A DNA stretch of 64,000 nucleotides from Muribaculaceae bacterium Isolate-110 (HZI). GTDB lineage: Bacteria; Bacteroidota; Bacteroidia; Bacteroidales; Muribaculaceae. Below are positions 1 through 64,000 of this stretch, one piece after another (the stretch's first letter is position 1; each line of letters starts with the position of its first letter). The stretch is taken from NCBI GenBank assembly GCA_003762875.1, contig RIBL01000001.1:124001-188000 (forward strand), in the 5' to 3' direction. Made by a program: the position numbers and the translations under genes. The notes beneath the pieces are model-generated. The model was not told the DNA's origin. It did no database searches and worked only from the letters and a program-made list of their open reading frames with translations.

Positions 1-1
1 A

Positions 2-43
2 CGTCTCGCACATATCAAGTTCCTGTCAGAGATGGGCAACTGA
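2..43 (+). CDS. Possible 3' end of an upstream gene
   Basis: Frame 2 is open from the window edge and ends with TGA at 41-43, giving a 13-residue tail (RLAHIKFLSEMGN). It lies 57 bases before ftsE. It is too short to identify and could be chance. Confidence 0.3.
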   Translation, partial: RLAHIKFLSEMGN

Positions 44-100
44 TGATGCCTCCCCGCGTGTTATTAAACACCCTCTTATATACAATCATAAAGTTGAGCC

Positions 101-763
101 ATGCCTTCAGTGATAGACTATAGAGATGTAACCATCCACCGCAACTCGCTTATAACTCTCAAGAATGTGAGTCTTAAAGTAAAGCAGGGCGAGTTTGTGT
201 ACATTATCGGCAAGGTCGGCAGCGGTAAGTCGAGTCTGCTCAAATCGCTCTATGCCGACGTGCCCGTGGCATCCGGAAGCGCGCATGTGCTTGATTATGA
301 CTTGCGTTCGATACGGAGCCGTGACATACCTTATCTGCGGCGTCAGATAGGTATCGTCTTTCAGGACTTCCGTCTGCTCACAGACCGTAGTGCCGAGGAT
401 AATCTTCGCTTTGTGCTCAAGGCTACCGGCTGGCGCGACAAGGCGGCAATGGACGAGCGTGTCGAGGAGGTGCTCAAAAGTGTAGGCATGACCACCAAGA
501 GCTACAAGAAGCCGTTTGAGCTTTCGGGTGGCGAGCAGCAGCGTCTGGTAATAGCGCGTGCACTTCTCAACAATCCGCCGCTCATACTGGCTGACGAGCC
601 TACCGGAAATCTTGATCCGGCAACTGGAGAGTCGATAGTCAGTCATCTCCACGCAATCGCGCGACAGGGGACTACCGTAATAATGGCGACACACAATATG
701 TCGCTTGTCGAGCAATTTCCGGCCCGCACCCTCGTCTGCGCCCAACGTACCATCAACGAGTAG
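101..763 (+). CDS. ftsE: Cell division ABC transporter ATP-binding protein FtsE
   Basis: This is the ATPase partner of FtsX, which in other bacteria acts at the cytoplasmic face of the division site to control septal peptidoglycan hydrolases. The 220-residue protein has the usual FtsE length and all ABC landmarks: Walker [10 protein letters not shown] (residues 37-45), Q-loop IVFQDF (85-90), signature LSGGEQQR (141-148) and Walker B LILADEP (161-167), followed by TGNLDP and the switch histidine in MATHNM. The text around the Q-loop (FQDFRLL) and the D-loop is typical of FtsE rather than LolD or MacB. No ftsX lies beside it, which is not unusual in Bacteroidales. A strong bidirectional hairpin follows the stop codon. 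Confidence 0.88.
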
Positions 764-775
764 CGGGAAAATGAG

Positions 776-851
776 ATTTAAACGTTCTTTAAGGTAAAAT
801 AAAGCCGGTCTTGCAAGTCTGGCTTTATTTTATCTTAAAGAACGTTTAAAT
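776..851. terminator. Long hairpin terminator after ftsE
   Basis: Arms of 31 bases at 776-806 and 821-851 are complementary apart from one G-U pair, around a 14-base loop. Each outer end is A/T rich, so it can act in both directions. The stem is much longer than a typical intrinsic terminator. Confidence 0.7.
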
Positions 852-974
852 ACAAATATCAATAAGACTCTTAATTGTTTATATATTTGTCGCATACATT
901 GTCAGGATGGGTGTGGGTTACATTATATAACATAATTGGTAGTTTTGTGTCGTGTCAATATCATTGCCAAGATG

Positions 975-982
975 TATATTTG
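975..982 (+). promoter_or_regulatory. Candidate -7 element for the LruC-like gene
   Basis: TATATTTG fits the Bacteroidetes TAnnTTTG element and lies 43 bases before the ATG at 1025. I see no well-placed TTTG -33 element. A second TATATTTG lies at 892-899. Confidence 0.4.
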
Positions 983-1024
983 CAGTGCTTGTAGCTGATA
1001 AATCTTAACATCAATAACATAGTA

Positions 1025-1795
1025 ATGATACAAAGACTAAATTTACCTACATTATCCACATTTATTACTTGTGCGGCGACTTGTGCTTTGACCTCTTGTG
1101 CACTTGAAACTCTTGAAATCCCCGATGGGGAAAGATATACGCGCGAGTTTATAAAACAACTTGGGCCGATTGATTCGAGCCATGACTGGAATCTATCACA
1201 GCGAGTCACTCTCAAGTTTGCTTCGGCAGTGCGTAAGAATGTGGCTACTGTCAATGTCTACAACAAGATGCCCGGCAGCCCGGGATGTCAGATTGCCGCC
1301 TGTATCAGACCGGACGTGGATAGCTTCAGTTTTGATTACCCGGGCACGGCTTTGTTTGCCTGGGTTGATGGCCGTGATGCTGACGGCAATGTGATATTCG
1401 GAGATTATTATAAGATTAAAGATGGACTTATCACTCTTGGAGAGATCGGGTCACGCGCAGTGACATTTCCGTCAGGAATATATACATGTGAAGACATTTC
1501 AGCCTACAAGGCATATGACGTCGAGGCTATTTTTGACAAACCTTACGGTGAATCGGACAGGACAGTCGTAGATTATAGATGGACACCGTCTGACAGATCG
1601 GTATTTGGAAACTTCTCCAATGCATATAACCATGCTTTGTGGGAGCGTTATGACTTTTCAGGCAAGACATCTTCAGATGTGTTTGCCGAAGTGGTCGAGA
1701 GTATTGAAAAAATCAATCTCACGAATGCCGAGCGTGCGGAGACAGTTGTATATAGTAAGGAAATCAATAATACAGCTAACAAGTTTGCTGAATAA
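1025..1795 (+). pseudogene. LruC-like lipoprotein, N-terminal part, cut by in-frame TAA
   Basis: This encodes 256 residues of a secreted lipoprotein that should continue for about 820 more. The N-terminus is a lipoprotein signal (hydrophobic run, then ALTSCA). The following text (FIKQLGPIDSSHDWN) resembles the start of the LruC/DUF4842-type surface lipoproteins of Bacteroidetes. The stop is TAA at 1793-1795. The same frame then stays open to 4255, and the residues just after the stop (SFNNNPWPFHLGNGNGAF) read as a natural continuation. The break is therefore a base substitution, not a frameshift. As it stands the gene would yield a truncated lipoprotein. Read-through or a sequencing error cannot be excluded. 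Confidence 0.75.
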
Positions 1796-4255
1796 AGTTT
1801 CAATAACAATCCTTGGCCATTTCATCTTGGCAACGGTAACGGTGCTTTTCTTGTTCAGGAGACAGAAAGGGAAGATGACGAGCGCGATTTTTCAAAGCTT
1901 GACGGTAAGATTGTGTTGTGGCAGGGCATAAAGAAGTATAGCTGGTATCAGGATGGTCGAGAGCATACCGGTTACTTCTGGGATGCCGGCAGTGAGTGGG
2001 GACTTGTGCTCAACAAGGCCTACACGATGTCATACATAGTCAATCGTAAACATCTACCATATATAAGAATGTGTGTCAGGGTCTACTATTCGCTCGAGAG
2101 TGAACGTGTGCCGGCATTTGAATGGTGTGAGCCATCGACTGTCAAATGTTATGCGGCCGATGGTTCGGAGTGTGGTGAGGTTACGGACATGACTCATAGG
2201 GTGATATCTGTTGAGCCTCCAGCTTCGAGATCATGGCGTATAACCAATAACTGGCTTATCAACGGAGAGTATTTACCACTGAGCTGTTTTAAAAATGGGG
2301 AGTTGGATGTGTCACCGGCTCATGACGAGCGAACATCTGACGGGCTGTATGTATCTAAAATAATTCTCGATGGAGAGCAGATAGAAGAACTGTTTGCTAT
2401 GGATAAAGCTGTCATACGTGGCCATGGGCTTGTAATTGACCGTGTGACCGTGCAGCTTCTTGATGTTGATGATACTCCGGCGATACCCGGGAAAGTATTA
2501 AAGCCGGCGGGAGAGGCTCCGCTTAACGAAGCATTGAAATTCTATGCTGTGAAGAATGATGGCCGCTATCTGGAACCCAATTTTGACGATGATTCGCCAG
2601 GTACATCTCTTCAAGAGTTGATGAATCTTGTCGGCGAGCATGGAGTGTTTAACGAAGGAGTCAACAAGCAGTCTCACTTATGCAACATGATCCGTTATAA
2701 GGACAGATTGCCGTCAATGAGCGAGGGAGTGACGTTTGAAGTAGGTGATGATGGCAGTGGAGGCAGCGAAGTGGCACTTCACTTCCTTTACGGAGCGACT
2801 GGATTCAATGATTGTTTCGGATATTTCTATTATAAGGGAGAGAGGCCTACGGGCGAAGAACTTATGAAGTTGCCAAAGTATATACTCATACATAATGCAC
2901 GTCCGCAGCGTAATCTGATGGCGAGTACGGATGGCCGTGCATGGTATCACCGGCCCTATCATACCGGCTTGGATGATGTGGTGAGTCAGATCGACGATGG
3001 GACGTTTGAGGGGGACGTGCCACGTATACGCCGCAGTCAGTATAAACTCGTAAATTTCGGTTATGGCGATACGCCTGACCCTATTGGGTCAACAAAATTT
3101 GAGGCTGGGACCAAAATTGGTTTCTTTATGATTCTGTCGGGTTATACAAAGTTTTGGGGCGGAAAAGATAATTATAGGAATGTGGAGGATGAAACCATAC
3201 GATGGATGACATGTGACGATATGGTTGTAACGCCATCGGATATAGCATTTTCATTTCCCGAAATGAATCGTGATATTGGCCATGTGTTCTCAGTAAATCA
3301 TCGTCATGATGTGTGTGGAGATGGAGATCCGGACAATCGGGGCGGTTATAAGTATCAGCCACAGGATATGGAGGATGCCGGATTTATGGCATTCACACGT
3401 TACAGCTATGGCGGTTATCCGTTGCTTAGTGTCGAGGACTGGGGTGTCAAGGGTGACCACGATATGAACGATATGATATTTTATGTAAGCGGAGTCAAAA
3501 CCGATGATGTAAAGCCTGTCGGTACTCCTGTCGTGCAGCAGAGCTGGCTTCTGCTTGCTGAAGACCTAGGCGGAACGTTTGACCTTGATTTTAATGACGC
3601 CGTTATCGGGATTTCGCATGTGGCTACCAATATGGAGGCCGATGATGAAGGAGTAGGTGGTGACTCGTCTCGCGAGACAACCTATGGGCGAGTCTATCTC
3701 ACGGGCCTTGCAGCCGGAGGCACATTGCCGTTGGAGGTGTTATATGACGGTCGACCGATAAGCGACTATGATATCCAGGCCAAGAATATAAAGTATTTTC
3801 ACGAGTGGTTCGGACTTGATGCTCCTCGCGTCACAAATGCTATGGGATTTGATTCGGATCGAGTGCGTTCATTTCTACTGTCGGGTATACCGAGTTTTAA
3901 TATAGCACCGACTGTCGGTGCGACACATTCGGCAGGTACTGCTTTGAGCCAGTTTTCGATAGTCGTTTGGCGTGACGGAGAGCGCAAGGAGTTGAGACAG
4001 TTCTGGACCGGAGGTGCGGAAGGTGTCGGTGAGATGGATCTGGCTGCACCTCAGTTACTGATTATACCGACTTCACCCGACGATATATCCTGCTGGAGGT
4101 ATCCTTATGAATGTACGCCTATCTATGAGGCCTATCCTGGATTTAAAGAGTGGGTTGGAGACAAGAACAAAGCTGTGGATTGGTATAAGGAGGCTAACCG
4201 TGATCAGAGAGTTAAGGTTGTCAATCATGGCTGGAATGGGTATGAGAGCAAGTAG
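1796..4255 (+). pseudogene. LruC/DUF4842-like surface lipoprotein, C-terminal part
   Basis: This is the larger part of the same interrupted gene. The first ATG after the stop is at 1913, giving 780 residues without any export signal, so translation from there would leave an envelope protein in the cytoplasm. Two acidic segments typical of the family are visible: GDHDMNDMIFYVSG, near residue 811 of the joined protein, and LGGTFDLDFNDAVIGISHV, near residue 853. The D-x-N-D pattern resembles the calcium-binding-like DUF4114 and LruC C-terminal repeats. Joined length is about 1,076 codons. Codon use and frame stay intact over 2.4 kb, so the nonsense mutation looks recent. The function of LruC proteins is not established; surface exposure is inferred. 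Confidence 0.75.
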
Positions 4256-4302
4256 AAGGTTGTATGATTTGTCACGTATTAAGCTCTACATCGGCTAAAT
4301 AA

Positions 4303-4346
4303 GAAAAAGTGAAACCCGGTCTTGATTGGCCGGGTTTCACTTTTTC
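4303..4346. terminator. Bidirectional terminator between the LruC-like gene and trpB
   Basis: A perfect 17-bp stem (4303-4319 with 4330-4346) has a 10-base loop. A5 begins one arm and T5 ends the other, so it can serve both converging genes. Confidence 0.8.
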
Positions 4347-4361
4347 GTTTATAACAGTTGT

Positions 4362-5723
4362 TTAGAGGTTTTCGAGGTTTTTCTCGATTTCTTCGTCGGA
4401 GACAGTGTAGTTGATGAGGTCGCCTGAGAGGTATTTGTCATATGAAGCCATGTCGACGAGTCCGTGGCCCGAGAGGTTGAAGAGGATTACCTTTTCTTCG
4501 CCCGGCTGGAGTTTTTTGACTTCGCGTATGGTGGCTGCGATGGCGTGGCACGACTCGGGGGCCGGGATGATGCCTTCGGCGCGAGCGAAGAGACATCCGG
4601 CCTCGAATGATTCGAGCTGGTCGATGTCTACGGCTTCCATCAGTCCGTCCTTGAGCAACTGGCTTACGATTACGCCGGCACCGTGGTAGCGCAGACCTCC
4701 GGCATGGATGTTGGCCGGCTGGAAGTTATGGCCGAGCGAGAACATGGGCAGGAGCGGAGTGTAGCCTGCTTCGTCGCCAAAGTCGTAGCAGAATTTGCCC
4801 TTGGTGAGCTTGGGGCACGACGAGGGTTCGGCTGCGATAAATCTCGTGTGGTCCTTGCCCTCCTCGCCGGCAATCTTGTGGCGCATGAAGGGGAAAGAGA
4901 TACCACCGAAGTTGGAGCCGCCACCGAAGCAAGCTATCACCATGTCGGGATATTCGCCGGCCATCTCCATCTGCTTTTCGGCTTCGAGGCCGATTACAGT
5001 CTGATGGAGTGTGACGTGACTCAGCACGGAGCCGAGGGTGTATTTGCAGTCGGGGGTGGTGCGTGCCAGCTCGACGGCTTCGGAGATGGCTGTGCCGAGC
5101 GAGCCCTGGCAGTTGGGGTTGACCGTGAGGATGTCCTTGCCGGCGCGGGTCGACATGGAGGGCGACGGGGTCACCTGTGCTCCGTAGGTCTGCATGATGC
5201 TGCGGCGGTAGGGTTTCTGTTCATAGGAAATTTTTACCTGATAGACGGCAGCTTCGAGTCCGAATAACGAGGCTGCGTATGAGAGCGATGCACCCCACTG
5301 GCCCGCTCCGGTCTCGGTGGTGACGTTTTTGACACCATCTTTCTTGCAGTAGTAAGCCTGTGGAATGGCCGAGTTGAGCTTATGGGAACCCATAGGCGAC
5401 ACGCTTTCGTTTTTGAAATATATATGTGCCGATGTGCCGAGGGCTTTCTCCAGACCGTAGGCGCGCACAAGCGGGGTGGAGCGGTAATACTTGTACATCT
5501 CTCTGACCTCGTCGGGGATGGGTATCCAGCGGTCGGTCATGTTGAGCTCCTGGTCACTGCACTCGCGGGCAAAGATGGGGTAGAGGTCTTCGGCCTTCAT
5601 GGGCTCGCGTGTCTGCGGGTTGAGCGGAGGCAGCGGCTTGGTTTTCATATCGGCCTGGATGTTGTACCATTCGTGTGGAATCTCGCTTTCGGGAAGGAAA
5701 TATCTTTTGGTTTTTTCTTTCAT
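4362..5723 (-). CDS. trpB: Tryptophan synthase beta chain, TrpB2 type
   Basis: A PLP enzyme that condenses indole (or a related substrate) with serine to make tryptophan. The 453-residue length, the N-terminal segment before the catalytic core, and the motif text (MGSHKLNSA with the PLP lysine at about K115, ETGAGQWG, and the phosphate loop GGGSNFGG near residue 269) mark the TrpB2 subgroup, not the roughly 400-residue TrpB1 that pairs with TrpA. It stands alone with no trp operon genes around it, as is common for TrpB2. Proposed TrpB2 roles are indole salvage and a second tryptophan synthase; the sequence does not decide between them. It converges on the LruC-like gene at a shared terminator. 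Confidence 0.9.
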   Translation of the reverse strand: MKEKTKRYFLPESEIPHEWYNIQADMKTKPLPPLNPQTREPMKAEDLYPIFARECSDQELNMTDRWIPIPDEVREMYKYYRSTPLVRAYGLEKALGTSAHIYFKNESVSPMGSHKLNSAIPQAYYCKKDGVKNVTTETGAGQWGASLSYAASLFGLEAAVYQVKISYEQKPYRRSIMQTYGAQVTPSPSMSTRAGKDILTVNPNCQGSLGTAISEAVELARTTPDCKYTLGSVLSHVTLHQTVIGLEAEKQMEMAGEYPDMVIACFGGGSNFGGISFPFMRHKIAGEEGKDHTRFIAAEPSSCPKLTKGKFCYDFGDEAGYTPLLPMFSLGHNFQPANIHAGGLRYHGAGVIVSQLLKDGLMEAVDIDQLESFEAGCLFARAEGIIPAPESCHAIAATIREVKKLQPGEEKVILFNLSGHGLVDMASYDKYLSGDLINYTVSDEEIEKNLENL

Positions 5724-5837
5724 TTTGAGATTAGGTTTTTGATAAAATTAGTCAAAATTACTCAGAAAATTTCTAATGACAAAGCATGCTATGGTGCGAT
5801 ATATGTTTTTTTACTAATTTTGTGGCTGTTTTTAATG

Positions 5838-5845
5838 TATATTTG
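5838..5845 (+). promoter_or_regulatory. Candidate -7 element before the HAD gene
   Basis: TATATTTG ends 5 bases before the ATG at 5851. If used, transcription would begin at or just inside that codon. This favours either a leaderless message or the internal ATG at 5878 as the true start. Confidence 0.4.
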
Positions 5846-5850
5846 ACAAG

Positions 5851-6477
5851 ATGAACAATACATATAGTAAGAAAGGCATGCTGTTTGACCTCGATGGCGT
5901 GCTTGTGGACAGTGAGGGCGAATATTCAAAATTCTGGGGAGCTATGGGCGACCGTTACGGCCTGGTCTCCACTTTCGCCTCCGACATCAAAGGAACGACC
6001 ATCGGAGAGATATTGCAAAATTTTCCCGAATCGGACCGCGACGGTATACTTGCTGCGCTTCATGAGTTTGAAGCCAATATGGAGTATCCCGTCTATCCGG
6101 GAGTTATGGAGTTTCTCGGCAGGTTGAAGAAGGCCGGCATACCTTCGGCTATCGTAACGAGTAGCGACAATGTGAAGATGGATTTGCTGTTCGGTCGCCG
6201 TCCGGAGCTGCGTGAGATGGTCAATGTGGTTATCACCGGTTCGATGGTAAGCCGCAGCAAGCCTGATCCGGAGGGTTATCTCAAGGGAGCCGAGCTGATA
6301 GGTGCTCCTGTCGAGGAGTGTTGCGTGTTTGAAGACTCTCTGCAGGGACTTCAGGCCGGACGTTCGTCGGGCGCGACCGTGGTAGGCATCGCCACTACCA
6401 ATTCTCGCGAAAAAGTGGCTCCGCTGGCCGACATAACTGTGGACAGGTTTGAGGAGATATTGTCGTTGGAATTGTAA
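5851..6477 (+). CDS. HAD-superfamily phosphatase, beta-phosphoglucomutase-like
   Basis: A predicted cytoplasmic phosphatase or phosphomutase of the HAD family. Motif I is DLDGVLVDSE (residues 13-22) with the two catalytic aspartates. Motif II is VTSSD, the motif III lysine is in RSKPDPEGYL, and motif IV is CVFEDSLQGLQAG. The insert after motif I is the helical cap of the subfamily that includes beta-phosphoglucomutases and small sugar-phosphate phosphatases; 208 residues is normal. The substrate cannot be read from the sequence. The annotated ATG gives nine extra residues before MLFDLDG; the ATG at 5878 is a good alternative because a TATATTTG box lies just upstream of 5851. Confidence 0.8.
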   Translation: MNNTYSKKGMLFDLDGVLVDSEGEYSKFWGAMGDRYGLVSTFASDIKGTTIGEILQNFPESDRDGILAALHEFEANMEYPVYPGVMEFLGRLKKAGIPSAIVTSSDNVKMDLLFGRRPELREMVNVVITGSMVSRSKPDPEGYLKGAELIGAPVEECCVFEDSLQGLQAGRSSGATVVGIATTNSREKVAPLADITVDRFEEILSLEL

Positions 6478-6488
6478 CAAACATAAGT

Positions 6489-6540
6489 ATAAAATAGATG
6501 AGAGATGACTGTCACGGCAGTCATCTCTCATCTATTTTAT
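6489..6540. terminator. Bidirectional hairpin between the HAD gene and plsC
   Basis: A perfect 23-bp stem (6489-6511 with 6518-6540) has a 6-base loop. It lies between two converging genes that end at 6477 and 6556. Confidence 0.75.
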
Positions 6541-6555
6541 AGTTTTGGCGATGTG

Positions 6556-7308
6556 TCAGTCTGTCCTTGATCTTGACAGAGGGGTTGACTCGCGGACCGG
6601 AAGCACCGAGGCTATGGCTTCGCGGCTCTGCTCCATGAGTGCGGCGAGGTCGTGTCCGTCGCAGCCGGGGTGGATTGGCTTGTGGATGGTAATCCTTATA
6701 TGTCCGGGGCGGGGGAGAAACTTGAATCTCGGCAATACGTCGAAAGCACCGTCGATGGTGACCGGCACCACGGGGAGATTAAACTCCACGGCCAGTTTGT
6801 AGGCACCCTTTTTGAAACGCCTCATATTGCCGTCCCAAGAGCGGGCTCCTTCGGGGAAGACCGTGAGCGACATGCCTCCGCGCAATTGCTTCTCGGCCTC
6901 GTGCATGGTGCGTCGAGTCGCGCTAACCGAAGAATTGTCGACAAATATCTGTCCGGCGGCTTTGCATGCCCATCCGACAAAGGGAATCTTGCGCAGACTC
7001 TCCTTCATCATCCAGCGGAAATTGTGGCCGAGATATCCGAAAAGCGAGAATATGTCATATGCGCCCTGATGGTTGGCGACAAATACATAAGATGTGTGCT
7101 GGTCGATGTTGCCGCGGCCTTTCACTTCGACTGACACAAATGCAAGCCGGCAGAATATCCTCGCCCATATGACCTCGGGGTAGTAGCCCCACCAGCGTCC
7201 GTAGCCAAGGGCCGAACCGATGACTGTCGTCAGGGCTATAATTATTGTAGAGACTACAATTATGGGACAAAAGATGAAAATCTGGTAAATTCTATATAGA
7301 AGAAGCAT
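6556..7308 (-). CDS. plsC: 1-acyl-sn-glycerol-3-phosphate acyltransferase
   Basis: This enzyme acylates lysophosphatidic acid to phosphatidic acid in membrane phospholipid synthesis. The protein has an N-terminal membrane segment (residues 8-36) followed by the acyltransferase domain. The catalytic HX4D motif is NHQGAYD (His80, Asp85) and the substrate-binding motif is FPEGARS (151-157). Its 250-residue length is normal. On the minus strand a CAAAAGTA box (7332-7339, reading TACTTTTG) lies 24 bases before the start and is a plausible -7 element. Related acyltransferases (lyso-ornithine lipid or hemolysin-like) share these motifs, so the exact acceptor is inferred. Confidence 0.85.
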   Translation of the reverse strand: MLLLYRIYQIFIFCPIIVVSTIIIALTTVIGSALGYGRWWGYYPEVIWARIFCRLAFVSVEVKGRGNIDQHTSYVFVANHQGAYDIFSLFGYLGHNFRWMMKESLRKIPFVGWACKAAGQIFVDNSSVSATRRTMHEAEKQLRGGMSLTVFPEGARSWDGNMRRFKKGAYKLAVEFNLPVVPVTIDGAFDVLPRFKFLPRPGHIRITIHKPIHPGCDGHDLAALMEQSREAIASVLPVRESTPLSRSRTD

Positions 7309-7379
7309 GATATGAGGGTTGTTTGAGAGTGCAAAAGTAGCTAAAATTCGGTAAGATTAAAGAAAAATTTCTTTAAATA

Positions 7380-7410
7380 TTGTGAGAGCCGTGGATTTGC
7401 ACTATCTTTG
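7380..7410 (+). promoter_or_regulatory. Promoter of the frd/sdh operon
   Basis: TTG at 7380-7382, a 20-base spacer, then TATCTTTG at 7403-7410. Transcription would start near 7417, leaving a leader of about 60 bases before the cytochrome b gene. Confidence 0.6.
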
Positions 7411-7477
7411 CATTGAAAAAAGATTGTACGAAAAATATCAATTATTCAATAAATTCTAATTTTTACTCAACACTACT

Positions 7478-8248
7478 ATGTGGTTAACATGCTCATCAAT
7501 AGGACGCAAGTTTGTGATGGCACTCACAGGAGTCTGCCTTGTCCTATTTGTCACGTTTCACTGTCTGATGAATGGTGTCGCACTCTTCTGGCCTTCGGGC
7601 TATAATGCCGTGTGCGAATTTCTGGGTGCCAACTGGTATGCTCTCGTAGCGTCTCTTGGCCTTGCCGCACTTTTCATCATTCACATTGTTTATGCCACCT
7701 GGCTGACGCTTCAGAATCGTCGTGCCCGTGGCGCGGACCGTTATGCAATTGCCGGCGCAGCTCCCGGCGTAGAATGGTCGTCAAAGAATATGCTTGTGCT
7801 CGGTATCGTGATACTTGCATTTCTCGTAGTTCACCTTATCCAGTTCTGGGCCAAGATGCAGCTTGCCGAGATACTTGGCGAAGAGTATGTATACAACGGT
7901 GTTGAGGTGCATCCCGCCAACGGCATGGCCTTTATCTACATCGCTTTCTCTCAGATCTGGACTCCAATCGTTTACATCATCGGCTTTATCGCTCTGTGGT
8001 TTCACATGAATCATGGATTCTGGTCAATGATGCAGACCGTAGGCTGGAACGGTGACACATGGATGCCCCGTCTCAAGACTATCGCTGCCTGGTGGACTTC
8101 GATTGTCGTAGGTCTCTTTATCATTCAGGCTGTCGTATTCACCGTCAAGGCCAACAGTTGCTGTGACGTTACAGCTCTTTGCTCTGGTGAAGAGTGTGTG
8201 GTGGAAGTTGTAGACAGCTGCTGCGCTTCTGAGATAATCACTGAATAA
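7478..8248 (+). CDS. frdC: Fumarate reductase/succinate dehydrogenase cytochrome b subunit
   Basis: This is the membrane anchor that carries haem b and exchanges electrons with quinone for the FrdAB catalytic dimer. Five hydrophobic segments are visible (about residues 12-36, 45-72, 105-130, 150-180 and 195-222), each with histidines suited to haem binding (for example VTFHCLMNG and [10 protein letters not shown]). This matches the single-subunit, two-haem type found in Bacteroidetes and Bacillus. In anaerobic Bacteroidales the complex works mainly as fumarate reductase in succinate production. The C-terminal tail after the last membrane segment is unusual: about 35 residues with six cysteines (SCC, C, C, SCC). 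It is followed 44 bases later by frdA. Confidence 0.88.
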
Positions 8249-8292
8249 TCCTGCGGGAACTATTTTACGAACTAAAAAAATCACTACCAGAT

Positions 8293-10320
8293 ATGGCAGA
8301 CATAAAGAACCTCGAGGGGATGATTGACTCCACCCCCATCATGAAGGATTATGCCGACATCGAGTCCTCAAAACTTCCTGAATTTCAGATAGACTCCAAG
8401 ATTCCCGAAGGACCCTTGGCTCAGAAGTGGACCAACTATAAGGCTCACCAGAAGCTCGTCAACCCCGCCAACAAGCGTAACCTTGACGTTATTGTAGTAG
8501 GTACCGGTCTGGCCGGCGCATCGGCAGCCTCGACTCTCGGCGAGCTTGGATTTAATGTGCTCAACTTCTGCATCCAGGACTCACCCCGCCGCGCTCACTC
8601 TATCGCAGCACAGGGCGGTATAAATGCAGCCAAAGACTATCAGAACGACGGTGACTCGGTGTATCGTCTCTTCTACGATACAATCAAGGGCGGTGACTTC
8701 CGCTCGCGCGAAGCCAACGTATATCGTCTGGCCGAGGTGTCAAACAACATCATCGACCAGTGTGTGGCCCAGGGTGTCCCCTTTGCACGCGAATATGGCG
8801 GCCTGCTTGCCAACCGTTCATTCGGCGGCGCACAGGTGTCACGTACATTCTATGCCAAGGGCCAGACCGGCCAGCAGCTCCTGCTCGGAGCCTATTCGTC
8901 GCTCAACCGTCAGATCAAGAAGGGCACCGTCAAGTCGTTCAACCGTCGCGAGATGCTCGACATCGTTATCATCGACGGCCGTGCCCGCGGTATCATCGTG
9001 CGCAACCTTGTGACAGGTGAGCTGGAACGTTATGCAGCACATGCCGTAGTGCTCGCCACCGGTGGCTACGGACGCGCATTCTTCCTCTCGACCAACGCTA
9101 TGGGCTGCAACGGCTCTGCCGCTGTCCAGGCTTTCAAGAAGGGTGCTTATCTTGCCAACCTCGCGTTCACTCAGATTCACCCCACATGTATCCCCGTCCA
9201 CGGAGAGGACCAGTCGAAACTTACCCTTATGAGCGAGTCGCTCCGTAACGACGGCCGTATCTGGGTGCCTAAGAAAAAGGAGGATGCCGAGGCTATCCGT
9301 GCAGGCAAGAAGAAACCTACCGATATTCCCGATGAGGACCGCGACTTCTATCTCGAGCGTCGTTATCCCGCCTTCGGCAACCTTTGTCCCCGTGACATCG
9401 CCAGCCGCGCAGCCAAGGAGCGTTGCGATGCCGGCTATGGCGTAGGTACAGGCAACGCCGTATATCTCGACTTCAAGTATGCCATCGAGCGTCTTGGCGA
9501 GGATGTTGTACGCGACCGTTACGGCAACCTCTTCGACATGTATCAGATGATCTCTGATGACAACCCCTACCAGACCCCGATGATGATCTTCCCCGCCAGC
9601 CACTACACCATGGGCGGTATCTGGGTTGACTATGAGCTCCAGACTTCGGTCAAGGGTCTCTTCGCTCTGGGTGAGTGTAACTTCTCTGACCACGGTGCCA
9701 ACCGTCTCGGTGCGTCGGCTCTCATGCAGGGTCTCGCCGACGGCTACTTCGTGATACCTTACACCATGCAGAACTATCTCAGCGACCAGATCAAGGTGCC
9801 TCACTTCACCACCGATACCAAGGAGTTTGACGAGGCTGAGAAGGGTGTACGCGAGCGTATTCAGAAACTCATGAGCATCAAGGGTACCAAGTCGCCCGAC
9901 CAGATACACAAGCGTCTCGGTCACGTGATGTGGAACCTCGTAGGCATGGGCCGTACCCTCCAGAGTCTTGTAAAGGCTCTCGACGAGGTCGAGGAGGTAC
10001 GCAAGGAGTTCTACACCGATCTCCGCATCGTAGGCCGTGCCGATGATCTCAACCAAGAGCTCGAAAAGGCTCTCCGTCTCGAGGACTTCCTCGTGATAGC
10101 CAAGATGATGGCCATCGACGCCCTCAACCGCAACGAGTCGTGTGGCGCACACTTCCGCGAGGAGTATCAGTTGGCCGACGGTGAGGCTGCCCGTAACGAC
10201 AAGGACTACATGTATGTGTCGTGCTGGAAATATACCGGCGAAAACGAAAAGCCCATCCTTCTCAAAGAGCCCCTCAACTACACCGAGATCAAGGTTCAGA
10301 CCCGTAACTATAAGTCATAA
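8293..10320 (+). CDS. frdA: Fumarate reductase/succinate dehydrogenase flavoprotein subunit
   Basis: The catalytic subunit interconverts fumarate and succinate. It has the dinucleotide-binding [10 protein letters not shown] near residue 70, the histidine for covalent FAD in [13 protein letters not shown] (about residue 101), the substrate-site text [10 protein letters not shown], and the C-terminal FAD loop [19 protein letters not shown]. Its 675-residue length is typical of the Bacteroidetes/B-type enzyme and longer than the E. coli one. It is the middle gene of a three-gene operon, with 44 bases before it and 30 bases after it. Codon use is strongly biased, as expected for a highly expressed central metabolic gene. 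Confidence 0.93.
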
Positions 10321-10350
10321 ACAATCCCCCGATTTTTTATCTGAAGCAAA

Positions 10351-11106
10351 ATGGAACATAATATAAATGTAAACCTCAAGATTTGGCGCCAGCGTAGCCC
10401 GAAAGAACCGGGGGCGTTCAAGAACTACCGCGTGGAGAATGTATCCACCGGAAGCAGCTTCCTCGAGATGCTCGACATGCTCAACCAGCAGCTCGTAGAG
10501 AAGGGTGAGGAGCCTGTGGTGTTTGACAGCGACTGCCGCGAGGGCATCTGCGGTATGTGCTCGCTCTACATTAACGGACATCCCCACGGTCCTGTGCAGG
10601 GCATCACAACATGTCAGCTCCACATGCGTAAGTTCAACAACGAGGATACCATCACTATCGAGCCCTGGCGTTCGGCAGCTTTCCCTGTGATACGCGACCT
10701 TATGGTCAACCGTAACGCTTTTGACCAGATACAGCAGGCCGGCGGTTACGTGTCGATCAACTGCGGCGGTGCTCAGGATGCCAACTCGCTCCCCATTTCC
10801 AAGGAAGTGGCCGACGTAGCCATGGACTCAGCTACATGTATCGGTTGCGGTGCTTGTGTGGCAGCATGTAAGAACGGCTCGGCAATGCTCTTTGTCAGCG
10901 CGAAGGTAAGCCAGTTTGCACTTCTGCCCCAGGGCCAGGTGGAGCGCGCTCGTCGTGCCCGTGCCATGGTCAGCAAGATGGATGAGCTCGGTTTCGGTAA
11001 CTGTACCAATACAGGCGCATGTGCTGCCGAGTGTCCCAAGAACATCTCGCTCAGCAACATCGCCCGCCTCAACCGCGAGTTCCTCAAGGCCAAGTTTGCC
11101 GACTAA
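10351..11106 (+). CDS. frdB: Fumarate reductase/succinate dehydrogenase iron-sulfur subunit
   Basis: This subunit wires the flavin site to the membrane haems. The N-terminal ferredoxin domain carries the [2Fe-2S] ligands in CREGICGMC and a fourth cysteine further on (TTCQLH). The C-terminal domain carries [14 protein letters not shown] and [13 protein letters not shown] for the other two clusters. All cysteine ligands appear present and the length (251) is normal. It ends the operon, and a hairpin with a T-run follows at 11188-11229. Confidence 0.93.
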
Positions 11107-11187
11107 TCATCACATGACAGTCTATGCTTCGGATGAAGCATTAGTGAGTTTGTTTAATTACAACTCATAAGATACAGACAATCAATA

Positions 11188-11229
11188 TATAGCCGTGTGC
11201 TTTAATATAAAGCGCGCGGCTATATTTTT
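11188..11229 (+). terminator. Terminator of the frd operon
   Basis: A 16-bp stem (11188-11203 with 11209-11224, two G-U pairs) with a 5-base loop is followed directly by TTTTTG. Confidence 0.8.
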
Positions 11230-11277
11230 GTATTTTCTGCGTATTTCCTGATGAAAACTAATAAATAGCAATAAAAA

Positions 11278-11309
11278 TTTGTATATAAATTATAAGATTT
11301 GTATATTTG
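11278..11309 (+). promoter_or_regulatory. Promoter of the thioredoxin-fold/NVEALA cassette
   Basis: TTTG (11278-11281), 20 bases, TATATTTG (11302-11309) matches the Bacteroidetes consensus exactly. The predicted leader is about 110 bases. Confidence 0.65.
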
Positions 11310-11425
11310 CAAAAATCAGTATAATTATATTGTTATTTTATTGAAAGTTATAGTATTTTTGGTGTAAATAAGTATATTTTTGAAAAATGCTTTAGATATA
11401 TGTTAATTAAAAGTCAGATGAAGCT

Positions 11426-12295
11426 ATGTATTATATTCCATTGTTTCTATTTATAATGATATTCGTATCATGCTCTTGCTCTGGATATAGCGATTGAGTG
11501 TCTTCTCATGATATTGTAAAGGCATGGATAGGTAAGGAAATATCTATGCCTGAAAATACAAAGTATCAGATAATGGATGAAAAAATAACTTATGATTTTG
11601 ATGATGCTGAGTTTAAGATTATAACATATATCGACTCTGTTGGTTGTTCTTCTTGTCAGATGAGACTCTCAGAATGGGATGAATTAATTAATGAGTTGAA
11701 AGCCGATGAAAATATTTCAGTGAATTTTGTAATAATATTTCATGAAAAAGATAGTCTAGATGTGATTCGAGAATTGAAAATAAATGGTTTTTCCCATCCA
11801 ATAACATTTGATTACAATAATTTATTTATTAAATGTAATCCGTTGCCAAGAGATATAAGATGTCATACATTTCTTCTTGATGGAAATAATAAGGTGTTAT
11901 GTGTTGGTAATCCAGTGTTTAATCCTAAAATTAAGGATTTATATGCAAAAATTATATTAGACAGAGCTAAAATCAAAAAGATAAAAGATGCGTGTAGAGT
12001 ATGTCTTAATCCTTCAATACCATTGGGGGTAATGAATTTTTCCGATACAATTATTTTGGACGTTAAATTGAAGAATAGAGATACATTATCATTGCATTTG
12101 GAAGAAATAATTCCATCATGTGATTGTTGCTCGGTTTCATTAAATGGTATTGTATTATATCCCGGTGGATGTAATACAATGCGAATTGTCGTAAAACCGC
12201 GTATTCCATCTTCTATTTTTCATCAGACAATAAACCTATATTTTGAGGAACGAGAAGAACCTGAGAAAGTATTTTTACATGGATTTGTAAAGTGA
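11426..12295 (+). pseudogene. Thioredoxin-fold plus DUF1573 lipoprotein, in-frame TGA after the signal peptide
   Basis: From ATG 11426 the frame gives a lipoprotein signal peptide (MYYIPLFLFIMIFVSC, lipobox FVSC), then hits TGA at 11495-11497, then stays open for 265 codons to 12295. A GTG directly after the stop (11498) could start a version without signal. The downstream part has a thioredoxin-like domain with a redox-type VGCSSCQM motif (about residue 73 from the ATG). It is followed by a DUF1573-like beta-sandwich with the cysteine-rich SCDCC turn. Such proteins are periplasmic or surface lipoproteins in Bacteroidetes, so losing the signal should disable it. Extra cysteines (DIRCHTF, VLCVG, DACRVCLN) are notable. 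It is A/T rich, unlike frdB. The NVEALA-like peptide gene follows after 27 bases. Confidence 0.7.
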
Positions 12296-12322
12296 AATTA
12301 ACGTTAAATTCAAATATTGATT

Positions 12323-12646
12323 ATGAAAAAACAGAAATTATTTATGATTGCTGTTATGATACTTTTGGCAGCGATTGTTGTTGGACCATTCAATCTTTGA
12401 GGTACAAAGATTGAATCAGAAAACTATATCGAAAATGTTTATGCATTGGATAATGACAATTTTTTCATTACCTGTTATAATATGACGGGACCTGAAGAAT
12501 GTGTATTTGTATGTCTAAAATGTGGATGGGCAACAAAGCCAAATGATGGGTCTTTAGGTAGAGTTGTAGGAAAATGTCCAATATGCCAACATCTCTATCC
12601 TGATACTGTAGGACAATATAATCATAATTTGCAGATAGTATGGTAA
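12323..12646 (+). pseudogene. NVEALA-like Cys-rich secreted peptide, in-frame TGA in the leader
   Basis: ATG 12323 starts a typical short leader (MKKQKLFMIAVMILLAAIVV), then TGA at 12398-12400. The frame then continues through ENVYALDNDN to a stop at 12644-12646. NVYALDND matches in place and spacing the NVEALA motif of a family of small Bacteroidales exported proteins. The mature part has six cysteines, including CLKC and, about 17 residues later, CPIC, a pair of knuckles like a zinc ribbon or a two-disulfide peptide. Total length is 108 codons including both stops. The first ATG after the TGA is at 12446 (66 residues, no signal). It overlaps the next gene by 7 bases, so the two are translationally coupled. 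Its function is unknown. Confidence 0.65.
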
Positions 12647-13668
12647 GACTTTTATCCATATACATTGTTTGTCTTGTTATAGTCTCTTGTAGTAGCAGAC
12701 ATTCGGCTACTGTCAATGATGAGGCAGGAGCCGTGTTTGCTGACTCGATTGATGTCCAGTGGACATATATTGCAGGGGATGATATGATGCCTTCTGTGAC
12801 TGACTTCATAGCAGGTGATACATGTCTGTATCTGCTTGGCAATGCGGGAGGTCAATGGGTGCATATATACGATGCAAAAACCGGCTCTGAAATTGGTAGT
12901 CGTGTGGATAGACTGTCGCAAATCGGTGAGTTGAAAGATGCATCGCATCTGAGTGTTGATTGCGAGAGTGGCGATTTCGGCATATTCAATCAGGGTATGC
13001 GGGAAAGGTCTTTATTCAGATACTCTCGTGATTTTGATGCCATATGTGTGTACTGTCTGGATTCTATGTTTATAGTTAATGATATGCGGCTTATTGCCCC
13101 CGATTGTATAGTGGCATTGTCTTTGGTTTGGGAAAATGGTAATGCGACAGGCCGGCAGGCAATAAATATTATAGATGTGACTGATGGAATAAAGGTTATT
13201 GATACTTTTGATGATTCATCAGCATCAATACCAAAGGGATTGATGCAAAATCTGTATGTATCGCCATCTGGTAAAAAGATAGCCAGAATAACACCTTCAG
13301 GTGGTATTCTGGAGACATATGAAATCATTGATGACTGCATAAAACGAATCTCGGCAAATGACTATTTCCCACTGAAAGTATCGGATGACGGGATCGCAAT
13401 GATAGATCATAAAAGCCGATATGGATTTGGTCATGCTGCAGTTACAGATGATTATATTTATATTGCATTTAGTGAATCTCACGTAGAGGGAGATCCTGTC
13501 ACCAAGGTTGGAATATGGGATTGGAATGGCAAACCTGTCAAGAAAATTAATACTGATAAATCAGTAAGACACATGGCAGTTGCTCCTGATGGTTGCAAAC
13601 TTTATTGTATATCGTATGCCCAGGGTGCGCGATATGCTATCAATTATATAGACTTGTCGGGAATCTGA
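12640..13668 (+). CDS. BF3164-like beta-propeller lipoprotein
   Basis: A 342-residue lipoprotein. The signal peptide ends in the lipobox VIVSC with the lipidated residue at Cys17. The rest is a series of blade-like repeats without catalytic motifs. The pattern (FIAGDTCLYLLGNAGGQWVH early, then SPSGKKIARI, then DDYIYIAFSE, then APDGCKLYCISYAQGARY) is that of the six-bladed propellers of the BF3164/TolB-like group. In Bacteroidales these often sit beside NVEALA peptides, and the overlap with the peptide gene here fits that. It likely faces the periplasm or the cell surface. The binding partner is unknown. Confidence 0.72.
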   Translation: MVRLLSIYIVCLVIVSCSSRHSATVNDEAGAVFADSIDVQWTYIAGDDMMPSVTDFIAGDTCLYLLGNAGGQWVHIYDAKTGSEIGSRVDRLSQIGELKDASHLSVDCESGDFGIFNQGMRERSLFRYSRDFDAICVYCLDSMFIVNDMRLIAPDCIVALSLVWENGNATGRQAINIIDVTDGIKVIDTFDDSSASIPKGLMQNLYVSPSGKKIARITPSGGILETYEIIDDCIKRISANDYFPLKVSDDGIAMIDHKSRYGFGHAAVTDDYIYIAFSESHVEGDPVTKVGIWDWNGKPVKKINTDKSVRHMAVAPDGCKLYCISYAQGARYAINYIDLSGI

Positions 13669-13724
13669 CGAGGGTTTATGGATTTTTATTAAACGGCCGG
13701 ACATAATAACAATACAGTCTCGTT

Positions 13725-16649
13725 ATGTCAAGACACTTTAACTTATATATTATCCCGAAACTCAGAATTTTGATTGCTGTCATATCAGTGGTCATGTCGG
13801 TTGTTGTCGTGAGGGCTGACGCAAAGAAGTTTCATATCCGCGGGCACATACAGGAATCGGTCGGCAAGACCGATCTAATGAAAGGATATGCCGTGCCGAT
13901 TGATGCCGACGGCAATCCCGGAGATACTCTCAGGGCCGGAGTGCTGGCTATGGAAGGGGGCTTTGCTCTCATGACTGACCGTTCGATATTTACGTTTGAG
14001 ACTGTGCATAAGGATTCGACATATGTGTTTGTGGTCGGTTGTGACGGCTATTTGCCTCAGACAGTTGTGTACAGAGTCGAGAATCTCGGCAAGCGTGAGA
14101 GAGTGCGAGAGATGCCGACCACTTTTCTCGAACGTGCTCCGCACAAGCTCAATGAAGTGGTTGTCACAGCCTCAAAGATCAAATTTTACAACCGCGGTGA
14201 TACCATTGTATATAATGCAGACGCTTTTCAGCTTGCCGAAGGGTCGATGCTCGACGGGCTGATAGCCCAGTTGCCCGGAGTGGAGCTTAGCTCAAATGGG
14301 CAGATTAAGGTCAATGGTGAGTTTGTGGAGTCACTGTTGCTCAACGGTAAGCAATTTTTTGACGGGAACAACAATCTGATGCTTAAAAATCTTGCCGCTT
14401 ATACGGTGAAGAGTGTCGAGGTGTATCGCGGACAGTCATTTTCAGACAAATGGAAGGGTGACAAAAGCGCGCCACAGCGTCTGACTATGGATGTAAAGCT
14501 AAAGAAGGAGTATGAAATAGGCTGGCTGCTGAATGCCCAGGCAGGTTACGGCACCGAAGACAGGTATATGGCAAGGCTTTTCGGCATGTGGTTCAACCGC
14601 ACGACTCAGGTGATGTTTTTAGGTAACATAAATAACCTGAACGATACACGCGAGCCCGGTACGAATGACAGTTGGCGACCCGAACTAATGCCGACAGGAC
14701 GCATGAAATATCAGCTCGCCGGCCTGTCGTACAACTATCAGGCAAATGACCGTAAGACGTATAGTCGAGGCAGTGTGACATATGAAAACAACCATATGAA
14801 CAGTCATACCGATACCGATAGAATCAATTTTTATGCCGACCGAAACACATATGACTACGTGCAGTCATTATCACACAACAAAAATGTAAAAGTCAACCTC
14901 AATAATACCACAGGCCGTAAATGGGGAAATCTGACGATGAACGGCACGCTAAAGGGCAATTACTCTCGCATTGACAGGACTGCGCAGTCGTTGTCGGCCA
15001 GCTATGACAGCGAGCAATATGAGCGGTCGCTCATGTCGCTTGAGGCTATATATAGTGACGGCTCAGATGCAGGGCTCGCATCGCTGATAAATCAAACGCT
15101 AACGCGCAGTGACGGTCGGTCGCGGCAGGGTAATATCGATGGTTCGGTCTATGCCGGCTATATGATACCTCGCAGCAACGACAGGCTTTTTACGGAGTTG
15201 CGTGTGGTGTATGACGACAAGAAAGAGACGCTGTGGAATGACTATGACGTGCGTTTCGGAGCTGATGGACTTCAGCCATTGCGCCGCAGAAACTACACCG
15301 ACAATACACCCAATCACGACCTGAATCTTTCCGGAACACTGGGCTATAATCTGTCAAACGGCGGATTAAACCTATCGCTTAGATATATTTACAATCTCCA
15401 TACCCGCGAAAAGGACTCTTACACCTATGCTCTTGACCGTCTTGAGGAAATGGGCATGTATGGCACGCTTCCGGCAGGCTATGGATTGGTGCTGGACGCT
15501 CCAAACAGTTTCACGTCATCTCTGATAGAGAACACTCACGCTGTCAGACCGGAGCTGGATTACATCTGGAACGGGGCCGAAGCGCGCCAGTTCAGCGTGA
15601 CTTTCAAGCCCGAACTCGGATTGCGCCACAGTCACTTCAACTATTTTAGTGACGGTATATTATATCCTGTGCGCCGGACATCGTTTATCGGAGTGGTTTC
15701 GTCGATGAACGGTCGTGTGCGTTACGCTTTCGGCAACAGGATGGCGCGTGAGAATATGTATGTATTCATGTATGACTATGAGCTCTCTACGTCTACACCC
15801 GATCTGCTTCATCTGGTGGACGTGTCTGATACGTCCGACCCGCTGAATATAATGCTCGGAAATCCGGGGCTAAAGAATAGCTATCGGCACAATCATAATA
15901 TGTCGGTGAGATTTTTTGCGGGAAAGTGTCCGTTGCAGGATTTTCTTAATTTCAACTATTCGCCGGTCACCGACGCACTTGTACGCGGATATACCTACGA
16001 CCTATCCACAGGTGTGCATCGTAACAGGACATATAATGTCAGCGGTCAATATTCGGCCGGAGTGAACAATACGTTTACACTACAGTTTGGTCGCAAACGT
16101 CAGTTCATGCTGTCGTCGGTCAGCGGAGTTTCCATGATTCACAGTGTAGATATGATCGGGCTGAATGTATCTGAACCGTCACGTTCGACCGTCAATACTC
16201 GCGGTCTTTCCGAGGACTTAAAACTCTCATGGCAGATAGGCCGTCAGTCGCTCTCAATAAAGGCTAATGTCATCGACCGTCACACCTCATCGGCCCGCGA
16301 AGGCTTCAACGACATCAATGCCACTCACTGCAACTATGGTGTGGCGGGTACATTTGTGTTGCCGGCCGGATTTGGCATAAGCACTGATTTCACCTGCTAC
16401 ACGCGCCGCGGATATGGAGTGAAGGAACTTGATACGACCGATGTCGTGTGGAATGCTCGTGCTACTTATACGCCGCGTGGCGGCCGTTGGGTGTTTACCC
16501 TCGACGGTTTTGATCTGCTCCATCGCCTGACTAATGTTCATTATGCTGTCACAGCATCCGGCCGAACGGTCACATATACCAATACATTGCCACGCTATCT
16601 GCTTCTCTCTGTGCAGTATCGACTCAATATTCAGCCCAAGAAGCGGTAG
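13725..16649 (+). CDS. TonB-receptor-like outer membrane beta-barrel protein, first paralog
   Basis: A 974-residue predicted outer-membrane barrel. After an N-terminal signal (residues about 1-33), residues 37-120 form a small beta-rich domain in the place usually held by a carboxypeptidase-regulatory-like domain, though the sequence is not typical. Next comes a plug (NEVVVTASKIKFYNRGDTIVY through PGVELSSNGQIKVNGEFVESLLLNGKQFF), then a long barrel ending in an aromatic-rich strand (LLLSVQYRLNIQPKKR). The plug style and the C-terminal text resemble the outer membrane beta-barrel family related to TonB-dependent receptors but not SusC. It starts 56 bases after the propeller gene and is probably in the same transcription unit. 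A close paralog follows. Confidence 0.75.
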   Translation: MSRHFNLYIIPKLRILIAVISVVMSVVVVRADAKKFHIRGHIQESVGKTDLMKGYAVPIDADGNPGDTLRAGVLAMEGGFALMTDRSIFTFETVHKDSTYVFVVGCDGYLPQTVVYRVENLGKRERVREMPTTFLERAPHKLNEVVVTASKIKFYNRGDTIVYNADAFQLAEGSMLDGLIAQLPGVELSSNGQIKVNGEFVESLLLNGKQFFDGNNNLMLKNLAAYTVKSVEVYRGQSFSDKWKGDKSAPQRLTMDVKLKKEYEIGWLLNAQAGYGTEDRYMARLFGMWFNRTTQVMFLGNINNLNDTREPGTNDSWRPELMPTGRMKYQLAGLSYNYQANDRKTYSRGSVTYENNHMNSHTDTDRINFYADRNTYDYVQSLSHNKNVKVNLNNTTGRKWGNLTMNGTLKGNYSRIDRTAQSLSASYDSEQYERSLMSLEAIYSDGSDAGLASLINQTLTRSDGRSRQGNIDGSVYAGYMIPRSNDRLFTELRVVYDDKKETLWNDYDVRFGADGLQPLRRRNYTDNTPNHDLNLSGTLGYNLSNGGLNLSLRYIYNLHTREKDSYTYALDRLEEMGMYGTLPAGYGLVLDAPNSFTSSLIENTHAVRPELDYIWNGAEARQFSVTFKPELGLRHSHFNYFSDGILYPVRRTSFIGVVSSMNGRVRYAFGNRMARENMYVFMYDYELSTSTPDLLHLVDVSDTSDPLNIMLGNPGLKNSYRHNHNMSVRFFAGKCPLQDFLNFNYSPVTDALVRGYTYDLSTGVHRNRTYNVSGQYSAGVNNTFTLQFGRKRQFMLSSVSGVSMIHSVDMIGLNVSEPSRSTVNTRGLSEDLKLSWQIGRQSLSIKANVIDRHTSSAREGFNDINATHCNYGVAGTFVLPAGFGISTDFTCYTRRGYGVKELDTTDVVWNARATYTPRGGRWVFTLDGFDLLHRLTNVHYAVTASGRTVTYTNTLPRYLLLSVQYRLNIQPKKR

Positions 16650-16886
16650 AGGAGTCTAAATATGTTTCAGTTAACATTTGATACATATGATTTTTGTTAA
16701 TCATGCCGGTTGTAAACTGCTGGTAATCATGGGATTGGCAAAATGATTAATCTGTGCTGTATTTTGCGCGATGTAATTTGTTGTGAATCAGAGTGATACT
16801 AAAGGTCTGTCGAATGTGATTTTATAGACTTTTTCTTGTGATTTATAAAATCATTGGTTTACTTTGCGGTTAAAACCATATAACTT

Positions 16887-19862
16887 GTGCAAATAATGGA
16901 TGACCGGTTTAAATATTTAATCCCGTTCTTGCTGGCGGTTGTCGGAGCATTTAGCCTGACAGCCCAACACTTTGTAACGGTGCCCATGGTAATGGGCGGT
17001 TCGTATGTGTCCGGGCACGATGATGTGCCATCCGACAGCCTGCTTATCGAAGGGAGGGTCATTGAATCGCTGGCCAAGCGCGAGTTGTCCGATGCTTTCA
17101 TGATACCAGTTGACAATGACGGCAATCCGGGAGATACAATCAAGGCATCCCGTCGATTTTCATTTATGGGCCGCCGTCCACGCAACAATTCATACCTGAG
17201 GTTTATGGCCGAGCGCAAGGACTCCACTTATGTATTTGAAATCGGAGCCCCGGGTTATGCTTCACAGACTGTAATATATAAGGTGGAGCATATAGGCCGT
17301 CGCGAGATGACGCGCGAGATGCCCGTGACCATACTTGAGCGTGCACCCCATCAACTCGGTGAAGTGCAGGTGGTAGCCTCGAAGGTGAAATTTTATCACC
17401 GCGGCGACACGCTTGTTTATAATGCCGATGCCTTTCAACTGGCCGAGGGGTCGATGCTTGACGAGCTGATACGCCAGTTGCCGGGCGTGGAGCTTAACAA
17501 GGATGGTGAAATAAAGGTCAACGGAGAGAAGGTGGAGACACTTCTGCTCAACGGCAAGCACTTTTTCAGCGGTGACAACAAACTGATGCTTGAGAATCTT
17601 GGCGCGTATACAGTCAAGGATGTGGATGTGTATCGCGGTCAGACGGCTTTGGAGAAGTGGGCCGATGACCCCAATGCCCAGAAACATCTCACGATGGATG
17701 TCAAACTGAAAAAAGAATATTCACACGGCTATCTGCTCAATGCCCAGGCGGGTTATGGTACAGAAGAGCGTTATCTCGGACGATTGTTTGCCTCATGGTT
17801 CAGTCCTACGACCAATGTAAGCATGGTGGGTAATCTCAATAATGTGAGTGATGTGTTCGGGGTGCATGGCGTGCATGACTCGTGGCAACCTTCGGGAATG
17901 TCAAGCGGAGATAGCCGTCATCAGTCGGCCGGTCTGAATTATGATGTGGAGACAAACGACCAGCGACGCTCTGCTCACGGTTCGGTGAGATATTCGGGCT
18001 ACAGGGGGCTTGATATCAGCAACACCTCCTCGGCGACATTCTATACCGACAATCAGGTGTATAATTACAGCTATTCGAGGACTCGCAGCCGCAATATGCA
18101 GTTAGACACTAATCATGATGTGATGTTTGACTTGGGCAGAGTCAATCTTTCAGGAGATTTCTCTGGAGGTTACAATACCTCTGACAATGCGTCATCATCG
18201 CTATCGGCAAGTTTCAACCAGGAGCAGGCGGATATAAATCAGGAGATAATCGAAAATATATATGGCGACGGTGGGGCTTCGGCTCTTGCTGCTCTGATCA
18301 ACCGTTCGCGCACGCTCGGCAATGGCGACAACACTACGGCATATGGAAATATATCGGCCAGAGCTATGTATAAAGTGCCAGGAACGTCCGATATTTTGAA
18401 TGTAAATGTCAGCGGACGATACAGCTCTTCGAGTGGTAACAACTGGAATGACTATATGATTGATTACGGTGATGTCGCCACTCCTTCAGAACACCGCCGG
18501 CAATATAGTGACCGTTCGCCCGTGCATAATCTTACTCTTAGCGGTTGGATGGCCTACACGGCGCGTCTCGGCAAGGTGAGCCTTGACCTGCGATACACTT
18601 GGGATTACTCCAACGGTAAGTCGGATACCTATATGTATTCGCTTCAGAATCTTGCCGATATGGGTGATTATGGCACTCTGCCTTCCGATTATCAACTGGC
18701 ATTTGATCCTTCCAACAGTGATATGTCACGACAGCGTAGCCACAGGCACAGCTTATCGCCCAATCTGCGTTATTCGCTGAAGTGTGGCAAGGATTATTCT
18801 CTGTCTCTGCATGTGTCGCCGACGCTGGCGTTGTCCGATCGCAGGCTTGATTATTGGCGAGACAACAAACTGTATAACATACGTCATAAATCCTCATTGC
18901 GCGATGCTCTGTCGGGAAGTGTGATGGTGGCATATCAGCCTTCGACGGTCTTTTCGGAAAAGGGTGCGCGCCATTCGGTTGACTACACCTATTACATCAA
19001 TACCTCTCTACCCGACATGATGAGTCTGGTGGATATCACTGACGATACTAATCCTCTGTATATACGAGAGGGTAATCCGGATTTGAAGTCGTCATATTTT
19101 CATAACCACCGTTTGAGTTGGAACGTGGGAAGCAAATTGTCAAATTCTCTGGATGTGAGCTATTCCTATACTACCGACAAGATGATACAGGCGTCGACAT
19201 ATGACATGCATACGGGCGTCACCCGCACGCGCGCCGGCAATGTCAGTGGCGACAACAGTATAACTGTCAATGATCGTGTGAATTATTGGTGTGGCCAAAA
19301 GAATTTATTCACCGTAAGTGCCAATACATCAGTGTCGCGTATGCACAGTGTTGATATGATAAGCACCAATGGTGCCGAGCCGGCCAAGACTACGGCCGAC
19401 ACATGGTCGGTAGGCGAAATGGTGAGTGTCGACTGGCATTTTGGCAGCGGACATTCTCTTCGAGCCAACTGCAATGTCACTAACCGACGCACCGATTCGG
19501 AGCGAGAGGGTTTTAATAAGATCAATGCATTCCACATTAATTATGGCATGGATGGTCAGGTAAGGTTGCCGGCAGGATTTGAATTGAATACATCACTGTC
19601 GGTGTATACGCGCAGAGGGTATGGTTCAAAAGAGCTTGATACGACCGATGCCATCTGGAATATGGGTGCGGCTTATACGCCCAAGGGCAAACGCTGGGTG
19701 TTTACGGTAAATGCTTACGATTTGCTCCACCGTATGTCGAATGTCCATTACAGCGTCAATGCTATGGGACGTACTTCGGTTGTTACCAATTCTCTTCCGA
19801 GCTATGTAATAGCTACTGTGCAATATCGGCTAAATATCCAGCCAAAAAATAGAAATGATTGA
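16887..19862 (+). CDS. TonB-receptor-like outer membrane beta-barrel protein, second paralog
   Basis: A 991-residue paralog of the preceding gene, with the same architecture: signal peptide (MQIMDDRFKYLIPFLLAVVG; MDDRF at 16896 is an alternative start), N-terminal beta domain with the shared phrase DNDGNPGDT, plug with YNADAFQLAEGSMLDELI, and a barrel ending TVQYRLNIQPKNRND. The two are nearly identical in the plug and in the last 80 residues and diverge in the barrel strands and loops, the pattern expected for receptors that keep the same energising partner but differ in ligand. A 237-base gap separates them, so it may have its own promoter. A hairpin terminator follows at 19925-19960. Confidence 0.75.
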   Translation: MQIMDDRFKYLIPFLLAVVGAFSLTAQHFVTVPMVMGGSYVSGHDDVPSDSLLIEGRVIESLAKRELSDAFMIPVDNDGNPGDTIKASRRFSFMGRRPRNNSYLRFMAERKDSTYVFEIGAPGYASQTVIYKVEHIGRREMTREMPVTILERAPHQLGEVQVVASKVKFYHRGDTLVYNADAFQLAEGSMLDELIRQLPGVELNKDGEIKVNGEKVETLLLNGKHFFSGDNKLMLENLGAYTVKDVDVYRGQTALEKWADDPNAQKHLTMDVKLKKEYSHGYLLNAQAGYGTEERYLGRLFASWFSPTTNVSMVGNLNNVSDVFGVHGVHDSWQPSGMSSGDSRHQSAGLNYDVETNDQRRSAHGSVRYSGYRGLDISNTSSATFYTDNQVYNYSYSRTRSRNMQLDTNHDVMFDLGRVNLSGDFSGGYNTSDNASSSLSASFNQEQADINQEIIENIYGDGGASALAALINRSRTLGNGDNTTAYGNISARAMYKVPGTSDILNVNVSGRYSSSSGNNWNDYMIDYGDVATPSEHRRQYSDRSPVHNLTLSGWMAYTARLGKVSLDLRYTWDYSNGKSDTYMYSLQNLADMGDYGTLPSDYQLAFDPSNSDMSRQRSHRHSLSPNLRYSLKCGKDYSLSLHVSPTLALSDRRLDYWRDNKLYNIRHKSSLRDALSGSVMVAYQPSTVFSEKGARHSVDYTYYINTSLPDMMSLVDITDDTNPLYIREGNPDLKSSYFHNHRLSWNVGSKLSNSLDVSYSYTTDKMIQASTYDMHTGVTRTRAGNVSGDNSITVNDRVNYWCGQKNLFTVSANTSVSRMHSVDMISTNGAEPAKTTADTWSVGEMVSVDWHFGSGHSLRANCNVTNRRTDSEREGFNKINAFHINYGMDGQVRLPAGFELNTSLSVYTRRGYGSKELDTTDAIWNMGAAYTPKGKRWVFTVNAYDLLHRMSNVHYSVNAMGRTSVVTNSLPSYVIATVQYRLNIQPKNRND

Positions 19863-19924
19863 ATAAATGATTGATAAGGAAAGGAGTAGGGCGGATTTTT
19901 TTTGAAAAGAGATGCTATTGACAC

Positions 19925-19960
19925 AAAGAATGTCGCATCGTGATGATTGCGACATTCTTT
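19925..19960. terminator. Hairpin terminator after the barrel pair
   Basis: A 13-bp perfect stem (19925-19937 with 19948-19960) with A/T-rich ends lies between converging genes. A second small palindrome lies at 19966-19987 (10-bp arms, 2-base loop). Confidence 0.65.
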
Positions 19961-20006
19961 TATTACTTTTGAGCTTGCTCAAAAGTAAGGTCATAAGGTT
20001 ATGGGA

Positions 20007-20795
20007 TTATTCGCGGATGGGCTCTTCAAATTTCTTACGGTAGAATATGAAGTCTCGGCCGAGGTATTTTTCGCGTACGATGGGGTTTTCGGCCAGCTCT
20101 TCCGAGGTGCCCTGAAAGAGTATCTTGCCTTCAAATAGAAGATAGGCGCGGTCGGTGATGCGCAGTGTCTCCTGTGCATTGTGGTCGGTGATGAGGATGC
20201 CGATATTTCGTTCTTTCAGGTGATACACCACCGACTGTATGTCCTCTACAGCGATGGGGTCAACTCCGGCAAACGGCTCGTCGAGCATTATGAATTTCGG
20301 GTCGATGGCCAGACAGCGGGCTATCTCGGTGCGACGTCGCTCGCCTCCAGAGAGCCGGTCGCCGAGGTTGTGGCGCACTTTCTCAAGACTGAACTCTTTA
20401 ATGAGGCTTTCGAGCTTTTCACGCTGATATTCGGGTGAGGTGTTGGTCATCTGAAGCACAGCCTTGATGTTGTCCTCGACCGTGAGTTTGCGAAACACGC
20501 TTGCCTCCTGTGCGAGATAACCTATGCCATTCTGAGCACGCTTGTACACCGGATATTTAGTAATGTTGAGGTCGTTGAGAAATATCTGCCCCTCGTTGGG
20601 AGTGATAAGTCCTACGGTCATATAGAAGGTCGTGGTCTTGCCGGCGCCGTTTGGGCCGAGCAGACCTACGATTTCGCCCTGGGTCACGTTGATTGACACG
20701 TGGTTGGCTACGGTGCGTTTGCCGTATTTCTTCACGAGATTCTCAGTGCGCAGCACCATGCGTTCGCCATGCGGCTCGGTGGTCATTTCATCCAT
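20007..20795 (-). CDS. lptB: LPS export ABC transporter ATP-binding protein LptB
   Basis: The cytoplasmic ATPase of the Lpt machine that moves lipopolysaccharide from the inner to the outer membrane. It has Walker [10 protein letters not shown], signature LSGGERRR, Walker B FIMLDEP and the LptB-typical text [19 protein letters not shown] and [13 protein letters not shown]. The longest open frame runs to 21011 but would overlap udk with low-complexity text, so I start at the ATG 20795 (262 residues). ATGs at 20786 and 20759 (MVLRTENL, the usual LptB start) are equally possible. It lies 28 bases after udk on the same strand. Confidence 0.88.
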
Positions 20796-20823
20796 TGGAC
20801 AGGTTGGGGTGATGTGGTGGGTG

Positions 20824-21438
20824 TCATTTGGCGCGAAGGCGCGATTCGATATAGTCGGTGAGCAACTGTATGGCCACGACGTTGCTGCCGCCCTGCGGCA
20901 CGATGAGGTCGGCAGTCTTTTTCGACGGCTCGATATACATCTCGTGCATTGGTTTGAGCACATCGCGATAGCGGTCAAGTACCATCTGGGGTGTGCGTCC
21001 GCGCTCCACACAGTCGCGTGCGATTACACGTATGAGCCGCTCGTCGGCCTCGGCATCGACAAATACTTTGACGTCGAGCATGCTACGCAACACAGGGTCG
21101 GTAAGCACTAGTATACCCTCGACAATCACTACTTCACGCGGGCTCACCGAAATGGTCTCGGGCTGGCGTGTGCAGGTGAGGTAGGAGTAAGTGGGCATCT
21201 CGATAGTCTCTCCGCGCTTCAGAGCCTCGATGTGTTTGACAAGAAGCGGCCACTCGATGGCTGCCGGTTCGTCAAAATTGATTTTGCTTCGCTCGGACAT
21301 CGGAATGTGGCTGGAGTCCTTGTAATAGGAGTCCTGCGGGAGTATTGCGACCTCACCAGGCGGGAGGGCGTTGATTATCTTGTTGACGACGGTGGTTTTG
21401 CCTGAACCTGTGCCGCCGGCTATGCCTATAACTAACAT
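20824..21438 (-). CDS. udk: Uridine kinase
   Basis: Phosphorylates uridine and cytidine to UMP and CMP in pyrimidine salvage. The P-loop is [12 protein letters not shown] at the N-terminus, followed by the family texts [32 protein letters not shown], and VVIVEGIL. An upstream ATG at 21462 adds eight residues. However, a CAAAGATA box at 21460-21467 (TATCTTTG on the minus strand) would place the transcript start below that codon, so the ATG at 21438 (MLVIGIAGG, 204 residues) is preferred. It is probably co-transcribed with lptB. Confidence 0.88.
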
Positions 21439-21459
21439 ATTGTTGTTGTAATTTTTATG

Positions 21460-21467
21460 CAAAGATA
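21460..21467 (-). promoter_or_regulatory. -7 element of udk
   Basis: TATCTTTG on the minus strand; the predicted transcript begins near 21453 and fixes the downstream ATG (21438) as start. No clear TTG is seen at -33. Confidence 0.5.
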
Positions 21468-21518
21468 CGGCTCACGGTCCGATTACTAAAATATAAGAGG
21501 CAACTTTTTTCAAAAAAA

Positions 21519-21550
21519 TTTGTTTTAATTTAAAATCGGTTGTAACTTTG
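21519..21550 (+). promoter_or_regulatory. Promoter of rho
   Basis: TTTG (21519-21522), 20 bases, TAACTTTG (21543-21550). Transcription should start near 21557, leaving a leader of about 310 bases before the rho ATG. Confidence 0.7.
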
Positions 21551-21556
21551 CAACGA

Positions 21557-21866
21557 GGATTAAGCCTGTCGCACAGTCGAGTTGGCTTCATAATAACAAC
21601 CAAATCCCTTTGGATCATCGATTTTTAAGCCGTATTGCTGAAAATCTCTCCCCATTCCCTTAAATTAAGGATTTATTACTATCTCTCTCCTGTTTTCCCA
21701 AAATCGAGTGGATTACCACATTCCGTTTCAAATATTTTCTTAAAATTATATCTCCCCGTCTCAGGCATGTCACGCGGTGCGTGATGATGGTGCATAAGGA
21801 ATCAATGTGTACCGTTGTCCCGGGATAAAACAATATTAATCAAGCCCTCAATTTCACATATAATAT
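21557..21866 (+). promoter_or_regulatory. rho: Long pyrimidine-rich leader of rho
   Basis: No gene is visible between the promoter and the ATG at 21867. Between about 21600 and 21760 the RNA-sense strand is rich in C and U and poor in G, with runs such as TCTCTCCCCATTCCC, CTCTCTCCTGTTTTCCC and TCTCCCCGTCTC and little apparent structure. This is the character of a Rho-utilisation site. Autoregulation through the leader is known for E. coli rho; applying it here is inference. Confidence 0.5.
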
Positions 21867-24017
21867 ATGTATAATTTTGACGAACTCAACAGGATGGATG
21901 ATGAGCGACTGCAGGAAGCCGCCAAAGCCATCGGTATCAAGAAAATCAATCTGACAGATAAAGAAGGTCTCGTTTACGAAATACTCGAGAAGCAGGCCCG
22001 TGACCATGCCGCATCGGCTTCGGTCAATGTGCAGAGTCAGGAAAAGACCCGCCGCAAGAAAAAGGATGTACCCGAGGGCGAACGTAAGCAACGCCGCAAA
22101 AAGGGTGCTGACGAGAAGACTGACAATATGCCTGAGGCCAACCGCGAGGAGCCCCAGGAGCAACCTATGAAGAATGAAGACTCGCAGCCCGAACAGCAGC
22201 AGCCGGCCGAGGCTGCCGCACCCAAGCGTCGTGGCCGTAAACCCAAGAATACACAGCCTGCGGTGCAACACGAACAGGATGGCTCTCAGCCGGAAGAAAT
22301 CGACGTGACTGCAACCGAAGTCCCCGCAGAGACGGTTGCCGAGCCTGTAGAGCAGACTTCGGCCCCGGAGGCTGATGGGCTGGACGCGGCTGTCGAGGTT
22401 CGTCCCAAGAAGAAACGTGGACGCCCGTCACGTCAGGAAGTGATGGAGCGTGAGGCTGCCGAGATTTCGGCACCTGTCGAAGAGCCGGACTTCACACAGC
22501 CTGCAGAGCAGCAGACCTCCGGCGACAATAATTCTGACATGCAGCCTATGCTCTCGCTTCCGGCACCTGCCGGAGAGGATGGTGAGCCCCAGCCACAGGA
22601 TGCTGCCGGACAAGAGGAGCATCCCAACCGCGGAGTCTTTATCCGTGGTGGATTCCGTCCTAAGGACTCGTCGTTCGGCTCATTCTTCCCGCGTGCCGGC
22701 GGCCGCACTTTTGCTCCCCGTTCAGCCCAAGAGAAGGAGCAGGCGTCAATCACTGCTGCCACAGCCCCGATCACTATCAACGAGCCGGGCATGGAGAAAC
22801 AACAGCAGCAACAGCCAGGCAAGAAGAATAAGAAAAACCGCAACAAAAATAACGATACAAACGCCGAGGAGAAGGCCCGCTATCAGGCCCAGTATAATTT
22901 TGACGACATCATCGTTACATCGGGAGTGCTTGAGATAGAACCTCAGGGTCACGGATTTCTCCGCTCAAGCGATTACAATTATCTCGCGTCGCCTGATGAT
23001 GTGCTTGTCACCCAGCAGCAGATCAAGCAATACGGTCTTCGTCCGGGCGATGTAGTCGAGGCCAATGTGCGTCCTCCCAAGGCAGATGAAAAATATTTCC
23101 CGCTCACACGTGTGCTCTCCATCAACGGACGTTCGCCCGAGTTTATACGTGACCGTGTGGCTTTCGAGCATCTCACGCCGTTGTTCCCAGACGAAAAATT
23201 CGATCTCACCTCGGGTCGCAGCAGCAATATATCCACCCGTGTGGTCGACATGTTCTCGCCTATAGGCAAGGGTCAGCGCGGTCTCATCGTGGCTCCTCCC
23301 AAGACAGGTAAGACCATACTCCTTAAGGATATTGCCAATGCCATAGCCGAAAATCATCCCGAGACTTATATCATGATACTGCTCATCGACGAACGTCCCG
23401 AGGAGGTGACCGACATGAGTCGTAGTGTCAACGCCGAGGTGATAGCATCGACCTTTGATGAGCCGGCCGACCGTCACGTGCGCATAGCACAGATAGTGCT
23501 TGAGAAGGCCAAACGCATGGTGGAGTGCGGACATGACGTGGTGATACTGCTTGACTCGATAACACGACTGGCGCGCGCCTACAACACCTGTGCTCCCGCA
23601 TCGGGCAAGATACTTTCAGGTGGTGTGGATGCCAATGCTCTCCAGAAGCCCAAGCGGTTCTTTGGCGCGGCACGCAACATCGAGGGTGGCGGTTCGCTCA
23701 CCATCATAGCCACAGCTCTTACAGAGACAAGCTCCAAGATGGATGAGGTAATCTTTGAGGAGTTCAAGGGCACCGGTAATATGGAGCTTCAGCTCGACCG
23801 CAAACTTTCCAACAAGCGCATCTTTCCCGCTGTCGATATCATGGCTTCCAGCACCCGTCGTGACGACCTGCTGTTGCGCAACGAGACACTCAACCGCATG
23901 TGGATATTGCGCCGCTTCCTGAGCGATCGCAATTCTATTGAGGCTATGGAATTTATAAAAGACCGCATGGAGCGCACGTCTGACAACGACGAGCTTCTCC
24001 GAACAATGGGAGATTAG
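21867..24017 (+). CDS. rho: Transcription termination factor Rho with long disordered insert
   Basis: An RNA-dependent hexameric ATPase that ends transcription of untranslated RNA. At 716 residues it is about 300 longer than E. coli Rho. Residues 1-45 are the Rho N-terminal helical domain. Residues about 46-335 are a low-complexity region rich in Q, E, P and K with two AT-hook-like basic patches (KRRGRKPK near 120, KKRGRPSR near 183) and an asparagine/lysine-rich stretch. The RNA-binding fold begins at [14 protein letters not shown] (about 342). The ATPase follows with Walker A APPKTGKT (about 475) and Walker [12 protein letters not shown] similar insert in Bacteroides thetaiotaomicron Rho is reported to drive phase separation and gut fitness. 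Confidence 0.95.
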
Positions 24018-24026
24018 TATCCTTAG

Positions 24027-24154
24027 AGTATAGAGATAAAAGTATAGAGTTTAGAGTTAAAAGGCTAAAGTTTATAAGTCGGTTTCATTCAGCTAAATCC
24101 GTGCTGTAAATTTTAGCCTTTTAACTCTAAACTCTATACTTTTATCTCTATACT
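24027..24154. repeat. Perfect 43-bp inverted repeat after rho
   Basis: Arms 24027-24069 and 24112-24154 are exact reverse complements around a 42-base loop. Each arm contains internal repeats of TATAGAG and TTTAGAG. It may terminate rho transcription, but it is far longer than needed and could be a small miniature-element-like insertion. No flanking target duplication is obvious. Confidence 0.7.
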
Positions 24155-24230
24155 GTATAAGTGAATTATTTTGCTAAAGCTGGTTTTGTGATAAAACCTA
24201 ATTAAGATTAAAGTTGTTAAATTTTTAATC

Positions 24231-25628
24231 ATGGCAAAGATAATTCACGTTTCAGCTATCGCACTGCTCATCTCAGCGATGACAGGTGTCACCTCGGCTC
24301 AGAGTTGGGGCGACGATGCGTGTTATTTGCGTCAGCCTCTGCCTGAGCGGTGGAGCTTCACGCAGGAAGTGTCGCAGACCCTACCGTCTGACGACCCGTG
24401 GTGGAAATCGTTTGGCGACTCCACTCTCGATTCGCTCATAAGCATGGGCATCGACAATAACTTCAATATCAGCGAGGCTGTGCATCGGCGCGAGATTGCG
24501 CGTCAGGCCATACGCCAGGCCCAAAGTGCCTACTATCCCACGCTCGGAGCGTCGGCCGGATACACGCGCTCGCATGCAAAGCGTGCCGACACCAATAATT
24601 TTGCCGTAGGTGTCGATATGAATTGGGAGATAGACATATTCGGCAAAATCACGTCGCAGGTCAAGACCAAAAAAGCCGCCTATGATGCTTCGCGGGCCGA
24701 GTATCTCGCCACAATGGTAAGCATTTCAGCCGACATTGCCAACTATTATGTCAATTATCGCATGCTGCAAAATGACATAGCTGTGGCCAACGAGCATATA
24801 GAGTCGCAGGCGCGGGTGCTTGAGATAGCCGAGGCCCGTCACGAGGCCGGACTGGTGTCGAAACTCGACGTAGCTCAGGCCAAGACTGTCTACTATTCGA
24901 CCCAGGCTTCGTTGCCTGGAATGAAATCACAGTTATCTCAGACGCTCAATGCAATAGCAACTCTCGTAGGGGTATATGCGTCGGATATAGAGCCGATGCT
25001 CAACAGGTCAAATATTATGCCTCCCTATCAGCAGATAATCCCTGTTGACATTCCGGCCGACATGTTGCGCCGCAGGCCTGACATAGCCGAGGCTGAGGCC
25101 AACCTTGCCGGATATGCGGCGTCGATAGGTGTGGCGAAAAAGGATTTTCTGCCAACGCTCGCGCTCAACGGCTCGCTGGGGTGGGGTGGTGACAGACTCG
25201 ACGGGATGTTTGACAGCAACCATTTTTCCTACTCGATAGCCCCCAAACTTTCATGGACAATATTCGAGGGATTTTCGCGTAAGGCTGCCGTGGCTCAGGC
25301 TCGGGAGCAGATGATGATAGGTATTGATGCATATAATCTTGCGGTAATGATAGCTTATACGGAGGTAGAGAATGCCATGACATCCTATAATGCCGCCCTC
25401 GAGACATTGCGGCTCAACACCGCGGTTTTTGCCCAGAGCCGTGAGTCGTTTGCCCTGGCCGTGGAGCAGTACAAACAGGGTCTGTCGGCTTTCACCAACG
25501 TGGTCAACGCTCAGATTGACTGGCTCAATTATGCCCATTCGCTCGTGAGTGCTCGCGGCGAGGCCGTGATTGCCCTCATTGACTTGTATAAGGCCCTTGG
25601 AGGGTCGCCTGTGGCTGACAATCAGTAA
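24231..25628 (+). CDS. RND efflux outer membrane channel, TolC/OprM family
   Basis: The outer-membrane exit duct of a tripartite efflux pump. The protein has a signal peptide (residues 1-23, ending TSAQS) and lacks a lipobox. It then shows two repeats of the outer-membrane efflux fold with long helices (NNFNISEAVHRREIARQAIRQAQ and the matching YNLAVMIAYTEVENAMTSYNAAL region). PADMLRRRPDIAEAEANLA is the hallmark of the NodT/OprM group. At 465 residues the length is normal. It is the first gene of a three-gene pump operon, whereas in many species this gene comes last. Confidence 0.85.
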   Translation: MAKIIHVSAIALLISAMTGVTSAQSWGDDACYLRQPLPERWSFTQEVSQTLPSDDPWWKSFGDSTLDSLISMGIDNNFNISEAVHRREIARQAIRQAQSAYYPTLGASAGYTRSHAKRADTNNFAVGVDMNWEIDIFGKITSQVKTKKAAYDASRAEYLATMVSISADIANYYVNYRMLQNDIAVANEHIESQARVLEIAEARHEAGLVSKLDVAQAKTVYYSTQASLPGMKSQLSQTLNAIATLVGVYASDIEPMLNRSNIMPPYQQIIPVDIPADMLRRRPDIAEAEANLAGYAASIGVAKKDFLPTLALNGSLGWGGDRLDGMFDSNHFSYSIAPKLSWTIFEGFSRKAAVAQAREQMMIGIDAYNLAVMIAYTEVENAMTSYNAALETLRLNTAVFAQSRESFALAVEQYKQGLSAFTNVVNAQIDWLNYAHSLVSARGEAVIALIDLYKALGGSPVADNQ

Positions 25629-25689
25629 AACCATACGAGATATATCATAACTTAAATAACAAACCTTTTTCCATACACACATAATAATT

Positions 25690-26802
25690 ATGGATACCAA
25701 ACTGTTAATAGCGATGATGGCAGTGGCCTCGGCTCTTGTGTCATGCCATCATTTGTCAAAGGAGGCCGGAGAGACAGCCGAAACTGTTGATGTCGCGCTC
25801 CCGGTGGTCGACACTATCACACTCTCCACCGTATATCCCGGTTATCTGACAGCCCGCAGTTCGGTCGACGTGGTGGCCAAGGTCAACGGTCAGATACTTA
25901 CGAAAAACTTTGACGGAGGCACCAATGTGGATAAGGGTAAGGTGCTGTTTACGATTGATCCATCGACCTACAACGACCAGTTGAGTCAGGCGCAAGCGGC
26001 TCTCGCTACAGCCGTGAGCACCCGCGACTATGCCAAAGCCCATTATGAGGCTGTGAAGAAGGCTCTCGAGAGTGATGCTGTGAGCAAGATGGAAGTTGTA
26101 CAGGCCGAGAGTGCCTACCATCAGGCCGAGGCTTCGATTAAAAACGCCGAGGCCGCGCTCGATAACGCCAGGCGTCTGCTTGGCTTCTGTACGGTAGTGG
26201 CTCCAATTTCGGGAATGGTAACCGACAACACAAAGAGTGCCGGAAATTATGTGACGGGGCAAGGCTCGCCCGTGGTGCTCGCAACGATTTACGACACCTC
26301 GACAGTCTCGGCCAATTTTGCCATAGAGGATGACCGTCTTCATGACATCATCAATGCTCTAGCTCTGAATGATTCGCTGGATTTCAAGAGTATACCGGTG
26401 ACATTTGACGAACCTTTGCCCCATGACTATACGGGGGAAATATCATATGTCTCGCCGACACTCAACAATACGACAGGCACGCTTAAACTGAAGTGCTGCA
26501 TACAGAATCCGCATGGCGAACTCCGCCCCGGAATGTATGTCAAAGTTGATCTGCCTTATGACAGGTTGCCCGATGCCGTGCTGGTCAAGGATGCGGCTCT
26601 CGGGTCGGATCAGCTCGGAAAATATCTGTATGTCATCAATGATTCCAACAAAGTGGTGTATACCCCCGTAAAGGTGGGGCCTCTCTATCACGACTCGCTG
26701 CGTGTCATCAACAAGGGGATACGGCCCACTGACCGATATGTGACCAAGGCCCTGCTGAAAGTGCGTGACGGCATGACTGTCAGCCCAAGAATGACCAAAT
26801 AA
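25690..26802 (+). CDS. RND efflux periplasmic adaptor
   Basis: A membrane fusion protein linking the inner-membrane pump to the outer channel. The lipoprotein signal ends in ALVSCHH, so it is anchored in the inner membrane, as for AcrA/MexA. Residues about 45-80 are the first half of the lipoyl domain ([21 protein letters not shown] would start there). Residues 95-150 form the helical hairpin with [20 protein letters not shown]. The lipoyl second half ([15 protein letters not shown]), beta-barrel and membrane-proximal domains follow. It is 61 bases after the channel gene and 13 bases before the pump gene. Confidence 0.87.
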
Positions 26803-26815
26803 AAAAGACGGCGTT

Positions 26816-29800
26816 ATGTTTTCAAAATTTTTCATAGACCGACCGATATTTGCCACCGTTCTGGCCATTATAATGGTGCTGGTGGGACTTATTACGGTCA
26901 AGTCGTTGCCCATAGCCCAATATCCCGACATTACACCTCCTACGGTAATGGTGAATGCCTCTTATCCCGGAGCCGACGCCGAGACAGTAGCCAAGGCTGT
27001 CGGCGAGCCTATAGAGGAGCAGGTCAACGGAGTGGAGGGCATGATGTATATGAGCTCCAATTCGAGTGACGGCTCATATTCGCTCACTGTGACATTTGAG
27101 AATGGAACTGATCTTGACGAAGCTGCCGTGAAGGTGCAGAACCGTATCTCGCTTGCCGAGCCTACACTGCCTTCGGCTGTAAAGGAGCAGGGTGTCTCGG
27201 TGATGTCGGAGTCATCAAATATATTGCTGTTTATCGCTCTCGAGAGTGACAGACAGCACGACTATTCGGCTCTGTATCTGACCAATTATGCCAAACTTAA
27301 TATTATTGACGAACTCACGCGTATAGACGGTGTTGGCGGAGCCGGAGCATTTGGCGGCGGTGAATACAGCATGCGTGTATGGCTTGACCCTGACAAGATG
27401 CAGGTGCGCGGACTCACTCCGTCTGATGTCATGCAGATGATTGAGTCGCAGAATCTTGAGGTGTCGGCGGGAAGTGTCGGCACAGCCCCCACAGGCAGAG
27501 ATGTGGACTTTGAGTTCACACTCACCGCTCAGGGACAACTTTCGACAGCCACAGAGTTTGGCAATATCATACTTCGCGCCGAGCCTGACGGATCGCTGCT
27601 TCATCTCAAGGACATCGCTACCATAGAGCTCGGCAGCAACTCCTATTCCGACATTTCGCACGTTTCAGGCAAGTCGGCCGGACTTATCGGCATCCAGCAA
27701 CTTCCCGGGGCCAATGCTCTTGATGTAGCCTCGAAGGTCAAGGCTAAGCTCCAGGAACTATCGCAATATTTCCCCGAGGGCATTAACTACCGTGTGATTA
27801 TGGACACCACTACATATGTGACAGCCTCGATCGACGAGGTGCTTGTGACATTTGTGGAGACCACGCTGATAGTGATGATAGTCATACTTATCTTTTTACA
27901 GAGCTGGCGGGCAGTCATTATTCCGATGATAGCCATTCCGGTGTCGCTTATAGCAACGTTTGCGGTCATGAAACTGCTTGGATTTTCGCTCAATACGCTC
28001 ACTCTCTTTGGTCTGGTGCTTGCGATAGCCATAGTGGTCGACGATGCCATAGTGGTGGTGGAGGATTGTGCCCGACTGGTCCAGGAGGGTAAACTGACGC
28101 CTCGGCAGAGTGCCGAGAAAGCCATGCAGGAGCTTCAGGGCCCGGTGATCGGCGAGGTGCTGGTGTTGCTGTCGGTGTTTATCCCCACGGCTTTTATCAG
28201 CGGCATCACCGGCGAGCTTTACAAGCAGTTTGCATTGACTATCGCCACCTCGGTAGCCTTCTCGGGATTCAATGCTCTGACGTTTACGCCGGCCATGTGC
28301 GCGCTGTTTCTTAGAAAGAAGGATGACCCCAATCCTCGCTTCTTCCTGTATAAATGGTTCAACAAAGGATACGGCTGGACGCTCGGACGCTATGTCAAGT
28401 GGATCGGCTCGCTGCTCAGGCGGCCGGTAGTGGCTATATGTATCTATATCGCCATATGCGCCATTGCTTTCTGGGGCTTTATCAAATGGCCGTCGAGCTA
28501 TCTGCCCGAGGAGGATCAGGGCTATTTCATGACCTCCATACAGCTCCCGACAGGGGCTTCGCTCGACCGCACCGACAAGGTAGTGACATCGCTGTCAGAC
28601 GAGATACTCAAGTTGCCTGAAGTGGCCGACGTGATAGCCATATCGGGACAGTCGATGATGGGTGGCGGAACGGGCGGTAACACTGGTTCGCTGTTTGTGG
28701 TCTTGAAGCCATGGAAAGACCGTCACGGAGCCTCGGAGAGTGTCGAGGGTGTGATGGCCAAGGTCGACAGGATAGCCGAGGGTTACCAGGAGCCGATAGT
28801 CTTTTCAATCAATCCTCCGTCAATACCGGGTCTCGGCATGACATCGGGTATGCAGATGCAGTTACTCGACATCAACAATCTCGGTGCCGACGCGCTGGCT
28901 CAGGCCATTGAGGCGATGAAAGAAAAGGGCGCGAAGGACAAGCGGTTTGCCCAGCTTACATCACAGTTTCAGGGCTCGGTGCCGCAATATAGTGTCAAGG
29001 TCGACCGTGATCGTGCTAAGATGTTGAATCTCAGACTTGAGGATATATATTCGACACTATCGTCGTTTATGGGCAGCTCGTATGTCAATGACTTTGTGAA
29101 GTTTGGCCGCACATATCAGGTTACAGTCAGTGCCGACGCGGCCTCGCGCAGTCACATCGACGATGTGCCGCGACTGACGGTGCGCAACAGTGACGGCGAG
29201 ATGGTGCCGTTCTCATCTTTTGCCAGCGTTGTCCCCTCGCTCGGTCAGGCATCGGTGAGCCGCTACAATATGTATACTACTGCATCCATCACAGGCACTC
29301 CGGCCCAAAACGTGTCGAGTGCCGACTGCATAGCCGGCATGGAAGAACTGCTCAAAGAGACGGTAGGCGATGATTTTTCATATGCCTGGACCGGCGAGGC
29401 CTATCAGGAGACCCAGTCGGGCACGACCATTACATTGGTGCTGATTTTTGCAGTGATAATCACCATACTGGTACTTGCCGCGCAATATGAGAGCTGGACC
29501 GACCCGATCGCCGTGGTCATCTCTATGCCTACGGCTATACTCGGCACTGTGGTAGGATGTATATTTATGTCGCAGTCAATATCCATCTATACTCAGATAG
29601 GCATTATACTCCTGTTGGGACTTTCGGCCAAAAACGCCATACTTATCGTGGAATATGCCAGAGACTTCCGTAAGTCTGGGGCCGATATACGTCAGGCCGC
29701 ACTGGATGCGGGCCGCATACGTTTCAGGCCGATTATGATGACGGCTCTTGCGTTTGTGTTTGGTGTGATGCCTATGCTTTTTGCCTCAGGAGCCGGCGCG

Positions 29801-30010
29801 GCCTCGCGTGTGGCTCTCGGCACGGCCGTTGTGTTCGGAATGGCCATAAATGCCATTGTCGGAACATTGTTTGTGCCGGGATTTTGGGAACTGTTGCAGA
29901 ATTTCAAGGAGAAGCATCTCAATAAACTTTTTGCTTCCTCCGACAAGCCTGTAAAAAACACATCCTCCGACAATGACACCTCGCAAAACAGACTGAAAGA
30001 CGAAGTGTAG
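26816..30010 (+). CDS. RND multidrug efflux pump, HAE1/AcrB type
   Basis: The inner-membrane proton-driven pump of the tripartite system. At 1,064 residues it has the AcrB layout: TM1 ([15 protein letters not shown]), a large periplasmic porter domain, TM2-6 with the proton-relay aspartates in [13 protein letters not shown], a second porter domain, and TM8-12 with [19 protein letters not shown]. The text ([26 protein letters not shown]-like, [10 protein letters not shown]-type) is that of the hydrophobe/amphiphile efflux family. The substrate cannot be read; bile salts and drugs are common for gut Bacteroidales. The operon ends in a very long hairpin. Confidence 0.9.
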
Positions 30011-30015
30011 GGGAT

Positions 30016-30115
30016 ACATAAAGACAAAAGTCTCAAAAGAAACAAAAGTTTTTTATTATATTAAAACCCTTTGAATAAAAAACTTTTGTTTCTTTTGAGA
30101 CTTTTGTCTTTATGT
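30016..30115. terminator. Very long hairpin after the RND operon
   Basis: Perfect 42-bp arms (30016-30057 and 30074-30115) surround a 16-base loop. It lies between converging genes ending at 30010 and 30134. The arm contains GATACATAAAGACAAAAG, which resembles the hairpins at 47243 and 53970. Confidence 0.75.
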
Positions 30116-30133
30116 TATTCCCCGCAATATCGA

Positions 30134-30889
30134 TTATTTTTTCATCCAGACTGCGCGTTCGGCGGCATCCATCTTTTCGATGGCATAGCGTAGGGCAGTG
30201 CGAGGCATTGCCGAGTGGTGTGTTTCGAGAAATGATCGCAACACACCGATGTCTCGTTTTCCGACCTCGCGCAGCATCCATCCGACGGCTTTGTGTATGA
30301 GGTCGTGGGGATGGGAGAGGAGACCGGTGGCTATCCTGATGGTCTCGTCATAACGGTTGGCACGTATGAGAGACAGTGTGCTCACGATGGCTACGCGCTG
30401 CTCCCAAAGGTTGTCACTTTCGGCAAGCCGGTCGAGTATTTCGCTTGACGGCATCGAGCCGTCTGGGAGCGGATGGAGAAGCCAAGTGCCGAGGATGTAT
30501 TCACATGAGAGGTCTACGAGGTCCCAGTTGTTGGCTCTGCGTGCATGACGGAGAAAGAAGTCTTTTATCTCCAGTCGTCGTTCGGCCTGTGCGGTGGCCG
30601 GCTCTCGTTTGCGAGGTGTGGCGGCCTTCATTTCCTCGACAAGCAGAAGCAGCCCGGCCAGTCGTGCCTCATGCCATTGGCTGTCGAGGAGCAGGGCTAT
30701 TTGGTCAAACGGTACGTCGAGCCGGGCCTCTTTGACCACGCTGCGGGTCTGAGGCACTTTAAGCCCGATAAACATGTCACCCTCGCCATATTGCCCTTTG
30801 CCGGTCTTGAAAAAACGCATGAGCACAGCGCGCTGGGTCTCGTCGGCCATGCTCAGCAGAGTGTCTATGATGTCATTGGCATATGTCAT
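30134..30889 (-). CDS. DNA alkylation repair protein, AlkD-like
   Basis: A HEAT-repeat DNA glycosylase-like protein expected to remove alkylated bases. From ATG 30889 it has 251 residues, near the usual AlkD length. Visible family text includes GDMFIGLKVPQTRSVVKEA, the helical repeats, WDLVDLSCEYILG, LWEQRVAIVSTL, and HDLIHKAVGWMLREVGKRD near the C-terminus. A longer open frame reaches 31342, but it would run through rnpB with nonsense text, so it is rejected. The product is probably expressed alone; its start is 95 bases from the divergent rnpB. Confidence 0.85.
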   Translation of the reverse strand: MTYANDIIDTLLSMADETQRAVLMRFFKTGKGQYGEGDMFIGLKVPQTRSVVKEARLDVPFDQIALLLDSQWHEARLAGLLLLVEEMKAATPRKREPATAQAERRLEIKDFFLRHARRANNWDLVDLSCEYILGTWLLHPLPDGSMPSSEILDRLAESDNLWEQRVAIVSTLSLIRANRYDETIRIATGLLSHPHDLIHKAVGWMLREVGKRDIGVLRSFLETHHSAMPRTALRYAIEKMDAAERAVWMKK

Positions 30890-30945
30890 GTAAAATGGTT
30901 TTTGAAGTGTGATTATGTGTGAGATTATGCAAAAGTATGGAAATT

Positions 30946-30979
30946 TTTGCGAAGAATTGAAATTATATTTGTACTTTTG
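30946..30979 (+). promoter_or_regulatory. Promoter of rnpB
   Basis: TTTG (30946-30949), 22 bases, TACTTTTG (30972-30979). The mature RNA start inferred from pairing (30985) lies 6 bases after the box, as expected. Confidence 0.6.
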
Positions 30980-30984
30980 TAACT

Positions 30985-31441
30985 GGTAGCAGGACGGTCG
31001 TGTCGCTTGCCGAGTGTGCCATCGGGCACTGAGCGGCAAGAGGAAAGTCCGGGCAACACAGAGCACCATACTCTTTAACTGGGAGCTGTCGGTGACGGCA
31101 GAGTAACGTGACAGAGAATGACTGCCACTCGCCCCCTGCGGGTAGAGGTGGTGATGGTGAAAAGGTGGGGTAAGAGCCCACCGGGTGTCGTGGCGACACG
31201 GCATGCCGCACGTCTTATGGGTTGCAAGGCCATGTATACCGGCACGCGGACAGTACTCCACCAGCTGGAGTCGCCGCAATGGGTTGCTCGCCCATCGCCG
31301 GGGGGTAGGCTGCTCGAGCGTCGAAGCTAAGCGAGACGCCAATTAGATAAATGACTGCGACCGCCGCGGTAACCTGTCAGTCAAACATACGCCTGACGAG
31401 AAGTCCCGCGACGACATAACCCGGCTTATAGTCCTGCTACC
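30985..31441 (+). ncRNA. rnpB: RNase P RNA, class A
   Basis: The catalytic RNA of RNase P, which matures tRNA 5' ends. Helix P1 is visible as GGTAGCAGGAC (30985-30995) pairing with GTCCTGCTACC (31431-31441). The universally conserved GAGGAAAGTCCGGGC is at about 31029-31043, and the matching ACAGAGAATGACTGCC-type and CCCGGCTTATAG segments are present. About 457 bases long, as usual for Bacteroidetes. P1 followed by a run of seven T forms the terminator. Confidence 0.95.
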
Positions 31442-31448
31442 TTTTTTT
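31431..31448 (+). terminator. rnpB terminator
   Basis: The 3' strand of helix P1 is followed directly by a T-run (31442-31448). Confidence 0.65.
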
Positions 31449-31558
31449 ATTTTTAGCCGATTGACGGTTCTTGAAAAGGATTGTTGAGGTGAAATCGACC
31501 TAAAATTGGTTGAAAACTCGTAAAAATAAAGTTTTTTGAAAATTTTCTTCCGAAAAAC

Positions 31559-31589
31559 TTGCACAGTTCTGAGAAACTGCCTACCTTTG
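31559..31589 (+). promoter_or_regulatory. Promoter of tRNA-Gln
   Basis: TTG (31559-31561), 20 bases, TACCTTTG (31582-31589), 62 bases before the tRNA. Confidence 0.6.
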
Positions 31590-31651
31590 CAACGTCAAAA
31601 ACGAAATGGTCATAGCGATGACCGCCAGAGTTGATGACAAACTGAGGAAAT

Positions 31652-31722
31652 TGCCTTGTGGTGTAATGGTAGCACGTCGGATTCTGGTTCCGCCTGTGAG
31701 AGTTCGAATCTTTCCAAGGCAA
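31652..31722 (+). tRNA. tRNA-Gln (anticodon CTG)
   Basis: A cloverleaf with acceptor TGCCTTG/CAAGGCA (31652-31658 with 31715-31721), D-arm GTGTAATGGTAGCAC, anticodon loop TTCTGGT between CGGA and TCCG, and T-arm with GTTCGAATC. The anticodon CTG reads CAG, and U1-A72 is the usual glutamine identity pair. CCA is not encoded. The 3' half of the acceptor stem is part of a long palindrome. Confidence 0.92.
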
Positions 31723-31781
31723 CACGCAACCAAAAGAGCCTGAGATTAATCTCAGGCTCTTTTGGTTGCGTGTTGCCTTGG
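31714..31781. repeat. Perfect 68-bp palindrome overlapping the tRNA-Gln 3' end
   Basis: The 34-base arms 31714-31747 and 31748-31781 are exact reverse complements with no spacer (centre GATT/AATC). The left arm takes in the last nine bases of the tRNA, so a second GCCTTG able to pair with the tRNA 3' end lies at 31775-31780. The core AAAAGAGCC...GGCTCTTTT looks like a terminator. Confidence 0.85.
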
Positions 31782-31823
31782 GTGTGTCTAATCGGGCTAC
31801 AGGATCTTGGGTGATACGGATGC

Positions 31824-31857
31824 AAAAAAGAGAGGGTGTCTCACGACAGCCTCTCTC
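31824..31857 (-). terminator. Terminator downstream of sod
   Basis: On the minus strand a 7-bp GC-balanced stem (31850-31856 with 31829-31835), extended by an inner GTC/GAC, is followed by six T. It lies about 110 bases past the sod stop codon. Confidence 0.5.
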
Positions 31858-31965
31858 TCCATTCATCACATTATGCTTATATTGCTTGTCTTTTTTGCTG
31901 TTATTCTTTGTATATGGTCCTCGTATCCCACATGTGAAACAGTGGGGGAGGGGATGAGTTTTGCT

Positions 31966-32544
31966 TTAGATATATCGGCTTGCAATGATGTCCCAGTCGA
32001 CAATCTTCCAAAGTTCGTTTAAGGCGTCGGCGCGACGGTTGCGGTAGTCGATGTAATAGGCATGCTCCCACACGTCGAATGTGAGTAGCGGGGTGAGACC
32101 CTGTGTCATTGGATTTTCGGCGTTTGAGCCCTTGGTGATGAAGAGCTTGCCGTCTTTGTCCTTTGATAGCCATACCCAGCCGGAGCCGAAAAGTGATACT
32201 CCGGCGTCGACAAATTCTTTCTTGAAGTCATCGACCGAACCAAATTGTTCCTCAATAGCTTTTCTTAAGTGTCCTTCCGGTTCATGATTGCCATCGGGAG
32301 AGAAAGTGAAGAAATAGAATATGTGGTTCCAGGCCTGGGATGCGTTGTTGAAAAGCGGTCCGGAAGCCGAGCGGATAATATCTTCAAGCTCCATGTCCTC
32401 ATATTCAGTGTCTTTGATGAGGCGGTTTAGATTGTCAATATAGGCTCGTTCGTGTTTGCCGTAGTGATATTCAATCGTCTCACGCGAGATAGAGGGCGCG
32501 AGGGCATCGGATGCGTATGGGAGTTCGGGGAGTTCGTAAACCAT
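31966..32544 (-). CDS. sodB: Superoxide dismutase, Fe/Mn family
   Basis: A cytoplasmic enzyme that dismutates superoxide. The metal ligands are visible: His in EYHYGKH (about residue 27), His in NNASQAWNH, and Asp and His in TFDVWEHAYY. The 192-residue length and the N-terminus (YELPELPYASDALAPSIS) are typical. The iron-type GSGWVWL context is seen, but cambialistic use of Fe or Mn, known in Bacteroides, cannot be excluded. It is transcribed alone. Confidence 0.93.
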   Translation of the reverse strand: MVYELPELPYASDALAPSISRETIEYHYGKHERAYIDNLNRLIKDTEYEDMELEDIIRSASGPLFNNASQAWNHIFYFFTFSPDGNHEPEGHLRKAIEEQFGSVDDFKKEFVDAGVSLFGSGWVWLSKDKDGKLFITKGSNAENPMTQGLTPLLTFDVWEHAYYIDYRNRRADALNELWKIVDWDIIASRYI

Positions 32545-32642
32545 TTTGTAAAGTGTTTAGAGATTACTTATTTTATCCTTAAAACACAGACGGGACTCGT
32601 AAGGTTTACGATTGAAATGTTAAGCTGCGGTTTCAGAGTGTT

Positions 32643-32686
32643 AAAAAAGCATCCGAGCGATCTGATTTAATCGGATCACTCGGATA
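32643..32686 (-). terminator. Terminator of tRNA-Cys
   Basis: A 15-bp stem (32651-32665 with 32671-32685, two G-U pairs) is followed on the minus strand by six T, directly after the tRNA 3' end. Confidence 0.75.
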
Positions 32687-32690
32687 TTGG

Positions 32691-32761
32691 AGGTTCCTAG
32701 CAGAATCGAACTGCTGTAAACGGTTTTGCAGACCGGTGCCTAACCACTCGGCCAAGGAACC
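32691..32761 (-). tRNA. tRNA-Cys (anticodon GCA)
   Basis: On the minus strand the acceptor GGTTCCT pairs with AGGAACC. The D-arm contains GAGTGGTTAGGCA, the anticodon loop is CTGCAAA (GCA reads UGC/UGU), and the T-arm has GTTCGATTC. The discriminator is T, as expected for cysteine. CCA is not encoded. Confidence 0.93.
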
Positions 32762-32782
32762 AAGCTTTTTGGTTTTGCTCTG

Positions 32783-32813
32783 CAAAGGTATGACTATTTT
32801 TTGACATACGCAA
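32783..32813 (-). promoter_or_regulatory. Promoter of tRNA-Cys
   Basis: On the minus strand TTG (32811-32813), 20 bases, TACCTTTG (32783-32790), 22 bases before the tRNA. Confidence 0.6.
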
Positions 32814-32871
32814 TAGCCAAGGCGAAATTTTTTGTAAAAACGGTTCTATTTTCGTTCTTTTCGGTCAGACA

Positions 32872-33594
32872 TTACCACGAGATGTCCTGAATCTGTCGGA
32901 GTCCGGTATACATCCTGGAGACGTCTTCATAGTCGATGAACGATACTCTATCTTTTATCGTATTGAATATGGAAGCATTTATTTTATCATTATACTCTGT
33001 CTCACGCTCGGATGATGCTACTATAAAAAATCCGGCAAAAAAGTCTTGTAGCTCGTAAAACTTTGACAAAGAGTTTTTAATATCGGTGGTGTGTTCTACT
33101 TCATAAAAATGTGAAGGCATCATACGTTCATTAAACCATATGACGTCGATGGTCTTGGCTTTACGCAAGATGGCCTCGTGGGTAAATTGCGGCAAAATGA
33201 TCGAGTCGGCCACTTCTTCGAGTCTTCGGTCAAGAAACAGGCGGTTTTTATCCTGTGCGGGTATATAAGTGATCTTATGCCGGTATCTGCCTATCTCGGC
33301 CAGCAGGCCTTGATAGTAGCCGTGATTAAACTGTTCTTCGCTTTTTTTATTGCCTAATTTGAGATTAAACTTTCTAAGGACATCCTCGCGGCTTTCCTCA
33401 AGAGCCCATAGTCCGGGCTGGATTTTGAAAATGGCATTGCTGTTTTGGACTATGCGGTTGACAGAGCTGTGGGGTGTCTTGGTTTTCCATGAGGAAAAAT
33501 CCAATGTCTGATAAAGCTGTCGGAGCGTGGCATAACCACCCCTGTTTCTGAGTGCTTCGATCACTTGTGATTCTTGAGTCGCTTGTTTTTTCAT
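32872..33594 (-). CDS. Winged-helix (HARE-HTH-like) protein with nuclease-like C-terminal domain
   Basis: A 240-residue protein I do not recognise with certainty. Residues 7-68 look like the HARE-HTH winged helix found in chromatin proteins and restriction enzymes (QVIEALRNRGGYATLRQLYQ, then NSNAIFKIQPGLWALEE). Residues 105-200 contain DVIWF (Asp150), then HFYEVEHTTDIKNSLSKFYEL with Glu165 and Glu167. The spacing of D and E-x-E on consecutive predicted strands fits a PD-(D/E)xK-like nuclease core, as in several restriction-related families. No methylase or other defence gene is beside it, so it may be a solitary nuclease or DNA-binding factor. It lies 15 bases after the AraC gene and may share its transcript. 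Confidence 0.6.
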   Translation of the reverse strand: MKKQATQESQVIEALRNRGGYATLRQLYQTLDFSSWKTKTPHSSVNRIVQNSNAIFKIQPGLWALEESREDVLRKFNLKLGNKKSEEQFNHGYYQGLLAEIGRYRHKITYIPAQDKNRLFLDRRLEEVADSIILPQFTHEAILRKAKTIDVIWFNERMMPSHFYEVEHTTDIKNSLSKFYELQDFFAGFFIVASSERETEYNDKINASIFNTIKDRVSFIDYEDVSRMYTGLRQIQDISW

Positions 33595-33609
33595 GCCTGA
33601 AGTGCGGGT

Positions 33610-34518
33610 TTAGGAGAGGTGTAGCGATGTGCGGTATTGGGTCGGGGTCTGGCCGGTGAGGCGTTTGAACATGCGCGAGAAGTGGGCGGGATAGTCAAAA
33701 CCGAGGTCATAGGCTATGACGCTGACGTCATCGTTGCCTGTGGCGAGACGGTGTTTGGCGATTGATATGAGGTGGAGTGTGATTAGGTCTTTGGGTGTCG
33801 AGCCTGTCTCTTTGCGTATTAGGTCACCGAAGTAGCCGGCCGATAGGTTGAGGCGCGAGGCGAAATAAGCTACGCTCGGGATGCCTCCGCGATGGGTATC
33901 GTAGTAAGATTTAAGTTCATGCTCAAACCGTGTCACTATCTCCGAGTTGACTTTGTGGCGTGTGATGAACTGGCGGTCGTAGAACCGGTGGAGATATTCG
34001 AGCAATACCTGGATGTTGACCGACAGCAGTGCGGCTGAGTGATGGTCGACAGGATGCTCGGATTCCTCTTTGATTTTAGCGAGACAGTCGAGAAATTTTG
34101 TTTTCTCGTCATCAGACAGGTGCAGGGCCTCCATGTTGGAGTAGTCAAAGAAGCTGAACGATGACATTTTGTCGGCCAACGGAGTGCCGTAGATGAGGTC
34201 GGGGTGAAATATCAGACCTATGACATCGGGGGTGGCAGTGACTTCGTTGTCGTCCATATCAATGTCGATTATCTGGCCAGGTGAGAAGCTTACGACGGTG
34301 CCTTCCTGGTAGTCATACTGTCGGCGTCCGTATTTGATGGAGCATTGAACGCCGTTTTTTAGGAACAATGCATATACTCCATAGTTGATTCTGACGTGGT
34401 TGACGATGCTTTTGGCATGTTTGAGATCGACCACCGATACGAGGGGGTGGGTGGTGGGCAGCCCAAAAAGTTTGTTATAGGCGTCTATGCTGTCGATGTT
34501 TACTATATTACTTTGCAT
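33610..34518 (-). CDS. AraC-family transcriptional regulator
   Basis: A 302-residue regulator. The N-terminal 190 residues form a cupin-like effector domain (YQEGTVVSFSPGQIIDID). The C-terminal 100 residues hold the two HTH motifs of AraC/XylS (LSAGYFGDLIRKETGSTPKDLI and DLGFDYPAHFSRMFKRLTGQTPTQYR). It is divergent from the CMD-cupin gene with 129 bases between, so that gene is the likely target. A CAAAGTTA box (34523-34530, TAACTTTG on the minus strand) ends 5 bases before the ATG, suggesting a leaderless or nearly leaderless message. Confidence 0.88.
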   Translation of the reverse strand: MQSNIVNIDSIDAYNKLFGLPTTHPLVSVVDLKHAKSIVNHVRINYGVYALFLKNGVQCSIKYGRRQYDYQEGTVVSFSPGQIIDIDMDDNEVTATPDVIGLIFHPDLIYGTPLADKMSSFSFFDYSNMEALHLSDDEKTKFLDCLAKIKEESEHPVDHHSAALLSVNIQVLLEYLHRFYDRQFITRHKVNSEIVTRFEHELKSYYDTHRGGIPSVAYFASRLNLSAGYFGDLIRKETGSTPKDLITLHLISIAKHRLATGNDDVSVIAYDLGFDYPAHFSRMFKRLTGQTPTQYRTSLHLS

Positions 34519-34617
34519 GTAGCAAAGTTATGTGTTATTTTTTAATTTTTGATGATTATATACAATTTTGGTATGTAACACCGTAAAATTGGATAAAATG
34601 ATATGGATTTACATATG

Positions 34618-34625
34618 TAACTTTG
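34618..34625 (+). promoter_or_regulatory. -7 element of the CMD-cupin gene
   Basis: TAACTTTG lies 22 bases before the ATG at 34648. The nearest TTG upstream (34589-34591) is 26 bases away, longer than usual, which could reflect dependence on an activator such as the divergent AraC protein. Confidence 0.5.
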
Positions 34626-34647
34626 CAGAAAATAATTATTGACCATT

Positions 34648-35490
34648 ATGCGCTCATCTTTCATAATCATTTTATTGACCACTACATTTATGGCAAATTC
34701 ACAGAATCCGACACGACTTACGTCTGCCCCGTCGGAGATACGTCAGACGGCCGGGCGAACTCAGCTCGGTGAGTTTGCTCCGAAGTTTGCGGAGCTTAAC
34801 GATGACATACTTTTCGGTGAGGTGTGGGGCCGCACCGACAAACTGTCGCTTCGCGACCGCAGTGTTGTGACCGTTACGGCTCTGGTGAGCAGCGGTATTA
34901 TAGACACGTCTCTCAAGCATCATCTTCAGATGGCCAAAGATAACGGTATGACGCGCACGGAGATAGCCGAGATGCTCACGCAGGTGGCTTTCTATGCCGG
35001 CTGGCCCAAGGCGTGGGGAGCTTTCCGTATGGCTACCGAGGTGTGGAACGAGACGTCGGATGCTGCCGACGCCCGTCAGCGTTTTGAGCGTGAGATGATA
35101 TTTCCTGTGGGAGAGCCGAATGATGCTTATGCCCGGTATTTTATCGGCCGGAGCTATCTCGCGCCGATATCGTCGGAACAGCTAAATATCGCCAATGTTA
35201 CATTTGAGCCGGGATGTCGCAATAATTGGCACATACATCATGCCTTGACAGGCGGAGGCCAGTTGTTGATATGTGTGGCCGGTGAAGGCTGGTATCAGGA
35301 GTGGGGCAAGCCGGCTCGCCGTCTGCGGCAGGGTGATGTGGTCAATATCCCGGCCAATGTCAAGCATTGGCACGGTGCGGCCGCTGACAGTTGGTTTGCC
35401 CATCTCGCTATGGCTGTGCCTGGCGAAGGGTCTTCGACCGAATGGCTTGAACCTGTGGCTGATGAGGCGTATGCCGAACTGGAGAGGTGA
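34648..35490 (+). CDS. Carboxymuconolactone decarboxylase-like/cupin fusion, exported
   Basis: A 280-residue protein with an N-terminal signal (MRSSFIIILLTTTFMANSQ). Residues about 35-140 are a CMD domain (LSLRDRSVVTVTALVSSG, TEIAEMLTQVAFYAGWPKA). Residues 165-260 are a cupin with the metal-site text NNWHIHHAL and a second motif with VKHWHG. Fusions of this type are often named after bacterial hydroxynitrile lyases, but the real activity is mostly unknown. The AhpD-type redox cysteines (CxxC) are absent from the CMD part, so peroxidase activity is unlikely. An in-frame TTG at 34639 adds three residues; ATG 34648 is preferred. Confidence 0.78.
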   Translation: MRSSFIIILLTTTFMANSQNPTRLTSAPSEIRQTAGRTQLGEFAPKFAELNDDILFGEVWGRTDKLSLRDRSVVTVTALVSSGIIDTSLKHHLQMAKDNGMTRTEIAEMLTQVAFYAGWPKAWGAFRMATEVWNETSDAADARQRFEREMIFPVGEPNDAYARYFIGRSYLAPISSEQLNIANVTFEPGCRNNWHIHHALTGGGQLLICVAGEGWYQEWGKPARRLRQGDVVNIPANVKHWHGAAADSWFAHLAMAVPGEGSSTEWLEPVADEAYAELER

Positions 35491-35525
35491 AATAGTCTCT
35501 AAATAAACACACGTATGGATTGATA

Positions 35526-35562
35526 ATCGAGGGGTCCTGACATCGCGTCGGGCCCCCTCGAT
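35526..35562. terminator. Bidirectional hairpin between the CMD-cupin gene and glnN
   Basis: Arms 35526-35540 and 35548-35562 pair over 15 positions with one mismatch and one G-U, between converging genes. Confidence 0.55.
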
Positions 35563-35583
35563 CCATATGTATATTATGTGTTA

Positions 35584-37773
35584 TTAGCGTATGAAGAGCA
35601 GCTCGCGGTATTTGGGGAGCGGCCACATTTCATTGTCGACGAGAAGCTCGAGCTTGTCGATGTGATAACGTATAATCTCGAGGCAGGGAGCGACGTTGAG
35701 TGAGTAGGCGAGGGCTTTGTCGCGCTCGTTGTCGATCTTGTTGGCCGCCTTGCGGGCGTTGACCATCTTGGCAACTTCTTCTTTGATTACGGAGCAGTGG
35801 CCCATGATCTTCTCGACAGTGACGGCATCCTGCGATGAGAGTTCCACGCCCTTGTTGCCAGAGAAGAGTTCGCGTATCTTCACCATGTTGTCAAGCAGTA
35901 TGGAGAGGTAGCGTGTGGCCACGGGGATGATGTGGTTGATGGCGAGATCGCCGAGCACACGGGCTTCGATCTGAATCTTCTTGGTGTACATCTCCCATTT
36001 TACTTCGTTGCGGGCTTCGAGCTCGACGTGGTTCATCACACCTGTCTTGCGGAACATCTCGACCGACGAAGGCTTGAGATATGCGTCAAAGATGAGTGCG
36101 GGATTGGTCTCGCAGTCGAGTCCGCGGCGGGCGGCTTCTTCCTTCCATTCGTCGGAATATCCGTTGCCGTCAAAGTGGATAGGCTCGGAGTAGAGCAGCA
36201 GCGACTTGATTTCGGCCAGGAGAGCGTGTTCAAGTTCTTCGCCAGCCTCAAGGCGTGCGTCAACTTTGGTCTTGAAATCGGCGAACTGTTCGGCTACTGC
36301 GGCGTTGAGCGCGATCATGGCCGAAGCGCAGTTGGCACTTGAGCCTACGGCGCGGAACTCGAAACGGTTGCCGGTGAAGGCGAAGGGTGACGTGCGGTTG
36401 CGGTCGGTGTTGTCAATCATCAGTTCGGGTATCTGGGCCACACCGAGATTGATTTCCTCCTTGCCTGCGAGCGCGATGAGCTCGTCCTTGTCGGAGTTCA
36501 TGATCTTGTTGAGCACTTCGGCGAGCTGTGAGCCTGTGAAGATTGAGATGATCGCGGGGGGAGCTTCGTTGGCACCGAGTCGGTGACAGTTGGTGGCCGA
36601 CATAATGGAGGCTTTGAGCAGACCGTTGTGACGGTGAACGGCGGCCATTACGTTGGCCACAAATGTTATAAACTGTAGGTTGGCCTTGGGAGTCTTGCCG
36701 GGTGCGAAGAGAAGCACGCCGGTGTCGGTGCCGAGGCTCCAGTTGTTGTGCTTGCCCGAACCGTTGATGCCGGCAAAGGGTTTCTCATGCAGGAGCACGC
36801 GGAAGTTGTGACGGCGTGCCACCTCGTTCATGAGTGACATGAGGAGCATGTTGTGGTCGTTGGCCAGATTGGTCTCCTCAAATATGGGTGCGAGCTCAAA
36901 TTGGTTGGGTGCCACCTCGTTGTGGCGAGTCTTGCAGGGTATACCGAGTTTGTGGGCCTCGATTTCGAGGTCGAGCATGAAGGCCTCCACACGTTTGGGT
37001 ATCGCACCGAAGTAGTGGTCCTCAAGCTGCTGGTTTTTGGCTGATTCGTGACCCATGAGAGTGCGTCCAGTGAGTACGAGGTCGGGACGGGCTGCGTAGA
37101 GAGCCTCGTCGACCAGGAAGTATTCCTGCTCCCATCCGAGGTTGGAGATTACGTGCTTGACGTTGGGGTCGAAGTAGCGTGCTACGGCAGTGCCGGCCTT
37201 GTCGACGGCGGAGAGGGCACGCAGCAGTGGGGTCTTGTAGTCAAGCGACTCGCCTGTGTAGGAGATGAATATCGTGGGGATACAGAGTGTGTTGTCGATG
37301 ATAAAGGCGGGCGACGAGATGTCCCAGGCCGAGTAGCCGCGGGCCTCGAAAGTGTTACGTATGCCGCCATTGGGGAAACTTGATGCATCGGGCTCCTGCT
37401 GAACGAGAAGTTTGCCTGAGAACTCCTCGACCATGCCGCCCTTGCCGTCATGTTCTACAAATCCGTCATGCTTCTCGGCGGTGGTCTCGGTGAGAGGCTG
37501 GAACCAGTGGGTATAGTGGCGTGCGCCATTGTCGATGGCCCACTGTTTCATACCCTCGGCCACGCTGTCGGCGATGCTTCGCGACAGGGGTTCCTTGTTG
37601 TCAATAGCGTTGATGAGCGCGTTGTAGGTCGAAAGCGGGAGATATTCAAACATCTTGGCACGGTTGAATACCTTGCTGGCGTAATAAGCCTGCGGACGCT
37701 CTTTGGGAATCTCCACTGCAACGGGTTTGCGGTTGGAGGCTTCCTCAACAACTTTGAATCTTAAACTTGACAT
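35584..37773 (-). CDS. glnN: Glutamine synthetase type III
   Basis: ATP-dependent synthesis of glutamine from glutamate and ammonia, the main nitrogen entry step. The 729-residue length and text identify the GlnN class first known from Bacteroides: ERPQAYYASKVFNRAKMFEYL at the start, NGGIRNTFEARGYSAWD, the glutamate/metal site GLEIEAHKLGIPCKTRHNEVAP-type segment, GSGKHNNWSLGTDTG, and NRTSPFAFTGNRFEFRAVG. It is the last gene of a minus-strand set after dapF and dapL, and no TAnnTTTG box fits in the 54-base gap before it, so co-transcription with dapL is likely. Linking nitrogen assimilation to lysine/peptidoglycan precursor synthesis would make sense, but this is inference. Confidence 0.95.
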   Translation of the reverse strand: MSSLRFKVVEEASNRKPVAVEIPKERPQAYYASKVFNRAKMFEYLPLSTYNALINAIDNKEPLSRSIADSVAEGMKQWAIDNGARHYTHWFQPLTETTAEKHDGFVEHDGKGGMVEEFSGKLLVQQEPDASSFPNGGIRNTFEARGYSAWDISSPAFIIDNTLCIPTIFISYTGESLDYKTPLLRALSAVDKAGTAVARYFDPNVKHVISNLGWEQEYFLVDEALYAARPDLVLTGRTLMGHESAKNQQLEDHYFGAIPKRVEAFMLDLEIEAHKLGIPCKTRHNEVAPNQFELAPIFEETNLANDHNMLLMSLMNEVARRHNFRVLLHEKPFAGINGSGKHNNWSLGTDTGVLLFAPGKTPKANLQFITFVANVMAAVHRHNGLLKASIMSATNCHRLGANEAPPAIISIFTGSQLAEVLNKIMNSDKDELIALAGKEEINLGVAQIPELMIDNTDRNRTSPFAFTGNRFEFRAVGSSANCASAMIALNAAVAEQFADFKTKVDARLEAGEELEHALLAEIKSLLLYSEPIHFDGNGYSDEWKEEAARRGLDCETNPALIFDAYLKPSSVEMFRKTGVMNHVELEARNEVKWEMYTKKIQIEARVLGDLAINHIIPVATRYLSILLDNMVKIRELFSGNKGVELSSQDAVTVEKIMGHCSVIKEEVAKMVNARKAANKIDNERDKALAYSLNVAPCLEIIRYHIDKLELLVDNEMWPLPKYRELLFIR

Positions 37774-37827
37774 AAAGACGAAAGTTTGGTTTATTAATGG
37801 AAATGTATGAATTTTTATAATATCGGA

Positions 37828-39051
37828 TTATCTTGTCAGGCGCGACATGGCCTTGACTGTGTTTTCGAGCGTATTGAAAGCTGTGAGTCGCAGATAGCCC
37901 TCGCCCGAGGGGCCGAATCCGCTGCCCGGGGTGCCGACTATGTGATAGCGGTTGAGCAGGAGATCGAAGAATTGCCAGGAGGTCAGTCCGTCGGGTACTT
38001 TTATCCACACATAGGGAGAGTTTATGCCGCCCACACATTCATATCCGGCTTCGCAGAGACTCTTGCGCATCACCGCCGCATTGTTGAGATAATAGTCTAT
38101 GGTCTCTTTGATCTGACGCTGGCCTTCCTCGCTGTAGAGGGCTTCGGCTCCGCGCTGTGTAAGATAGCTTGCGCCGTTAAATTTGGTGGTCTGACGTCTG
38201 CGCCACAGCGGATTGAGAGCTACTTCGTTGCCTTGGTCGCCGCGACCTTTCAGTTCCTTGGGCACTACGGTATAACCCAGTCGTATGCCTGTGAATCCGG
38301 CAGTCTTGGAAAAGCTGCGAAACTCGATGGCCACTTCTCTCGCACCTTCAATCTCGTAGATGGAGTGGGGGACGTCATCCTCGCGGATAAAGGCCTCGTA
38401 GGCTGCATCAAAGAGCAGTAGAGCTCCGTGTTTGCGGCAGTAGTCGACCCATACTTTCAGTTGGTTGCGGGTGAGTGTGGTGCCGGTAGGATTGTTGGGG
38501 TAACACAGATATATCACATCGGGATTGCCGGCGGGGAGTGTGGGGACGAAACCATTTTCGGCCGTGCATGGCAGATACTCTATAGCACTCCAGCGTCCGT
38601 CGATTCCGAGTTGGCCGGCGCGTCCGGCCATCACGTTTGTGTCGATATATACGGGATATACAGGATCGGTGACAGCTATACGGTTGGCTGTCGAGAGTAT
38701 ATCGCCGATATTGCCGGTGTCGCTTTTGGCACCGTCGCTGACGAAGACCTCATCCGCGGCTACATCTATGCCGTGGCGTCGATAGTCATAGTCCACTATC
38801 TTGCTGACGAGAAAATCGTAGCCTTGCTCGGGTCCATAGCCATGGAAAGTCTCACCGTGAGCCTCGTCGTCGACCGCGCGGTGGAGAGCGTCGACAACAG
38901 CCGGGCAGAGTGGGCGGGTGACGTCGCCGATGCCCATGCGTATCACTTCGGCTTCGGGGTGAGTCTCCGTATAGACTCTGACTCTGCGTGCCACTTCGCT
39001 GAACAAATATGACGATGGCAGTTTTGTGAAATTGTCGTTTACCTTAAACAT
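37828..39051 (-). CDS. dapL: LL-diaminopimelate aminotransferase
   Basis: PLP transaminase that converts tetrahydrodipicolinate directly to LL-diaminopimelate, bypassing the acylated intermediates of E. coli. The 407 residues begin with the family signature [43 protein letters not shown] and the PLP lysine in [15 protein letters not shown] (near residue 247) are clear. It sits between dapF (next enzyme, 70 bases upstream) and glnN. Confidence 0.95.
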
Positions 39052-39121
39052 CCTTTTCCTTAAATAATTATAGTTTAGTCCGCGGCAGAAATGTAGACTG
39101 ACGTGGCGTTATCAACTTGTC

Positions 39122-39994
39122 TTATCCTCTGACGTAGTCTCCCTCAAACACTTCGGTGGCAGGGCCTGTCATGAGCACATGGCCGTTTTCAGCCCATTGT
39201 ATGTGAAGATCACCTCCGCGCAGACGCAGTGTGACATCATTGCTGGCCCGACCTGTCAAGACGGCGGCCACAGCGGTGGCGCATGCTCCTGTGCCGCAGG
39301 CAAGAGTCTCGCCCGTGCCACGCTCCCATACTCTCATGCGTATGAGTTCCGGACCGAGCACTTGAGCAAACTCTATGTTGGCGCGGTCGGGCCACATTTC
39401 GTGACACTCCATATAGGGGCCGAGCTCGTCAAAAGGCACATCCTCGATGGAGTCGACAAATATCACTCCGTGTGGATTGCCCATTGATACGGCTGTGACC
39501 TCGACAGTCCCATAAGGAGTGTCGACTTGTGTCTCAATCACTCTGTCGGTGGCTGCTATTACTGGAATGTCCTCTTTTTCGAGCGACGGGCATCCCATGT
39601 CGACTGTTACAGACTCTACTTCGTCACCCTTCATATTTAGAGATAAAGCCTTGACACCCGAAAGGGTCTCAAGGCTTATCTTATCATTGTGCGAAAGGTT
39701 ATGGTCATGAACATATTTAGCGATGCATCTGGAGGCGTTGCCACACATCCGGGCTTCAGACCCGTCGTTGTTGAACATCCTCATTCTGAAGTCGGCGACG
39801 TCGGAAGGGCATATGAGTACGATTCCATCGCCTCCCACACCCGTGTGTCGGTCGCTCATTTCCCGGGCAAGCTCCGGTAGGCGTTCGGGCGTCGATTCCA
39901 TACAGTCGATATATATGTAATCGTTGCCTATGCCGTGCATCTTGGTGAAATGTATCACCTCTCTATCTTTGGCACTGTTTGTCATTTTGTCCAA
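39122..39994 (-). CDS. dapF: Diaminopimelate epimerase
   Basis: Converts LL- to meso-diaminopimelate for lysine and peptidoglycan. Both catalytic cysteines are visible, in EARMCGNASRC and LACGTGACATA. The text MHGIGNDYIYIDCME near the N-terminus and GDGIVLI are typical. At 290 residues it has a short extra N-terminus (MDKMTNSAKDREVIHF); MTNSAKD three residues in is an alternative start. First gene of the dapF-dapL-glnN unit. Confidence 0.93.
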   Translation of the reverse strand: MDKMTNSAKDREVIHFTKMHGIGNDYIYIDCMESTPERLPELAREMSDRHTGVGGDGIVLICPSDVADFRMRMFNNDGSEARMCGNASRCIAKYVHDHNLSHNDKISLETLSGVKALSLNMKGDEVESVTVDMGCPSLEKEDIPVIAATDRVIETQVDTPYGTVEVTAVSMGNPHGVIFVDSIEDVPFDELGPYMECHEMWPDRANIEFAQVLGPELIRMRVWERGTGETLACGTGACATAVAAVLTGRASNDVTLRLRGGDLHIQWAENGHVLMTGPATEVFEGDYVRG

Positions 39995-40035
39995 TTGTTG
40001 CCGTAGTGAATAGATGTTTAGAACTTATTTTGCTG

Positions 40036-40066
40036 CAAAGTTAAACATTCTGACACAAACCGACAA
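40036..40066 (-). promoter_or_regulatory. Promoter of the dapF-dapL-glnN unit
   Basis: On the minus strand TTG (40064-40066), 20 bases, TAACTTTG (40036-40043). The leader to the dapF ATG is about 35 bases. Confidence 0.55.
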
Positions 40067-40105
40067 CAATATCACGGCTTTTTTCTAAAAAAATGTTACG
40101 CGTCC

Positions 40106-40540
40106 TTATCTGAGGCGGTTGTAGGAGTTGAGTAGCTTGATGTCCTTCATGATGCCGCGAATGCCGAGTAGCTCAAAGAGTGCGGCGGCGGGCAGAAGTA
40201 TGTCCCATACGCTGAAATGGGCATCCATGCCTTCGGCGCGTGCTTCCTTGAACAGAGTGAAGCATACGGTGGCTATCACAGCAAGCGTAATCATGAAGCT
40301 GATGACCAGCACTGTGCGCTGAAGAGGCATGTTGCGGAAGAGAAACATGTCGACAAGCAGCAGGATGATAACGGTGGCCACGGGTATCAGTATCCCATAC
40401 TCGGCCATGGTGTAGAGCTGTTCGGCCTCCACGGGAGTCTGGCCGAGAGCCACTACCTCGCCATAGGGGACAACCATAAAGATGGCCATGGCAACGATGG
40501 CCAGAAAGATGTAGACAGTCTGAATACGTTGTATCTGCAT
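40106..40540 (-). CDS. DUF4293 family membrane protein
   Basis: A 144-residue protein with four predicted membrane segments (about residues 6-24, 45-65, 72-98 and 105-130). It begins with MQIQRIQTVYIFLA, the usual start of the DUF4293 family of Bacteroidetes. The frame is open to 40657, but the extra 39 residues do not look like family sequence, so ATG 40540 is chosen. The function is unknown. It is divergent from uvrB. Confidence 0.78.
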   Translation of the reverse strand: MQIQRIQTVYIFLAIVAMAIFMVVPYGEVVALGQTPVEAEQLYTMAEYGILIPVATVIILLLVDMFLFRNMPLQRTVLVISFMITLAVIATVCFTLFKEARAEGMDAHFSVWDILLPAAALFELLGIRGIMKDIKLLNSYNRLR

Positions 40541-40779
40541 AACTTTACTATAATTAATTAAGGTGTAAAATATGTTTACGTGATTTAGAGTATGTAAAAG
40601 TAGTAAAAATTTAACAATTTCCGGTCGCAAAAAGTTATGCTGTACGGCAACTTTCATTTAATGCGGTGACAGTCAGTGATTATGTCATGTCGGGATAATT
40701 ACATTACGAAAGTTATGTGAAAACTGTGTAAAACAGTGTCAAAAAGAATGCTGTCGTAGGAATTGTCACGGAAATTTCT

Positions 40780-40787
40780 TACCTTTG
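40780..40787 (+). promoter_or_regulatory. -7 element of uvrB
   Basis: TACCTTTG lies 28 bases before the ATG. No well-spaced TTTG is seen and I see no LexA-like palindrome. Confidence 0.45.
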
Positions 40788-40815
40788 TATGTTTACGCAA
40801 CGCGCATTATAGAAT

Positions 40816-42912
40816 ATGCAATTTCAACTGACTTCGCAATATCAGCCTACCGGTGATCAGCCGCAGGCCATAGAGCAGCTTGTCAGCGGCATCAAGGCCG
40901 GTGACAAAGCTCAGACTCTGCTTGGCGTGACCGGTTCGGGCAAGACCTTCACTATGGCAAATGTCATAGCGCAGGTCAACAAGCCTACGCTCATTTTAAG
41001 CCACAACAAGACGCTTGCCGCACAGCTCTATGGCGAGTTCAAGAGCTTTTTCCCGAACAATTCGGTGCAGTATTTCGTGTCATATTACGATTATTATCAG
41101 CCCGAGGCCTACATTCCGACGGTTGACAAGTATATCGAGAAAGACCTCATGATCAACGACGAGATTGAGAAGCTGCGTCTCTCCACCGTGTCGGCTCTGC
41201 TGTCGGGACGGCAGGATGTGGTAGTGGTCTCGTCGGTGTCGTGTCTTTACGGCATGGGCAATCCCGAGGACTTTGACAGCAATGTGATAAAAATCAAGAC
41301 CGGCCAAAAGATAGCGCGCAATAAGTTTCTGCGCACGCTCAACAATGCTCTGTATTCGCGCAACGAGATAGAACTGTCGCGCGGCACATTCAGGGTGAAA
41401 GGCGACACGGTCGACATACGTCTGGCTTATGAGGAAATCATAGTGCGCGTCACATTCTGGGGCGACGAGATAGAGTCGATCAAGACACTTCATCCGGCCG
41501 ACAACACTTCGCTCGGCAGCCATGACGTTTTTCAGATATATCCAGCCAATCTGTTTGTCACTTCGCCCGAGCGCATGGGTTCGGCCATAGGACAGATAGA
41601 GCTTGACCTTGGCGAGCAGTACAATCAGTTTATGCGCGAGGCCAAGGAGATGGAGGCCAAACGTCTGCTCGAACGTGTGACCTACGACGTGGAGATGTTG
41701 CGCGAGCTGGGTCACTGTTCCGGTATCGAGAACTATTCGCGTTATTTTGACGGGCGTCAGCCCGGCATGCGCCCATTCTGTCTTCTCGACTATTTCCCCA
41801 ATGACTTCCTGACCATCATTGACGAGAGCCACGTCACGCTGCCTCAGTGCAGGGCCATGTATGGCGGAGATCTTTCGCGAAAACTCAACCTTGTGGAGTA
41901 TGGTTTCCGTCTGCCGGCCGCGCTTGACAACAGGCCGTTGAGATTTGAGGAATTTGAACGTCTCACTCCCCAGGTGCTCTATGTGAGTGCCACGCCGGCC
42001 GACTATGAGCTGGAGAAATGTGAGGGTGTGGTTGTGGAGCAGATAATACGCCCGACCGGACTGCTCGACCCCTTGATAGAAGTCCGTCCGTCGCTCAATC
42101 AGATAGACAATCTGCTGGAAGAGATTCATATACGCATAGAGCGTGACGAGCGTGTGCTTGTCACCACTCTGACCAAGCGCATGGCCGAGGAGCTCAATGA
42201 CTATCTGCAGCGTCTGCGCATAAAGACAGCCTATATACACAGCGATGTCGACACGCTCGACCGCATCAAGATACTCGACGGCCTCAGAAGCGGGGAGTTT
42301 GACGTGCTTATCGGTGTCAATCTGCTCCGAGAGGGTCTTGACCTGCCCGAAGTGTCGCTTGTGGCCATACTCGATGCCGACAAGGAAGGTTTCCTGCGTT
42401 CCCACCGTTCGCTGACCCAGACAGTTGGCCGCGCCGCCCGTAATCTTAACGGCACAGTGATAATGTATGCCGACAAGATTACCGACTCCATGCAGCAGAC
42501 TATCGACGAGACAACACGCCGGCGCGCGATGCAGCTCGCCTATAACGAGGAGCACGGCATCACGCCTCAGGCCATTGTCAAGGCCCGCAACGCCATCATC
42601 GGCCTCGACACCGACGAACTGTTGCCGCAGGGCAAGCCGGGCACCAAGGCCGCTAAGGCCGCCAAGGGAGCCAAGCAGCTCAAGAATACACAGCCCATAC
42701 CGTATGCCAACGAGTATACGGCCAGGGTCGACATTGCAGCCGACCCCGTGATGCCCTATCTGTCGGCCGAGGCTCTGGGCAAGCTCATCGACAAGCGACG
42801 CAAGGAGATGATGGAAGCCGCCAAACAAATGAACTTTATCGAGGCCGCACAGATGCGCGACGAAATCATCGCAATGGAAGACCGCCTCGCCAAAATGACT
42901 ACCGAAGAATGA
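40816..42912 (+). CDS. uvrB: Excinuclease ABC subunit UvrB
   Basis: Damage-verification helicase of nucleotide excision repair. Walker A GVTGSGKTF, the DNA-gripping beta-hairpin (YYDYYQPEAYIP), the DESH box IIDESHVTLPQ, helicase motifs VSATPADYELE and LREGLDLPEVSLV, GRAARN, and the C-terminal UvrC-binding hairpin (KRRKEMMEAAKQMNFIEAAQ) are all present. Its 698-residue length is typical, with a slightly extended lysine/alanine-rich linker (TKAAKAAKGAKQLKN) before the C-terminal domain. It overlaps the next gene by 4 bases (ATGA). Confidence 0.96.
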   Translation: MQFQLTSQYQPTGDQPQAIEQLVSGIKAGDKAQTLLGVTGSGKTFTMANVIAQVNKPTLILSHNKTLAAQLYGEFKSFFPNNSVQYFVSYYDYYQPEAYIPTVDKYIEKDLMINDEIEKLRLSTVSALLSGRQDVVVVSSVSCLYGMGNPEDFDSNVIKIKTGQKIARNKFLRTLNNALYSRNEIELSRGTFRVKGDTVDIRLAYEEIIVRVTFWGDEIESIKTLHPADNTSLGSHDVFQIYPANLFVTSPERMGSAIGQIELDLGEQYNQFMREAKEMEAKRLLERVTYDVEMLRELGHCSGIENYSRYFDGRQPGMRPFCLLDYFPNDFLTIIDESHVTLPQCRAMYGGDLSRKLNLVEYGFRLPAALDNRPLRFEEFERLTPQVLYVSATPADYELEKCEGVVVEQIIRPTGLLDPLIEVRPSLNQIDNLLEEIHIRIERDERVLVTTLTKRMAEELNDYLQRLRIKTAYIHSDVDTLDRIKILDGLRSGEFDVLIGVNLLREGLDLPEVSLVAILDADKEGFLRSHRSLTQTVGRAARNLNGTVIMYADKITDSMQQTIDETTRRRAMQLAYNEEHGITPQAIVKARNAIIGLDTDELLPQGKPGTKAAKAAKGAKQLKNTQPIPYANEYTARVDIAADPVMPYLSAEALGKLIDKRRKEMMEAAKQMNFIEAAQMRDEIIAMEDRLAKMTTEE

Positions 42913-44831
42913 CACATCGCCCCGAAGCATATCTGCCCACATCAGTCAAGGAAATGAAAGCCCTGGGATGGGACACGGTCGACGTTGTTCTCTTCTCAGG
43001 CGACGCCTATGTCGATCATCCGTCATTTGGGGCCGCGGTAATAGGCCGCACGCTTCAGTCGGCAGGCTACAGAGTGGCCATAGTGCCGCAGCCCAACTGG
43101 CAGGATGATCTGCGTGACTTCCGCAAGTTTGGCGCGCCAAGGCTCTTTTTCGGAGTCTCGGCCGGAGCTATGGACTCGATGGTCAACCATTACACCGCCG
43201 CACGCCGCCGTCGCAGCGACGACGCCTACACCCCGGGTGCGCGTCACGGAGCAAGGCCCGACTATCCGACCATCGTGTACAGCGGCATACTCCGCGACCT
43301 CTTTCCCGAAACTCCGATAATAGCCGGAGGCATCGAGGCCTCGATGCGCAGGCTGTCACACTATGATTATTGGCAGGACCGTCTGCGTCCGTCGCTGTTG
43401 CTCGACTGCAAAGCCGACCTCATATCCTACGGCATGGGTGAGAAAGGCATAGTGGAGATTGCCCGTATTCTCGACTCCGGCGGCCGCATCGCCGACATCA
43501 CCGATCTGCCTCAGACGGTGATACGCTCCGTTGCCGCTCCGGAGGGAGTGGAGTGTGAGGAGGGCAGGATATATGTCGGAGTGTCTGACATAGTGCTCCA
43601 CAGCTATGAACGGTGTCTCAAAGACAAGCGGGCCCAGGCTGAGAACTTCAAGCATATCGAGCAGCAGAGTAATTCGATGCACGGCAAGACTCTGTGGCAA
43701 CGTCACGGCCGGCAGTGGATAAAGGTCAATCCCATGTATCCGCCTATGACCACCGCCGAAATCGACGCATCGTTTGACCTTCCCTACACACGCACGCCCC
43801 ATCCGCGTTACAAAGGCAAGCGCATACCGGCTTATGAGATGATACGCCATTCGGTCAATATACACCGCGGCTGTTTCGGCGGTTGTTCATTCTGCACCAT
43901 ATCGGCCCATCAGGGCAAATTTATCGCATCGCGCAGCAAGGAGTCAATACTCCGCGAGGTGCGTTGTGTCACGCAGATGGACGATTTCAAGGGGTATCTA
44001 AGTGACGTAGGAGCTCCGAGCGCGAATATGTACCGCATGGGAGGTAAAGACCTCACCATCTGCGGCAAGTGTCTCAAACCGTCGTGTCTGCACCCCTCGG
44101 TGTGTCCCAATCTCAACACCGACCACCGTCCGCTACTCGACCTCTATCACGCTATCGATGCTGTGCCGGGAGTCAAGAAGTCGTTTGTTGGCAGCGGTGT
44201 ACGTTACGACCTGTCGATGCACCACACGGGTGATGAAAAGATTGACCGCGCCAACCGTCAGTATAACGAGGAATTGATAACCTCTCACGTCTCGGGCCGT
44301 CTCAAGGTGGCTCCCGAGCATACTTCGGACGTCGTGCTTGACCTTATGCGCAAGCCGTCGTTCAGGCTCTATCATGAGTTTTCGCGCTTTTTTGACCGTG
44401 TAAATTCCGCCCATGACCTGAAACAGCAACTCATACCTTACTTCATCTCCTCCCATCCCGGATGTCATGAGACCGACATGGCCGAGCTTGCCGCCGAGAC
44501 CAAGAGTCTCAACCTTCATCTTGAGCAGGTGCAGGACTTCACTCCAACCCCCATGACCCTATCCACGGAGATATATTACACAGGTTTTCATCCCTATACG
44601 CTCAAGCCGGTATTTACAGCCACATCGCCCGACGAGAAGAAGGCACAGCGCAAATATTTCTTCTGGTATGATCCGGCCTATCGGGCCGACATCACAGCCT
44701 CGCTCCACAGGCTGCACCGCAGTGACCTGCTGGCCAGGCTTTTTCCCCGACAGGCATCCTATCCTGTAAGACAGGGCCGCCCGTCGCCATCGCGTGAAGT
44801 ACGCAACAGGCCAAAGCCTAAAAGGCATTGA
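42909..44831 (+). CDS. YgiQ family radical SAM protein
   Basis: A radical SAM enzyme of unassigned function found widely in bacteria. The [4Fe-4S]-SAM motif is RGCFGGCSFC (cysteines near residues 320-327). The N-terminal YgiQ domain shows LGWDTVDVVLFSGDAYVDHP and GGIEASMRRLSHYDYWQD. The C-terminal part has the extra cysteine cluster CGKCLKPSCLHPSVC. Its 640-residue length is normal; the basic tail (SPSREVRNRPKPKRH) is usual for the family. It overlaps uvrB by 4 bases, so the two are translationally coupled, but a shared repair role is not known. Confidence 0.88.
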   Translation: MTHRPEAYLPTSVKEMKALGWDTVDVVLFSGDAYVDHPSFGAAVIGRTLQSAGYRVAIVPQPNWQDDLRDFRKFGAPRLFFGVSAGAMDSMVNHYTAARRRRSDDAYTPGARHGARPDYPTIVYSGILRDLFPETPIIAGGIEASMRRLSHYDYWQDRLRPSLLLDCKADLISYGMGEKGIVEIARILDSGGRIADITDLPQTVIRSVAAPEGVECEEGRIYVGVSDIVLHSYERCLKDKRAQAENFKHIEQQSNSMHGKTLWQRHGRQWIKVNPMYPPMTTAEIDASFDLPYTRTPHPRYKGKRIPAYEMIRHSVNIHRGCFGGCSFCTISAHQGKFIASRSKESILREVRCVTQMDDFKGYLSDVGAPSANMYRMGGKDLTICGKCLKPSCLHPSVCPNLNTDHRPLLDLYHAIDAVPGVKKSFVGSGVRYDLSMHHTGDEKIDRANRQYNEELITSHVSGRLKVAPEHTSDVVLDLMRKPSFRLYHEFSRFFDRVNSAHDLKQQLIPYFISSHPGCHETDMAELAAETKSLNLHLEQVQDFTPTPMTLSTEIYYTGFHPYTLKPVFTATSPDEKKAQRKYFFWYDPAYRADITASLHRLHRSDLLARLFPRQASYPVRQGRPSPSREVRNRPKPKRH

Positions 44832-44880
44832 ACCTAATAATGTTAAGACTTGTTATAATTGCACATTCAACTCCTTATTT

Positions 44881-47238
44881 ATGAGAAAAATCTTGTTTTG
44901 TTCGCTGGCCACGCTTGCGACGCTCAGCGTCCAGGCGCGCCAGCTTACTCCCGCCGAAGCTCTGACTCGTGCCATCGGCGGTGAGGCTGTGTCGTACACC
45001 TCCCCCTCGCGCGGCGGTGACATCACACTCGCTTACACATGTAAAGACGCTTCGACAGGCAACAACGGGCTTTATGTATTCAACCGTGCAGCCGGTGACG
45101 GTTTTCTTGTTGTCAGTGCCGACGATGTCGTGCAGCTGCTCCTTGGCTATGCCGATGTCGGAGAGTTTGAAGCCTCCGACATGCCCGACAATCTGCGGGC
45201 ATGGCTTGAAGAGTATACCGCCCAGATAGCCTGGGCCTCGACCATGACGGCCACCTCTTCGCGCGCTGCCGGAGAGGGACGTCCCTCGCGAGCGTCCATC
45301 AAGCCCATGTGTGTCACAATGTGGAATCAGGACTCACCCTATAATGACCTGTGCCCGCTCTATCAGGGCGATCGCAGCGTCACCGGCTGTGTGGCAACAG
45401 CAATGGCGCAGGTATTGAAATATCACAACTATCCCGTACACGGCACAGGCTCGCACAGCTACACTACGGATTCACTCAAACTGTCGGCGGGGTTTGACTT
45501 CGCCAATACTGTGTTTGAGTGGAGCAAGATGCTTCCGTCATATACCGATGATGCCAAAGCAGATGAAAAGACCGCGGTGGCTACACTAATGTATGCCGCA
45601 GGTGTGTCGGTCGACATGGATTACATGCCTGAAGAGAGCGGAGCATCGTCGATTTCCGTCGGTAACGCCCTTATCAACTATTTCAACTATGATAAAGGAG
45701 TTTCCTATCGTGACCGCAACTGGTATGGCATGTATGAGTGGGAAGACCTCGTGTATGAAAGTCTCTCGACCTGTGGCCCCGTATTGCTCGGAGGCGACAG
45801 CGGCAGCGGAGGCCATGAGTTTGTGTGTGACGGATATGATAAGGATGGATATTTTCACATCAACTGGGGTTGGGGTGGCATGAGTAACGGCTACTTCCTG
45901 CTCACGGCACTCGACCCGGGTCAGCAGGGAATAGGCGGAAGTGCCGGTGGATACAACTTCAGTCAGGATGCTATTATCGGCATCCGCAAACCTGTGGCCG
46001 GATCGAAATATGTAGAGATAATGGCTGTAATCAATGATCTCAACGGATCGGGAGGCAATGCGAGTGTCACCGTAGCCGGTGGTTTCGTCAATCGGTCTTT
46101 CGACACATTCTCTGAGGGATGGGGTCTCGGACTTGAAATCAACGGGGCTTATTACCAGTCTTCGAGCCGCTTTGGGTCTTTGCCACCGAGTTATTATGTG
46201 CCGGGATACACAGTACCGCTCTCCGGACTTCAGGCCGGGACATACAAGGCTTATCCGGCATTTAAGACGGCCACAGGAGGCGTGCAGCGTGTCAAGACCG
46301 GCATATCTTCGACCGGCTGGCTCAATCTCACCGTCAGTGCGTCGGGAGTAGTGACCGTGTCGCAGCCTCAGGCTCCATCAATCGACATCACTGACCTTAA
46401 ACTCGAGACTCCGATGAGCCCGGGCAATCTTTACCGCATCTCGGCTACGGCTGTCAACAATGGTAGTCAGGAGTATGTCAATACTATTTATCCGATACTT
46501 GTAAGCGGCAGCGGCGAGGTGCTTGAACTGACAAAATATGCCATTGATGTTCAGGCAGGTGAAAGTTCGTCCATCATAATCCAGGCTACATTGCCCACAG
46601 GTGTCACTCTCGGCAGCTATACACTCTATCTCGCAGAAGTTTCGGGTGAAAGCGCGGAGCCTATCAGTGTCGGTGTTCCTGTCACCGTGGAGCAGTATGT
46701 GGCTCCGGCGTTGAGTGTAAGCTCGTTTACCATTGATGATGCCGGTGCGGTCGATGCCGAAAATATCACCGTTCACGCAACAGTCTCCAATACAGGCGGA
46801 TATTTCTACGGACAGTTGAGGGCTGTGATATTTCCCTATGTGGTCAATCAGACTGTTACGAGTGTAGGCGCAATCACCTCGCCGGTCATTGAGATTCCGG
46901 CCAATGCCTCGGCGCAGGAAATTACTTTCTCCGGCGCATTACAGGCTGGGGAGGTAGGTAAAGAATACTTTATGATGCTCTATAACGGCAACACACAGAT
47001 ATGTGAACAGCAGCCGCGGTTTACCATCGGCACTCTGACAGGTATTGAGGGTGTCGGTTGCGACAGTGATATCTCTTCGGTAGAGATCTACAATGCTTCA
47101 GGTGTGAAAGTCGCCGTCGGCACTGACATTGACTCGGCCGAGTCACTCTTGTCGTCCACTCTCCCGAGCGGTATATATATTATGGTGTATGTCCACACCG
47201 ACGGCCACCGTACCTCTCAGAAATTCGTCAAACGATAA
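44881..47238 (+). CDS. C10-family (streptopain-like) cysteine protease with T9SS-like tail
   Basis: A secreted cysteine protease. From ATG 44881 (785 residues) it has a signal peptide, a Spi-like prodomain (LTPAEALTRAIGGEAVSYTS through VSADDVVQLLLGY), and the papain-like C10 domain with catalytic Cys in VTGCVATAMAQVLKYHNYP (about 169) and His in GHEFVCDGYDKDGYFHINWG (about 312). Several Ig-like beta domains follow. The last 65 residues (VEIYNASGVKV, LPSGIYIMVYV) resemble the type A sorting domain of the type IX secretion system. The open frame reaches back to 44794 inside ygiQ, but only from 44881 does it begin with a signal. It may process surface or host proteins. Confidence 0.82.
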   Translation: MRKILFCSLATLATLSVQARQLTPAEALTRAIGGEAVSYTSPSRGGDITLAYTCKDASTGNNGLYVFNRAAGDGFLVVSADDVVQLLLGYADVGEFEASDMPDNLRAWLEEYTAQIAWASTMTATSSRAAGEGRPSRASIKPMCVTMWNQDSPYNDLCPLYQGDRSVTGCVATAMAQVLKYHNYPVHGTGSHSYTTDSLKLSAGFDFANTVFEWSKMLPSYTDDAKADEKTAVATLMYAAGVSVDMDYMPEESGASSISVGNALINYFNYDKGVSYRDRNWYGMYEWEDLVYESLSTCGPVLLGGDSGSGGHEFVCDGYDKDGYFHINWGWGGMSNGYFLLTALDPGQQGIGGSAGGYNFSQDAIIGIRKPVAGSKYVEIMAVINDLNGSGGNASVTVAGGFVNRSFDTFSEGWGLGLEINGAYYQSSSRFGSLPPSYYVPGYTVPLSGLQAGTYKAYPAFKTATGGVQRVKTGISSTGWLNLTVSASGVVTVSQPQAPSIDITDLKLETPMSPGNLYRISATAVNNGSQEYVNTIYPILVSGSGEVLELTKYAIDVQAGESSSIIIQATLPTGVTLGSYTLYLAEVSGESAEPISVGVPVTVEQYVAPALSVSSFTIDDAGAVDAENITVHATVSNTGGYFYGQLRAVIFPYVVNQTVTSVGAITSPVIEIPANASAQEITFSGALQAGEVGKEYFMMLYNGNTQICEQQPRFTIGTLTGIEGVGCDSDISSVEIYNASGVKVAVGTDIDSAESLLSSTLPSGIYIMVYVHTDGHRTSQKFVKR

Positions 47239-47242
47239 GAGA

Positions 47243-47315
47243 CGATACAAAAAGACAAAAGAAACATAAGTTTTCGATATCCCGGAAACTTATGTTTCTT
47301 TTGTCTTTTGTATCG
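47243..47315. terminator. Long hairpin terminator after the C10 protease
   Basis: Arms of about 31 bases (47243-47274 and 47285-47315) pair with single-base bulges. The arm text GATACAAAAAGACAAAAG is shared in part with the hairpins at 30016 and 53970. Confidence 0.7.
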
Positions 47316-47387
47316 TTTATATCTCCTCATATTGTTAAAATTTTAACGTTCGTCGCGAGTGTCGCATCATATCTCGTAAAAATTCAT

Positions 47388-47395
47388 TACTTTTG
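47388..47395 (+). promoter_or_regulatory. -7 element of the TonB-dependent receptor operon
   Basis: TACTTTTG, 55 bases before the ATG at 47451. The -33 position holds no TTTG. Confidence 0.4.
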
Positions 47396-47450
47396 TCAAA
47401 AATTTAAAAACCAGAAATAATTCTATTAACCCACAAACCAGTCATCAATC

Positions 47451-50213
47451 ATGATTAAGAGACACCTCCTGACAGCGGGAGCCGTATGGCTCAACTGCAT
47501 GGTGGCGTTTGCCGCCGCTGAAGATGTCAAGTGTAGTGGCGTGCTGGTCAACGAAGAGGGCGAGCCTATCATCGGCGCGACCATCTCGATACCAGGCACC
47601 AAAATCGTAGCTACGACCGACATTGATGGTAACTTTACCATTACCGCACCCGCAGGCAAAAAGGTACACATCAATTATATCGGCTATAAGCCGGTAGACC
47701 TCGATGTTGCTGCCAACCTCGGCCAGATAGCACTCGACTTAGAGTCTCAGATGCTTCAGGACGTAGTAGTGACCCAGTCAATAGCCCGCACACGCCGCAC
47801 ACCGGTGGCTGTGTCGGCTGTCGATGCCGCAACTCTCGAAATTAAGCTCGGAAATCAGGAGCTTCCCGAAATCCTCAAGACCACTCCCGGTGTATGGGCC
47901 ACAAAAGATGGCGGTGGCTTCGGTGATGCTAAAATCAATATCCGTGGCTTCAAGTCAAACAATACTGCCACGATGATCAATGGTGTCCCTGTCAACGATA
48001 TGGAGTGGGGCGGTATCTATTGGTCAAATTGGGCCGGCCTCGGCGACGTGACCGCTTCGATGCAGGTGCAGCGCGGCCTTGGTGCGTCAATCATGTCGAC
48101 TCCTTCGCTTGGCGGTACAATCAATATGGTAACCAAGGGTCTTGACGCCAAGAAGGGTGGCACTGCATGGTATGGCCTCGGTAACGACAATTCCATGAAC
48201 TATGGTATCAGCTTCTCGACCGGTCTCATGAAGAACGGTTGGGCCGTAACATTCCTCGGCTCGCACAAGACTGGTGACGGATACATTCAGGGCACAAGCT
48301 ATGACTCGTTCAACTACTTCCTCAACGTGTCAAAGCGTATCAACGAGAAAAACCAGATTTCACTTACCGTTACAGGTGCTCCTCAGGACCACTACAAACG
48401 CAGCAATCAGGATGGTCTTACCATCGAAGGTTGGCAGCAGGTGGCCAATTACATGCCCCGTGGTCAGGCTTATCGTTATAACCCGACATTCGGTTACGGC
48501 CTCAATGGTGAAAGAAAGGCTTCGCAGTTCAATCATTATAATAAGCCCGTGGCTATGCTCAACCACATATGGCAGATTGACCAGAAATCATCACTTTCAA
48601 CTGTTGTCTATGCATCAGTAGGTTCCGGATATGGCTCTGGCGGCCAGGGTGCGACTTCGACATATAAGAACTATTGGTATGGTTCAAGCAATGGCAATCT
48701 TAATTGGAATAGTGCGACCGTTGATGGTGTGACTTATGAGTTTCGTCACAAGAACGGTCTCTTTGCCTACGATCAGATTCAGCTCATGAACCAGGCCAGC
48801 ACTACCGGTTCGCTCATGGTAATGTCAAACTCCATCAACAATCACCAGTGGTATGGAGCCATAAGCAACTATAAGCGTGAGATTACTGACAATCTCAATA
48901 TTACAGCCGGTATCGACATCCGTTACTATCGTGGCGAGCACCGCAATGAAATCTCAGACCTTTATAACGGAGAGTATTTTATTGATATGTATCGTTCGGC
49001 AAATAACAACTACCGCACATTTGCAACCGAGGCAGACAAACTCGCTTATCAGCGTCAGAAACTCGGCGTTGGCGATGTAGTTTATCGCGACTGGAACAGC
49101 CGCATCTGGCAAGAAGGTGTATATGCACAGGCCGAATATCAACTTTTGGACAAGAAACTCACACTTGTGCTCTCCGGTTCGGCCAATATGAACACATACA
49201 ACCGTTATGAAAACTTCTATGTTGATGCCGATCAGAGCAAGTCGCCCACAAAGTCATTCTTTGCCGGAACAATTAAGGGCGGTGTTAACTACAACATAGA
49301 CCGTTACAACAATGTGTTTATCAACGGCGGTTACATCACACGTGCGCCTTATCTTCAGAACGGTGTGTTTGTAGCTCCCGTCAACTCCAATGCTGTCAAT
49401 CCCGATCCGCGCAACGAGAAGGTTGAGGCTATTGAGCTTGGCTATGAGTTCCATTCTCCCAAGTTTACCGCCCAGGTCAACGCCTATTATACCATGTGGA
49501 AGGACAGGACTCTTGTTTCGACCAGCACACTCGAGTATGACGGAGAGCGTTACTCTACAACCATGAATGGTGTTGACTCACGTTACATGGGTGTTGAGTT
49601 AAACTTCAAATACATCCCCACACGCTGGATGGAGGTAGACGGTATGTTGACCGTAGCTGACAATACATGGCAGAACGCTCCGGTTGGCTACTATTACAAC
49701 AGCCAGGGTCAGGCTCTCGCAAGCCTCGGTGACCGTGACACTCCCTGGACCACAACCACTCCGCTCTCACCCGACCATCTCTATGCACAGATTGACCAGA
49801 AGGGTATCAAGGTAGGCGGCTCGGCTCAGCTCACAGGTTCTTTGGGCGTACAGTTCAAGCCTTTCAAGGGCTTCCGCATTGGCGGTGACTGGACATGCAA
49901 CGCTAATAACTACAGCGACTTCGCACTCAATGACCGCAATTACTTCACTCTTGAACCCGGCCAGACCCTTAAGATTTCCGAGCCCTGGAAGATACCTTTC
50001 GGCAATCAGCTCGACCTCAATGCAAGCTATAACTTCCCCATTACTGACGGTGTGCGCTGCACATTCTCAGCCAATGTGTATAATGTGTTCAACAACTATT
50101 ATATCATGGATGCCTTTACCAGCGACTCACAGGTGGGCACATGGGAGAATGCATTCCGCGTATTTTACAGCTATGGCCGTACCTTCAATGTCCGCGCCAA
50201 ATTCTATTTCTAA
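47451..50213 (+). CDS. TonB-dependent receptor with carboxypeptidase-regulatory-like domain
   Basis: An outer-membrane transporter of 920 residues: signal peptide (1-24), a carboxypeptidase-D regulatory-like domain (CSGVLVNEEGEPIIGATISI to LDLESQ), a plug (VTQSIARTRRTPVAVSAVD, NIRGFKSNNTATMINGVPVND), and a barrel ending in NVRAKFYF. The phrase GGIYWSNWAGL and the 920-residue length point to the general TonB-receptor group rather than SusC/RagA (the SusC signature FIVDG is missing). The ligand is not known. The lipoprotein 24 bases downstream is probably its surface partner. Confidence 0.85.
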   Translation: MIKRHLLTAGAVWLNCMVAFAAAEDVKCSGVLVNEEGEPIIGATISIPGTKIVATTDIDGNFTITAPAGKKVHINYIGYKPVDLDVAANLGQIALDLESQMLQDVVVTQSIARTRRTPVAVSAVDAATLEIKLGNQELPEILKTTPGVWATKDGGGFGDAKINIRGFKSNNTATMINGVPVNDMEWGGIYWSNWAGLGDVTASMQVQRGLGASIMSTPSLGGTINMVTKGLDAKKGGTAWYGLGNDNSMNYGISFSTGLMKNGWAVTFLGSHKTGDGYIQGTSYDSFNYFLNVSKRINEKNQISLTVTGAPQDHYKRSNQDGLTIEGWQQVANYMPRGQAYRYNPTFGYGLNGERKASQFNHYNKPVAMLNHIWQIDQKSSLSTVVYASVGSGYGSGGQGATSTYKNYWYGSSNGNLNWNSATVDGVTYEFRHKNGLFAYDQIQLMNQASTTGSLMVMSNSINNHQWYGAISNYKREITDNLNITAGIDIRYYRGEHRNEISDLYNGEYFIDMYRSANNNYRTFATEADKLAYQRQKLGVGDVVYRDWNSRIWQEGVYAQAEYQLLDKKLTLVLSGSANMNTYNRYENFYVDADQSKSPTKSFFAGTIKGGVNYNIDRYNNVFINGGYITRAPYLQNGVFVAPVNSNAVNPDPRNEKVEAIELGYEFHSPKFTAQVNAYYTMWKDRTLVSTSTLEYDGERYSTTMNGVDSRYMGVELNFKYIPTRWMEVDGMLTVADNTWQNAPVGYYYNSQGQALASLGDRDTPWTTTTPLSPDHLYAQIDQKGIKVGGSAQLTGSLGVQFKPFKGFRIGGDWTCNANNYSDFALNDRNYFTLEPGQTLKISEPWKIPFGNQLDLNASYNFPITDGVRCTFSANVYNVFNNYYIMDAFTSDSQVGTWENAFRVFYSYGRTFNVRAKFYF

Positions 50214-50237
50214 TCAAGCATCCCACTCATTTTTATT

Positions 50238-52226
50238 ATGAACAAAAATATTCTTTATGCCTTCATGGCCGGAGCTACCGCCTTTGGTCTGGCAGGCTGT
50301 AACGAAAATAGCTGGAACAACCATTTTCTCGATGGTTTTGAAGAGGGAGTGGACTATACTGACAGCCCTAAAGGCTCGTATACATTGACTGCCGACGATT
50401 ATTCGGCTATCGCCAAACTTCTGCAGAAACAGGCTTCGACTGATGCTGAAAAAGCTGCTGCGAAAGCTATCGGTGACAACGCTTATTTCAATAAGACAAG
50501 TGTATATCCGGCGTCGGTAGCAGTGTTGCCGTTTCTCAACACATCCTCATTTCCTTACTATCTAGGCGATGACGGCACGACTGTCGACGTGATATTCAAC
50601 GAGGCCTCTTCAGTGCCTGCCGAGCTCACCGCTCTTGCAGGTGCCAAGACCTATACTGTCACCACTGACGACTATAAGGCAGTGTGGGAAAGCAATGAGG
50701 ATTTCATCAAGGGATTCGCTCCCGTGAAGCCGGCTTCCGCCTCACTTCCCGGTCTCCTTGCCGAAGCTCTTCCCGAAGCGGTCGAGGGCAACTATGCAGT
50801 TGTGACTTATCAGGAGGCTTCGACCAACCCTATATTCAACACAGTTGATGAAGGTCCCAAGGTATATTTCGAAGAGACTTTTGCCGAAGGTATCGGTGAC
50901 TTTACCATTGATAACGTCAAGCTCCCCGGGACTTCCACCCATGTATGGAAACATGACACATACAACGGTGACTCGTATATGAAGGCAAGCGGATTTGTAA
51001 AAGGTTGTTTTGATTCAGAAGGATGGCTTATCTCACCGGAGGTAACTCTTTCAGCAAAAGCCAATGCCGTACTCGTATTCGAGCAGGCATGGAAGAACTT
51101 CAAGACTCTTGAGAATGCCAAGCAGGAGGCTACTGTTAAAGTGCGCGAGAAAGGCGGACAATGGCAGCTCCTTACACCTCAGTCTACACCCGAGAATACA
51201 AACTACAATTTCTATCCCTCAGGTGATATCGATCTTTCAGCTTATAATGGCAAGACTATCCAGATCGGTTTCTGCTATGTAAGTACTACTGAAAGTGCCG
51301 GAACCTGGGAGGTAAAGAATGTCAAAATCCAGGAGACCGGTGCAGCCTCACGCAGCCGTGCACTTGCTGCTGAAGTTCCTACCGAGGGCAAGAATGCCGT
51401 TTACTACTTCAATGGTAGCAAGTGGGCTGTTGCCGACGGTGTGGTTGCTCTCAATCCCGCCGACTATACAGCCATGGGTGCAAGCAACAACAATCTGTCA
51501 GACCCTGAACTCTACCTCCCCTCTTTCCTGAAGATCAAGCTGCCTTACGCTCAGGTCGGAGATCAAGAATTTGTGGTTTATAACGGCACTACCGCAAATC
51601 TCTACGTATATGACGGTTCGGCCTGGACTCTCAACGAAAATGGTCTCGAGACTGTGACCGGTCGCTTTGAGAAAAAGAACGGTGAATGGCGATTTGTTAA
51701 ATATATCGGCAAGGCCATTTTCGATCTCTTTGAGGAGCAGGAAATCATGCTTGAGCGCAGTTATATTATCGTTGCAGACGGCTTCTGTGCACTTCCCATC
51801 AAGAAAGGTTCGACTTATGGCTATCCGGAGGTAACCAAAGTGTCATCCAGTGGTACTCAGATTGTTGCGCCATCTGATGCAAATGCCTTCATGTTTACTG
51901 CTACCTATGAGAGCAATGGTAAGATTATCAATGCTCCCGAGGGTAAATTCCTGATGCTTGACACCAACGGTCGCTACCTGTTTATGGGTGGTTCTACCCG
52001 TCAGAATATCAATGTGTCAAATGCTCCTGTCATTACTGATGACGTCATTGAGGAGACTTATCTGTGGACTGCGACACCCAACGGTGACGGTTCATGGTCG
52101 GTGACCAATCATTCCGATGACCTTGTGCGCACATGGATGTATTCTCCCGATCATACAAGCTACGGAGTATATCGCGAATTTACCTCCGGCCGAGTATATC
52201 CGTCGCTCTATATTCTTGCCGAGTAA
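50238..52226 (+). CDS. Surface lipoprotein with choice-of-anchor J-like domain
   Basis: A 662-residue lipoprotein (signal MNKNILYAFMAGATAFGLAG, then Cys). Residues about 205-365 look like a choice-of-anchor J jelly-roll domain (VYFEETFAEGIGDFTID, then WKHDTYNGDSYMKASGF, EGWLISPEVTLS, VLVFEQAWKNF). The C-terminal third (about 385-660) has beta-rich repeats that read like a binding module, with NGSKWAVADG and NGEWRFVKYIG. It follows the TonB receptor by 24 bases and is co-transcribed. It plays the part SusD-like proteins play for SusC, but it is not a SusD. Ligand unknown. Confidence 0.7.
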   Translation: MNKNILYAFMAGATAFGLAGCNENSWNNHFLDGFEEGVDYTDSPKGSYTLTADDYSAIAKLLQKQASTDAEKAAAKAIGDNAYFNKTSVYPASVAVLPFLNTSSFPYYLGDDGTTVDVIFNEASSVPAELTALAGAKTYTVTTDDYKAVWESNEDFIKGFAPVKPASASLPGLLAEALPEAVEGNYAVVTYQEASTNPIFNTVDEGPKVYFEETFAEGIGDFTIDNVKLPGTSTHVWKHDTYNGDSYMKASGFVKGCFDSEGWLISPEVTLSAKANAVLVFEQAWKNFKTLENAKQEATVKVREKGGQWQLLTPQSTPENTNYNFYPSGDIDLSAYNGKTIQIGFCYVSTTESAGTWEVKNVKIQETGAASRSRALAAEVPTEGKNAVYYFNGSKWAVADGVVALNPADYTAMGASNNNLSDPELYLPSFLKIKLPYAQVGDQEFVVYNGTTANLYVYDGSAWTLNENGLETVTGRFEKKNGEWRFVKYIGKAIFDLFEEQEIMLERSYIIVADGFCALPIKKGSTYGYPEVTKVSSSGTQIVAPSDANAFMFTATYESNGKIINAPEGKFLMLDTNGRYLFMGGSTRQNINVSNAPVITDDVIEETYLWTATPNGDGSWSVTNHSDDLVRTWMYSPDHTSYGVYREFTSGRVYPSLYILAE

Positions 52227-52543
52227 TGACATGACGGGTGGCGGGGCTGATACCTGTCAGCCGTTCTGATACAGCAGCGAGACGAATGTCTCGAATCATA
52301 TAAAGACCTGTATAATCAATGCAGACAATGGTGTTGCAATGGTTATATAGGTCTTTTTTCAGAGATACTTTTGTATCTCCTGATTATTGCCCGAACATGT
52401 CATAGTCAAGAATTGTTGTGAAGAAAGGATAACATTTTATAAATCCTTCCGTTAATTAATCAGATAAACTCATTATTTAACCTGAGCCTTTCCATCGGGT
52501 GATTGTGTCCGGTGATATAGGCTTGGGGCAAAAATTTCACATT
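52227..52543. other. Intergenic region before the AGCS symporter
   Basis: No gene is seen in 317 bases. It holds the operon terminator (52303-52359) and a small GAGATAC/GTATCTC hairpin (52362-52379) whose right half recurs after the symporter gene at 54003. No clear TAnnTTTG promoter was found. A GTG at 52499 extends the next frame by 15 codons, but ATG 52544 is preferred. Confidence 0.5.
52303..52359 (+). terminator. Terminator of the TonB receptor/lipoprotein operon
   Basis: A 13-bp stem (52303-52315 with 52343-52355, one G-U) is followed by T4 beyond the stem. Confidence 0.65.
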
Positions 52544-53968
52544 ATGGCTATTCAGGAAGCTGTGGGTTATGTAAGCGGGATACTTACCGATTATGTCATG
52601 GTGAGTGTGTTGCTGGTTGCCGCGTTATTTTTCACGTATATCACGCGCGGCGTGCAGTTCAGAATGGCTGGCGAGATGCTGCGTCTGCTCATGATTTCGG
52701 GGCGTCGCGACAACGACACCCGCAAGGACGACTCGCCCGCCCACGGCACCATCAGCTCCTTTCAGGCGTTCGCGCTGTCGATAGCCTCGCGCGTTGGCAC
52801 AGGTAATATGGCCGGTGTGGCCACGGCGATAGCTCTCGGCGGTCCGGGTGCTGTATTCTGGATGTGGGTCATCGCACTGCTTGGAGCGTCGAGCGCGTTT
52901 GTCGAGTCGACACTCGCGCAGCTTTTCAAGGTCAAGGGCGATAAGTCATTTATGGGTGGTCCTGCCTATTATATCCAGAAAGGTTTGCACAAACGCTGGT
53001 GGGCTGTGACATTTGCCGTGCTCATAACGCTTACGTTTGGTTTCGCCTTCAATTCCGTGCAGTCCAACACCATCTCTGACGCTTTCAACGCTTGTTTCGG
53101 TTTCCCGCGCGAATGGATGGCCGCGTTGCTTGCGGCGATGACCCTTGTGATTATATGGGGCGGAGTACAGAGAGTGTCGCGGTTTAGCGAACTCGTGGTC
53201 CCCGTCATGGCAATCGCCTATATATTGCTGGCTCTTGTCATTGTGGTGATGAATATAGGCCGTATCCCCGAGATACTCGGTCTGATAGTCAGCAACGCAT
53301 TCGGCTTTGATTCAGCCATGGGCGGCACTATCGGCGCGGCTATGGTAATGGGCGTCAAGCGCGGACTTTTCAGTAACGAGGCCGGCGAGGGTTCCACGCC
53401 CAACGCTGCTGCCACCGCCTCGGTGACCCATCCCGTGAAGCAGGGTCTGATACAGGCTCTTGGCGTGTATACCGACACACTCATTGTGTGTAGTGCCACA
53501 GCTTTCATAATCTTGTGCAGCGGAGTGTACATAGAGGGGCATGACGGGATTGTGCTGACCCAACATGCTATTGATGCCGAGCTTGGCGGTGGTCATCGTT
53601 ACGGGTCGATATTTGTGTGCGTGGCAATATTTTTCTTTGCCTTTACGAGTATAATCGCCAACTATTATTATGGCGAGACCAATATCCGTTTCATCCGCAA
53701 TGACGACCGTCTGGTCAATCTTTACCGTCTGCTTGTTGGTGCTATAGTCTATGTCGGAGCCATAACGTCGCTCGACATTGTGTGGGGTTTTGCCGACATC
53801 ACCATGGCACTTATGACTCTGTGTAACCTTGCGGCAATCTTTGCCCTCGGACGTTATGCCGTGATGCTGCTCCGTGACTACACCGCCCAGCGCGCCGCCG
53901 GCCGTAATCCGGTCTACACTGCCGACACTATCCCAGAAATCTCATCCGAGACAGATTGCTGGAAATAA
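52544..53968 (+). CDS. Sodium:alanine/glycine symporter, AGCS family
   Basis: An inner-membrane sodium-coupled carrier for alanine, glycine or glutamine. About 11 hydrophobic segments are visible over 474 residues. The family texts are clear: FQAFALSIASRVGTGNMAGVA, GGPGAVFWMWV, GGPAYYIQKGL, VMGVKRGLFSNEAGEGSTPNAAATA. The start is set at ATG 52544 (MAIQEAVGYVSG) rather than the upstream GTG. Typical for importing amino acids such as those released by proteases; a link to the C10 protease and receptor upstream is only suggested by proximity. Confidence 0.9.
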   Translation: MAIQEAVGYVSGILTDYVMVSVLLVAALFFTYITRGVQFRMAGEMLRLLMISGRRDNDTRKDDSPAHGTISSFQAFALSIASRVGTGNMAGVATAIALGGPGAVFWMWVIALLGASSAFVESTLAQLFKVKGDKSFMGGPAYYIQKGLHKRWWAVTFAVLITLTFGFAFNSVQSNTISDAFNACFGFPREWMAALLAAMTLVIIWGGVQRVSRFSELVVPVMAIAYILLALVIVVMNIGRIPEILGLIVSNAFGFDSAMGGTIGAAMVMGVKRGLFSNEAGEGSTPNAAATASVTHPVKQGLIQALGVYTDTLIVCSATAFIILCSGVYIEGHDGIVLTQHAIDAELGGGHRYGSIFVCVAIFFFAFTSIIANYYYGETNIRFIRNDDRLVNLYRLLVGAIVYVGAITSLDIVWGFADITMALMTLCNLAAIFALGRYAVMLLRDYTAQRAAGRNPVYTADTIPEISSETDCWK

Positions 53969-53969
53969 A

Positions 53970-54014
53970 GAGATACAAAAGTTTTCTTCTGTCCTTATGA
54001 AACTTTTGTATCTC
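53970..54014. terminator. Hairpin terminator after the AGCS gene
   Basis: A perfect 15-bp stem GAGATACAAAAGTTT (53970-53984) pairs with 54000-54014. It shares its motif with the hairpins at 30016 and 47243. Confidence 0.7.
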
Positions 54015-54231
54015 CTGTATCTTTTTTATCTAAAGTAGGGATGCAAAAAAAGCCGCAACACTTTTCACAAAGGACTACGGCCCATTACCTAAATATTATA
54101 TTCTATTGCTATTTTAGAATGCTGGTACAAAATTAGCAATTTATGCGCAAATAACAATTGGTTTTTAGCTATTTTAACATGTATTTGTTTGCTTAATTTC
54201 TATTTCTGTATGCTAAAATATTATAATACAA

Positions 54232-54277
54232 GACCGAAGAATGCAGGTCAGGGGGGAGATACCTGCATTCTTCGGTC
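54232..54277. repeat. 17-bp perfect hairpin
   Basis: GACCGAAGAATGCAGGT (54232-54248) and its exact complement (54261-54277) surround a 12-base loop containing six G. It is 49 bases past the end of the PKD-like gene and lacks a clean T-run. It may be a terminator or an RNA-stabilising element. Confidence 0.6.
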
Positions 54278-54326
54278 GTATTGTGAAAAGTATTTTAACA
54301 GTGAGGCTGTAAGACCTCGTGAAGGG

Positions 54327-55934
54327 TTACTTTCTGCGCTCGCGATAGGTCACGTCGACAATGTTCTCGCCAAAGCCTTTATACTCTTTGTAGAGCGACA
54401 TTTTGCCGGCAGTGTCCACGTTGTAGAAACGTACTATGCCGCTGTCCTCTCCACCTGTTGTCGAGCAGACGATGAGCTTGTATTGCATGCTCTGAAATTC
54501 CTCGTCCTCCCACTTGTTGAGGTTGGTGAGTACCATATTGCCGTAGAGGTTAAACTTGATCAGTGTCGTAGTCTCTGAGCCGTCAAGTGTCAGGATGTCT
54601 TTGACCGAATTGTCGACAAGACCGTAGGAGTAGACCTTGTTACCCTTGCAGTAGAACATATATGGAAACTGTGAGTGGAAGGCATAGTCGGTAGCCGTGT
54701 CAAAATTCTCACCGGTCAGGTTGTCATAGGCCGACTCCTTCTTGATGCTGTTGTAGCCCGAGAGGTTGATGCCGTAGACGTGACGGTGGCCTGTGTTGTC
54801 CTGAAGTACGGTATAGACAAGGCCATTGGAGAATCGGGTGCTCTCCATGTCGACAAAATCCATGCCTGTGTTGAATGAGAAAAGACCCTGGGGCTGGTTT
54901 TCATCATTGTCGTTGAGCGGAAAAAGGAGCTTGTTGTTGCTGGCATAGTAGCTCCAACCCATAAAACGCTTGTTGGTGATGTCATAAAACAGAGCCGACG
55001 ATGAGTTGCCTTGACGTACCATACTTGTGCCGATGGCCTGGGCAACCTTGTAGGAAGGCTTGTCGCCGACTTTTTCGGCGTTTAGTGGATATTCATATGA
55101 GGCTCCGGCTCCGGACGATGTAATGGCATAGGCATCGCCTATGTCGGTGACACATGTTGTGGCTGTTGGTCCGTAGCTTCCGTAATACATAATTTGGGAA
55201 ATTTGGGTGGGAGATCCCTCGGTAGTGGGCATTACGAAATCAAGTAGCTTGAGGTCACTGGATGCGAGTATCTGCATATCGTCCCACACGCGATAGCTGC
55301 CCGATTTGGTAAGGATGTTGACACATTCCTTGCCGGCATACATGCTCGGGAAATACATAGCCTGGGTACCTTCGGTCAGACCTGTAACCTTAGGACCTGT
55401 GATGTTCTTGGCTATGAGTTCACGGCCTTTGGAGTCGGTGAAAATCATGTCAAGACGCATTGTCTTTTCTGCTCCGCAGTTAGCCATTACCATCCATCCT
55501 TCATAAACTGAACTGATGAGACGGATTGAGCCTTTGGCATGCGACTCCACGCCTGTCCGCTTGTTTCTTGCGGTATACCAGAGGGTGTATGTTCCGGCCG
55601 GAGCCTCGACAAAAAAGTCGACAGCCATGGTTTTGTCGGGATTGATATCATACCATTTTTCAGAGATGCCGTCAATGGTACGCGTGTAGTATACACGACA
55701 TTCATATTCATAGTTGGGGTCGTCGGGCGAAATCTCCTTACCGGTGGTGGATGAGACTATTGTGGGTGAAAACTGAATGTTTTCTGCATTGGCCATGGCC
55801 TCGATTGCCGAGGGGAGCGTTATGGTCAGTTCCTCGATCTCGGTATAGTCATAATTGCCCTTGTCTTCATAGCAGCCGGTCAGGACCATTGAGGTCGCAA
55901 GCAGACCGAGCGTACGGAGTATATTGAGTTTCAT
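54327..55934 (-). CDS. PKD-like family lipoprotein
   Basis: A 535-residue surface lipoprotein (signal MKLNILRTLGLLATSMVLTG, then Cys; followed by YEDKGNYDYTEIEELTI, the standard opening of the PKD-like Bacteroidetes lipoproteins). An Ig/PKD-like beta domain (about 30-150: EAMANAENIQFSPTIVSS, APAGTYTLWYTARNKRTG) precedes a propeller-like C-terminal region. It is the last gene of the SusC-SusD-DUF4843-PKD operon. The function is not established; such proteins are thought to sit on the surface with SusCD. Confidence 0.78.
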   Translation of the reverse strand: MKLNILRTLGLLATSMVLTGCYEDKGNYDYTEIEELTITLPSAIEAMANAENIQFSPTIVSSTTGKEISPDDPNYEYECRVYYTRTIDGISEKWYDINPDKTMAVDFFVEAPAGTYTLWYTARNKRTGVESHAKGSIRLISSVYEGWMVMANCGAEKTMRLDMIFTDSKGRELIAKNITGPKVTGLTEGTQAMYFPSMYAGKECVNILTKSGSYRVWDDMQILASSDLKLLDFVMPTTEGSPTQISQIMYYGSYGPTATTCVTDIGDAYAITSSGAGASYEYPLNAEKVGDKPSYKVAQAIGTSMVRQGNSSSALFYDITNKRFMGWSYYASNNKLLFPLNDNDENQPQGLFSFNTGMDFVDMESTRFSNGLVYTVLQDNTGHRHVYGINLSGYNSIKKESAYDNLTGENFDTATDYAFHSQFPYMFYCKGNKVYSYGLVDNSVKDILTLDGSETTTLIKFNLYGNMVLTNLNKWEDEEFQSMQYKLIVCSTTGGEDSGIVRFYNVDTAGKMSLYKEYKGFGENIVDVTYRERRK

Positions 55935-55960
55935 ATTTTTCAGAATATACGGTTTGATTG

Positions 55961-56806
55961 TTACTCATAAGCTGAATAGTCGACTGCGTAGGAGCCGGGG
56001 AGCTGCATCAGAGAGCCGTCATCCTCGCGGGCTGGAGTCCCAGCGTCAGCAAGTTCCTGAAGATGCTTTTGGAAAGCCTTGGCTGCAAAGTCCATACGGC
56101 CATACTGTACTTTGGAAGAGCCAGAGCCTCCGCTATTCCAGTCTGCGTATGTCCAACCCATAGCTTTCTCCAATTCAAGCATCTTGGTGGGTGTGAATGG
56201 TCCAAAATAACTATCGCCAAACCAGGCCCAATAACTGGGTTCATTATACTCTTCAGTGAAACGTATTGCATAGGTAACAGCAGACAGAGAATCAGCGGGG
56301 ATTTCCCAAGAGCCTGAGTTGCGATAAGAATCGAAGATGATATCAAAATTCTCGTTGGGTTGCAGACGCAGTTTCAGTACTAAAGAAGACTGACGTAATG
56401 CCGGAGTGCGAATGAGTGTGACGATACACGTATCCATGGTTTCTCCCGGATGGATAATGAAGTCGTTTCTCGACAGCGAGAAGTCAACACCCTCCACGGC
56501 GGTAGTGACAGCCTCGTCGATAGCAAGAGCGTAGCGGCGCGGATAGTTGGTTACTCCGCCAATCGTACGAACATAGAAGCGCAATGGTATTTCCGTAACA
56601 TCGGCTGTATATGATGCAAACGAGAATGTGGTGGAGTCCATGTAGGACGACACGAGACCGGTGGTCATATTGGTGCCGGCTACCTGCTGGATAAATATGC
56701 CGTTTTTGGGGCCGCTGTAAGGCTCGATTTCCTCATGAGAGCATGCAGCGATAGACGGCAGGAGCAGCGAACCTGCAGCAAGATATAATAGATTTCTGAG
56801 TTTCAT
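55961..56806 (-). CDS. DUF4843 family lipoprotein
   Basis: A 281-residue lipoprotein (signal, then SIAACSHEE). The text following (YSGPKNGIFIQ, FSFASYTADVTEIPLRFYVRTIG) and the C-terminal GSYAVDYSAYE match the DUF4843 family that accompanies SusC/SusD and PKD-like proteins in Bacteroidales. Residues 100-150 hold a Calx-beta-like stretch (GVDFSLSRNDFIIHPGETMD). The spacing is 12 bases after SusD and 26 before the PKD-like gene. The function is not known. Confidence 0.8.
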   Translation of the reverse strand: MKLRNLLYLAAGSLLLPSIAACSHEEIEPYSGPKNGIFIQQVAGTNMTTGLVSSYMDSTTFSFASYTADVTEIPLRFYVRTIGGVTNYPRRYALAIDEAVTTAVEGVDFSLSRNDFIIHPGETMDTCIVTLIRTPALRQSSLVLKLRLQPNENFDIIFDSYRNSGSWEIPADSLSAVTYAIRFTEEYNEPSYWAWFGDSYFGPFTPTKMLELEKAMGWTYADWNSGGSGSSKVQYGRMDFAAKAFQKHLQELADAGTPAREDDGSLMQLPGSYAVDYSAYE

Positions 56807-56818
56807 AAGTAGGGAATA

Positions 56819-58306
56819 TTAATAGTTTTCACCTGAGGGGATGGGAACATTGTAGCGTAGCGACACTTCGGGATTGTCGCGGTTGGCTGCCTCATGGCCG
56901 TTGAAGTCGGAATTGGTGGTCGCGAACGACTGGTTGAAATGTTTGTGGAGGAAGAATATCTGACCCTCGCCTCGCATTTCGCGCAGAAACTCCATTTTGA
57001 GCTCTTTGAGTAAGTCTGCCGGTGAGTCGGTGTCAAGAAGCTCGATACCTCGGGCGGCTTTGACCTGATTGATGTAGCCGCACGCACCCTTGGTGTCACC
57101 AAGTCCGTTGAGAGCTTCGGCGGCTATATAGTAGGCCTCGCTCTTGCGCATGAGTCCGTAGAAGGTAGCCCAGAACTCGGGATTGGTAGAGTTGGTGGTG
57201 AAACTTTTATACTTGATGAAGTCAAGTTCGCCGCCGCTTATGGATGTCGAGCCGGTCCACTGCGACTGTCGACGATAGTCGGCCGTGTTGGGGAAGAGTA
57301 TGTCGGTGTATCCGTCGCGAGGTTTCATAACCACAGCGGGGTCGAGAGTGCCGTTGAAGTTCTGGGTAAAAATCTCCGCCATCTTGCTGTCGTAAAATCC
57401 GAAAAGACACTCGGTGGAGAATATGCGGTCGGGATTGCTGCTGTTGGCGAGAAGTTTTACGGGGTCGACCCACGGGAAACATGACTGAGCATAGGCGTCG
57501 TCGGTGATTTTGCGAGCTTCGGCAAGCGCGTTGGAATAGTCCTGCACCCATATGTAGGCACGAGCCTTGAGCAGCGTGGCCGCATAGTAGTTGAGACGCA
57601 ACTGACGGTAGCGAAACCAGTTGCCGTCCTCGCCGCCGTCGGAGCTGAGCACGCCTTCGGTCAGTATGGGGTCGCAGTCCTTGAGAAGATTCTGTGCTTC
57701 GGTCAGATCGGGAATAATCTTATTGTAGATTATGTCGCCGAGAGGCATGCGCTCGCGCTTGATGATCTCGGATGCGTCGGCATAAGGCACTGTCAGTCCG
57801 TCGGGATTGACGACGTAGACGGGGCCGAAGATACGCACGAGGTCGAGATGGAGCATGGCGCGGGCGGCAAGCATCTCGCCGCGTATCATTGTGGCGTCCT
57901 CTGGAAGAAGCACGCCCTGCTTCTCGTCGAGAGCCTGGAGAAGCACGTTGATGTTGAGCAGAGTATTGTAGGCTGTCGACCAGATGCTGCTTATAGTACC
58001 CGAGGCATAGGTGCCTGTGTAGGCCGCGGTGCACAACTCATATTTTGAAGTGCTGGAGTTGGTAATTTTATAGCAAAGACCCATGATGTCGAGCGCGCCG
58101 TATGACAGGTTGGAGCCGTAGAGGGCTGAGCCGGTCATTGTGTTGTAGATGCCGTTGACTGTGGTGTGAAAACCTGTGCGGTTATTGAACTGCTCGTCAT
58201 ATGTCTGCTTGTCCTTGGGGGTATAGTCGAGCCAGTCGGAACACCCTGTTGAGGCGAGACCAAGCGCAATGAGAGCTGCTGCGGTGATTGATTGGTATAT
58301 TTTCAT
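56819..58306 (-). CDS. RagB/SusD family outer membrane lipoprotein
   Basis: A surface lid and substrate-binding partner of the SusC transporter. Of 495 residues, the signal ends at STGCSDWLDYTPKDKQTYDEQF, the usual SusD start. The tetratricopeptide-type helices follow (LHLDLVRIFGPVYVVN, YYAATLLKARAYIWVQDYSNA), as does the C-terminal EMRGEGQIFFLHKHFNQ segment of the family. The final residues PIPSGENY are typical. It follows SusC by 21 bases. Confidence 0.9.
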   Translation of the reverse strand: MKIYQSITAAALIALGLASTGCSDWLDYTPKDKQTYDEQFNNRTGFHTTVNGIYNTMTGSALYGSNLSYGALDIMGLCYKITNSSTSKYELCTAAYTGTYASGTISSIWSTAYNTLLNINVLLQALDEKQGVLLPEDATMIRGEMLAARAMLHLDLVRIFGPVYVVNPDGLTVPYADASEIIKRERMPLGDIIYNKIIPDLTEAQNLLKDCDPILTEGVLSSDGGEDGNWFRYRQLRLNYYAATLLKARAYIWVQDYSNALAEARKITDDAYAQSCFPWVDPVKLLANSSNPDRIFSTECLFGFYDSKMAEIFTQNFNGTLDPAVVMKPRDGYTDILFPNTADYRRQSQWTGSTSISGGELDFIKYKSFTTNSTNPEFWATFYGLMRKSEAYYIAAEALNGLGDTKGACGYINQVKAARGIELLDTDSPADLLKELKMEFLREMRGEGQIFFLHKHFNQSFATTNSDFNGHEAANRDNPEVSLRYNVPIPSGENY

Positions 58307-58327
58307 AATCTGAATCTCTTAGGATGG

Positions 58328-61300
58328 TTAGAATGAGAAAGACAGCGCGAGCGTGTAGCTGCGGGCAAACGGGTAGGCTGTACCGCGCTCCTGCTTGATG
58401 GTCGACCACCAGAAGAGGTCGTTGCAGTAGAACGACAGGCGGAGTGACTCGAGCTTCAGACGCGAGGCCACGTCATAGAAGTCATAGCCAACGTTGAGCG
58501 ACTGGAGTGCCAATACATTGTTGCGCTGCACAAAGCGCGATGACATCGGGGTCGGTACCTTGTCGGCGATGTCCTTGAACTGTGCTATGTCGCCTGGTTT
58601 CTGCCAGCGGTCATAGAAGGCGCGCTTGTCCTGGTTGTAGATCATCTGAGACGAGGAGATGTTTTCAACCTTGTTGAAGAGAGCATCGTTGAAGGCCTTG
58701 CCTCCGAGTTTGTAGGTGAAGTTGATGCTTACCGACAGGCCCTTGTAGTTGAAGTTAGAGCCAAGCGAGCCCTCGATTTTGGCGCGGGTGTTGCCTACGA
58801 TGGTCTCGTCGTCGGGATTATAGTCATAGGTGTAGGTGCCGTCGCGCTTGATAAACATTTCTTTACCGTTGGAGGGGTCGATACCGGCCGAGGGTACGGC
58901 CCAGATGGCGTCGGGGTCAGCTCCGTCAAAGTAGCGTTTGGTCGTGGTGTTCTTGCCTATCTGGTTGAGGTCGTCGAGAATACCGTTGAGTTTGTCGAGC
59001 TTGATATCCTCGTGGCGGAGTGTACCGCGTATGCTCCAGGTGAGACGGTTTTTGAGATTGCGGAGTATATAATACTGGGCCGAGGCAAGCACGCCGCGCG
59101 ACTTCTGGATGCCGAGATTGGTGTTCCACAGGCCGGTGATACCGGTCGAGAGGGGCACTGACACTCCGATGAGCAGAGGGTCGGTGTTCTTGTCATAGTA
59201 GTCTACCTCGAGGCTTACGCGGTCGGTGCGGAAGTCGAGACCGATGTTACGGTCGATGGTGGTCTGCCACTGGAGGTCGCGGTTGCCAAACTGGCCTATG
59301 ATGGTCGAGTTGCCGAAATAATTGAAGCTGTTGTAGAGAAACTTGTAGGTGATAAGCGAGCGTGCCGAGTCAAAGCCCTGGTTGCCTGGGTTGCCTATCG
59401 AGGCGCGGATCTTGAGCATTGACACGCTGGGGAAAGCCTCGCGGAAGAATCGCTCGTTCATGATGTTCCAGCCGAGGCCCACCGACCAGGTGTTGATAAA
59501 CTTCTTGGTCGAGCCGAATACCGACGAGCCGCTAAGCGCGTAGTTGGCATCGAGAAGATAGCGGTTGTCATAGGCATAGTTGAGGGTGGCGAGCAGGTTG
59601 GTCGAACGCTGTGTGTCCTCGTAATACTGGGGCACACCTCCCTCGGGATAGCCGTTTGAGAAGGAGGGATAGGTGTAGTTGCCCTCGGGGAAACCGACTA
59701 CGTTGTAGCCCTGGGTGAGAGTCTTGTTCTGCGAGGCCTTGAAGTCACCGGCAAAGTTGATGCGGTGGTTGCCGAACACGTCGGCATAGATGGCTGTGAA
59801 TGAGGCGTCGTAGCGTGTCGACTTCTGGTCGGTCGATGTAAACGAGCCCTTGCGGGTGCGGTCATAGCTGTCATAGCGGGTGTCCTCGGGCGAGATAAAG
59901 TTTTCGCCGTCGTTGGTGGTGTGGGTCAGACCCAGCTTACCGCGCAGACGCAACTGGTGTATGGGATTATACTCTATGATGAGGTAGTTGGTGAGAAGAA
60001 GCTGCGATTTTTCCTTGCGGCTGTTGAGCGTCGCGTTGTAGAGCGGATTGGCCGCGCGGGCAAAGTCGCTGTTCTCGAGCCAGCGGTTTACGTCACCGTT
60101 CTCATCATATTTCTTGTAATAGGGATTGGCCTTGGCATACTCGCTGAACTCTACCACGGGATCTTTGGTAGAGGTATATGAGGCCGAAAACTTGTTGGAG
60201 AACTGGAGCTTGTCGAGACGATAGATTAGGTCGAGCTTGCCTCCGTAACTGTCGCGCTTGGAGTCCTTCATCACACCAGTGGTGCCGGAATAGTTGGCTC
60301 CGATGCCAAACATGAATCCGTTGGAGCCACCGTCGACATATACGTCATGCTTGTGAGTCCATCCTGTGCGCAGAGGCACCGACAGCCAGTAGGTGTCGAC
60401 ACCGCTCGCCACAGCAGCGAGATATTCGTTGTATTTCTGGCTTAGAGTGATATAGTCGTTGGGGCCGGCTGACCATCCGGGGGTGTAGCGTCCGGCCAGA
60501 CGCTCATACTCGAGTTTCTCTGTCGCGTTCATCAGATTGTAGGATGTGAGGTCAGGAGTCGACACTGCGGCAGAGCCTGAGTAATTGAATCTCAACTGTC
60601 CGGCCTTGGGCTTGACAGTCTCCACTACTACCACACCGTTGGCAGCCTTGGAACCATAGATGGCGGTCGAGGCGGCATCCTTGAGGATGGTCATGGACTC
60701 GATGCGGTTGACATCCATATTGAACACAGCCTCGAGGGTCGACTCAAAACCGTCTACGATAAAGAGCGGCTGATTGGGGTCGTTGACGGCGTCATCACGC
60801 TCGCCGATTACCGACGACTTGCCGCGGATGTTGATGTCGGGCATGTTGTTGGGGTCGGAGCCGGCAAGATCGTTGGTGAGCATATTGAACGCAGGGTCGA
60901 GGGCGGCGAGCGACGCGAGGGGGTTTTGCACGCCTACTGACTTGAGCTCTTCGGCCGAGAAGGTTGACGCCGAACCTGTAAACGAGTTTTTGTCCTTGTT
61001 GACGATACCTGTCACCACCACTTCGGAGAAACTTTCGGTGTCGTCCTCAAGAATGACACGCATATGGTGGCCGATGACGGCTTTTATTTCGACAGGTTTT
61101 TTGCCGATATAGCTGAAAGTGACAATATCGCCTGTGTTGCCATGGATGGAGAAGGCACCGTTGATGTCGGTGACTGTCGCGATGTTCTTTTTAGGGACTT
61201 TCACGGTCACGCCGGGAAGCGGCTCCCCTTCGGCGTCAAATACGAAACCCGTGATCGATGACTTGCTCGTCGCATATCCTGCTGTCCCTGCGCCGGTCTG

Positions 61301-61378
61301 CTGGGAGTAAATGTCCGGCGACCCTGAGAACAAAAACAGGACTAACAACAGGAATAGATGAAGTCCTTTAGCTTTCAT
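58328..61378 (-). CDS. SusC/RagA family TonB-linked outer membrane protein
   Basis: A TonB-dependent transporter of 1,016 residues. Signal peptide (1-25), carboxypeptidase-regulatory-like domain (ITGFVFDAEGEPLPGVTVKV), plug with the SusC hallmarks PLFIVDGFE, NMDVNRIESMTILKDAASTA and YGSKAANGVVVVET, and a C-terminal barrel ending YTLALSFSF. It is the first gene of the SusC-SusD-DUF4843-PKD operon. The promoter at 61515-61545 contains an 8-G run in its spacer. No glycoside hydrolase, sigma/anti-sigma pair or hybrid sensor is nearby in the window, so a glycan role is not supported; the neighbours upstream are redox and peptide genes. Confidence 0.92.
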   Translation of the reverse strand: MKAKGLHLFLLLVLFLFSGSPDIYSQQTGAGTAGYATSKSSITGFVFDAEGEPLPGVTVKVPKKNIATVTDINGAFSIHGNTGDIVTFSYIGKKPVEIKAVIGHHMRVILEDDTESFSEVVVTGIVNKDKNSFTGSASTFSAEELKSVGVQNPLASLAALDPAFNMLTNDLAGSDPNNMPDINIRGKSSVIGERDDAVNDPNQPLFIVDGFESTLEAVFNMDVNRIESMTILKDAASTAIYGSKAANGVVVVETVKPKAGQLRFNYSGSAAVSTPDLTSYNLMNATEKLEYERLAGRYTPGWSAGPNDYITLSQKYNEYLAAVASGVDTYWLSVPLRTGWTHKHDVYVDGGSNGFMFGIGANYSGTTGVMKDSKRDSYGGKLDLIYRLDKLQFSNKFSASYTSTKDPVVEFSEYAKANPYYKKYDENGDVNRWLENSDFARAANPLYNATLNSRKEKSQLLLTNYLIIEYNPIHQLRLRGKLGLTHTTNDGENFISPEDTRYDSYDRTRKGSFTSTDQKSTRYDASFTAIYADVFGNHRINFAGDFKASQNKTLTQGYNVVGFPEGNYTYPSFSNGYPEGGVPQYYEDTQRSTNLLATLNYAYDNRYLLDANYALSGSSVFGSTKKFINTWSVGLGWNIMNERFFREAFPSVSMLKIRASIGNPGNQGFDSARSLITYKFLYNSFNYFGNSTIIGQFGNRDLQWQTTIDRNIGLDFRTDRVSLEVDYYDKNTDPLLIGVSVPLSTGITGLWNTNLGIQKSRGVLASAQYYILRNLKNRLTWSIRGTLRHEDIKLDKLNGILDDLNQIGKNTTTKRYFDGADPDAIWAVPSAGIDPSNGKEMFIKRDGTYTYDYNPDDETIVGNTRAKIEGSLGSNFNYKGLSVSINFTYKLGGKAFNDALFNKVENISSSQMIYNQDKRAFYDRWQKPGDIAQFKDIADKVPTPMSSRFVQRNNVLALQSLNVGYDFYDVASRLKLESLRLSFYCNDLFWWSTIKQERGTAYPFARSYTLALSFSF

Positions 61379-61514
61379 AAAAGTTGGGAATTGATAAATG
61401 ATTGGTTAATGATAGAGATTATTGCATTTTTAAAAAGCCCCGACGAAGTAGTTTATAACTGATAAAAAGAGAAACATGTCAGACGTGACGACTACTGATG
61501 TTAGCGACTTTTTG

Positions 61515-61545
61515 CAAATTTATACAAAAATTTACCCCCCCCAAA
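61515..61545 (-). promoter_or_regulatory. SusC operon promoter with G8 tract in the spacer
   Basis: On the minus strand TTTG (61542-61545), 19 bases, TAAATTTG (61515-61522) fits the Bacteroidetes consensus. The spacer begins with seven G that, with the last base of TTTG, make a run of eight G (61535-61542). The leader to the SusC ATG is about 130 bases. Confidence 0.65.
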
Positions 61546-61593
61546 TTTTTTAACACTCATTAACTCTTATTAACAGCACCGGAAAGCGAAACA

Positions 61594-61630
61594 GGGGTAC
61601 GGGAGTTAAATCAAAAAACTCCCGTACCCC
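61594..61630. terminator. Hairpin after the short peptide gene
   Basis: A perfect 14-bp stem (61594-61607 with 61617-61630) with a 9-base loop lies 23 bases past the peptide stop and before the SusC promoter. Confidence 0.55.
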
Positions 61631-61653
61631 CTAATCTAAGAAAAATCGTGTAT

Positions 61654-61770
61654 CTATTGTTTCGGGCGTATGCTGTGCCTGTCGGGGATGCGAAACTTGT
61701 TGAGTTCGGCGGCCGACAGCACGTGTGCCCCCGGCAGATCGGGACACTTTATCTGTTTAATCTTTTCCAT
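61654..61770 (-). CDS. Predicted 38-residue peptide overlapping the VKOR gene
   Basis: An open frame too short for usual gene finding, starting ATG 61770 and ending TAG 61654. The peptide begins MEKIKQIKCPDLPG, has one cysteine (Cys9), then HVLSAAELNKFRI and a basic end (RHSIRPKQ). The LSxxELNKF block resembles in place the recognition segment of short Bacteroidales leader-type peptides (normally LSxxEMxxIxGG), but the double glycine is missing. It overlaps the end of the VKOR gene by 14 bases, a coupling usual for real genes. It could be a maturation substrate, a small partner protein, or chance. No signal peptide. Confidence 0.5.
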   Translation of the reverse strand: MEKIKQIKCPDLPGAHVLSAAELNKFRIPDRHSIRPKQ

Positions 61771-62749
61771 TTTCAAATTTTGGCAATATCCTGTTGAGTA
61801 TTAGCAGGACGGTGAGATAGGTCATTCCGAGCACCACTGCATCAATGCGCAGCGGGAAGATGCCGTCAAACCATCCGCCGCCCAGATAGCAGAAAAACAG
61901 ACACCATAGCGTGCATTGCACACTGACACACAGTGTGCACCAAGCTCCGGCGCGGAAATGCTGATACCATATGCTCCACAGCGTGTAGGGGAGACAGCAG
62001 GCGTTGAAGAGGGCCAGGCAGGGGAGACTCTGCGGGAAAACAAGCAGCGCGAGCAGATTGACGGAGAAATAGGTGAAGCCGATTTCACTCCATCCGAAAA
62101 ATCCCATCAGCTTGGATGCCGAGGTCTCGAGAATGCTGTCACATCCGCCCTCCTGAAGCACCTTGCACACCTCATCGGCCGCCCGGCTGTGAATCCTGAG
62201 CGATTTCTGCACGAGCAGGTATGTGAAATAGAGTCCGGCGAGGTTGAAGAGTGTTAGCAGGATTGTCGACACATGTGCGTAAATATGGTTGCTTACAAAC
62301 AGGTAGACAAAAAGCAGCAACACACCGGCTACTATGCCCTTGTCACGCAGACGTGTCAGCAGTTTCACACGCCGGTGGGCGGCATAGTCAGGCTCGCATG
62401 CGTCCTCGTGTGGAAATCCACAGAAAGCCACGCCGCTCCACGCTTCGGTCCACTTGTCGCGCGGAGTGCTCTCGTCTGCTCCCTGCGAGAGACAGCTGAC
62501 ACTCTTGTCGTCGACCGAGGTCACTATCACGAGGCCGCTGTCGGTGGGGGCTATGAACGGCACAGGGAGCTGTGAGAGCTGCGATTTGTCGGCCACACGA
62601 TAGGCGCGGGTGTCCACGCCATACTTTTCAAGCAGCTTGGAGAGTCCGAAGAGTGTTCTGAACGGCATGGATGCCATTTCGTCGGCGGCATATTCGTCAG
62701 TATAGGGCACGCCAAGCAGTCCGAGATAATCCGACAGTATATTTCCCAT
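61757..62749 (-). CDS. VKOR family protein with degenerate C39-like N-terminal domain
   Basis: A 330-residue membrane protein. Residues 1-90 resemble the C39 peptidase domain of bacteriocin exporters (LFGLSKLLEKYGVDTRAY, QLSQLPVPFIAPTDSGLVIV) but no catalytic Cys is seen in the expected place, so it is probably a binding domain. Residues 135-320 hold five hydrophobic segments of the vitamin K epoxide reductase fold with all four redox cysteines: Cys195 and Cys203 (seven between, as in bacterial VKOR) and the CxxC at 271-274 (WCTLC). Such enzymes reoxidise periplasmic thiol oxidases. A thioredoxin gene lies just upstream and a peptide gene overlaps its end. The C39-VKOR fusion is known near peptide genes in Bacteroidales. 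Confidence 0.75.
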   Translation of the reverse strand: MGNILSDYLGLLGVPYTDEYAADEMASMPFRTLFGLSKLLEKYGVDTRAYRVADKSQLSQLPVPFIAPTDSGLVIVTSVDDKSVSCLSQGADESTPRDKWTEAWSGVAFCGFPHEDACEPDYAAHRRVKLLTRLRDKGIVAGVLLLFVYLFVSNHIYAHVSTILLTLFNLAGLYFTYLLVQKSLRIHSRAADEVCKVLQEGGCDSILETSASKLMGFFGWSEIGFTYFSVNLLALLVFPQSLPCLALFNACCLPYTLWSIWYQHFRAGAWCTLCVSVQCTLWCLFFCYLGGGWFDGIFPLRIDAVVLGMTYLTVLLILNRILPKFENGKD

Positions 62750-62786
62750 TTTTAGTTGCCCTGTTTAGTTGCCCTTCGGGCAAAGG

Positions 62787-62894
62787 TTATAAGGTTATGA
62801 GTAGGGCTTTCTATTTCTTTTTAAGCTATTCCTTTTTTTGCTGTTCCTCTTTAGCTTATAAGGTTATGAGGCCAGGGCCTCATAACCTTATAAG
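62787..62894. repeat. TTATAAGGTTATGAG repeats and 19-bp hairpin
   Basis: TTATAAGGTTATGAG occurs at 62787-62801 and 62856-62870. The second copy forms the left arm of a perfect 19-bp hairpin (62855-62873 with 62876-62894, 2-base loop). A similar ATAAGGTTATGGG lies at 19993-20005. It occupies the gap between the thioredoxin and VKOR genes and has no clear T-run. Confidence 0.65.
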
Positions 62895-62903
62895 AGTTTT
62901 TGC

Positions 62904-63197
62904 CTATGGCTGTTGTTCGACTTTGCTCAGTAGCACGTCGCCCTGTATCTCGCCGCTGTGACGCCACACTTCGGTGCCGTTTTTGTAGACGATGAATGTG
63001 GGCACCGAACGTACTCCGGCTTCGTCGGCCTCGGCGGAGTTTTTGTCAATGTCGAGCTGTACTACGGGTACGCGTCCGTCAAGAAGCTCTTTTACCTGCG
63101 CGACAACAGGTTCCATACCGCGGCAGTGGGGACACCAGGTGGCAAAAAATTCTACGAGTATCACCGGGTCAGTGTTGATCAATTCATTATAAGTCAT
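62904..63197 (-). CDS. Thioredoxin family protein
   Basis: A 97-residue single-domain thioredoxin without signal peptide, so cytoplasmic. The active site is WCPHC (Cys22, Cys25), more like DsbA/PDI-type CPHC than the usual CGPC, which favours a more oxidising potential. The cis-proline is in SVPTF (Pro66). At 97 residues it is slightly short at the ends. It lies 154 bases before the VKOR gene on the same strand and is probably its functional partner, although the two act on opposite sides of the membrane unless the VKOR domain is inverted. It diverges from gmd. Confidence 0.85.
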   Translation of the reverse strand: MTYNELINTDPVILVEFFATWCPHCRGMEPVVAQVKELLDGRVPVVQLDIDKNSAEADEAGVRSVPTFIVYKNGTEVWRHSGEIQGDVLLSKVEQQP

Positions 63198-63291
63198 AAT
63201 TTCAATAGTTTGAGGGTTGAATTTTCATAACTCAATAACACTCCGGCCGATATAATGGTTTATCGGGGTGAACACTTTTAACCGCCTGTCG

Positions 63292-63323
63292 TTTGTATAT
63301 GTGAGGAATAAACCGTAATTTTG
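63292..63323 (+). promoter_or_regulatory. Promoter of gmd
   Basis: TTTG (63292-63295), 20 bases, TAATTTTG (63316-63323), 33 bases before the ATG. Confidence 0.6.
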
Positions 63324-63356
63324 CGGACTCATAATCATTATTTTCAAGACGTTTCA

Positions 63357-64000
63357 ATGAAAACTGCTTTAATAACAGGTATTACCGGTCAGGATGGATC
63401 ATTTCTCGCCGAATTCCTATTAGAAAAAGGTTACAACGTACACGGTACAATTCGCCGTTCAAGTGTTGACTATCGCGAACGCATCGCACATCTTGAAGGT
63501 CATCCTAACTTTCACCTTCATTATGCCGACCTCGGCGACTCAATGTCGCTCCTTCAGGTCATCGGCAAAGTACGCCCCAACGAAATCTACAACCTCGCGG
63601 CCCAGAGCCACGTACAGGTATCGTTTGACGCGCCCGAGTTTACAGCCGACGTTGACGCCACTGGCGTGCTCCGCATTCTTGAGGCCGTGCGTCAGGTGGG
63701 TCTCACCGATACTTGCCGCATCTATCAGGCTTCAACTTCAGAGCTTTACGGCAAGGTGGAGGAGGTGCCTCAGAACGAGAACACACCCTTCCACCCCTAT
63801 TCACCCTACGCCGTGGCCAAGCTCTACGGATTCTGGATTGTCAAGGAGTATCGCGAGGCTTACAATATGTATTGCTGCTCGGGCATCCTCTTCAACCACG
63901 AGTCGGAGCGTCGCGGCGAGACTTTCGTAACACGCAAAATCACTCTCGCTGCCGCCCGCATAGCTCAGGGCAAGCAGGAGAAACTCTATCTCGGCAATCT
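63357..64000 (+). CDS. gmd: GDP-mannose 4,6-dehydratase (5' part)
   Basis: First enzyme of GDP-fucose synthesis, converting GDP-mannose to its 4-keto-6-deoxy form. The ATG at 63357 begins [20 protein letters not shown], with the Rossmann glycine motif. [20 protein letters not shown] and the catalytic [13 protein letters not shown] (YxxxK) follow, with [20 protein letters not shown]. The frame is open through the window end (214 codons seen of about 360), so it is truncated only by the window. In Bacteroidales it supplies fucose for capsule and glycoproteins. Confidence 0.95.

Follow-up and report, generated by a model that had tools for sequence, protein, structure and literature searches.

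Between positions 54,327 and 63,197 of the analysed window, a stretch of 64,000 nucleotides from Muribaculaceae bacterium Isolate-110 (HZI), the minus strand carries a thioredoxin gene, a gene for a C39-like/VKOR membrane protein, an overlapping gene for a 38-residue peptide and a SusC operon. The features, in window positions, are as follows.

62904-63197, minus strand: thioredoxin, 97 aa, with a WCPHC motif (PF00085, E 4.5e-23)
61757-62749, minus strand: C39-like/VKOR membrane protein, 330 aa (PF07884 and PF03412)
62375-62749, minus strand: C39-like domain, residues about 1-125, without catalytic Cys, His and Asp (Pfam, PDB match, family alignment)
62291-62347, minus strand: extra transmembrane helix before the VKOR core, residues about 135-153 (family hydropathy; aligned to the first transmembrane helix of a C39 ABC exporter)
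61928-62167, minus strand: VKOR redox cysteines C195, C203, C271 and C274 (family alignment)
61654-61770, minus strand: gene of the putative leader-mimic peptide, 38 aa, ATG at 61770, overlapping the VKOR gene by 14 nt
61687-61719, minus strand: leader-like core of the peptide, LSAAELNKFRI, in the double-glycine leader register but with no Gly-Gly
61593-61631, minus strand: strong hairpin of 15 pairs between peptide and SusC (fold -30.8 kcal/mol, z -6.0)
61515-61545, minus strand: match to the Bacteroidetes-type promoter consensus, TTTG-N19-TAAATTTG, before the SusC operon and outside the cassette
54327-61378, minus strand: SusC-SusD-DUF4843-PKD_2 operon, adjacent and judged unrelated to the cassette
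58328-61378, minus strand: SusC (Pfam)
56819-58306, minus strand: SusD (Pfam)
55961-56806, minus strand: DUF4843 (Pfam)
54327-55934, minus strand: PKD_2 (Pfam)

Is the arrangement of the first three genes a common motif in the family? We found that the CPHC thioredoxin, the C39-like/VKOR protein and the 38-codon peptide gene form a cassette that recurs across Muribaculaceae, which are prominent in the mouse gut. A first-pass annotation of the window had already named these parts, including the four redox cysteines, the degenerate C39 domain and the overlap of the peptide gene, and all of them were confirmed in place on the minus strand. Among 80 named loci, the thioredoxin lies upstream of the C39-VKOR gene in 75, with the CPHC motif in 66 of these, and the peptide is present in 77, a lower bound, as locus L096 was scored as having none and yet the peptide was found in the corresponding genome G043. 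In 119 sampled genomes of the source's own family, the short C39-VKOR form occurs in 49, followed directly and on the same strand by the peptide gene in 46; the remaining three have neither the peptide nor an adjacent thioredoxin.

The host genome has no VKOR match besides the C39-like/VKOR protein, which scores 40 bits against the VKOR profile PF07884 (cut-off 27.5); its 23.6 bits against the C39 profile PF03412 are near threshold (cut-off 22) and cover only profile positions 46-124 of 133. In an alignment of 78 short forms (A3; the window copy and 77 of the 80 named loci), the cysteines of the Cx7C pair (C195, C203) and of the CxxC pair (C271, C274) are each kept in all 78. The catalytic residues of C39 are missing there: across residues 1-85, Cys reaches at most 4 of the 78 sequences in any column, and across residues 61-90 His reaches at most 14. 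A PDB search matched five sequences over the C39 domain and the first helix (E 2.6e-6), all of them C39 ABC exporters (PCAT1); the best single stretch reached E 1.4e-4, the helix part was aligned with middling confidence only, and the exporter His and Asp were aligned to Gly and Ser, respectively. No VKOR structure was matched at E 0.01, so that the VKOR assignment rests on Pfam and on the cysteines. The protein thus shares the C39 domain and first transmembrane helix with PCAT1 and other C39 peptidase ABC exporters, and differs from them in having no protease residues, no ABC exporter and an attached VKOR. A C39-like fold without protease activity is also found in HlyB-type type I secretion ABC proteins, where it is used for binding; here it is joined to a redox enzyme and not to a transporter. 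In the explanation that we propose, the C39-like domain would be unable to cut and would yet keep the fold that holds leaders.

The short peptide shows a corresponding resemblance. Its profile aligned in register with nine hand-picked double-glycine leaders (hhalign probability 77, E 2e-5), and the leader-core pattern occurs in 72 of 77 peptides, whereas shuffled sequences gave 3.3 on average and 8 at most. The shared contact positions, L-12, E-8, L/M-7 and I/L-4, are those of the double-glycine leader register, as in class II bacteriocin and RiPP leaders; unlike those precursors, the peptide has no Gly-Gly, no Cys core and no dedicated exporter. We also weighed a reading in which the peptide is a small precursor, whose leader would be recognised by the C39-like domain and whose C-terminal segment, H-T-x-[LI]-T-P-x-x-L, would be a secreted signal or antimicrobial leaving by another export route. 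Besides the leader resemblance, it would account for the conservation of this segment in most members (Thr36 in 64 of 72, Pro37 in 65 of 73), which is more than a bare leader would need and counts against our main reading. Full-length C39 peptidases are, moreover, commoner in genomes with the peptide (20 of 46) than in the others (14 of 73; Fisher p 0.006), which makes a link to export possible. However, a cleavage-site pattern [GA][GAS] at the expected place occurs in only 3 of 77 peptides and is absent from the window copy, 56 of 77 peptides have no Cys on which a disulfide enzyme could act, with no Cys-rich core, and the C-terminus is variable: most of the HTxLTPxxL part is missing from the window copy, and the end is also cut short in L144 and L162. 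Furthermore, 26 of the 46 peptide genomes have no full-length C39 match beyond the C39-VKOR protein, and the peptide is present in one conserved copy per genome. Given the lack of a Gly-Gly site and, by eye, of a signal peptide, and with the VKOR protein itself as the sole C39 match in the host genome, we doubt that the peptide is exported and consider the precursor reading unlikely. Residue coupling between peptide and enzyme was weak: the C39 region, which makes up 96 of 230 columns, took 65% of the top 20 pairs, 50% of the top 50, 40% of 100 and 35% of 200 (74 loci, Neff 69). Placing the peptide on the enzyme by coupling was set aside because the signal was too weak, as was an alignment with free-standing peptides added (A5), in which these were misplaced.

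On which side of the membrane would the redox centre lie? Canonical VKORs act at the periplasmic face, whereas the peptidase of C39 exporters is cytoplasmic. In 76 of the 78 short forms (the Cys patterns were not found in the two left out), the mean number of Lys and Arg is 3.76 in the Cx7C loop, 2.99 in the CxxC loop and 0.07 in the opposite loop, and 13 fusion proteins show the same pattern. The corresponding counts in a canonical VKOR (L174) are 0, 0 and 2, that is, reversed; rows from only 18 of the 46 other loci (L053-L068, L170-L199) entered this count, among them L190, with three Lys/Arg in its Cx7C loop, and the 161-aa VKOR of L184, which departs from the canonical pattern. By the charge rule and by homology to the exporter C39 domain and first helix, we infer that the redox centre is on the cytoplasmic side, along with the signal-less thioredoxin: a cytoplasmic C39-like domain followed by an exporter-like helix would invert the VKOR core and bring its four redox cysteines to the cytoplasmic face. 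The protein could instead face the periplasm like canonical VKORs and serve general envelope disulfide formation, with the C39-like domain exported or placed differently and the peptide as a small structural subunit. Its being the only VKOR match in the genome would suit such a role, and acidic residues in the Cx7C loop, on average 3.5, offset its Lys and Arg. The reversed charge counts, the absence of a signal peptide, by eye, from both the N-terminal domain and the thioredoxin, and the match to an exporter with a cytoplasmic peptidase argue against this orientation, which we regard as improbable. The VKOR of Aeropyrum pernix, an archaeal and not a bacterial protein, reportedly has, by the title of Hibender et al. 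(2017), a membrane topology that permits disulfide formation in two compartments.

The SusC operon lies directly beyond the peptide gene, and its four genes include, by Pfam, no carbohydrate enzymes, as the first-pass annotation had stated. The hairpin between the cassette and the operon is probably a terminator, though its U-tract is short; an initial scan did not list it, as its loop of 9 nt exceeds the limit of 8. Neither this hairpin nor the promoter match had been noted in the first-pass annotation. Flanks of up to 4 kb were searched at the 80 named loci, and none held a SusC or SusD match (E 1e-5 to the window's proteins); the downstream flank reached 1 kb or more at 74 loci and 3 kb or more at 63. 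Three genomes of the genus have SusC orthologues, of 89, 72 and 70% identity, that keep the four-gene operon behind other upstream genes; the 14 kb fetched around each gave no VKOR or thioredoxin match, and the genome of the best orthologue (G117) gave no C39-VKOR match at all. We thus judge the neighbourhood of operon and cassette to be incidental, and rejected a link on the grounds of neighbourhood, hairpin and orthologous operons. The earlier proposal that a peptide recognised by the C39-like domain is then passed to, or taken up by, SusCD finds support in its first half, in that the peptide is a genuine gene linked to the C39-like/VKOR protein, with a conserved part resembling a C39-recognised leader, and fails in its second: the suggested co-occurrence check shows that the trio recurs and its SusCD neighbourhood does not. 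Maturation here followed by SusCD transport, for which adjacency in one genome speaks and against which the hairpin and separate promoter match also stand, is very improbable.

The peptide gene itself is under purifying selection, with a pooled pN/pS of 0.32 over 49 pairs and Asn24 in 77 of 77 peptides. All 46 genomes with a homologue at E 1.4e-6 or better carry it directly downstream of C39-VKOR, and none of the 119 genomes holds a significant second copy (next-best match E 0.015), for which reason a substrate family with paralogues was rejected. A chance open frame, as might be suspected from its shortness, its overlap with the VKOR gene and the lack of a credible Pfam or NCBIfam family among 26 members searched (best E 0.016, for single members), is hardly credible given this conservation and the adjacency kept in 46 of 49 genomes.

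The nearest relatives of the short forms are C39-VKOR-thioredoxin fusions of Bacteroidota, with C39-like, VKOR and Thioredoxin_4 domains by Pfam, on which a literature search found nothing and no named system. In a tree of the window copy, every fourth of the other 77 short forms in A3, three divergent short forms and 17 fusions, all 24 short forms fell into one clade (support 0.90) within the fusions. Both groups share the C39-like domain, the extra helix, the VKOR core with its Cys pairs and the loop charges. Some fusions lie beside double-glycine, cysteine-rich peptides and C39 exporters; the double-glycine pattern was found beside 5 of 17 entries, equal to 3 of 13 distinct places (L032/L062, L033/L063, L034/L064 and L035/L066 each share one), and misses forms visible by eye at L053, L056, L065 and L067. 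The cassette differs in having a free CPHC thioredoxin (PF00085) upstream instead of a fused Thioredoxin_4, and a partner peptide that lacks both Gly-Gly and a Cys-rich core. It probably goes back to a C39-VKOR-thioredoxin fusion by which double-glycine, Cys-rich peptides received their disulfides before export.

Based on these sequence comparisons, we propose, with a probability of about 0.5, that the cassette is a cytoplasm-facing disulfide machine that arose from a peptide-maturation enzyme and in which a dedicated leader-mimic peptide fills the leader-binding domain. The apparently protease-dead C39-like domain would sit in the cytoplasm, retain the fold that holds leader peptides and lead into the VKOR core by way of a helix resembling the first one of C39 exporters. 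The VKOR would oxidise the free CPHC thioredoxin encoded upstream and pass the electrons to quinone. The peptide, with leader contacts but no Gly-Gly site or Cys-rich core, would be a small, translationally coupled subunit that fills the leader groove as a dedicated ligand of the C39-like domain; with no cargo peptide present, it may hold or activate the enzyme, or else its HTxLTPxxL tail may be a tether to a partner. More tentatively, we speculate that it acts as a leader in trans: a coreless, uncleavable, one-per-genome peptide that never leaves the leader-binding domain of an inverted VKOR. In this way, a maturation enzyme once specific for a cargo would have turned into a constant generator of cytoplasmic disulfides, or a redox sensor, in Muribaculaceae.

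The cassette is present in cultured strains such as Duncaniella muris DSM 103720 (L118) and Paramuribaculum intestinale DSM 100749 (L109), so that direct testing is possible. The C39-VKOR-thioredoxin fusions suggest a route by which disulfides may be introduced into bacteriocin-like peptides of Bacteroidota before export. If our reading is true, the cassette would represent the domestication of a secreted-peptide maturation enzyme, in which the cargo disappeared and its address tag stayed on as a permanent subunit, and the bacterial enzymes that form disulfides would include one directed towards the cytoplasm, carried by 49 of the 119 Muribaculaceae genomes sampled.

The trio that the first-pass annotation had described, a thioredoxin, a C39-like/VKOR protein and an overlapping short peptide gene, was recovered at 61654-63197 on the minus strand of the window:

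62904-63197, minus strand: thioredoxin, 97 aa, with a WCPHC motif; signal peptide absent by eye
61757-62749, minus strand: C39-like/VKOR protein, 330 aa (short form); C39 match weak, VKOR match clear
61654-61770, minus strand: 38-codon peptide frame, its ATG within the 3' end of the VKOR gene (14-nt overlap)
Downstream of the cassette, minus strand: SusC, SusD, DUF4843 and PKD_2 genes

Between the thioredoxin and VKOR genes we observed a palindromic element with TTATAAGGTTATGAGG arms (62855-62894 and 62787-62800), which accompanies a wide gap of 155 nt; in other loci this gap measures -3 to 67 nt (142 in the relative L087). Genome-wide, 39 sites match the TTATAAGGTTATGAGG motif at one mismatch or fewer vs 0 for a reversed control, and the element at 62787-62894 resembles a dispersed repeat.

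The three genes form a conserved cassette. The VKOR protein was matched in 52 of the 119 searched genomes of the window's family, in 49 of them as the short form, and in the remaining three (G047, G105, G110) solely as a long form, 525-536 codons in length. With a 26-peptide profile (A1), the peptide was found in 46 of the 119 genomes at E 1.4e-6 or better, directly 3' of the VKOR gene on the same strand in 46/46 (spacing -10 to +145 nt); the best match after these, anywhere in the set, had E 0.015. The short forms of the peptide-less genomes G007, G092 and G106 form a separate branch in the tree, and a thioredoxin frame was not found within ~1.8 kb upstream of them. Among 80 named-genome loci (the best 80 of 171 relatives, overlapping partly with the 119-genome set, e.g. 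L118 and G090), the upstream thioredoxin is present in 75, with CPHC in 66, CGHC in 7 and CQHC and CSHC in 1 each, and the downstream peptide in 77. Duncaniella muris, Paramuribaculum intestinale and Barnesiella sp. WM24 are among the named genomes, on which ground we regard the window's family as Muribaculaceae; some MAG titles in the set carry unlikely genera. In an order-wide search of 393 genomes, VKOR-protein matches of at least 40% identity were confined to four genomes of the window's family. In a sister clade, the short C39-VKORs (L078, L203, L204) are accompanied by neither the peptide nor an adjacent thioredoxin; in L204 the neighbouring gene is metal P-type ATPase-like by eye.

Open-licence PMC full texts, which include few subscription papers, yielded nothing joining VKOR with C39, or with bacteriocin and leader peptide, and by title nothing on the subject for VKOR with Muribaculaceae or with Bacteroides and bacteriocin. 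By title, the cassette was also absent from hits on VKOR topology, A. pernix, C39/double-glycine/thioredoxin and leaders in trans. 'VKOR' and 'vitamin K' were not found in the main text of PMC10352776 and PMC13289728, and the reference list of PMC12453122 contains an A. pernix VKOR paper.

Does the adjoining SusCD operon belong to the cassette? Such a tie had been proposed, and of that neighbourhood only the trio recurs. SusC or SusD was found in the flanks of 0/80 named cassette loci (best 80 of 171 relatives; downstream flank at least 1 kb in 74 and at least 3 kb in 63). In G117, G710 and G706, orthologous SusC-SusD-DUF4843-PKD_2 operons (SusC identity 89, 72 and 70%) lie next to other genes, and a C39-VKOR match was not found in G117. 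On these grounds we rejected a functional link and judge the adjacency in the window to be incidental. A 15-pair hairpin between the peptide gene and SusC (73-nt stretch at -30.8 kcal/mol, z -6.0) is only a probable terminator, since its U-tract, UGUUUCG, is short. It is followed by a match to TTTG-N19-TAAATTTG, which we take to be the Bacteroidetes-type promoter consensus and which occurs six times in the window vs 0.61 expected. Another match (63292-63323, plus strand) lies 5' of a divergent gene starting at 63321, GDP-mannose 4,6-dehydratase-like by eye.

The peptide frame is a gene. Pooled over 49 pairs of 60-99% identity, pS was 0.72, near saturation in many pairs, and pN 0.23; unsaturated pairs gave pS 0.60 and pN 0.09 (L133/L152) and pS 0.17 and pN 0.01 (L090/L118). 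With start codons picked by the analyst, 47/77 peptide frames begin upstream of the last base of the VKOR stop codon, which suggests translational coupling to the VKOR gene. The consensus (n=77) reads MKxIxxPxLxSAxxL[TS]PxE[LM]NxIRFxxxHTVLTPExLE, with Asn24 in 77/77 and no Cys in 56 peptides, one in 19 and two in 2.

In sequence, the peptide looks like a double-glycine leader, as its residues L18, E22, L/M23 and I/L26 are spaced as L-12, E-8, L-7 and I-4, the usual contact positions of such leaders. Its profile aligned in register with nine leaders hand-picked from neighbours of C39-VKOR-thioredoxin fusions (hhalign probability 77, E 2e-5), and the leader pattern is present in 72/77 peptides vs a shuffle mean of 3.3. 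At the cleavage place, [GA][GAS] occurs in 3/77 and Phe-Ser is the commonest pair (22 of 77); the window's copy misses most of the tail after the leader part. The peptide may be bound by the enzyme, and coupling analysis of the two gave a weak signal.

An exporter is not required for the cassette: in the window's own genome, no C39 match other than the VKOR protein itself was found. Among the 119 family genomes, a further full-length C39 match is present in 20/46 peptide genomes (26 without) vs 14/73 others (Fisher p 0.006; draft contigs may conceal some), an association that argues against complete separation from export.

The annotated degeneracy of the C39 domain and the four redox cysteines of the VKOR both held up. 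Each VKOR cysteine is present in 78/78 sequences, and by alignment the C39-like domain has lost its protease residues: Cys occurs in at most 4/78 at any column of residues 1-85, His in at most 14/78 at any of columns 61-90, and Gly and Ser occupy the positions of the exporter His and Asp. The only PDB matches of the enzyme profile at E <=0.01 were five C39 ABC exporter sequences (4ry2 and others, which we take to be PCAT1), spanning the C39 domain and, at middling confidence, the first transmembrane helix (E 2.6e-6 for the whole sequence and 1.4e-4 for its best stretch); no VKOR structure was matched at E 0.01. One helix precedes the VKOR core, so the redox centre should lie on the same side as the C39-like domain. 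The positive-inside rule relates loop K+R to the cytoplasmic side, and by it the redox centre is predicted to be cytoplasmic: mean K+R in 76 short forms is 3.76 in the Cx7C loop (which also carries 3.5 acidic residues), 2.99 in the CxxC loop and 0.07 in the opposite loop, and the ranges over 13 fusions are 2-5, 1-3 and 0-1, respectively. In VKORs lacking a C39 domain the counts were 0, 0, 2 (L174), 1, 1, 3 (L189), 3, 0, 2 (L190) and 2, 1, 2 (L191), with L184 (5, 2, 1) as an exception. As to the redox partner relation of the VKOR and its physiological substrate, we infer both.

In the tree, 24 short forms make one clade (support 0.90) nested within 17 fusions under midpoint rooting. Outside the window's family, 16 of 20 matches in the 393-genome search have frames 517-558 codons long, and the remaining four measure 453, 352, 160 and 101 codons. 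In three of four fusions scanned, Pfam C39, VKOR and Thioredoxin_4 exceeded their cut-offs (L065, L066) or nearly so (L057, C39 at 20.9 bits against 22); L067 gave VKOR and Thioredoxin_4 only. A C39 ABC exporter lies downstream of the fusion in L065, L066 and L067, and these regions are probably bacteriocin-like clusters that carry a disulfide enzyme of their own. There (L065 7674-11631, L066 8870-13003, L067 7919-13002), small Cys-containing double-glycine frames, seen by eye, stand between fusion and exporter, an HlyD-type gene follows (Pfam in L065, by eye in L066 and L067), and L064 appears similar by eye. Leaders are removed during export, so a maturase of leader-bearing precursors must act in the cytoplasm, which agrees with the predicted topology. 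Within the window's family, fusions stand beside group 1 glycosyltransferases (by Pfam at L057 8061-9362 and L060 2159-3409, by eye at L059 6204-7487 and in L054), with small Cys-containing frames close by in L057, L059 and L060; these loci are reminiscent of glycocin clusters.
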